From contig JAOUFY010000029.1 in NCBI GenBank assembly GCA_029857955.1, positions 1-32,901 of the forward strand: DNA of 32,901 nucleotides. Reading direction: 5' to 3'. Below, piece after piece: positions 1 to 32,901 of the stretch; the stretch's first letter is position 1; every line of letters starts with the position of its first letter. The translations under genes were made by a program, and so were the position numbers. This stretch comes from Spirochaetia bacterium (GTDB lineage: Bacteria; Spirochaetota; Leptospiria; Turneriellales; JAOUFE01). The notes beneath the pieces are model-generated. The model did not search any database, was not told the origin of the DNA, and saw nothing but the letters and a program-made list of their open reading frames with translations.

Positions 1-1
1 T

Positions 2-118
2 ATTTCATTTCTTGATTATTTGCAGGATCGACTGACTGGCACCAATCAAATACCCTACCTGACCAATTTAATGAAAATTCAGGCTGAAAAAATTTACAAT
101 GCCCTGCCTGATTATTGA
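2..118 (+). CDS. C-terminal end of an unidentified protein (5' partial)
   Basis: An open frame enters from the left edge and reads 38 codons to a TGA at 116-118. The visible tail is mostly helical, has ordinary composition and ends in ...YNALPDY. No family can be recognised from so little. It stops 72 bases before the coiled-coil gene and runs in the same direction, so the two could be co-transcribed. Since only a C-terminus is seen, it could also be a chance open frame, although the lack of earlier stops and the natural composition favour a real gene. Confidence 0.5.
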   Translation: MSFLDYLQDRLTGTNQIPYLTNLMKIQAEKIYNALPDY

Positions 119-190
119 GAAGTTACGCTTTAAGTTACTCGAATATAAAAAAAGGGTTGTAAATGCAGAAATCTTTGTAAATGTGACATA

Positions 191-3100
191 ATGATTGAGT
201 TATCCATACCGTTTTTGGCCTCGGTAGTTATAACTATTTTACTTCGAAGATTGGATAAATCGAACATCAATTTAAGAAAGCTTAAGACCTTGATTGAAAG
301 GGGACAAAAAGAGCTTATCGATATCGCAATTCAAAAAAAAGAAGAATTAAAAGATGCAGGCACCCAGCTTGATCTATTGCTCATGAGTTCGGATAAGTAT
401 CTTGGCGAGCTTAAGAATGAACTCAGTCAGCTTAAAGATTCAGTTTCTGACGTTCAAAATAGTCGCAATTCATTGCTTGAAATGGATGGGGAATTGCAGT
501 CGCTGGAGCTTACTACAAACTCTGTTAAAGATCAGGTGAAATATATAAACGAATCTCTTGACCGGATTGACCAACATCAGAAGAAAATAAAAAATCTTCA
601 AGAGTATATTAAAAATGTAGATCAAGATGCCTCAAAAATGGTAAAAACGTTTCAAAAGGCAATTGGTGAAAAGTCTGAAGAGGTTGTTCGTCTTCTTGAA
701 GAAAAACTAAGCAGTGTCTCATCAGAGACCCATGAGTATCAAAAAAAATTAAGAGATGAACTGCTTGAAAAACATGGTGTATTGTCTCAAAAGATCGTAG
801 ACAGTTACAAAGATCTGGAGAATTCTCTTAGAACAAGCGCAAAAGGTCTTACAGCAACCATTGAAAAAGAAGTTCATAGCAGATTTTCAATTCTGGATGA
901 GCTTGATTTACGTATTAATGAAAATGAGAAAATTTTAACCGTTCATTTGCCAGACGTTATTGAGCAGTTAAAACATAAATTTCAAAATGAGCTAATGGAT
1001 AATCAGAATCAATTAGAATCATTAAACAAGTCGATTGCGCGTACTGATGATGAGTTACGTAAAAGATTTGAAAAAATTCGTAGTGATATGGATGAAGAAA
1101 GAAATGTACTATTTCAAAGCTTTATAAATGAAACTGACAAGATCCGCGATCAAATTAACTCTCTTGATTACGATACCCTTGCAAAAAAAGACGAACTTAT
1201 TCGATCTGTTAAAGAGGAAGCTTCAAAAATTCAAGGTCAAATTGATTCCTTTGAAAAAATATATGATATTACAAAAGAAAATATCTTTAAACAGGTAAAT
1301 AATCAGGAAGAAGAATTGGCAAAACATCTTGCGCGTCTTCAGATTGCCATTAAATCGTCGCTTGAAACTATAAATAATGAATCAGACAAGAAAAGATCTG
1401 AGATTGAATTATATCTAGAAGAAGTTTTTCATCGTTCTGAAAATCAGATGACGGTTTTTGTAAAAGCAATAGATAATAAGTCATCTTTACTTTTCGAAAA
1501 TATACAAAAAAATGAATCTAAAGAAGATGAACGTTTTCGAAAATTTGAAAACTTTGTAAACAAAGTAATTTCACAGGTTGAGGAAATTTCTGCCGAAAAG
1601 CAACTTGAGTTTGATGAAAAGGTAAACTTATTTGAAAAAACTATCCATAAAGAAGAAGCCGAAATTGAAAAACGACTTTCTAAATTTGAACGACTTATCG
1701 AAAGCTCAGTAAAAATCATTGAAAACAAGGCAAATGAAAAAGAAGATCAACTGCTGAGTTTTGTAGACAATGAATTTGATAAAGTTAAAACAAAAATAGA
1801 CTATTTTCATGAACTGTTCAATGAAAATTCGGGTACTTTAACTGCGCGCGTTAGGGAAAATGAAAATAATCTTATCAATATCATGGAAGGTTATAAACAT
1901 TCAGCACAACAGGCCATCCATGAAATGAACAGTCATTTAACAAAAGAGCGTGAAAAGCTTACAGGCTTTGTTGGCGAACAACTTTTAACGATTAAATCGA
2001 AGCTGGATAGTTTTGAAAATATTTACCAATCCAGCGTTAAAGATATAAGTAATGAGACCAATAAGGGGCGTCAGTTTTTTAGCGATCAGATGCGCGGTTT
2101 TGAATCTGGAGTTGAAAATGCCCTTAGTCTACTCTATAGTGAAACTGATGCCAGAAAAGAACATGTTATCGACTTTTTTACAAAGCAATTTCAAAATATT
2201 GAAGAAAAATTTAACGAACTCAATAAATTATTTTTAAATAATGCAGGCGATATTGGCATCAACCTTGGCGAGCAGGAAGAAACTATCAAGGGTTTGCTGG
2301 CCCAAATTTCCACATTTATGGAAGAAAATTCTTCTGATATTATGGAAGATGCCCAACGGCAGAAATCGGAGTTCAGAGAGTTTGTTAATGCTGAAATAGG
2401 CGTTCTTGAAGAAAAATTTAAAGCGTATCAAAAAACATATACCGAGTCTTTACACATTCTTGAAGATGTTGGTTCAAAAAGAGATATTGAAATTGAAGCT
2501 AAACTGTCACATATTGAAGATGTTGTTGATTCTGCTGTAAATATAATAGGTTCGGAAGCCGCAAAAATCAAAGCTGAAATCAGCACAAGCGCTCAATTGG
2601 AGCTCGCCCGTTTTGATGAAAAAATTAATCAGTTTAAACTTCTGTACGATGAAAATAGTACCAACGTAAAAGACAACTTGAAAGTTCATGAAAGTGATTT
2701 AAACGAGATGGTACAAAACTTTAAAAACGTTGTTCAGGCATCGATTCAACAAATGATCGATGAAGCAGAATCTAAAAAAGATGAAATCCATAGTTTTACT
2801 TCAGAACAGTTTCACTCTCTGCAACAAAAGATAGAACTTTTTAACAAAATGATTGAAGAAGGCGCTTTCACAATAGAAGAAACTGTTCAAGGCTCAGATC
2901 ATGCACTTCATGAACAGGTTTCCGCCATTGAAGATGCAATTCAAGAAGCGTTGGAGAATATTAAATTAGAAACCGAATCGGGCAAAAAACAAGTCGTTAA
3001 AGTAATAGAAAATGAAATTGGCAGTTTACAGATAAAAATTGATGAATTTAATAAAGAAGTAAATGAAAGTGTTTTAACTATTGAAGAATCTGTTCAAAAT

Positions 3101-6100
3101 TCTGACCAAACCCTGAGAGAAAGAGTTGCGACATTGGAACATCAGATTCAAGTTGCTTCGGAGAGTATTCATAAAGAAACAGAAATCGGCAAAAATAGAA
3201 TAAGTCAGACGATAGAAATTGAAGTTGCAGGGCTGCAAAACAGAATAAACGAAATTCAAAATATTGTTAAAGAGGGAAGCTCTTCTCTTGAAGAATCAGT
3301 TCACGAGGCTGATCAGGTTCTTAAAGATCAAATTCTCGAACTTGAAGAAGCTGTACAGAAGGCAGCTGAAAAAATTCAGTTAGAAACTGATTCAGGTAAA
3401 CAGAAAATTATTGATGCCGTCGAAAACAAGGTTGCCGGTTTTTACGATAAAATGGATGGTTTTGAAAACCGCGTTAAAACTTCAGAGCAGTTGATTGTAC
3501 GTAATAGTCTTGATAATGAAGAAAAAATCAATAGAATGGTTGACGAACTGAAACTGGCATTGACAACATCGGTAAAAGAAATCCATAATGAGTCTCAAAA
3601 GAAAAAAGAAGAAATTAACGGTTTTTCCCAAAACGAAATAGAAAAAATTAATACAAAAATAAGTGATCTTGACAATGTTTTTAATCGTGCAATAAATCAA
3701 ATAAAAGAAAAAACCATTCAAGGCGAACAGATTTTAGAGACAACAAAAAGTTCACTTGAAAAATCTATACGAAATGCCGTAGACAAGGTTTTTGACGAAA
3801 GTGAAAACAGGAAGATTGAATTTATAAAATCAACAGAAAATGATCTATTGAAATTCCAGGAAAAAATGGATAATTTTCAATTGGTATATAATGAAAGTAT
3901 TGATAACATCCATAACAAATCTGCAATTGCAGCTGAAGAAGTAAATGAACTCATTGCCGGTTTAAATACGGCAGTTGAGGGCGCCCTGGCTAGAATTGAA
4001 GATCTCAGCGCAGATGAGATGCAGGATCTTCAAAATCAAATTAATAAGGCCATTACATCAGTTCAGCAGCGAGCTGAAGAAGTTTTTAAAGACTCCTATG
4101 AAGAATTTGTTTCTGACGTTAAAGAGTATCAGGATGAGTTTAATCGGGTTCAACTGCAAATTCGTACATTAGAATCAGAAAGTGAAGAGAGATTTAAAAA
4201 ATTAACCAGTGATATTTCGACCGTTAAAACTCAAATTCAGGATGATTTATCCGGTTATGTTCAGCAAATGAAAAAATCGGCTAAAGACATGTCTGAAATG
4301 TTTGAAAAAGATTTAGCTGGAAAACTTGTAAATGTGGCAAAAGAAATTGAAAGTCTTGAATCTGAGATTGCCTTACTTCGCGAAAATTCAGCCGAAGAAA
4401 TTGAAAACAAAGTTTCTCCACTTTACAATAAACTGGGAAATATTGAAAAAAACCTTTTAGATTCGCAAAAGCATCTTATGGATAAGTGGAATGATGAAAC
4501 TTCATCTGTAATGAAAAAAATGCAAGAAAAGGAAATTCTTTTTTCACAATCGGCGGAAAAATGGGAAACCCAGTTTGAAAATATGACAAGAACAGCTCGC
4601 GAAAGCGTTCACAAGGGATTGCTAGAGCTGGAGAAGAAAAGAACTGATTTACTGGAAGGTTTTGATTCTACCATTAACGACAAAGTTTCTGAAATAGAAA
4701 AAGTATCTCAAGGCTGGACGGAAGAAAATGAAAAAAACCTTTCGGAACTTTTATCTGCCTTTAAATTGAAAATGCAGGATAAAGAAGATTCAGCATTTGA
4801 AAAAATGCAGCAAATGTCTTCACGCTTCAGCGAAATTAAAAAAGAAATTCAAGGTAAACATGATTCTGTATTGGATGTTCTACAGGCGGAAAGATCAAAA
4901 CTTGAAAAAGAAATGAAGCAGCTTAGTGAAAAACAGCTTCAACTTTTTAATATGGAAATGGATGATCGTATTGAAAAAACTACAGAAATGATGCATACAA
5001 ATTCAGAAAGCATGCTTCAGAAAATTGAAAAAGAAGTTTCTAACTTGAGATCAGAGTTTCAAAATGTTGAAGAATCAACACGAGAAATGATTGCTTCATT
5101 TACTCATGAGAAAAAAGAATTATTTAATAAAATTGATAAAGAAACCAAACAAACCGCCAAAGAAATTATGACTGTTCAGGGCGCATTTAATCAGTTAAAA
5201 GATGAGATGAAGGTTCTTGACAAAGCCGAAAAAAGTACAGAAAATGTAAGAAAAGTTATTCAGCTTCTGGAAAACAAACTAAATGATGCCGAAGCAAAAA
5301 ATTCTGATATTCAGGAAATCTATAAACGTGTAGATGAGCTCAAAGAGGTTCGTTTAAAGTTAGACGCAGAACTTATGATGCTGGCGCAAAAACGAGAAAA
5401 GGTAGACAAGCTTGAAGACCAGCTTCAAATGATATTAAACATTCGCGATGAAATAGAAGAGAAGGGCGAAAAGATTGCGCAGGTTAAAAATAAAGTAGAT
5501 GATATTTTAAACGCCCAGGATCAGGTTGACGAGTATCGCGCCAAACTTGACGGTATTTTGGAAGAATTTGTTCACCAGCATACGCTTGTTGAAAATGTCA
5601 TTGAGACTATTGCAGAACATCAAAAATCTGTAAATTCAGTTGAAGGTCGTATCGATTCTATATCGACTACGTTTAAACTCATTGATGACAGATCGAAAAC
5701 ACTGAAAGGTCAAATGGATTCCATGGAAGTCAAGATGGAGTCGTTAAAAAAACATGAAAGTGAAATTGAAGATGTTCAAAAGAAATTTCTTGAGATTGAA
5801 GACCTTATCGATGATATTGAAAACCGGAAAAAACAAATTGACACGTTGAGAAAACGTTTTGAAGAATTGAGAATCTCTATGAGCGACAGCGTAATGACGA
5901 TTGAAAAAATCGAACATGATGCTGAATCTAAAGTTAAACAATTGACCGATTTAATCAATGCGTCAGACTACAGCGAAAGAATCACTTCCACCGCTAAAGA
6001 TGCAGAAAAAATAGTTTCAAAAAATATTGGAAATGATAAAAGAAAAATGATTGTGCGGTTAGGTGAAATGGGCTGGTCTGCAGATGAAATCGCTTCAAAA

Positions 6101-6157
6101 ATCAGCATGGATGTAAACTCCATAGAAACAATTCTTTCTACATACGCTCGTCAATAA
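191..6157 (+). CDS. Giant membrane-anchored coiled-coil protein (SpiroCoCo-like)
   Basis: A protein of 1988 residues. Residues about 4-19 form one hydrophobic helix, followed by basic residues (LLRR), so the protein is probably anchored by its N-terminus with the rest in the cytoplasm. Almost everything from residue 25 to 1940 is charged heptad/hendecad coiled coil rich in E, K, Q, N and S, with almost no proline. Residues 354-1297 hold a strict repeat of 69 residues (207 bases) with two units of 58. The last ~38 residues (about 1950-1986; key stretch GWSADEIASKISMDVNSIE) look like a helix-turn-helix. The architecture matches what I know as the SpiroCoCo family of spirochaetal coiled-coil proteins, whose function is unknown; a structural or scaffold role is inference. 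The ATG lacks a clear Shine-Dalgarno sequence, but the hydrophobic anchor supports this start. Its 3' end overlaps the convergent cupin gene by 7 bases. Confidence 0.9.
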   Translation: MIELSIPFLASVVITILLRRLDKSNINLRKLKTLIERGQKELIDIAIQKKEELKDAGTQLDLLLMSSDKYLGELKNELSQLKDSVSDVQNSRNSLLEMDGELQSLELTTNSVKDQVKYINESLDRIDQHQKKIKNLQEYIKNVDQDASKMVKTFQKAIGEKSEEVVRLLEEKLSSVSSETHEYQKKLRDELLEKHGVLSQKIVDSYKDLENSLRTSAKGLTATIEKEVHSRFSILDELDLRINENEKILTVHLPDVIEQLKHKFQNELMDNQNQLESLNKSIARTDDELRKRFEKIRSDMDEERNVLFQSFINETDKIRDQINSLDYDTLAKKDELIRSVKEEASKIQGQIDSFEKIYDITKENIFKQVNNQEEELAKHLARLQIAIKSSLETINNESDKKRSEIELYLEEVFHRSENQMTVFVKAIDNKSSLLFENIQKNESKEDERFRKFENFVNKVISQVEEISAEKQLEFDEKVNLFEKTIHKEEAEIEKRLSKFERLIESSVKIIENKANEKEDQLLSFVDNEFDKVKTKIDYFHELFNENSGTLTARVRENENNLINIMEGYKHSAQQAIHEMNSHLTKEREKLTGFVGEQLLTIKSKLDSFENIYQSSVKDISNETNKGRQFFSDQMRGFESGVENALSLLYSETDARKEHVIDFFTKQFQNIEEKFNELNKLFLNNAGDIGINLGEQEETIKGLLAQISTFMEENSSDIMEDAQRQKSEFREFVNAEIGVLEEKFKAYQKTYTESLHILEDVGSKRDIEIEAKLSHIEDVVDSAVNIIGSEAAKIKAEISTSAQLELARFDEKINQFKLLYDENSTNVKDNLKVHESDLNEMVQNFKNVVQASIQQMIDEAESKKDEIHSFTSEQFHSLQQKIELFNKMIEEGAFTIEETVQGSDHALHEQVSAIEDAIQEALENIKLETESGKKQVVKVIENEIGSLQIKIDEFNKEVNESVLTIEESVQNSDQTLRERVATLEHQIQVASESIHKETEIGKNRISQTIEIEVAGLQNRINEIQNIVKEGSSSLEESVHEADQVLKDQILELEEAVQKAAEKIQLETDSGKQKIIDAVENKVAGFYDKMDGFENRVKTSEQLIVRNSLDNEEKINRMVDELKLALTTSVKEIHNESQKKKEEINGFSQNEIEKINTKISDLDNVFNRAINQIKEKTIQGEQILETTKSSLEKSIRNAVDKVFDESENRKIEFIKSTENDLLKFQEKMDNFQLVYNESIDNIHNKSAIAAEEVNELIAGLNTAVEGALARIEDLSADEMQDLQNQINKAITSVQQRAEEVFKDSYEEFVSDVKEYQDEFNRVQLQIRTLESESEERFKKLTSDISTVKTQIQDDLSGYVQQMKKSAKDMSEMFEKDLAGKLVNVAKEIESLESEIALLRENSAEEIENKVSPLYNKLGNIEKNLLDSQKHLMDKWNDETSSVMKKMQEKEILFSQSAEKWETQFENMTRTARESVHKGLLELEKKRTDLLEGFDSTINDKVSEIEKVSQGWTEENEKNLSELLSAFKLKMQDKEDSAFEKMQQMSSRFSEIKKEIQGKHDSVLDVLQAERSKLEKEMKQLSEKQLQLFNMEMDDRIEKTTEMMHTNSESMLQKIEKEVSNLRSEFQNVEESTREMIASFTHEKKELFNKIDKETKQTAKEIMTVQGAFNQLKDEMKVLDKAEKSTENVRKVIQLLENKLNDAEAKNSDIQEIYKRVDELKEVRLKLDAELMMLAQKREKVDKLEDQLQMILNIRDEIEEKGEKIAQVKNKVDDILNAQDQVDEYRAKLDGILEEFVHQHTLVENVIETIAEHQKSVNSVEGRIDSISTTFKLIDDRSKTLKGQMDSMEVKMESLKKHESEIEDVQKKFLEIEDLIDDIENRKKQIDTLRKRFEELRISMSDSVMTIEKIEHDAESKVKQLTDLINASDYSERITSTAKDAEKIVSKNIGNDKRKMIVRLGEMGWSADEIASKISMDVNSIETILSTYARQ
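1250..4081 (+). repeat. Intragenic tandem repeat, 207-base period (69 codons), two 174-base units
   Basis: Unit starts, marked by a Phe/Leu/Tyr/Ile codon opening motifs such as FEKIY, FNKEV and FENRV, fall at 1250, 1457, 1631, 1805, 2012, 2219, 2426, 2633, 2840, 3047, 3254, 3461, 3668 and 3875. Eleven intervals are exactly 207 bases and two (1457-1631, 1631-1805) are exactly 174. The shorter units lack exactly 11 codons, one hendecad. The three units from 2840 to 3460 are most alike in protein sequence (each contains TIEE/SLEESV and ETxxGK). The fourteenth unit decays after about 45 codons. The repeat is diverged at DNA level and is visible mainly as protein. Confidence 0.88.
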
Positions 6158-6453
6158 ATATGTACGGAAAGCCAGGTTGTACCTGATGAAGTCTTTAGTA
6201 CCTTATGAGGGTTTCCCGATTTGATAAAAATAAAATCGCCGGGGACTAGCTGAATATTTTTATTATCGATTAAAATATTAGCTTCGCCTTTTAAAAGTAT
6301 AACCCATTCATCTTGATCCTGTATGTATTCTTTTTCTGGTACAAGGTTTGAGCTTAAAATTTTCTCAATCACTACATTTTTATGTTTTAAGAGAATGTTG
6401 AATATTTCGCCACTAACAGGAATTTTATCATTTTCAAATATATTTTTCTTCAT
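6151..6453 (-). CDS. Small cupin-fold protein
   Basis: A 100-residue single-domain cupin. The core is visible as QDQDEWVILLKGEA (cupin motif 1 region) and LVPGDFIFIKSGNPHKV (motif 2, with PGD, a glycine turn and His), ending in TTWLSVHIY. This resembles short cupins that end in WLxxHY; their ligands are mostly unknown. The metal-binding His set of motif 1 is reduced, so metal binding is uncertain. I chose the ATG at 6453 (MKKNIFEN...) because related short cupins begin this way. Two upstream in-frame ATGs at 6465 and 6474 would add four or seven residues, and none has a good ribosome site. It converges on the coiled-coil gene with a 7-base overlap and lies about 160 bases downstream of the cyclase gene on the same strand, past a strong hairpin. 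Confidence 0.75.
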   Translation of the reverse strand: MKKNIFENDKIPVSGEIFNILLKHKNVVIEKILSSNLVPEKEYIQDQDEWVILLKGEANILIDNKNIQLVPGDFIFIKSGNPHKVLKTSSGTTWLSVHIY

Positions 6454-6552
6454 ACAATTAAGCATTATCGTCATAATTTTAATTATAAGTTGATGAATGT
6501 ATTTAAATAAAATTTAAATTTCCAAAAGGTTTTTATCGAGGGGTTAAGCATA

Positions 6553-6567
6553 AAAGCCAAAGGCTTT
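6553..6567. repeat. Short perfect inverted repeat (hairpin)
   Basis: AAAGCC (6553-6558) and GGCTTT (6562-6567) form a perfect 6-base stem around an AAA loop. It sits directly before a second, stronger GC hairpin (6574-6593), so the two form one GC-rich structured island between the cupin and cyclase genes in otherwise AT-rich DNA. Confidence 0.5.
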
Positions 6568-6573
6568 GGAGCG

Positions 6574-6600
6574 AAAGGGGGGACTCCCCCTTTTTTGTTT
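6574..6600 (+). terminator. Strong GC hairpin with T-run, possibly bidirectional terminator
   Basis: AAAGGGGG (6574-6581) pairs perfectly with CCCCCTTT (6586-6593) around a GACT loop. On the + strand it is followed by a run of six T (6591-6596) and then GTTT, the form of an intrinsic terminator. On the - strand the same stem lies just past the stop of the cyclase gene (6613) and ends in a shorter TTT, so it may also end that transcript. On the + strand the nearest upstream gene is the coiled-coil gene 417 bases away, so its transcript would read antisense through the whole cupin gene before reaching this hairpin. Confidence 0.6.
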
Positions 6601-6612
6601 GTAAATTAAAAC

Positions 6613-9600
6613 TTATGATTTTTGTAAAAAAACTTCACATTCACCAAGTTTTTTTTCTGCATGTTCTTTGATGGAAGAGTCGTTTAAAATCCTGGCGGCA
6701 TCCTGCAGAGCCCAGCCATACTCCAGTTTGTTAGGGCCATTTTTAAGTACGGAAATTGATTTTTTAATTTCACTGATTGCCTGAGCGTGATTTCCGCAGG
6801 CTTCGTGATAAACAGCCAGAGCTCGATAAGTCGGCCCTTTAATATAAGGGAACGCTTTTGCTGATTTTTTCAATGTTCTGTAAGAACTATTAAACAAATT
6901 TTTACTGCGTTTTATAATTTCATTGTTTGTAGAGTTAATATTTGCGGCGGCAGCCTCTATTGTTGCGACCAATCCATAATGTACATGCGGTAATTTTACT
7001 CCATATTCCGTTATAGCAGCAAGCTCTTTTTCAGCCATTAGCAAAGCTTCTTCAGTATTACCTTCCAGTAAAAGAATTTTTGTATGAAACATCAATACAG
7101 CTGATAGGCCAGCCATATCTCGTACATCAATTGCAATTTGTTCTCCTTGATTTAAAATATCTTTAATTTGTGGATACGTTACTTCTCCCATCAGGTACTG
7201 GTTATAGGCCTTTCTGCCCGTTGACCAGCCAATGTACATTTTTGAATTTACTTCTCTGGCGGATTTTTCCATTTCTATCAAACCTTCACAGGCCTTTCGA
7301 AGATTTCCTTTATAGTAATGACCAATCGCAAGTACAATATGACTCATCATCATATCCCATAATTCACCTATCTGAGAAAGTGTTTTGATAGATTTTTCTT
7401 CCATTTCAATAACAAAATCGGGATTGTTGATATATGTTCCATGAACTCCAAGACGCTGGTAGGTTAAGCCCTGTGGATAAAGCATATTTGTTTTTTCAAG
7501 AATTTTCAGCGCACGATCAAAATAAATTCTGGCAGATTTTATAAATCCGATGCTTTGAATGATCGTTGCGTAATATGAGTAACCTAGCGAAAGATCCCAA
7601 TCATCATTCATTCGCTCAGTGAGGTTGACATGCGCATACGAAGCCCAGGCGACATGCTCAACGCTTTTTAAAAAATATATTTTTTGGAGAGTCATTAATA
7701 TTCGTGATTGTAATTTATATTTTTGTTGTTTGCGTTGAGTTTTACGGATGGCAAATGGAAATGCATTATGAAAACCGCGAATGACCATTTGCCGAAGAAG
7801 TCCTCGGATGGTTGCCCCCTTACTAACCGGCGTTTTTGTTCCAAGATATTTTAAAGCAGCCTCAAGATTATGAATGGCATTTAAAATATCGCCCTGTTCC
7901 TGATAACTTCGTCCGATACCAAATTTCATTTCTGCTAAATTAATGGGATCTTTGTAATATGCCAGACAAATAGCGTAAAGATCCCTTGAATCCTGAAAAT
8001 TTCCAAGGTTTCTGTTTACTATGGCCATTTCTTTTCGAATTTCATAAGCTTTATTGATATTTTTTCCGCGATAATCATCAAGTAAATCAAGAGCTCTCGA
8101 GTAATAATGAAGCGCGTCTTTATTTGCATATTTTTCTGCTGCTTTTTGGGCGGCGATGAGAGTATAATGAAAGGCTTTTTCATTTTGTCCGCCCTCGCTA
8201 AAATGAAAAGCTAAAGTTTCGGCATTTTCAATAAGGTTATTTTTATATTCATTTTCCATGATGTCGGCAAGCTGAGAATGTAGGTTACGCCTTGTTGACA
8301 ATAAAAGAGAATTGTAGGCGACATCTCGAATGATGGCATGTTTAAAAATATATGATAATGGACTTGTTGATTCAACGGGAGTAAGTTCAAGATTTTCTAA
8401 TACCCTAACTACAGCTTCAACCGAATTTTTAGTTAGAGCCGGATTCATTTTATGTAAAAGCTTAAACATAAAAATACGTCCGATAACAGAAGCAATTTTT
8501 AATAGAGCCTGTTCATCTTCAGACAATCGATCGATACGGGATAAAACTACATCTTGAAGGCTGTTGGGAATGGTTAAACTTTCTACAGACTGGTTAATTT
8601 CATTTTTTCCATTTTCAGCTGCGACAATGACTCCATTTTCTTTTAAGCTATATACAATCGACTCAATAAAGAATGGATTTCCATGGCTATTGACCATGAT
8701 TTTCTCTTCTATCGAGTTATTTTGTTCTTTTAAATTTAAACGTATACGAATCAATTCGATTGCTTCATCTTTTGGAAGTTCATTTAAAGCAATATTAGTG
8801 TAGTTACTTTTTGAATTGAGTATTTCTAGTTCTTTCCATGGACGACTTACGAGAAAAAATAAAACAGGATGATTTTTTAAATGTGTAAAAATATATTCAA
8901 GCAGGTTGAAAGAGGCTTCATCTACCCAGTGAATATCTTCAATTACAACAAGCAAAGGTTGTAGGTTTGAAATAAATTTTATAACTTCCAGCAAGATTTG
9001 TGAAAGGCGTTCCTTTTTTTGAAGTAATTCAAGGTTTTTGGTAAGAGATTCTTCTTCAACATTGATACTCGCCATGATGGCAACTGCATTTGCCCACTGC
9101 TCATCTACATCGTTTAGTTGCTTTAAAACACTTTTAATACTCAGTAGTTTTTGATCAACAGAATCGTTTTCACCAAGATTAAATACTAAAGATATTATTT
9201 CGCGCCATATATAGAAAGGTGTATTTTTTTCATAGGGAAAACATGATGTTGTAATTACTTTGATATTTTTATCGGGTAGATTTTTTAAAAAGGATGAAAT
9301 TAATCTTGATTTACCTACACCGGCTTCGCCGGCAATTGAAAGAATTTTGGTCTTATTATTCAGGCTTTCAAAACAAATATCATGTATTTTCTGCAATTCG
9401 GTTTTTCTGCCAATCATTGGCGTTGAAAAAAATTCATTGTACTCTTTTTTGGACTGATCTTTACCAATAAGTTTGTAAAAATTAACTTTTAATTCCATCC
9501 CTTTCAAGCTTACATCGTTAATTGATTTGAGTTCAAAATTAGAAGGCAGTTTGTTTCGTGTCGTAATATCTATATGTATGGTTTGATCTTCGCCGTATGT

Positions 9601-10788
9601 CATTAAACGAGAAGCAAGGTTTATAAAATTACTAACAAGAGTATATCCCTTTCTAAATTCTGCACCAAGGTCTCCGCAAAAAGATTTACCAGTCGAAATT
9701 CCTATTCTTAAATTTTTAATTCCAGGATAAGAATTTACATTATCGATTACTTTTAATGCAAACTCGGATGCCATGATTTCCTTATTTTCCATGGCTTGAG
9801 GGGCTCCAAACAAAATAAGAAAAACGTTACCCTTATCGCTAAAATCGGTTTGAACCAGCGTACCGCCAAAAGTTTCTGAACATTCCTGAAGAAAATCAAA
9901 AAAGTCATTCCATAGGTTTGCTACTTGAGCGATATCTTCGCTTAAGTTATTTTTTGCAATTCCAACAAATACTGAAGTTACTTCGCGAAAATCACCAATA
10001 AAGTTTTGAGTTGCATTATTTATTTTATTAAGTAAAATCGGCGGAAGAAAACGGGCTGATGATCTCGCCAGTTTTCGAGAGTTTGATGTAATATCGTATA
10101 TACTTTGGTCAAAATTATATTCCCTTGATATACCGGGATGAATAAGACGAAAATAATTATCTATAGCTTCGCCGGTTTTTGTATCGGGTAGAAAATTCCA
10201 GACAGTTGTAGAAACGATGATTTCATTTTTATTGGCAAGGTTTTCGCCCAATAATGCTTCTTCAACCGGTGGACCAATGATGCTCGCAGAAAGAAATCGT
10301 TTAATGCTGCCAAGAGTGATTTGATGAAAGTCTCCTATAGAAATGGAAATTTTAAGAAAAACCTGAATTTCATTTTCGCTTTTTTCTTCATTAATTTTTT
10401 GAATAACATCTTGAGTTTTAACAGCACAAAGCGCGGCTCTTAAGGCACATTCTTGCGATGTTTCATTTTGATTTTGCAATAATGCAACAAGAACAGAGTC
10501 TCCGGCAAATTGATAGGTAAAACCACCAAAGGAGCGTACAACATTTAATAAATTTGTATAATATTCTGTTAAAATTTCTTGCATAATTTCAGCAGATCTG
10601 TCTGTATCGGTGTGAGCTTTTGCCAGTGTTTCTGTAAGGGTTGTAAATCCAGCAATATCAAAAAATAAAATGGCTCCGGATAATTTTTCAGTTCTATAAA
10701 GAGATCTTCCGCTTTCTTTTAATCGATATAATATACGATCGGGAATATATGGTAATATTCTTTCTGGTTTTAATTCGTCGGTTTTCAT
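6613..10788 (-). CDS. Soluble-adenylyl-cyclase-like multidomain class III cyclase (C1-C2-AAA ATPase-TPR)
   Basis: A 1391-residue cytoplasmic protein laid out like mammalian sAC. C1 (about 35-210) keeps the metal-binding aspartates D44 (FFDIAGFT) and D97 (FAGDSVL). C2 (about 265-445) lacks the first metal site but keeps K319 (SDKG), T383, N390 and R394 (GYTLVSNFINLASR), the adenine- and ribose-side residues. One composite active site making cAMP is therefore predicted. A P-loop ATPase follows: Walker A GEAGVGKS (about 487-494) and Walker B LLVVIEDIHW (about 612-621), then a helical region with HAIIRDVAYNSLL and TPR-like repeats to the end. At the positions I align with the bicarbonate-binding Lys95 and Arg176 of human sAC there are Q93 and L179 (alignment from memory). 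A consensus promoter lies immediately upstream. Such proteins are common in bacteria with complex signalling; the input sensed by the ATPase/TPR half is unknown. Confidence 0.88.
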   Translation of the reverse strand: MKTDELKPERILPYIPDRILYRLKESGRSLYRTEKLSGAILFFDIAGFTTLTETLAKAHTDTDRSAEIMQEILTEYYTNLLNVVRSFGGFTYQFAGDSVLVALLQNQNETSQECALRAALCAVKTQDVIQKINEEKSENEIQVFLKISISIGDFHQITLGSIKRFLSASIIGPPVEEALLGENLANKNEIIVSTTVWNFLPDTKTGEAIDNYFRLIHPGISREYNFDQSIYDITSNSRKLARSSARFLPPILLNKINNATQNFIGDFREVTSVFVGIAKNNLSEDIAQVANLWNDFFDFLQECSETFGGTLVQTDFSDKGNVFLILFGAPQAMENKEIMASEFALKVIDNVNSYPGIKNLRIGISTGKSFCGDLGAEFRKGYTLVSNFINLASRLMTYGEDQTIHIDITTRNKLPSNFELKSINDVSLKGMELKVNFYKLIGKDQSKKEYNEFFSTPMIGRKTELQKIHDICFESLNNKTKILSIAGEAGVGKSRLISSFLKNLPDKNIKVITTSCFPYEKNTPFYIWREIISLVFNLGENDSVDQKLLSIKSVLKQLNDVDEQWANAVAIMASINVEEESLTKNLELLQKKERLSQILLEVIKFISNLQPLLVVIEDIHWVDEASFNLLEYIFTHLKNHPVLFFLVSRPWKELEILNSKSNYTNIALNELPKDEAIELIRIRLNLKEQNNSIEEKIMVNSHGNPFFIESIVYSLKENGVIVAAENGKNEINQSVESLTIPNSLQDVVLSRIDRLSEDEQALLKIASVIGRIFMFKLLHKMNPALTKNSVEAVVRVLENLELTPVESTSPLSYIFKHAIIRDVAYNSLLLSTRRNLHSQLADIMENEYKNNLIENAETLAFHFSEGGQNEKAFHYTLIAAQKAAEKYANKDALHYYSRALDLLDDYRGKNINKAYEIRKEMAIVNRNLGNFQDSRDLYAICLAYYKDPINLAEMKFGIGRSYQEQGDILNAIHNLEAALKYLGTKTPVSKGATIRGLLRQMVIRGFHNAFPFAIRKTQRKQQKYKLQSRILMTLQKIYFLKSVEHVAWASYAHVNLTERMNDDWDLSLGYSYYATIIQSIGFIKSARIYFDRALKILEKTNMLYPQGLTYQRLGVHGTYINNPDFVIEMEEKSIKTLSQIGELWDMMMSHIVLAIGHYYKGNLRKACEGLIEMEKSAREVNSKMYIGWSTGRKAYNQYLMGEVTYPQIKDILNQGEQIAIDVRDMAGLSAVLMFHTKILLLEGNTEEALLMAEKELAAITEYGVKLPHVHYGLVATIEAAAANINSTNNEIIKRSKNLFNSSYRTLKKSAKAFPYIKGPTYRALAVYHEACGNHAQAISEIKKSISVLKNGPNKLEYGWALQDAARILNDSSIKEHAEKKLGECEVFLQKS

Positions 10789-10800
10789 TGGAGCTAAATC

Positions 10801-10828
10801 ATTATAACAAATAACGTTATGATGTCAA
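10801..10828 (-). promoter_or_regulatory. Consensus sigma-70-type promoter for the sAC-like cyclase
   Basis: Read on the - strand, TTGACA (10828-10823) and TATAAT (10806-10801) are both perfect consensus hexamers, separated by 16 bases. Initiation would be expected near 10794-10795, leaving only about 6-7 untranslated bases before the ATG at 10788 and no room for a normal Shine-Dalgarno site. The spacer contains the perfect palindrome ATAACGTTAT (10811-10820), a plausible operator. The hexamers and palindrome are directly visible; promoter activity and repression are inferred. Confidence 0.7.
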
Positions 10829-10951
10829 AGAATTTTTATAAATATATATGCCTTATAAATATATTTGTTCCGTATATTTAAAATTTGGTTTTAATACCAT
10901 AAAAATTTAATATTTTAAATATGAACATTTCTACCAGGAAATAGCCGTCCC

Positions 10952-10980
10952 TTGCATATTATTTCATTGGTATGTAATTC
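10952..10980 (+). promoter_or_regulatory. recG: Candidate promoter for recG
   Basis: TTGCAT (10952-10957) and TAATTC (10975-10980) are separated by 17 bases, with TG directly before the -10. The expected start near 10987 would give a leader of about 50 bases before the recG ATG. Four or five of six bases match consensus in each box, so this is only a moderate match in AT-rich DNA. The remainder of the 248-base divergent region shows no further feature. Confidence 0.35.
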
Positions 10981-11036
10981 TACTTGTCGCAAAGGGCAAA
11001 ATTTTAATATTACCCATGATTTGTAAATGGTGAAAC

Positions 11037-13094
11037 ATGGAATCTCTTTCAAATATATCTGTTTTTAACGAAGAACAATTAAAAGCTCTTTATAAAAAAG
11101 GCATTAAAGATGTTCAGGATTTACTGTATTATTTTCCAAGAAAATATGTAGATCGAAGCCAGCTTCTTGATTTAAAAACATCTCGAGTCGGCGATGTAGT
11201 GACTTTTATAGGCATTGTATCAGGAAACGAAGTTAAATATGGAAAAAAGCGTCGACTCATTGTAACTTGCCTCACTCAAGATGTTAAAATAGAGCTTATT
11301 TTTTTTCAGGCGATACCATATTATCAAAAACTTTTAAAACCAGATATTCATGCTGCTTTTTCCGGAAAAATCGATATGTTTCACGGCAGTATCAACATAC
11401 TTCATCCTGAAGTTGAAATTTTAAGCGGTGATGAACTTATGCATATGGGTAAAATTATACCTATATATCGCATTACAGATGGAATGAGAAATAATTTTCT
11501 TACAAATCGAATTATTCGAAGCGCTGTTCGAAAAACTCTCGATCTTTATTCATCTCGAATAGTTGATTATTTATTGCCGCATGATTTAATTAAAAATAAT
11601 CTAATGACTCTCGATGCAGCGCTTGAAAATATTCATTTTCCCAAGGAAATGCAGGATGTAGAAAATTCCCGACGTAGACTTGCTTTTGACGAATTACTGA
11701 TATTTGCCGTTATAATGTATGAAAAAAAAATTAAACGCAGATCTTTAAAAAAATCTCAACCATTAAATATAACTAAAAAGAAAGAATGGGCTTCGATCAT
11801 ACAACAAAATCTACCCTTTAAATTAACGTTTGATCAAGAGAAAGCTATTTCTACTTTACATGAACTGGCTTACAAACCGTATCCTTTTGGAGCACTTTTG
11901 CAGGGTGATGTCGGTTCTGGAAAAACTTTGGTTGCGCTTTTATGTGCGCTTGAATATCTTGAAGAAGGAATCCAGGTTGCTGTAATGGCTCCTACAGAAA
12001 TTCTTGCCCGTCAGCATTATTTAAATTTTATAAATTATATATCAGATCTTCCATTTCTGCAAATGGATTTACTTACAGGTTCTGAAAAGGCCTCTGAAAA
12101 AAAAGCAAAACTTGACAGAATTAAAAGAGGGGATACTTTATTTATCATAGGTACACATGCATTGATTCAAGAGAAAACAGAATTTGCTTCGCTTGGACTT
12201 GTTATTATCGATGAGCAACATCGTTTTGGCGTAGAGCAACGCGATACGCTTCGAGGAAAAGGTATCATGCCGGATTTACTGGCGATGAGCGCAACCCCGA
12301 TACCAAGAAGTTTAACTTTGACATTATACGGAGACTTGGAATCGATTATTTTATCTGAGAAGCCTCCGGGACGAATGCCCATTGATACTCGACTTTTCAA
12401 TGAAGAAGATTTGCCTAATCTTTACAGGGGCATAAAAAAATATGTCGATATGGGGCGTCAGGCATATATCGTTTATCCTTTGATCGAAGAAAGTGAAAAA
12501 ATTACCTGGGCATCTGTAATGACTGACTATCATTATTTGGAACAGGAAATTTTTCAGGGGTATCGGCTGGGTCTTCTTCACGGGAAACTATCATCCGAAG
12601 AAAAAGATCGCGCAATGGAAAAATTTAAGCAGGGCGTTATACAGATTCTGGTGACGACCACAGTTGTTGAAGTTGGAGTAGATGTTCCAAATGCAACGGT
12701 CATGATGATTCGAAATGCAGAAAAATTTGGTCTATCGCAGCTTCATCAGTTGCGAGGGCGGGTAGGTCGAGGACAACACCAGAGTTTTTGTATAATGGTA
12801 AAATCGGATAGAATTACGTCAGAAGGCGAAGAACGGCTTAAATCAATGGTTGAATCGGAAGATGGTTTTTATCTGGCGCAAAAAGATTTTGAAATTCGCG
12901 GAAGCGGTGAACTATTAAATACACGTCAGTCGGGTATATCTGAATTTAAAATTGCTGACCTTAGATATCATTCGGAACTTGCGGTTATGGCGCATAATAT
13001 GGTAGAAGATAAAATAGAACTCAGGCAAAAAATTATGTCCATGAAAAACTGGAAAAGTTTAATAAAAAAAGGTTTTATTTTATTTGATAATTAA
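11037..13094 (+). CDS. recG: ATP-dependent DNA helicase RecG
   Basis: A 685-residue superfamily 2 helicase that remodels stalled replication forks and Holliday junctions. The N-terminal wedge/OB-fold part (about 45-150) precedes the motor. Visible motifs are Walker A GDVGSGKT (about 292-299), motif Ia APTEILARQH, motif II IIDEQHRFGVEQR (DEQH), motif III MSATPIPR, and the C-terminal VTTTVVEVGVDVPNA and QLRGRVGRG, all characteristic of RecG rather than PriA or Mfd. The length is normal. The start ATG has a weak upstream GGTGA. The gene diverges from the cyclase, and its stop lies 3 bases from the stop of the convergent voltage-sensor gene. Confidence 0.97.
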   Translation: MESLSNISVFNEEQLKALYKKGIKDVQDLLYYFPRKYVDRSQLLDLKTSRVGDVVTFIGIVSGNEVKYGKKRRLIVTCLTQDVKIELIFFQAIPYYQKLLKPDIHAAFSGKIDMFHGSINILHPEVEILSGDELMHMGKIIPIYRITDGMRNNFLTNRIIRSAVRKTLDLYSSRIVDYLLPHDLIKNNLMTLDAALENIHFPKEMQDVENSRRRLAFDELLIFAVIMYEKKIKRRSLKKSQPLNITKKKEWASIIQQNLPFKLTFDQEKAISTLHELAYKPYPFGALLQGDVGSGKTLVALLCALEYLEEGIQVAVMAPTEILARQHYLNFINYISDLPFLQMDLLTGSEKASEKKAKLDRIKRGDTLFIIGTHALIQEKTEFASLGLVIIDEQHRFGVEQRDTLRGKGIMPDLLAMSATPIPRSLTLTLYGDLESIILSEKPPGRMPIDTRLFNEEDLPNLYRGIKKYVDMGRQAYIVYPLIEESEKITWASVMTDYHYLEQEIFQGYRLGLLHGKLSSEEKDRAMEKFKQGVIQILVTTTVVEVGVDVPNATVMMIRNAEKFGLSQLHQLRGRVGRGQHQSFCIMVKSDRITSEGEERLKSMVESEDGFYLAQKDFEIRGSGELLNTRQSGISEFKIADLRYHSELAVMAHNMVEDKIELRQKIMSMKNWKSLIKKGFILFDN

Positions 13095-13097
13095 TTT

Positions 13098-14243
13098 TCA
13101 AAACACATCATCCATTTTAATTGATGATTTTTCCTGAGCTCCTGATTTTTTTTGACGAAAAGCCCTTATTTGATTTTTCAGGGGAAGCCATTTTTGATTG
13201 TATGTTTTTGCCAACTCAAATACTTCATCACTTGAATAATTGTCGCTTTCTTTAACTGCCAGATTATAATCCCAGTTGCGAAAGCCCTTTGTCATAACAT
13301 AAATTGGGTCGGTAATTTGCTGAACAAAAATTCGAGAATAAATAAACATGAATGAAAATATACAACCTAGAATAGAAAGAAAAATAATCATATTCGATTT
13401 AGCATGCAATGCATCTGCCGGATAATAAGACAAAATTACTTCATAACCGTTTGCCAATTTTATCGGCTTACCTTGATTGTATGACTTATTTCTGAGATTT
13501 TCCTCATTTGGGTTACTAAATAATATTTCTCCATCTTTGGTTTTTAATTCAATGATGTCAGAATTAATTTTTGATCGTGAAACGTAGCTTTTAAGCCATT
13601 CGTTCATATTGGCATTTTCGCCGGTTGAACTTAACATTGTATTGATTTCTTTGGTCCTTTCAGCGAGGTATTCATCATGATCGCCGACTCGGGCAAAAGG
13701 CATGTATTGCGTAATAACAAGTACCATGACCAGCGTTACCACTGATATGGTAGAAATGCTTCCCATGTGCCGGTTGGTCATATTCGAATCGGTATTTTGT
13801 ATTTTACCGAAAAGCTTAAGAACCCGAATTAACCTTAATATTCTGGTTACACGAATTGCTTTGGCGGTTTTTAATATCGAGAAAAAGCCAAACCCGATGG
13901 ATTCCGATTCAGATCCTGATAAAAGCATAAACATGGCCGGGCCAGAAACCAAAAGTAAAAGGGGAATTGAAGACAGAGCATCAACCCATCCTCTCTGGTA
14001 CTTGATATAGAAACCAAATTCATTATTTTTCTTTGAAATTAATGATCGGGCAATGAATTCCATGGTAAAAAAAAGGTCAAATAAAAATCCAGCGATCATG
14101 ATTGCCGTCATTGTTTTATGAGACCAGTTATACACTGCGCCAAGATCTTCTATAATGGTATGCCCAATGACCAATACTATAGTAATGATGATCAAGTTTT
14201 CAATAACCGATGGAAAATGATCTTTATTTACTTCATGTTTCAT
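13098..14243 (-). CDS. Voltage-sensor-like membrane protein with extracytoplasmic domain and HAMP-like tail
   Basis: A 381-residue protein starting at the ATG at 14243, one base after the preceding stop and with AAAAGG/GGTTGG upstream; the frame stays open further upstream but overlaps that gene. Four N-terminal helices resemble S1-S4 of the ion-transport superfamily: about 14-34, 46-68 (acidic E62), 86-108 (D88) and an S4 with basic residues at every third position (K125, K128, R131, R134, R137, R140, K143). A helix at about 161-182 leads to roughly 100 extracytoplasmic residues (183-284) where a pore loop and filter would be expected; no filter is seen. A last helix (285-306) is followed by a HAMP-like segment (ITDPIYVMTKGF..., about 309-355) and a short tail. 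Function is unknown; it may be a voltage-responsive signalling protein rather than a channel. Confidence 0.75.
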   Translation of the reverse strand: MKHEVNKDHFPSVIENLIIITIVLVIGHTIIEDLGAVYNWSHKTMTAIMIAGFLFDLFFTMEFIARSLISKKNNEFGFYIKYQRGWVDALSSIPLLLLVSGPAMFMLLSGSESESIGFGFFSILKTAKAIRVTRILRLIRVLKLFGKIQNTDSNMTNRHMGSISTISVVTLVMVLVITQYMPFARVGDHDEYLAERTKEINTMLSSTGENANMNEWLKSYVSRSKINSDIIELKTKDGEILFSNPNEENLRNKSYNQGKPIKLANGYEVILSYYPADALHAKSNMIIFLSILGCIFSFMFIYSRIFVQQITDPIYVMTKGFRNWDYNLAVKESDNYSSDEVFELAKTYNQKWLPLKNQIRAFRQKKSGAQEKSSIKMDDVF

Positions 14244-14244
14244 A

Positions 14245-15186
14245 TTACCAACCTTTTTCTCCGGCAATTTGATACAACTCATCCAATATATCCTGGTCAA
14301 GACCATAAATTTTAGAATTACGACGATTGATTTGAAACCAGGATTTATCAGGGCTTTCAGCTCCTCGATCTTTTTTTTCCATGGGAATATAATCAGCAGA
14401 TCGAGCAGAAATGACCGCAATAAATTTTGCCACGCCGGAAATATCAGGAAAGTCAGACAGCATAAGATTGCTCTGGATTCCCGACATAAAAATCATTTCA
14501 GGAACTTTTCCAATTTTCGTTTCAAGAATGTCACGCAAAGAATTCAGCATCATTTCAAAGGATTTTTTATCTCCAGGAGATTTAGCTAAAGTACCGGTTA
14601 TCTCATTGGAACCATTTAGCGCTTTAACCGGAAAATGAAATAACGGGCGAAACAAGGTTGTTATACTCAGGTAAGTAATAAGCGCCTGCGGATCCATTTT
14701 TAATTTATCATGCCGCATAAATTCGTTATAAATATACTTATGCCTTTCGATTGCTTCCGGAATATAATTTGCATAATAGTTTAAAGAAATGACTTGAATG
14801 GCAGAGAGATAATGATCTCTCATTGCCTTTACCCGCATTTGTTCAATTAAAAAAGTTTTAAATTTTTCAGCATCAATATTAACATCAATTTCAAGCGATT
14901 GAATTACAGATGGAGACATCATGTTTTTGTAAATATAATCAATTTTGGGTATAATGGTTTCTAGCAATTTATCAACGAGTTCGGTCAACAATAAGGTAAC
15001 AGCCTCGTTCCATGTAAGATTAGGAAAATATTCAGTTTGAGAAAAAATTTTTTGCAATTGAGGCTGATTTTCGCGCAAAAAACTGAGAACCTGATTTTCT
15101 TTTTTATCGATACTTGTTTTTTGGAGAGCCGGGTTCATCCACAGTTTCCCCAGAAACTCTCTCATTTTATATCTTTCAGTCTCCAT
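14245..15186 (-). CDS. Conserved-looking hypothetical protein, partner of the voltage-sensor-like gene
   Basis: A soluble, mostly alpha-helical protein of 313 residues (321 if translation begins at the ATG at 15210). I do not recognise the family. There is no signal peptide, membrane helix or nucleotide-binding motif. A Pro/Gly-rich break near the middle (PVKALNGSNEITGT, SPGDKKS) separates two helical parts, and the C-terminus is DELYQIAGEKGW. I prefer METERYKM... at 15186 because the extra eight residues of the longer form look unlike a natural start and a TATATT box lies just above 15220; neither start has a Shine-Dalgarno site. Its stop is one base before the voltage-sensor gene's ATG, so the two are almost certainly translationally coupled. 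Confidence 0.7.
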   Translation of the reverse strand: METERYKMREFLGKLWMNPALQKTSIDKKENQVLSFLRENQPQLQKIFSQTEYFPNLTWNEAVTLLLTELVDKLLETIIPKIDYIYKNMMSPSVIQSLEIDVNIDAEKFKTFLIEQMRVKAMRDHYLSAIQVISLNYYANYIPEAIERHKYIYNEFMRHDKLKMDPQALITYLSITTLFRPLFHFPVKALNGSNEITGTLAKSPGDKKSFEMMLNSLRDILETKIGKVPEMIFMSGIQSNLMLSDFPDISGVAKFIAVISARSADYIPMEKKDRGAESPDKSWFQINRRNSKIYGLDQDILDELYQIAGEKGW

Positions 15187-15283
15187 CGTCCGTACAAAAA
15201 ACGAATACAAGTTGAATTGTCAATATATAGTTTTTAGAGAGTGAATATAAATAAAAAAAAGTAGTCGCAACTTCAAAAATTAA

Positions 15284-15357
15284 AGGGGCAAAGCGCGCCC
15301 CTAAGCAGATAACGCTACCTGCTTACCCCACGCGTAATTTTCCGGCGAAGAAAATTA
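15284..15357. repeat. Island of three tandem hairpins
   Basis: Three perfect stems follow one another: AGGGGC/GCCCCT (15284-15289/15297-15302), TAAGCAG/CTGCTTA (15302-15308/15319-15325) and TAATTTTC/GAAAATTA (15335-15342/15350-15357). The middle hairpin can be extended outward by CGCG/CGCG (15294-15297/15331-15334) across CCCC/CCCCA internal loops, which competes with the first hairpin. The island lies between divergent genes, so it is not an obvious terminator. It could be a structured 5' leader of the ABC-F gene, an extragenic palindromic repeat, or a small RNA. Confidence 0.45.
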
Positions 15358-15444
15358 TAATACATAATTATCAATTTGGCTGACGTTCATCATCAGTAAA
15401 CCACTTTACACGATGACTGAGATTCATTTTTAGATTAGTGATAT

Positions 15445-17394
15445 ATGATTACCATAACCAATCTGAAACTCCAGTTTTCAGGAGACCCTTTATTTGAAAA
15501 TGTTAACCTCCAGTTAAATCCGCGGAATCGTTACGGAATTGTAGGTTCAAACGGAAGCGGAAAATCAACCTTTTTAAAGATCTTAACCGATGAAGAACAT
15601 AATTTTTCAGGAACTGTAAATGTTCCCAAAGAAATTAAGGTCGGGTTCATGAAACAAAATCAGTTTCTATATGAAGACGATCGTATCGTTGACGTTGTAA
15701 TTTCAGGAAATGAAGTTTTATACAATGCATTGAAGAAAAAAAGAGCTTTTTTAAATACACACCATGATAATCTTACAAAAAGCGATGAAGAAGAAATTGG
15801 ACATATTGAAGAAACAATATACAACAATGACGGTTATTCAGCCGAAGCCCGCGCCTGTAGAATTCTTGATGGTCTTGGAATTTATTCAAACAGACACTTT
15901 GAACCAATGAAATCTCTTTCCGGTGGGTATAAATTGAGAGTTTTACTTGCCCGCGTACTTTTTCAAAACCCTGATGTGTTATTGCTGGATGAACCGACAA
16001 ACCATTTAGATATAGTTTCTATTTCATGGCTTGAAAATTATCTAGCTACCAAATATCGCGGGGCGCTTCTGGTGATTTCTCATGATCGTCACTTTATTAA
16101 TCGAATTTCAACTCATATTTTAGATGTTGATTATCGCACAATAACCCACTATACAGGAAATTACGACGACTTTGTTGAAGCTAAAACTCTTGCAATGGAA
16201 CAAAAACTTAAAGAAGTTCAATCGCTTGAAAAAAAAGTTGAACAATTGCAGGGGTTTGTTGATCGTTTTAAAGCAAAGGCATCAAAGGCTAGACAAGCTC
16301 AATCTCGACAAAAGCAAATTGAAAAAATTGACATTCCTGACATTGCCAAAACATCACGAAGATATCCTGATTTTAAACTCGAACAGGAAAGACCATCCGG
16401 ACGCGAAGTACTAAAAGTAGAAAATCTGTCGAAAGCATATGGCGATAAAACAATTTTAAATTCAATTTCATTTGAACTTGAAAGGGGGGAAAAAGTCGCT
16501 ATAATCGGTCCAAACGGAGCAGGGAAATCAACGTTAATGAAGGCTCTTGCCGGCGCTATCAAAGGGGATTCCGGTAAAATTATGTGGGGAGCGGAGGCAA
16601 AGATTTCATACTTTGCCCAGGAGCATCATGAGGTTGTATCTGGAAAGGAATCTGCCCTTCAATGGCTTACGCATAATTCTGCCCCCACAACACCAGCCCA
16701 GATACGTTCCATACTCGGCGCTATTTTGTTTTCAAAAGACGAAGCCGACAAATCTGTTTCAAATTTAAGCGGAGGTGAGTTAGCCCGTCTAAATCTTGGT
16801 AAAATTATTTCGGAAAAACCAAACGTGCTTTTACTTGATGAGCCTACCAACCATTTAGACATGGAGTGTATTGCGTCTCTTGAAGACGCGTTGCTGAATT
16901 TCAAGGGAACTGTTATTTTTGTAAGTCATGATAAAAGTTTTGTTTCAAACATTGCCCAAAGTATTTTTGAAATTTCCGAAGACGGACTTAGAAAATTTTC
17001 AGGAGATTATGAAGAATTTCTTGAAAATTTTGGTACCGATTATTTAAATCGCTTTGTTGTAAAAAAGCAAAAAACAGACAAGGGCAACGAAGAAACTTCT
17101 GCAATCGGTAAAGGCGGAAACCAGTACGAGTTACGAAAAGAAAAAAAGAGCATGCGTAACAAGCTTCAAACTTCAACTAAAAAACTTGAGTCAACTATAC
17201 ATTCATTGGAAAAACAACTGGAAGATATTGAAGCTGTTTTTGCATCGCCGGAATATTTTAACCAGAAAAGTCAGGATGAAATATCCTCACTTCAGAAAGA
17301 AAAAGAAAACACACGTAAATTGCTTGATGAATCCATCCTTGAATGGGAAGATCAACTTGCCAAATTGGAAGAGCTCAATAAGGAACTTGGGTAG
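15445..17394 (+). CDS. ABC-F family ATPase (ribosome-associated), with C-terminal coiled coil
   Basis: A 649-residue protein with two ABC ATPase domains and no membrane part, as in the translation-factor class ABC-F. Domain 1 has Walker A GSNGSGKS (34-41), signature LSGGYKLR, Walker B VLLLDEPTNHLD and switch SHDRH. Domain 2 has Walker A GPNGAGKS (about 354-361), signature LSGGELAR, Walker B VLLLDEPTNHLD and SHDKS. The linker between them is the charged helical type (FKAKASKARQAQSRQKQ) thought to reach the ribosomal P site. Residues about 550-649 form the C-terminal coiled coil found in Uup, YheS and YdiF but not EttA. The exact subfamily, and whether it confers antibiotic protection, cannot be read from the sequence. 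A terminator follows 30 bases after the stop. Confidence 0.93.
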   Translation: MITITNLKLQFSGDPLFENVNLQLNPRNRYGIVGSNGSGKSTFLKILTDEEHNFSGTVNVPKEIKVGFMKQNQFLYEDDRIVDVVISGNEVLYNALKKKRAFLNTHHDNLTKSDEEEIGHIEETIYNNDGYSAEARACRILDGLGIYSNRHFEPMKSLSGGYKLRVLLARVLFQNPDVLLLDEPTNHLDIVSISWLENYLATKYRGALLVISHDRHFINRISTHILDVDYRTITHYTGNYDDFVEAKTLAMEQKLKEVQSLEKKVEQLQGFVDRFKAKASKARQAQSRQKQIEKIDIPDIAKTSRRYPDFKLEQERPSGREVLKVENLSKAYGDKTILNSISFELERGEKVAIIGPNGAGKSTLMKALAGAIKGDSGKIMWGAEAKISYFAQEHHEVVSGKESALQWLTHNSAPTTPAQIRSILGAILFSKDEADKSVSNLSGGELARLNLGKIISEKPNVLLLDEPTNHLDMECIASLEDALLNFKGTVIFVSHDKSFVSNIAQSIFEISEDGLRKFSGDYEEFLENFGTDYLNRFVVKKQKTDKGNEETSAIGKGGNQYELRKEKKSMRNKLQTSTKKLESTIHSLEKQLEDIEAVFASPEYFNQKSQDEISSLQKEKENTRKLLDESILEWEDQLAKLEELNKELG

Positions 17395-17423
17395 ACCATT
17401 TAAATCATAATATAAATATTGTT

Positions 17424-17449
17424 AAAAGGGTAGCTTCTACTGCCTTTTT
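17424..17449 (+). terminator. Intrinsic terminator of the ABC-F gene
   Basis: AAAAGG and GTAG (17424-17433) pair with CTAC and CCTTTT (17437-17440 and 17443-17448) around a CTT loop, with a TG bulge on the 3' side, and the stem runs straight into TTTTT. It begins 30 bases after the ABC-F stop codon, in the right orientation, and separates that gene from the tRNA. Confidence 0.6.
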
Positions 17450-17522
17450 GATTTACAGTGACGATTGGTATTTGTAGTTTACCAGTATAATTTATATTGA
17501 CTAAATATAGATTTTATTATTT

Positions 17523-17610
17523 GGAGAGGTGTCAGAGTGGTCTAATGTGCTCGCTTGGAAAGCGTGTGTACGGCAACGTACCGGGGGTTCGAATCCCCCC
17601 TTCTCCGCCA
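17523..17610 (+). tRNA. tRNA-Ser (anticodon GGA)
   Basis: An 88-base tRNA with a 7-base acceptor stem (GGAGAGG with CTTCTCC, one G-U pair), discriminator G and a genomically encoded CCA (17608-17610). The T arm is GGGGG-TTCGAAT-CCCCC. The long variable arm (GTACGGCAACGTAC type) is diagnostic of a class II serine tRNA. The anticodon GGA is at 17557-17559 within TTGGAAA, reading UCC and UCU. The anticodon stem has one apparent U-U mismatch at pair 28-42 (CUCGC with GCGUG), an oddity for an otherwise standard molecule. Confidence 0.97.
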
Positions 17611-17656
17611 AATGAATTTTAGTTGACATTTTGATTTCGTTGTAATGCAGTAAACC

Positions 17657-18223
17657 GTGAAAATTTTTAACATAAAACTAATTCTTATTATATTACTTCC
17701 TCTAACCGGATTTTGCGCTTCAGGTCAGAGGAATGTATCAACTTTAGATAAACAAAGTTCACCTGTCGTAAAAAATAAATTCAATAAAGAAGTGGAAAAA
17801 TATTTTTCTCAGGAAGCAGTTGAAGATGAAGCTTTTCGAGTATTTGTATCTTCGGATGATTATTCATTAAAACAAACCGGCTTTTCGGAGTCTATGAAGA
17901 TCGTATCAGATGATTCGGGAAGAAATCCAATGGCTGAAGAAATAAAAGCGTACGATATGATTGATCTTTTTACTGAAGCAGTTTATAAAGTAGAATTATT
18001 TAAGGACTCCGGATTAATTTCACGTATTCGTCCGATTAGTCCTTCTGATATAAGCGAAATAAATAAAATTATCGCCGATGATATAACACGATTAAAATTT
18101 AGTTTTAAAGATAAAGATAAAATCGAGCCTTTAACCTTTAAAATTCGCTATGGCGTACGATTGCAAAAGAAAAAATCCAAAGAAGAAATTAAGAAAATAC
18201 TACAAGAAAATGTTCGTGAATAA
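17657..18223 (+). CDS. Small exported protein of unknown function
   Basis: A 188-residue protein beginning at GTG (17657). The first ~22 residues form a signal peptide: a basic start (MKIFNIK), a hydrophobic core, then LTGFCASG. A cysteine is present, but Phe at the -1 position departs from a normal lipobox, so it may be a secreted protein cut after CASG rather than a lipoprotein. The mature part is hydrophilic, mixed helix and strand, with no motif I recognise. A TTGACA lies at 17623-17628, but no convincing -10 stands at the right distance. The stop is 3 bases from the stop of the convergent 508-residue gene. Confidence 0.75.
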   Translation: MKIFNIKLILIILLPLTGFCASGQRNVSTLDKQSSPVVKNKFNKEVEKYFSQEAVEDEAFRVFVSSDDYSLKQTGFSESMKIVSDDSGRNPMAEEIKAYDMIDLFTEAVYKVELFKDSGLISRIRPISPSDISEINKIIADDITRLKFSFKDKDKIEPLTFKIRYGVRLQKKKSKEEIKKILQENVRE

Positions 18224-18226
18224 AAA

Positions 18227-19753
18227 TTAAAATCTATTCTGTGCCAGGTTTTTCGGCGGTTTATTTAAAGCTAAATATAAAAAATCCGTTCCCAGGAATC
18301 TATTGAATATACAATAAAATAAAAACGAAAGTTCCTTTTCTAAAAATGGTCCCAGGGTTTTATAATCTCTTGTATGATATGCCCTGGTCATTACAGGATC
18401 ATTGGTAATAGCCTGAAATATTCTATTTTGTTCGAGTTCCCATTGATGAGTAAAATTTGTAATAAGAATATTGTAATGATCCTTCGAGTTTCGTTCGGCG
18501 GAATTAATAAGTTTGAAAACATGGGCATCCCACCAGTCCTTTAAGGTGAATTTAATAAATTCAAAAGGTAGTTCGCGAGCCATATGATGGCGCCCCATAA
18601 ATCTATGAATAAATCCTGTATGCCCTTCTCTCAGGAATTGCATGAGGAGTTTTAAAAAAAACACAGGTCCAAAATGATACATAAAAAGTATTTTTTCTTT
18701 TGAGTTATAATTTTGCAGGTGAAATAAAATGCCATCTCGCGTGAAATCAAAATGCTCGTTTAAAAATCGTACATATTCTGAGAGATTGTTTGGACCTTTT
18801 GAACTTGAAATGAAATGTCTTATCATATCTTGCCGTAGAGATTTATTTTCCATTGTAAGATGTGTTTCCAGATAGACAGACTTATGGATTTTTTCTGTAT
18901 CAGATTTTACTCTACTTTCGTTTATGGAGAGTGTATAAAGGTAGGATTGATTAAACTGCATTATACCGCGGCTATCAAGAAAATAAGGATCTGAAATACA
19001 GGTATTATCGTTTACGGCAATTTCCTCTTCTCCAGATGTCGCAATTTCGTCATCAGGAATGATGTATTTATCCAGATCTTCCTGATATAGAGTTCCTAAA
19101 TTATAATTTAACAAGGATGTATAATTACCGGCGTAGTTTATTTTTTTGGCAGTTTCATAGTCACTTGGAAGTTTTAAAATATATTGAAGTCTTCTAATGA
19201 GCAGATCTGTTTTTTCACAAAGTTCAATACGAGGATAAATTTTAAAATCCAGGATTTGTTCAAGAAAAGCCTTTGTACTTTGTATTGGCTTAAATACTTC
19301 AAAAATATCTTTGAGTTGTTCCCAGTTTTCTTTTACATTTTTGTTAAAATTTCTAAGATGTTCATAAGATCGAATCATCTTTAAATAATTTAGCTTGATC
19401 TCATTTGATTCTTCGCCGGGAAAAACTGAATGATAAAAATGCGATGCATCCGCATTCATGTTGTGAGTTTCAAGCCTGGATTCAACCTGTGAATACAAAC
19501 GAACGATTTGCATTAACTCACGTTCAATTTCTTCGCTTTTTATATTGATAGAACTTCTCAGTTCTTGGGGAACATTGGATGAGTTTAAATATTGTCGAAA
19601 TGTATCGGCAGTTACAATATGTGATTGGAGCGGATTTAAATAACCTTTTTTAAAATCTTCTATTAATGGAGAGACTTCAAGCGAATTTTTTTCATCGATT
19701 CGGTTGTAGTTTACTTCAGGGGAGTAATAAAATTTACCTTCATCAAAAGCCAT
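18227..19753 (-). CDS. Hypothetical 508-residue protein coupled to the AsmA-like gene
   Basis: A soluble protein with no signal peptide or membrane helix and no motif I recognise. The N-terminal 200 residues are helical. There is an acidic insert near 235-255 (PDDEIATSGEEEIAVND). The C-terminal half is aromatic- and His-rich (FIHRFMGRHHMARELPFEF, DWWDAHVF). The start ATG lies 2 bases after the stop of the AsmA-like gene, so the two genes form an operon with coupled translation and probably act together. One guess is a cytoplasmic accessory factor for the AsmA-like protein, but nothing in the sequence proves it. Confidence 0.75.
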   Translation of the reverse strand: MAFDEGKFYYSPEVNYNRIDEKNSLEVSPLIEDFKKGYLNPLQSHIVTADTFRQYLNSSNVPQELRSSINIKSEEIERELMQIVRLYSQVESRLETHNMNADASHFYHSVFPGEESNEIKLNYLKMIRSYEHLRNFNKNVKENWEQLKDIFEVFKPIQSTKAFLEQILDFKIYPRIELCEKTDLLIRRLQYILKLPSDYETAKKINYAGNYTSLLNYNLGTLYQEDLDKYIIPDDEIATSGEEEIAVNDNTCISDPYFLDSRGIMQFNQSYLYTLSINESRVKSDTEKIHKSVYLETHLTMENKSLRQDMIRHFISSSKGPNNLSEYVRFLNEHFDFTRDGILFHLQNYNSKEKILFMYHFGPVFFLKLLMQFLREGHTGFIHRFMGRHHMARELPFEFIKFTLKDWWDAHVFKLINSAERNSKDHYNILITNFTHQWELEQNRIFQAITNDPVMTRAYHTRDYKTLGPFLEKELSFLFYCIFNRFLGTDFLYLALNKPPKNLAQNRF

Positions 19754-19755
19754 AA

Positions 19756-22700
19756 TTATTCATCTGTATTTTTATCGGTAGATTTATTACTTGAGCTCTT
19801 GTAGATTTTTACTTCTTCTCCCGCTTTTTGAAATAACTCTTCAATCGGTCTTCTGTTTTGTTCAATTTCATTACCTTCTAGACCGATGAAATTACCAATA
19901 CCGCCTTTAGTATATAAAATTTTAACATAGGCCAATCCTTCTTTAATTTCAAAGTCGAATTTGTGAACGATAGTCCATTCGTCTACCACAAGATTTATAA
20001 ATGCAGATGAATCAGGCATTACAATTCTCACTCCCTGTTGAGCAAATTGTTTTCCAATTTTATAAATCGATATATAGCCGCTTGTATCTGAAATTGGATT
20101 TTTAAGACTTGATGCGGTTAATAAGGCATCAGCGCTGATTTTTCCATCTTTAATCGAAGCTGCTTTTTCGAGAGGAATCAATTGCTTTAAATCCACATCT
20201 TTAATCTGCATCAGGGCTCTGTATTGCATATTAGATTTATCCCCGCTGCCTACATTAAAAATTGTATCCTGAAAGGCAACAAGTCCATTTAACATAAATA
20301 TTTGCATCATGGGCATTTCAAATACATTATTTTTATAACGCATTGCGGCGCTTAAACCAGAGAATCCTCCTCCAGGATAAATAATTTTCAATGGTTCCTT
20401 TAATCGAGTCGGGTTAGGTATTTCAACGGAATCAATGGTAAAATTAAATTTAAAATTTCCGGAAAAATTCTTTATAAGTCTTTCTTTATTGGCAGCTGTT
20501 AAATTAAGTATTTTTCTAAAACGAAGATTGTGTTCAAAAGGAAAGTCTACGTTGATATTGTTAACTCGTGTATAATTACCGTTGTCATAATATAAATTAT
20601 TTACTTTTAATTTTCCATTTACAAGATCGTCTTTAGCGTTTCCGCTGATGTCAAAAAAACCGGAGATGCTTTGTCCCTGAATAATTCTGGTTTTTTCTTC
20701 TTTGCCGAGTTTAAAAGAATATTTTATATCAGGTACCCATGATAATACTTTATCCTCTTTAATTTGACCATTTTTATCTTCAGTTATAATTTTACGATAC
20801 TCGTTTGATAAACTGCCATTAAGGTGGGCATCCAGTGCATTGTTTAAACCAGTTAAAGTCATTAATGGAACTTTTATTACATTTGCATCTTGAATGATTT
20901 TCGTTTTAAAAATAACATCATTAATATCCAGATCGTCTACATATAATCTGGTATTACTCTCAACGGCCATATAGGCGCCATTTTTTTGCAATATTGTATT
21001 TGAGGAAATGCGAACATCTTTCTTTGAGTTATCAACATAGGATTCTATCATTTCCTGATAAACACCGGGCAACGTTGGCTTTAAATTTTTAATATTGACC
21101 GACATTTCGTCCATATTTAATTTGGCATTTATAACATCGTGGATTTTCGATATGTCGAGAGACGCGTTTAAGCCGAATGCTTTTTTACTTTTTTCATTTT
21201 TTAAAAATAATGAGATTTCCGGTGAGCTTACGTTTACAGAATTAAAATCTTCGCCTGTGATGGTGATTAATGATTTTATAAAAAAATTCATTTGGTTTAT
21301 TCCGGAAATACCACGTCCTATGTAATACGCAAAACCTGGCGAACTAACTTCAATAGTAGAAACAAGGTTCTTTTGATTTCTTCCTTTGACTCGCATTTCC
21401 ACATTAAAAATCCCGTCAACTGAATCCGAACTAAATGCTCCAGGGTTAAAATTTTTAATATAAGCAAAGATATTTACGTTTTCATCGAGACTGTATTCAA
21501 CTTCTGCGCCTAGCGGAGAGCCGTTAAAAACTCCGCTCCAGAGAATTTTTGCTTTTCTAACATAAGGTACCAATGTATTTTTCAAGTTTTTATCAATAGT
21601 TGTTTTATAAAATAAATCCAGTGATTTGATATTTACAATTCGTTCGCCCATATCTACGTATATTTTATATAAACTTAGTTTTCCATCAAGCATTATACCA
21701 TTTAGCGGACCGGTGATGCTCAAAGGAGCCAGAGATATGTTGCCTTTAAATTCAAGATCATTATTTTCAGTAAATGCCTTAAAGTACGGGAAAAGTTTTC
21801 CAATGTCTATATCAGATTGGGTTACCTTTAGATTTAAACCTGTTTTTGAAGGATCCGCAGGGTTTTGAATGATACCTGTTAGATTGATCCATGTGTCGCT
21901 TAAAAAACCTAAACGAAAAAATTCAAGAGCCATTTTATCAGTAGTCGGCTCATATTTGATGTCATAGTCCATGCTAAAATTCAAGGGAAGTAAATGTTTA
22001 CCCTTATATTCAACAGGGATATTCTGGTGACCTACGATTAATTTTGAATAAAAACCTTCTTTCTTGAGGTTACTGTCGAAAGTTAAAAGCCAGTGAAGGT
22101 CAAGAGGAGATTTGACTCGTGTGTTTTGATTTTTGTAATAAATATCTATGGTTTTGTTTGGGTCAAGGTTTACAACGATTGATTTAAAAATATTTGCGGC
22201 ATCAACTGAGTATGGAATATAACTGAATTTATTAGTAATAAGATATGTTCTTAATGTAAAATTTTTCAATCCGGCTTCTAAAGTATCATGATCACCTTGA
22301 TTGAGATCTGTAATAGTTAACGTAAAATTTTGAAGAACAAATTTAACAAAACCGCGTATTTGCACCGGTAATGAGAATCCAGAGCTTTTATTACCTTCAG
22401 GTTTATCTATTTTATCTTCTGCGGGTTTATCGGATTTTTTTATCAGGGTTGAGAAGTTCCAGATTTCATCTTTGTGATATAAATACACTTTTGGATTATA
22501 AAGACCTATTTCATGAAATCCGAAATCACCTGCAAAAAAACCATATACGCTGTAATACAGATTTAAACGTTCCATTTTTAATATTGGCAGAGAATCGAAG
22601 TCTTGACCGGATTTAATTTCGATATTTTCAATTGAAAATCCACGGAATAATGAAGATTTTACAACATGCAGATTTATCTTGCCGTTGGTTTGTTTTTCGA

Positions 22701-22827
22701 ATTGACTTTTTACAATTTTTTCAAATACAGACGGTAAAAAAATAATATTATAAGCAATAATTAACAATACAAAAAGAAATAATGCCCCGATTTTAATATA
22801 TTTCCACGGGTTGCTGCGATTTAACAT
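19756..22827 (-). CDS. AsmA-like inner-membrane-anchored periplasmic protein
   Basis: A 1023-residue protein with one N-terminal transmembrane helix (about 11-32, GALFLFVLLIIAYNIIF), then a long stretch of short beta strands typical of the AsmA/TamB/YhdP bridge-like lipid-transfer superfamily. Visible hallmarks are the early 'HVVKSSLFRGFSIENIEI' segment with 'LKMERLNLYYSV' following, repeated strand-rich blocks, and a late 'KDGKISADALLTASSLKNPI' region. Family proteins bridge inner and outer membranes and influence phospholipid or envelope homeostasis; for this protein that role is inferred. I chose the ATG at 22827 because AAAAAGGAAA lies 6 bases upstream, one of the few good Shine-Dalgarno sites here; the frame is open to another ATG at 22866 (13 more residues). 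It is the first gene of a two-gene operon. Confidence 0.78.
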   Translation of the reverse strand: MLNRSNPWKYIKIGALFLFVLLIIAYNIIFLPSVFEKIVKSQFEKQTNGKINLHVVKSSLFRGFSIENIEIKSGQDFDSLPILKMERLNLYYSVYGFFAGDFGFHEIGLYNPKVYLYHKDEIWNFSTLIKKSDKPAEDKIDKPEGNKSSGFSLPVQIRGFVKFVLQNFTLTITDLNQGDHDTLEAGLKNFTLRTYLITNKFSYIPYSVDAANIFKSIVVNLDPNKTIDIYYKNQNTRVKSPLDLHWLLTFDSNLKKEGFYSKLIVGHQNIPVEYKGKHLLPLNFSMDYDIKYEPTTDKMALEFFRLGFLSDTWINLTGIIQNPADPSKTGLNLKVTQSDIDIGKLFPYFKAFTENNDLEFKGNISLAPLSITGPLNGIMLDGKLSLYKIYVDMGERIVNIKSLDLFYKTTIDKNLKNTLVPYVRKAKILWSGVFNGSPLGAEVEYSLDENVNIFAYIKNFNPGAFSSDSVDGIFNVEMRVKGRNQKNLVSTIEVSSPGFAYYIGRGISGINQMNFFIKSLITITGEDFNSVNVSSPEISLFLKNEKSKKAFGLNASLDISKIHDVINAKLNMDEMSVNIKNLKPTLPGVYQEMIESYVDNSKKDVRISSNTILQKNGAYMAVESNTRLYVDDLDINDVIFKTKIIQDANVIKVPLMTLTGLNNALDAHLNGSLSNEYRKIITEDKNGQIKEDKVLSWVPDIKYSFKLGKEEKTRIIQGQSISGFFDISGNAKDDLVNGKLKVNNLYYDNGNYTRVNNINVDFPFEHNLRFRKILNLTAANKERLIKNFSGNFKFNFTIDSVEIPNPTRLKEPLKIIYPGGGFSGLSAAMRYKNNVFEMPMMQIFMLNGLVAFQDTIFNVGSGDKSNMQYRALMQIKDVDLKQLIPLEKAASIKDGKISADALLTASSLKNPISDTSGYISIYKIGKQFAQQGVRIVMPDSSAFINLVVDEWTIVHKFDFEIKEGLAYVKILYTKGGIGNFIGLEGNEIEQNRRPIEELFQKAGEEVKIYKSSSNKSTDKNTDE

Positions 22828-22955
22828 TTGATTTCCTTTTTCAAGCAATCCCTTTTTGTTGATCATATTATTTGTTCAATGAAGAAATTGTAGATACAAA
22901 TAAAAGTGTTTTTTAGTAAATTTTATATTAAAAAAAGAAAAGTTTATTTTTAACA

Positions 22956-22986
22956 TTAAAACCATTAAATGAAAATTTTGGTTTAA
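22956..22986 (-). other. AT-rich inverted repeat, weak terminator candidate
   Basis: On the - strand TTAAACCA (22986-22979) can pair with TGGTTTTAA (22964-22956) with one bulged T and a 14-base loop. It lies 69 bases beyond the stop of the RNase Z-like gene. Stem stability is low and the tail is not a clean T-run, so termination is uncertain. The rest of the 188- to 227-base interval between the two leftward genes is plain AT-rich DNA, presumably holding the AsmA operon promoter. Confidence 0.25.
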
Positions 22987-23054
22987 ACAGTTAAAAATTA
23001 ATATAAATGTTTGTTTGAAGATGTATTTTTCAGCCATCATTAGTTGTGTAATAT

Positions 23055-23873
23055 TTATTCAACGTAAATAAATTTTTCCTGTAATTTTGCAGAAAATCTT
23101 TTTTGTAAAACAGAACGTATGTAGTATGGCGAATATCTTCGCGATAAATGTACTAAAACTACTTTCTCATTTTCAAAAAGGTCCGCATTTTCAATGATTT
23201 CATCTAAATGAGTATGCCCCCATTTTCGCGCCCGCTCGACGTCTCGTTTATCGTCGATGTAGGTACACTCCATAAATAAAACGGTTGCTTTTCGCATCAA
23301 TTCGTTATTTTTAATAATTTCTATGGTGCTGTCGCCTGAATATGCAAACAAGGGCTGTTTAACTATATTAAAAAGATTTTCAATTTGCCGCCGATGTGCA
23401 ATTTCTTTTCCCGATAAATTTAAAAATTCTGTTTTTAGTTTTGTTACTGTTTTTACAACAACATAGCCATGAGCGTTAACGCGATGAATGGCAGAAATGG
23501 GAACCACATTTAAATCTTTTGAAATTTCTACGTTGTCTCCTGGCTGCAGTCCTGTTAAATTTGATTTGTAATCGAATTCTTCAATCTGTTGCCATAACTG
23601 GGTAATTTTTTTTAATGGTTTTAAAATTTTATGAGGAACGTACATGACTCCAGGTCCAAGATTTTTCAGTGATCTCTGGCTGAAATAGTATGCGATTCCG
23701 GATGCATGGTCAAGATGCCCGTGTGAAACAAATACAGACGGTATATCGACAAGTTCAACCGGACACCTGCCTACATCGAAGGCAATTTTTAAGTCAGGCA
23801 ATATATAGCAGGATTCAATACCGCCTGTACTTTTAAACATGACTTTTATACTTTTATACTCGAAATTTTTCAT
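23055..23873 (-). CDS. Metallo-beta-lactamase-fold hydrolase, ribonuclease Z-like
   Basis: A 272-residue protein with a single MBL domain. The zinc-binding signature HGHLDH is at 51-56 in VFVSHGHLDHASGI. Further ligands are probably H130 or H135 (SAIHRVNAHG), D181 (YSGDS), H220/H222 (WGHTHLDE) and H242 (VHLSRRYS). The order and the C-terminal HLSxRYS resemble tRNase Z and its plant-type relatives more than beta-lactamases. If it is RNase Z it would trim tRNA 3' trailers, but the tRNA seen here encodes its own CCA, so another phosphodiesterase role is possible. The flexible exosite arm of long-known RNase Z is not obvious. It follows the HPPK-PanB gene by 50 bases on the same strand and may share its transcript. 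Confidence 0.8.
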   Translation of the reverse strand: MKNFEYKSIKVMFKSTGGIESCYILPDLKIAFDVGRCPVELVDIPSVFVSHGHLDHASGIAYYFSQRSLKNLGPGVMYVPHKILKPLKKITQLWQQIEEFDYKSNLTGLQPGDNVEISKDLNVVPISAIHRVNAHGYVVVKTVTKLKTEFLNLSGKEIAHRRQIENLFNIVKQPLFAYSGDSTIEIIKNNELMRKATVLFMECTYIDDKRDVERARKWGHTHLDEIIENADLFENEKVVLVHLSRRYSPYYIRSVLQKRFSAKLQEKFIYVE

Positions 23874-23923
23874 GTTAGTATTTTTAAATTTTCAACAGGC
23901 ATCGTTAAATTGAGAAATTATAA

Positions 23924-25183
23924 TTATTTTTCATCGATAAAGAAAGATTCATTTTTTGAGGGATAGTTTTGTGACCTTACATCTTTTGAGTAATTTTCAA
24001 TTGCATTTACAGCTTCTGTGTGCATATCCATGTACTTGCGAAGAAATTTCGGCGAAAATTCGGCATCAAATCCCAGCAGATCATTGATTACCAGAACCTG
24101 ACCATCAACCTCTGGGCCGGCCCCGATACCAATGACAGGAATTTCTAAAGCCTTTGATAATTTGGCCCCCAATTCAGCAGGTATTAATTCAGCCAGAAGT
24201 GCAAATACACCAAGATCTTGCAGAGCTTTTGCTTCTTCAAATAGTTTTTTTTGAGAGGCATCATCTTTTGCCTGTAATTTATTGCCGCCGGTTTTTAATG
24301 TCGACTGCGGCATTAAACCAAGATGACCCATAACAGGAATTCCTGCTCTTATTATTTTTTTATATACATCGCTAAACTCTACACCGCCTTCAAGTTTTAG
24401 CGCATTGGCGCCGGTCTCTTGAATGATTCGACCGGCATTTCTTACGGCTTCGTCAGAATTGATCTGGTAGCTTAAAAATGGCATATCAATGATGATGAAT
24501 TTGTCAGGCGCAGCTTTTTTAACAGCTTTTCCATGATAGATCATTTGATCGACAGTAACCCCGATGGTTGAGCCATTTCCCTGGATGACATTGCCAAGAG
24601 AGTCGCCGACGAGCAATACATCAACGGAAGTTCTTGAAAGAATTTTAGCCATCGAATAATCATATGCGGTTAAAAAAACAATTTTTTGTTTTTCAATTTT
24701 TCTGGGAATAAAATCCAGTATTGTTTTAATGGGTTTTACATTCATACTTGTGTAATATGACGACTGCGGTGAATCAAAAGGTATCAATTGGGCTAGAATT
24801 TCAATTACCCAGCTTCGGGAATTATTCCCTGCATGCGGAATCTGCAATCGTTCACTGCGGTATTCTCCGGTAGACCACCATACTATGTCAATGTCTATTT
24901 CACGCGGTCCAAAACGATATGTTGTGGATCTTTTCAGGGTTTGTTCAACTTGTTTGGATATATTTAACAATTCTTCCGGTGAAAAATCTGTGTTGATGAA
25001 AATACCTTTGTTGATAAAATCGGGCTGGTCTTTAACAATTGCCGCTTCAGTGTATAAAAATTCACTTTCTTTTAATAACGTTATGCGTTCATTTTGCAGT
25101 AACCGAATTGCTTCAGAAATATTTTTCTTTTTATCGCCAAGGTTTGCGCCCAAGACAATGATATATTGATGTGTAAATTTCAT
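23924..25183 (-). CDS. folK/panB: HPPK-PanB fusion: folate pyrophosphokinase joined to ketopantoate hydroxymethyltransferase
   Basis: A 419-residue fusion. Residues 1-140 are HPPK (FolK), which transfers pyrophosphate from ATP to hydroxymethyl-dihydropterin: the N-terminal ILGANLGDKKKNI type motif reads IVLGANLGDK, and GPREIDIDIVWW carries the Mg-binding D97 and D99. From M147 the protein is a full-length PanB, which makes ketopantoate using 5,10-methylene-tetrahydrofolate: VGDSLG (D194), IIDMPF (D233), ALKLEGG (K263, E265), VMGHLGLMPQS, AELIPAELG (E332) and IGIGAGPEVDGQVLV. The two halves are in one frame with no internal stop. No Shine-Dalgarno precedes M147, so separate translation of PanB is not favoured. 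The link is metabolically sensible, because HPPK helps make the folate that PanB consumes. Confidence 0.93.
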   Translation of the reverse strand: MKFTHQYIIVLGANLGDKKKNISEAIRLLQNERITLLKESEFLYTEAAIVKDQPDFINKGIFINTDFSPEELLNISKQVEQTLKRSTTYRFGPREIDIDIVWWSTGEYRSERLQIPHAGNNSRSWVIEILAQLIPFDSPQSSYYTSMNVKPIKTILDFIPRKIEKQKIVFLTAYDYSMAKILSRTSVDVLLVGDSLGNVIQGNGSTIGVTVDQMIYHGKAVKKAAPDKFIIIDMPFLSYQINSDEAVRNAGRIIQETGANALKLEGGVEFSDVYKKIIRAGIPVMGHLGLMPQSTLKTGGNKLQAKDDASQKKLFEEAKALQDLGVFALLAELIPAELGAKLSKALEIPVIGIGAGPEVDGQVLVINDLLGFDAEFSPKFLRKYMDMHTEAVNAIENYSKDVRSQNYPSKNESFFIDEK

Positions 25184-25299
25184 ATTTTAAAAAAAAGGGG
25201 GAATGATTAATAAAAATGAAATGTATAATAAGTCCTTAATTGGTAAAAATCATTTTTAAATATAACTTTATTCTGCAAAATCTTTTTTGCCGGCAAATG

Positions 25300-26016
25300 T
25301 TATTTCTTTACGGAACTTAAAAAATCTGCGACAGTTTTTTGTTTATCTTTTATACTGGCAATATGTTTTGAAATTATTTGCTCATAATCTAATTTACCAG
25401 TTTGAATTTCAAATCGCGTGGTTTCAAGGGGACCAAGATCGAGATCAAAATTATATTCTCCGGCTCTTTCTGCATATTCACGAGCTTTTTTCCAGTAAGG
25501 GATAGCCTGATTGTAATAAACTTCAGCTTCAGCAAATGATCCTTTGAGTTCATCGGCAAAATCAAGGTTATAATAGTATAAATGTCGTTTATCGTATAAT
25601 GACCCTATGTGTAGATACGATCTCATGATCATAAGATTTATGTGCATAAACATTAAAAGTCGATATTTATGATATTGTTCCTTATTTTCGATTTTGCAAA
25701 GAGCCTGTGCGGGATGTCTAAACCTCACCACTAGAGCAGTTTTTAAAAAATCAATGTTACGACGTGCAATCGCTTCATCATTTGCTGAATTTAAAGCGTA
25801 TAATAAAAAATAGTCTTCAACGTTTCGCGGACGCCATTGATGTAATTGTTTTGGAATCCAGTCTGAAAATTTTGTGTAAAGTTCAGATTGATCATAATCA
25901 TAGTTATAACGCCATGTGGGTAATCTAGTCTCATTCATTGCCACAATAGACTGGCTTAATATGACGGAGGCACAAATCCATGTACAAATGGTGACGCCTG
26001 TATTAAGTTTCTTCAC
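25300..26016 (-). CDS. Exported 238-residue protein of unknown function
   Basis: The gene begins at GTG (26016), coding a typical signal peptide (MKKLNTG, hydrophobic TICTWICASVILSQSIVA, cut probably near residue 26). Starting at the next Met would remove the signal, which supports the GTG. The mature protein is helical and rich in Tyr, Arg and Asp. Repeated helix pairs (SFAEAEVYYNQAIPYWKKAREYAERAGEYNFD, residues about 155-186) look like a TPR-type helical hairpin. No family is recognised. It is divergent from the aldolase gene (137 bases between) and lies 116 bases upstream of the HPPK-PanB gene on the same strand; that interval shows only an A8G5 tract and a TTTGCCGGCAAA palindrome. Confidence 0.72.
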   Translation of the reverse strand: MKKLNTGVTICTWICASVILSQSIVAMNETRLPTWRYNYDYDQSELYTKFSDWIPKQLHQWRPRNVEDYFLLYALNSANDEAIARRNIDFLKTALVVRFRHPAQALCKIENKEQYHKYRLLMFMHINLMIMRSYLHIGSLYDKRHLYYYNLDFADELKGSFAEAEVYYNQAIPYWKKAREYAERAGEYNFDLDLGPLETTRFEIQTGKLDYEQIISKHIASIKDKQKTVADFLSSVKK

Positions 26017-26153
26017 GTTTTATTATTATCGGGTATCAGTTGATATTGATAGAGTATAAAAAAGGGAGTGGGTAGATTTGATGACAAATTTCAGACTCGT
26101 TAACATGGTAAATAAATACTTTCGAAAAAATAAATTATTGCCGAAAATTACAC

Positions 26154-26957
26154 ATGGAAACCAAAGCTGCAATCTTAAAAAATTTACAAGAAAAATTGAA
26201 GATCTTAAACGAAAGTCATCATGTGCTGGGTTTAAAAACCGGTACCGAAGTCGAAGACATGGGCTTTGATGAAATAGGTTTTATAAAAGCCATTGCCGGC
26301 AATTTACCGCTTACTGTTAAAATAGGCGGACCAGAGGCTAGAAATGATATTCGTCAATGTATAAAAATTGGTGTAGATATTATTTTAGCGCCTATGGTAG
26401 AGACTGTTTATGCTTTAACAAACTTTGTAAAAACGGTCGAAAGTATAGTTGAAGAAATGAATGTCGGTTTGCCAAAACTTGCTGTAAATATTGAATCAAA
26501 AACTGCCGTTAAAAATCTTGATGAAATGCTGCACAGTAAATCGGTCAGTCGTCTTTATCAGGCTACAATTGGGCGAAGTGATTTGTCAAAAAGTATGCAT
26601 CTCTCTGTTGATGATGCTGAAGTGATTAATTCTGCACGGCAGGCGATTAAAAAATTAAATCGTCATGGTCTTGTGACTTCAGTTGGCGGCGGAATCACCA
26701 TGGAAAACATCAGCTCCATGATTCTTGAAATGCCTATGAATAAAATCAACACAAGGCATGTAGTTTTTAGCAATACCAGAGCATTTCAAAAAAACCCTGC
26801 TAAACATTTGTTTCATGCAATGATGTTTGAGAAATTTCTTTATCAGAGTCTTGCCCTGATTTTTCCTGAAAGAACTGCTTTTTACAGAAAACGAGAAAAC
26901 GTAATCACCGTTCGAATGGGCAACATCACATTGATCGAAAAATTTGCAGGGGGGTAG
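26154..26957 (+). CDS. HpcH/HpaI-type aldolase (citrate lyase beta-like TIM barrel)
   Basis: A 267-residue single-domain protein. The family pattern is visible in order: VLGLKTGTEVEDM, VKIGGPEAR (56-63), DIILAPMVET (75-84), the metal-binding Glu in AVNIESKTAV (E114) and the metal-binding Asp in IGRSDLSKSM (D143), then VGGGIT. Members cleave or form C-C bonds of 2-keto acids or acyl-CoA hydroxy acids with a divalent metal. The Pro-Met-Val-Glu segment fits this group, but the substrate cannot be deduced. The gene stands alone: upstream is a divergent exported protein, downstream a convergent SDR. No good Shine-Dalgarno site precedes the ATG. Confidence 0.8.
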   Translation: METKAAILKNLQEKLKILNESHHVLGLKTGTEVEDMGFDEIGFIKAIAGNLPLTVKIGGPEARNDIRQCIKIGVDIILAPMVETVYALTNFVKTVESIVEEMNVGLPKLAVNIESKTAVKNLDEMLHSKSVSRLYQATIGRSDLSKSMHLSVDDAEVINSARQAIKKLNRHGLVTSVGGGITMENISSMILEMPMNKINTRHVVFSNTRAFQKNPAKHLFHAMMFEKFLYQSLALIFPERTAFYRKRENVITVRMGNITLIEKFAGG

Positions 26958-26985
26958 TGTGACTAACACTAGGGGCTAAGCTCCT
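26955..26985. terminator. Two adjoining hairpins between convergent genes
   Basis: TAGTGT/ACACTA (26955-26960/26966-26971, loop GACTA) begins in the aldolase stop codon. AGGGGC/GCTCCT (26971-26976/26980-26985, one G-U pair, TAA loop) follows at once. They occupy most of the 37-base gap between two convergent stops, where a bidirectional terminator is expected. Neither has a good T-run, so the call is tentative. Confidence 0.4.
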
Positions 26986-26994
26986 CAATTAAAA

Positions 26995-28650
26995 TCACCA
27001 ATCTATGCAATGATAATCTTTAAGAAATTTTCCATAAACATGATTGCCTGTTAAAATTCCGTTAAAAAATGGATCGCAAACGCGGGCGGCTCCGTCAACA
27101 ATGTCCAGCGGCGGCTGAAAGTCGTGGGTCTCTTCTTTAAGTTTCGACAATTGAGCGGGGTCTTCGTCGGTAACCCATCCTGTATCTACCGCGTTCATAA
27201 AAATTCCGTCTTTTGCAAAATCGCTGGCTGAAGTGTGAGTGAGCATGTTGAGGGCGGCCTTGGCCATGTTTGTATGCGGGTGTCTGTCTGCCTTTTTGTA
27301 TCGATAAAATTTACCCTCCATTGCGGAAACATTGACGATGTGTTTTTCTCCGGTATAGTCTCGGCGCATGATCGAAACCAGTCGATTGCAAAGTACAAAA
27401 GGCGCAATTGCATTTACCAGTTGAATTTCAAACATTTCTGACGTTGGTATTTCCCCCAGCCGTAGGCGCCAACTGTTCGTGGTACGCAGATCAACCTGTT
27501 GCAAGTCGGCATCAAGTTTTCCCTCCGGAAAAACTTCCTGAACGGCCATTGAGTTATCGTATGTGTAGGGAATTTGTGAAAGTTCTGCCGAACTTCGAAT
27601 GCCGATTCCGGGAGCGTATGCATGCCATTCTACAGGCAGCGCCGATTCCTTTGATAAATCATTTACGTGAGAGTGGTTGGTAAAAACATTGAGCTTGTCT
27701 TTACATTCCTTGTAAAATTCCAGCAATTTTTGAGCTTCTGGCTTAAGGTTTGAAAATGAGCTGGTTTCATTTGCCATTAGATGGGCATAAAAACCCGGCG
27801 GTCGCCGTACAGTTTGTGCCGCGTTGTTGATTAAAATGTCGAGTCGATCCAGGTTTTTCTCAAGCCATGCCGCAAAAATTTCTACACTTGGCGTATGTCG
27901 AAGATCGAGACCAAAAATTTGCAAACGGTCTTTCCATTGACAGTAATCTTCTTCTTTAGAAAATCGTATGGCAGAATCAACCGGAAATCTGGTCGTTGCA
28001 ATCACCCTTGCTCCTGCTCGCAGCATCATTAAAGTAGCATGGTAGCCGATCTTTAAGCGTGATCCGGTAATGACGGCAACTCGACCTTCAAGCGATGCGC
28101 TTTGAAAACGTTTTTTATAATTAAAGTCGCCGCATGAAGTACACATGGTATCGTAAAAAAAATGAAGCTGCGTGTATTCAGCTTTGCATACATAACAATT
28201 ACGGGGGGAATGTAGTTTGCCGTTGTTGTCGTCAGCATCAGTAACGGATGCTTTGGAATCTGTATGATCCATTTGCCGTAATAACTTTGGCGCGACAAAC
28301 ACAGGAGCTTTACGCGCTTCTCGGATTCCCGTCTGGGCGCGGGCCAGGCGTTCTTTATTTACAATTTTCAAGCGTTTGATTTTTTTTCGATGATTTTTAC
28401 GCTTCAGCAGTTCTTCTTTTGATGGATGGGAGATCAAGCCGGCAGCCGTTAAAAGAGCAATACGTTTTGCATCGGGAAGTTCTGAGAGCGGTTCGCTGTT
28501 TTCTACCAGAGATTGAAGCGTTTGTAAACAATGATCAATATCATCTTGAGAAAGTTTAACTTTTAAATTATTTTTTTCTGGTTTTGAATCATTCTTTTCA
28601 TCATTGGTATTATCAGATGTTGATAATTCGTTTGCGCTGAATTTATTCAT
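26995..28650 (-). CDS. Zinc-ribbon SDR-family protein with altered catalytic tyrosine
   Basis: A 551-residue protein. Residues 1-150 are a charged extension with a strongly basic stretch ([13 protein letters not shown], about 84-96). A four-cysteine zinc ribbon follows (C152, C155, C170, C173). From about residue 186 there is a short-chain dehydrogenase Rossmann fold: TGSRLKIG (195-202), NNAAQT (275-280), and VNVSAMEG with the usual catalytic Ser (S442). Where YxxxK is expected the protein reads TNMAK (460-464), keeping the Lys but replacing Tyr by Thr. There is a large insert of about 120 residues between NNAA and the active site. The cofactor fold seems intact, but standard SDR redox chemistry is doubtful. 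GC is about 47-55% over much of the SDR part against about 33% in neighbours. I recall similar zinc-ribbon SDRs in plants and bacteria, of unknown role. Confidence 0.82.
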
Positions 28651-28736
28651 TTTCGTTTAAATAAAGATTCCAGATGCGATGTAAAGCAATTATAGAATGT
28701 ATTGATTGGTTTTAAATCAAATAATTTATTTGAATT

Positions 28737-29591
28737 TCAAGTATGTTTTTCAACCCATTTTTCAAGATCGTTTAGCGGTTTTTCTTTTTCTGTTTCATTG
28801 TACACTTCATGATATAAATCGTCGTAAATGATCAAAGTTTTATCTTTGCTGCCGCAATTTGCATAAAACATTTTTGTTCCTTCAGGGTTTGAAATGCCAT
28901 CGCTTCCGCCATGTGTCAGCAACACAGGAATTTTCATTTCTGAAGCATGATCAATGCACCACTTGCCTTTATTGATGATTTCTTCAGCAAGTTTAACTTT
29001 AATAAAGCCATGAACCAGAGGATCATCGATATATGCTTTTACGACATTTTTATCATGTGAAATAAATTTTACATCTAATCCCAAATCTAACCTCAGTTCA
29101 GGAATTAGCATGGTTAAAAGTTTACCAGCTATGCGTTTTACATAAAGCAAAGGCGTCATATGCACTGACAGTGATGCGCCATTTGAAACTATAGCTTTAA
29201 TCTGGTTTGCATAGTCCGGTACAAGACCAAATGAAAGGCCGATCAAGCCTCCCAATGAATGTGAAATTAAAACAGGCTTTTTTGTTTTATAAGTCTTTTT
29301 CACGAAAACAATAAATGAATATAAATCTTCAACAAGGCTGTTAAAGTTTGGCGAATATCCTCGTAACCCTTCAGATAAACCATGACCTCGCATATCTAAA
29401 ATAAAAAGAGAATAACCGCTGTTTTGAAATTTTTCAACAACATTGAAGTAGCGCCCGGAATGTTCTCCAAATCCATGTTGAATAACAATGCATTTTTCAG
29501 GGTTAAAAGTTTTATTTATAAAAGCACAGTAAAATAAATTTATATTATCTGCCGAAGATGTAAAATTGCCGGTTATTTTTTTATATGCCAT
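28737..29591 (-). CDS. Alpha/beta hydrolase, monoacylglycerol lipase/lysophospholipase-like
   Basis: A 284-residue serine hydrolase of the Hydrolase_4 type. The oxyanion motif is QHGFGEHSGRY (38-48), the DMRGHGLSEG block is at 66-75, the nucleophile S112 is in SHSLGG, the acid is D231 (THGGSDGIS) and the histidine is H261 (LYHEVYNE). These are the hallmarks of monoacylglycerol lipases and bacterial PldB-type lysophospholipases. No signal peptide is present, so it probably acts in the cytoplasm or at the inner membrane face. Its ATG lies one base after the stop of the receptor-cyclase gene, implying translational coupling and a possible link between cyclic nucleotide signalling and lipid turnover. 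Confidence 0.9.
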   Translation of the reverse strand: MAYKKITGNFTSSADNINLFYCAFINKTFNPEKCIVIQHGFGEHSGRYFNVVEKFQNSGYSLFILDMRGHGLSEGLRGYSPNFNSLVEDLYSFIVFVKKTYKTKKPVLISHSLGGLIGLSFGLVPDYANQIKAIVSNGASLSVHMTPLLYVKRIAGKLLTMLIPELRLDLGLDVKFISHDKNVVKAYIDDPLVHGFIKVKLAEEIINKGKWCIDHASEMKIPVLLTHGGSDGISNPEGTKMFYANCGSKDKTLIIYDDLYHEVYNETEKEKPLNDLEKWVEKHT

Positions 29592-29592
29592 A

Positions 29593-31701
29593 TTATTCCC
29601 AGATTGTATCGCTTACTTTATCGAAAGATTTACTCGTTAAGTTAAAAATTCCGCTCCATTCTTCTTCAGGAGGGAAGTTTTGTAAATCTTTACACCTTTT
29701 AATAAATACCTGCAGAACGGTATCTTGCGGACACTGTTGTGCAATTTTTTGGAAATCAATTTCTGCTTGATTAAATTTTCCAGAAATGTATAATTGACGG
29801 GCTGCTTGAAATTCAACTGCATAGGATGATTTTTGATTAGAAACAGATACTTCATTGCAATTATATACCTCATAAATCTTAACTTGATTGCTTTTTCCTT
29901 TTAAATACACGCTGTCAATTTCTCTTAATTGAAATTCCTGCGGATTTTTTAACTCTTTAACTACACTGTCACTGACTAAAATTTGTGTATTGTAAAGTTT
30001 GGTTAAATCTTCCATTCGGCTGGCAATGTTTACATTATCGCCAATTACAGTGTATTCCATTCTAACAGATGACCCGATATTTCCTGCTAAAACAGTCCCC
30101 GTATGAATACCAATGCCCATTTTTAATGTAGGCAGGCTTTCACTGATAAAAACATGGTTTAATGATTCCAGGGCTTTTGACATGGCAATGGCAGAGCGTA
30201 TGGCATTATCACAATGACTTGGAGATTCAAGAGGTACATTAAAAATTGCCATAACTGCATCACCAATGTATTTATTTACAAGTCCATGATTTAAAGACAC
30301 CTCCTGTGACAGCGCTTCCAGATAACGGTTTAATATTTTTACAATTAATTCTGGATTATGCTTCTCGGATAGTTCTGTAAATTTTCGAATATCGCAAAAT
30401 AAAATTGTAGCGATTTTTTCTTTTCCTCCCATTTCAAGATTGCCCTTTAACATGTAATCGCGAATAGCTGGATCAACGACTTTTCCAAAGGTTTCTGAAA
30501 CTCTTTCTTTTTCAAGTTGAAGGACTCTAATTCGATGAGCAAGACCAAATGATAATATGGTAACTTCTATGGCATTTCCAATCTGCATGGAGAAGGGAGT
30601 AAAAAACGGAATAAAAAGATTTGCTGTTTTTGCTCCATAAATTATTACGCCAAGTAAAAAAAATATCCAGGCAGCTAAAAAGTAACGAGCAGATTCATTT
30701 CTTTTTGCGGCTAAAACTCCAACATAAATTAAAAAGATACTCATTCCAATCATTAGAAAGAGCGTCATTTGAATTCCGTAGTAAAAACCAGATTTCCATA
30801 GTACAAAAATTGGTAATAAAGATAAAATTATAAGCCCCATAAAAACAAAATATATGCGTGGAAATTCTGTTTTAATGTTTAAATAACTCGTTGAAAAAAG
30901 AATAATAACGATCATGGTGATCGCGCCAAGGTATACCCGCAGATCACGCAGAAACTGGTAATTGGTTGTATTTATAATTTCATCCAAATAGCCGTCGAGT
31001 CCGGCCTGCGCAATTCCAAATGATAAAATATAAAGAACATAGTAAATATAACTTTTTTCTCTAACTGTTAAAAAGATAAAAAAATTATAAAAAAACATTA
31101 CAAAAAGAATTCCATAGTAAAGTCCGCTAAAAAACATTTCAACATAATTTGTTCGAGCTAAAGTTGTTGCTGTTATAATTTTAACGGGAAGTTCCATGGT
31201 TTCATCGGTTACAACCCTGAAATAAAAGGTGCTTTCATCGTCGGCAACGATGTTTAATGGAATAACGATTTTCCGGTGCAGAATCTCTCTTTTATCAAAT
31301 GCAAAATCTTTACCATATTTAATTTCTTTAAATCTTCCATTTTGATCAGGTGTGTATAAGCTGATGTGTTCAAGAAGGGGAAATTCAAATAAAAGATAAC
31401 GTTCTTTAGCTTTTTGGCTGTTATTTCTTAAAGTAAACTTTCCCCATATCGCAGATTTTGTGAAACTGTATGCCGGATAAGCTTTTTTATTAAGTGTAAA
31501 TTTTTTTTGATTTTCAGGATTCAAAATATCTTTTATGGTTAAATTTGAGGATTTATCTTCATATAAATATAAATATTTTAACAAATTTTGTTCTTCATTA
31601 TTTTTATTTTGCAAGTTATCTGATAATGCCAGCGAATTCCCGTAAATATTAAAACATAAAATGGCAGATAATAGATAAATAATGGCAAATAACTTTCTCA
31701 T
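29593..31701 (-). CDS. 7TM receptor (7TMR-DISM) adenylate cyclase
   Basis: A 702-residue membrane receptor enzyme. A signal peptide (1-22) is followed by an extracytoplasmic 7TMR-DISMED2-like domain (about 40-180; AIWGKFTLRN and YLLFEFPLLEHISLY are typical). Seven membrane helices span about 187-390, then a short coiled linker. The class III cyclase domain (about 428-600) has a full catalytic set: metal D437 (FCDIRKFT) and D481 (YIGDAVMA), purine-contacting K477 and T551, and N558/R562 (GDNVNIASR). This set favours ATP over GTP, and a homodimer would have two sites. The C-terminal ~90 residues have one TPR-like helix pair and a Trp-containing tail. It probably senses an external ligand, perhaps a sugar, and makes cAMP; the ligand is unknown. 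It is coupled to the downstream lipase-like gene. Confidence 0.93.
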   Translation of the reverse strand: MRKLFAIIYLLSAILCFNIYGNSLALSDNLQNKNNEEQNLLKYLYLYEDKSSNLTIKDILNPENQKKFTLNKKAYPAYSFTKSAIWGKFTLRNNSQKAKERYLLFEFPLLEHISLYTPDQNGRFKEIKYGKDFAFDKREILHRKIVIPLNIVADDESTFYFRVVTDETMELPVKIITATTLARTNYVEMFFSGLYYGILFVMFFYNFFIFLTVREKSYIYYVLYILSFGIAQAGLDGYLDEIINTTNYQFLRDLRVYLGAITMIVIILFSTSYLNIKTEFPRIYFVFMGLIILSLLPIFVLWKSGFYYGIQMTLFLMIGMSIFLIYVGVLAAKRNESARYFLAAWIFFLLGVIIYGAKTANLFIPFFTPFSMQIGNAIEVTILSFGLAHRIRVLQLEKERVSETFGKVVDPAIRDYMLKGNLEMGGKEKIATILFCDIRKFTELSEKHNPELIVKILNRYLEALSQEVSLNHGLVNKYIGDAVMAIFNVPLESPSHCDNAIRSAIAMSKALESLNHVFISESLPTLKMGIGIHTGTVLAGNIGSSVRMEYTVIGDNVNIASRMEDLTKLYNTQILVSDSVVKELKNPQEFQLREIDSVYLKGKSNQVKIYEVYNCNEVSVSNQKSSYAVEFQAARQLYISGKFNQAEIDFQKIAQQCPQDTVLQVFIKRCKDLQNFPPEEEWSGIFNLTSKSFDKVSDTIWE

Positions 31702-31781
31702 GAAACCAATGATGATATTTTCTTTCCGGGATCAAGTAGTTTTACTGATGTTAACCCATCGAATTTATGACATGAATTAAC

Positions 31782-32858
31782 TCATTTTAAAGATTCAGGC
31801 AATGCCTTTTTTCTAACAGTGTTTATCAATAAATCCATATATTTTTCAGGCTCCTCAAATATTTGTAGATGCGCCGAGTTTTCAAACCATATCCACTTCT
31901 TTTCGGGAGCCCTTAGTTTTTCATAATACTTTTCGGCTAAGGCAAAAGGTGTTTGAAGATCGTGCCTGCCTGTTAAAACATAAATTGGAATTTTAATTTC
32001 AGGTACTTCTTTGAAAAGATCAACTTGATTATAAACAGGCATAAAGGAATCAATGCTATAGTTAATTCCGCGTATGTATTGAAACGAATCCCATAAAGTG
32101 TATTCAGCAGGAAACGTCATGGATAACATAAACATCGTTCCCATTTTTTTTGAGAATACAGAACCACCCATTTGATTTAATAACTTTCTTTCAGCAATAA
32201 GTCCTTCTTTACCGTTTTTATAATAGCCATTAACGGGAGGACCGATATTTTTTAATTGATTTTGTATGCTTTCATTTTTTAAATCTTTTGAGCGTTGGAC
32301 CAAAAACTCGTATGAAATATCTTCCTGTTGAATTGTATTGACAAGTAAACCTGCGGTAACTACAGCATAATAATCTTCTGGATAGCGAGCAGCTGTTCGT
32401 ACAGCAAGATATGTTCCCCACGAATGGCCAATTATAAATATCTTATTTTTATTAAATCGTTTTTTTAGGTATTGAGTTACCTCGTGAGTATCATTCAGGA
32501 AGACTTCTAAATTCATCGTCTCTTGTGAAACCGTTGATGAAAATGATTTACCCGAACCTCTTTGTTCCCACATGACAAGTGTAAAATATTTTTCAAGCTC
32601 ACTGTGGTATTTACGCACCAAACCAGTTTCCGGACTTCCAGGGCCGCCATGTAAAAAAAATAAAACAGGATTGTTTATATCATTACCGCGAATTAACATA
32701 AATTGCTTTTGACCGCCAATTTGTACATATTCCATCGTCGCTATGCTGTTTGGAATAGGTTTACCATAAGGATCTTTTATATCACTTGTAGATGAGCGGG
32801 AAATAATAAACAACAATACCAGAATAAAAAATACTATAGCAAAACCAGTTTTTTTCAC
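31782..32858 (-). CDS. Membrane-anchored alpha/beta hydrolase, proline iminopeptidase-like (S33)
   Basis: About 358 residues. One N-terminal hydrophobic helix (FAIVFFILVLLFII) anchors or exports the protein, and an alpha/beta hydrolase domain follows: HGGPGSPE (oxyanion), MWEQRGSGKS, nucleophile Ser in GHSWGTY, Asp in GRHDLQTP and His in SAHLQIFEEP. HGGPG with WEQRGSGKS is characteristic of the S33 proline iminopeptidase/tricorn-factor group, although many members are esterases. I chose GTG at 32858 (MKKTGFAIVF...), a natural signal-anchor start. The frame stays open to a TTG at 32894 that directly follows an in-frame TAA, giving 370 residues. No Shine-Dalgarno site helps, and the window ends a few bases further on. 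It lies 80 bases upstream of the receptor-cyclase gene on the same strand. Confidence 0.85.
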   Translation of the reverse strand: MKKTGFAIVFFILVLLFIISRSSTSDIKDPYGKPIPNSIATMEYVQIGGQKQFMLIRGNDINNPVLFFLHGGPGSPETGLVRKYHSELEKYFTLVMWEQRGSGKSFSSTVSQETMNLEVFLNDTHEVTQYLKKRFNKNKIFIIGHSWGTYLAVRTAARYPEDYYAVVTAGLLVNTIQQEDISYEFLVQRSKDLKNESIQNQLKNIGPPVNGYYKNGKEGLIAERKLLNQMGGSVFSKKMGTMFMLSMTFPAEYTLWDSFQYIRGINYSIDSFMPVYNQVDLFKEVPEIKIPIYVLTGRHDLQTPFALAEKYYEKLRAPEKKWIWFENSAHLQIFEEPEKYMDLLINTVRKKALPESLK

Positions 32859-32901
32859 AGGATAACTGATTTTTTCAAACTGAAACCCCGTCAATTATTT
32901 T

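Follow-up and report, generated by a model that had tools for sequence, protein, structure and literature searches.

A putative membrane-potential receptor of Spirochaetota that joins a pore-less voltage sensor to a HAMP-like element

Two adjacent genes encode a voltage-sensor protein and a soluble partner

The window, by which we mean the whole stretch of 32,901 nucleotides that was analyzed, carries on its minus strand an open reading frame for a membrane protein of 381 residues, here called the receptor, and directly upstream of it a gene for a soluble protein of 313 residues, here called the partner. The receptor frame runs from an ATG at 14243 to a stop codon at 13098-13100, and the TAA stop of the partner gene (14247-14245) lies one base before this ATG, so that the coupled partner gene proposed in an earlier, sequence-only reading of this DNA is real. 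The receptor frame is also open 5' of the ATG, as far as a TTG at 14420; we placed the start at 14243 because it lies one base past the stop of the upstream gene and because the homologues start at a similar position. A scan for promoters and terminators gave results close to chance. The features of the two genes, with the evidence on which each is based, are the following:

14245..15186, minus strand: partner, 313 aa, soluble, predicted mostly helical and of unrecognised fold; its gene is the upstream one of the two (alignments, AF2, adjacency)
14248..14370, minus strand: conserved C-terminal motif of the partner, DRGAESPDKSWFxIxRRxAKxxGxDxxxLDELYxIAxEEGW (alignments A2/A4)
13098..14243, minus strand: putative voltage-sensor/HAMP receptor protein, 381 aa (ORF, Pfam Ion_trans, homologues, AF2)
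14130..14210, minus strand: predicted S1 helix, residues 12-38, with conserved E15 and an acidic residue at 32/33 (AF2, conservation)
14028..14120, minus strand: predicted S2 helix, residues 42-72, with D56, F59, E62, F63 and R66 (AF2, conservation)
13917..13991, minus strand: predicted S3 helix, residues 85-109, with G85, W86, D88, S92 and P94 (AF2; invariant in 77 homologues)
13815..13871, minus strand: S4 gating-charge array K125, K128, R131, R134, R137, R140, K143 (7/7 basic in 76/77 homologues)
13785..13808, minus strand: S4-TM5 linker, residues 146-153, with conserved S153, followed by M155 and H159 (AF2, conservation)
13704..13784, minus strand: predicted TM5 helix, residues 154-180, in the position of S5 (AF2)
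13425..13703, minus strand: predicted extracytoplasmic alpha/beta domain, residues ~181-273, in the position of the pore loop; variable, missing in one lineage (AF2, conservation, deletions in L205/L206)
13335..13424, minus strand: predicted TM6 helix, residues 274-303, modelled as running without a break into the HAMP helix (AF2)
13170..13334, minus strand: HAMP-like element, residues 304-358 (hhalign and shuffled controls)
13101..13169, minus strand: C-terminal tail, residues 359-381, KSxLSxDDLL-like in nearer relatives (alignments)

Several other genes of the window are of interest in their own right. A protein of 1391 residues (6613-10788, minus strand) carries adenylate/guanylate cyclase sequence in two stretches, an AAA ATPase and TPR repeats according to Pfam; its gene shares its strand with the receptor pair, from which it is separated by recG on the opposite strand. 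By eye from the translations, the product of 23924-25183 (minus strand, 419 aa) seems to join FolK (HPPK) to PanB (ketopantoate hydroxymethyltransferase), and that of 29593-31701 (minus strand, 702 aa) resembles a membrane receptor of the 7TMR-DISM type that ends in a class III cyclase.

Against the Pfam profile Ion_trans (PF00520), the receptor scored 32.7 bits (curated cut-off 25; E=5.7e-8), with residues 14-177 aligned to positions 4-140 of the 241 of the profile. This significant match takes in residues 14-147, for which the sequence-only reading had expected a voltage-sensor profile. A true channel encoded on another contig of the same genome matched the profile over positions 2-240, which places the end of the receptor's match at the start of the pore half. 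The profile was also matched, at E<=0.05, by 76 of 77 receptor homologues. Weak NCBIfam similarities, both far under the cut-off, were found to CsrD (residues 159-303, E=2.8e-5) and to an ArsS-family kinase (residues 162-356, E=1.6e-4), a first sign that the second half of the receptor may resemble the input module of a sensor kinase. No HisKA/HATPase or MCP signalling domain was detected in the receptor with Pfam and NCBIfam, or in its homologues with Pfam, and Pfam found no PTEN-like phosphatase domain in the receptor or the 77 homologues. As the sequence-only reading had stated, the receptor has no output domain of its own, be it a kinase, cyclase, GGDEF or MCP output.

A predicted extracytoplasmic domain and a HAMP-like element follow the voltage sensor

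The AF2 model of the receptor (mean pLDDT 87.3, pTM 0.82, 77 sequences) contained helices at residues 12-38, 42-72, 85-109, 117-145 (broken at 132), 154-180, 274-322 and 340-367. Between TM5 and the continuous helix 274-322, the model places an alpha/beta domain (~181-273) and no re-entrant pore loop, in agreement with the initial description of two helices flanking an extracytoplasmic stretch without a filter. Searched against the PDB with Foldseek, the model best matched an integrative model of the sensor kinase WalK (E=0.0098, prob 0.99, 256 columns); less significant matches below it included HCN1, Nav, KCNQ and Ci-VSP, every match being individually weak. We infer that the WalK match belongs to the receptor residues past S4.

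The stretch after TM6 had been called HAMP-like in the sequence-only reading, a description that stood in profile-profile comparison but not at the Pfam threshold: HAMP (PF00672) stayed under its cut-off in all 77 members scanned, with one at E=0.016 and none of the rest at E<=0.05. When the C-terminal profile of the receptor was aligned with hhalign to 38 HAMP-region sequences of related genomes, the match reached prob 91 and E=1.1e-6, in a register in which the proline of AS1 and the DE and N of AS2 coincide. After the removal of one row and realignment, the score was 32.9, compared to 8.9 for the reversed profile and at most 14.3 across 60 column-shuffled profiles. These comparisons support homology of the C-terminal element to HAMP, with a connector that appears atypical. 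The layout predicted behind the voltage sensor (transmembrane helix, extracytoplasmic domain, transmembrane helix, HAMP-like element) is that of bacterial sensor kinases and chemoreceptors. The tail that ends the chain (residues 359-381) is proposed as a candidate docking motif.

The S4 charges are near-invariant in most of the receptor family

The seven basic residues of the S4-like helix, claimed earlier to lie at exact three-residue spacing from K125 to K143, are indeed found so in the translation (K125, K128, R131, R134, R137, R140 and K143), and the acidic residues claimed for S2 and S3 are present as E62 and D88. Together with F59 in S2, E62 presumably corresponds to the gating-charge transfer centre established for Kv channels. 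In the alignment of 77 homologues, a set that is biased because 76 of them came from a scan that required either of two peptide patterns, the first or second of which had to be present and one of which falls within S4, the S4 positions were basic at 7/7 sites in 76 sequences and at 6/7 in the remaining one. The two positions after each basic site (+1 and +2) were never K or R in these 77 sequences. The S4 charge spacing exceeds the chance expectation in this set, most of which comes from the pattern-based scan. D56, F59, E62 and R66 were present in every ungapped row and D88 in all rows, and the mean frequency of the top residue was 0.71 in S4, 0.65 in the S4-TM5 linker, 0.63 in the HAMP-like element and 0.32 in the ectodomain. 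In a separate set of 21 members from a plain homology search, K128, R131, R134, R137 and R140 were invariant, and all members tabulated had the seven basic S4 residues.

The sequence-only reading had left room for a receptor of membrane potential alone or of potential together with an external ligand. Given that the ectodomain is poorly conserved and deleted in one lineage, membrane potential would be the more constrained input, and the part of the claim that concerns a ligand is less supported.

The partner gene is a near-constant neighbor

Among the best 80 of 100 loci recovered in a scan of 84,980 species genomes (see below), 70 had the partner gene directly upstream on the same strand; at four of the ten others, the receptor gene stands at a contig end that leaves no room for it, so that the partner is present at 70 of the 76 loci that can be assessed. 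In 69 of the 70, the opening of the receptor frame comes at most 25 bases past the partner stop. Of the neighbor clusters examined, that of the partner alone was near-universal and no other was as constant. Beta-barrel proteins, ComFB, HD, PP-loop ATPase, PilZ and aconitase neighbors were considered as functional clues and set aside as local synteny only.

The partner was modelled with high confidence (AF2 pLDDT 93.9, pTM 0.91) as a mainly helical protein with a beta hairpin, and its C-terminal motif, DRGAESPDKSWF...GW, is strongly conserved in the alignments. No convincing match to it was found in Pfam, NCBIfam, PDB sequences, PDB structures or viral structures. An assignment as HD-GYP was rejected, as the Foldseek comparison with Bd1817 was not significant (TM ~0.3) and hhalign gave a prob of 0.5. 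The suggestion that the partner may supply the output remains plausible in light of the near-obligate adjacency, even though no recognisable output fold is seen in it.

The receptor family is spread across Spirochaetota but patchy

A homology search in 60 relatives and the genome itself gave a match in 27 of the 61. The scan of 84,980 species genomes, through which alone phyla outside Spirochaetota were covered, returned 100 related loci, and the best 80 of these were spirochaete records except for one filed under Hydrogenedentota and one named only 'bacterium'. Within 393 Spirochaetota genomes, 113 matched the receptor profile and 121 the partner profile, and the family occurs in 59 of 168 genera of the phylum, which makes it phylum-wide but patchy. 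The pair, for which a survey of Leptospirales had been suggested at the outset, is kept well beyond that order, across Spirochaetota.

Natural variants bear on the alternative readings

Of the readings that compete with a voltage receptor, the one that survives best, albeit as an unlikely one, is that the four-helix domain has a structural or assembly role and that the ectodomain or the membrane provides the signal. It draws on lineages in which the S4 charge is degraded yet both receptor and partner are retained. In a family inferred to be Borreliaceae (f38; chromosomes near 0.9 Mb, gene order flaA-cheA-cheW-cheX-cheY), the partner and a receptor with ectodomain are kept, convergent to the chemotaxis operon, while S4 is shortened to KxRxxRxxR and E62 of S2 is lost. 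On the map of B. burgdorferi B31, the two genes would probably be BB0674/BB0675; BB0673 and BB0674 were not found in the open-licence literature searched. Between the receptor gene and the end of the che operon in these probable Borreliaceae lies a gene for a 176-aa protein without a Pfam match (L192:8603-9130 and L191:8406-8933, both minus strand). A second family, f14, probably Brachyspiraceae, keeps the pair with the S4 charges gone, and some members of family f23 (L207, L208) have lost the ectodomain as well as most S4 charges. The persistence of receptor and partner in these charge-poor lineages implies that the unit has some voltage-independent role.

Against a purely structural role of the four-helix domain stand the near-invariance, across most of the family, of the S4 charges and of the charge-transfer residues next to a variable ectodomain, and the reverse type of variant: in L205 and L206 (family f36), whose open frames are reduced to 312 and 301 aa, the ectodomain is missing and the seven S4 charges, HAMP and partner are kept. 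In addition, seven basic S4 residues are found in the distant homologues L209 and L213-L215, which suggests that the charge loss is derived, the basis for this direction being outgroup comparison only. L213-L215 and similar proteins form a second group that has the same layout with another C-terminus. The voltage-sensor proteins of this group (L213:1732-3129, L214:2211-3698, L215:2441-3706, L236:877-2247 and L242:1306-2736) show the order TM-ectodomain-TM and a different conserved C-terminus. Related membrane proteins with a degenerate sensor region and open frames of 336-416 aa were also seen in family f6 (L233:691-1938, L234:1459-2466, L241:1375-2547).

It is likewise improbable that the receptor is an accessory subunit that co-assembles with a separate channel or sets its voltage range, with the ectodomain and the HAMP-like part as assembly elements. 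This possibility arises from genus g18 (L066-L068, also L019-L022), in which the usual partner is missing, no divergent partner being found at these loci even with filters off, and a gene for a channel of the cyclic-nucleotide-gated type lies closely 3' of the receptor gene, in most cases overlapping its end by a few bases (L066:2431-3807, L067:11137-12549, L068:11137-12564). The channel of L068 matched Ion_trans at E=5.1e-30 and cNMP_binding at E=1.4e-20. However, such a neighbor occurs in g18 only and no channel recurs among the other neighbor clusters examined, the usual neighbor being the soluble partner. A HAMP-like element would also be unexpected for a channel subunit, as would the fusion in L209, where the sensor, two TM helices with the ectodomain between them, the HAMP-like part and HD-GYP share a single open frame of 604 aa (Ion_trans E=1.6e-17, HD_5 E=7.8e-25); this fusion is a single case from a MAG that is 85% complete and 6% contaminated. 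It indicates that on at least one occasion this input architecture became linked to a signalling output, which supports a signalling role of the receptor and leaves the function of the partner aside.

Far less credible still is a voltage-gated proton channel of the Hv1 type, in which the sensor domain itself would conduct. Hv1, too, has no pore apart from its sensor domain, and S4 is fully charged here, but the receptor has neither the mid-S1 Asp nor the S4 Trp that mark Hv1, its acidic S1 residues (E15, E32/D33) sit at the helix ends, and Hv1 has no TM5-ectodomain-TM6-HAMP. Finally, a channel with an unusual filter was rejected on the grounds that the PF00520 match lacks the pore half, that AF2 predicts an alpha/beta domain in its place and that no filter-like motif was found in the 77 receptor homologues.

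A model for membrane-potential signalling through HAMP

We therefore favor, with a probability of about two in three, the reading that the gene encodes not a channel but a membrane-potential receptor that signals through HAMP to its partner. In the model that we propose, the receptor is probably a dimer, as HAMP domains normally are. A change in voltage would move S4, and the conserved S4-TM5 linker would pass this movement to TM5/TM6 and HAMP, whose state, along with the C-terminal tail, might change how the soluble partner binds or how active it is; the partner would then convey the signal to the cytoplasm. The extracytoplasmic domain could tune or gate the response and would be optional for the core mechanism. 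The conservation pattern fits a division of roles with HAMP as the relay, the partner as the output and the voltage sensor as the input that, in most lineages, is under the tightest constraint. The wider evolutionary version of this reading, to which we give somewhat better than even odds, is that a dedicated membrane-potential receptor of long standing within Spirochaetota couples a pore-less sensor and HAMP to the control of a soluble effector of new fold, voltage sensing having later been lost in host-associated lineages.

The membrane potential of bacteria changes during growth, stress and signalling, and to our knowledge no dedicated bacterial protein other than a channel has been described that reads it and signals inward, nor was one found in the open-licence papers searched. 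The receptor/partner pair would make bacterial voltage signalling directly testable. In the partner, it also brings to light a protein family of unrecognised fold, which in probable Borreliaceae lies beside the flaA-cheA-cheW-cheX-cheY operon as well.

Comparison with known systems

HAMP receptors are ubiquitous, and no description of a voltage sensor joined to HAMP was found in the open-licence literature searched. Such a union of a channel-type voltage sensor with HAMP would link two well-studied allosteric machines in a compact system that is testable in cultivated spirochaetes.

The receptor shares with the sensors of voltage-gated channels (the first half of PF00520) the order S1-S4, the FxxE of S2, the D of S3 and a basic residue at every third position of S4; unlike in these channels, its alignment to the profile goes no further than position 140 of 241, a pore loop and selectivity filter are missing, and another domain follows past TM5. 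Channels of the SthK type, the cyclic-nucleotide-gated channels of spirochaetes, have similar sensor helices, and in g18 the receptor gene has a channel gene of this domain type next to it, yet the receptor itself has neither the pore nor the cNMP-binding domain. Pore-less voltage sensors are known in eukaryotes from voltage-sensing phosphatases and Hv1, and the use of a sensor without a channel pore would be common to the receptor, the Ci-VSP/TPTE phosphatases and Hv1. The receptor differs from the former in having no phosphatase domain and from the latter in having neither the S1 Asp nor the S4 Trp, and from both in the TM5-ectodomain-TM6-HAMP that follows its sensor. This second part (residues ~159-356) resembles, according to weak NCBIfam similarities, Foldseek and the HAMP profile, the module of transmembrane helix, periplasmic domain, transmembrane helix and HAMP found in WalK, the N-terminus of CsrD and ArsS; in contrast to these proteins, the receptor bears a four-helix voltage sensor in front of the module and no kinase, cyclase, GGDEF or MCP output behind it.
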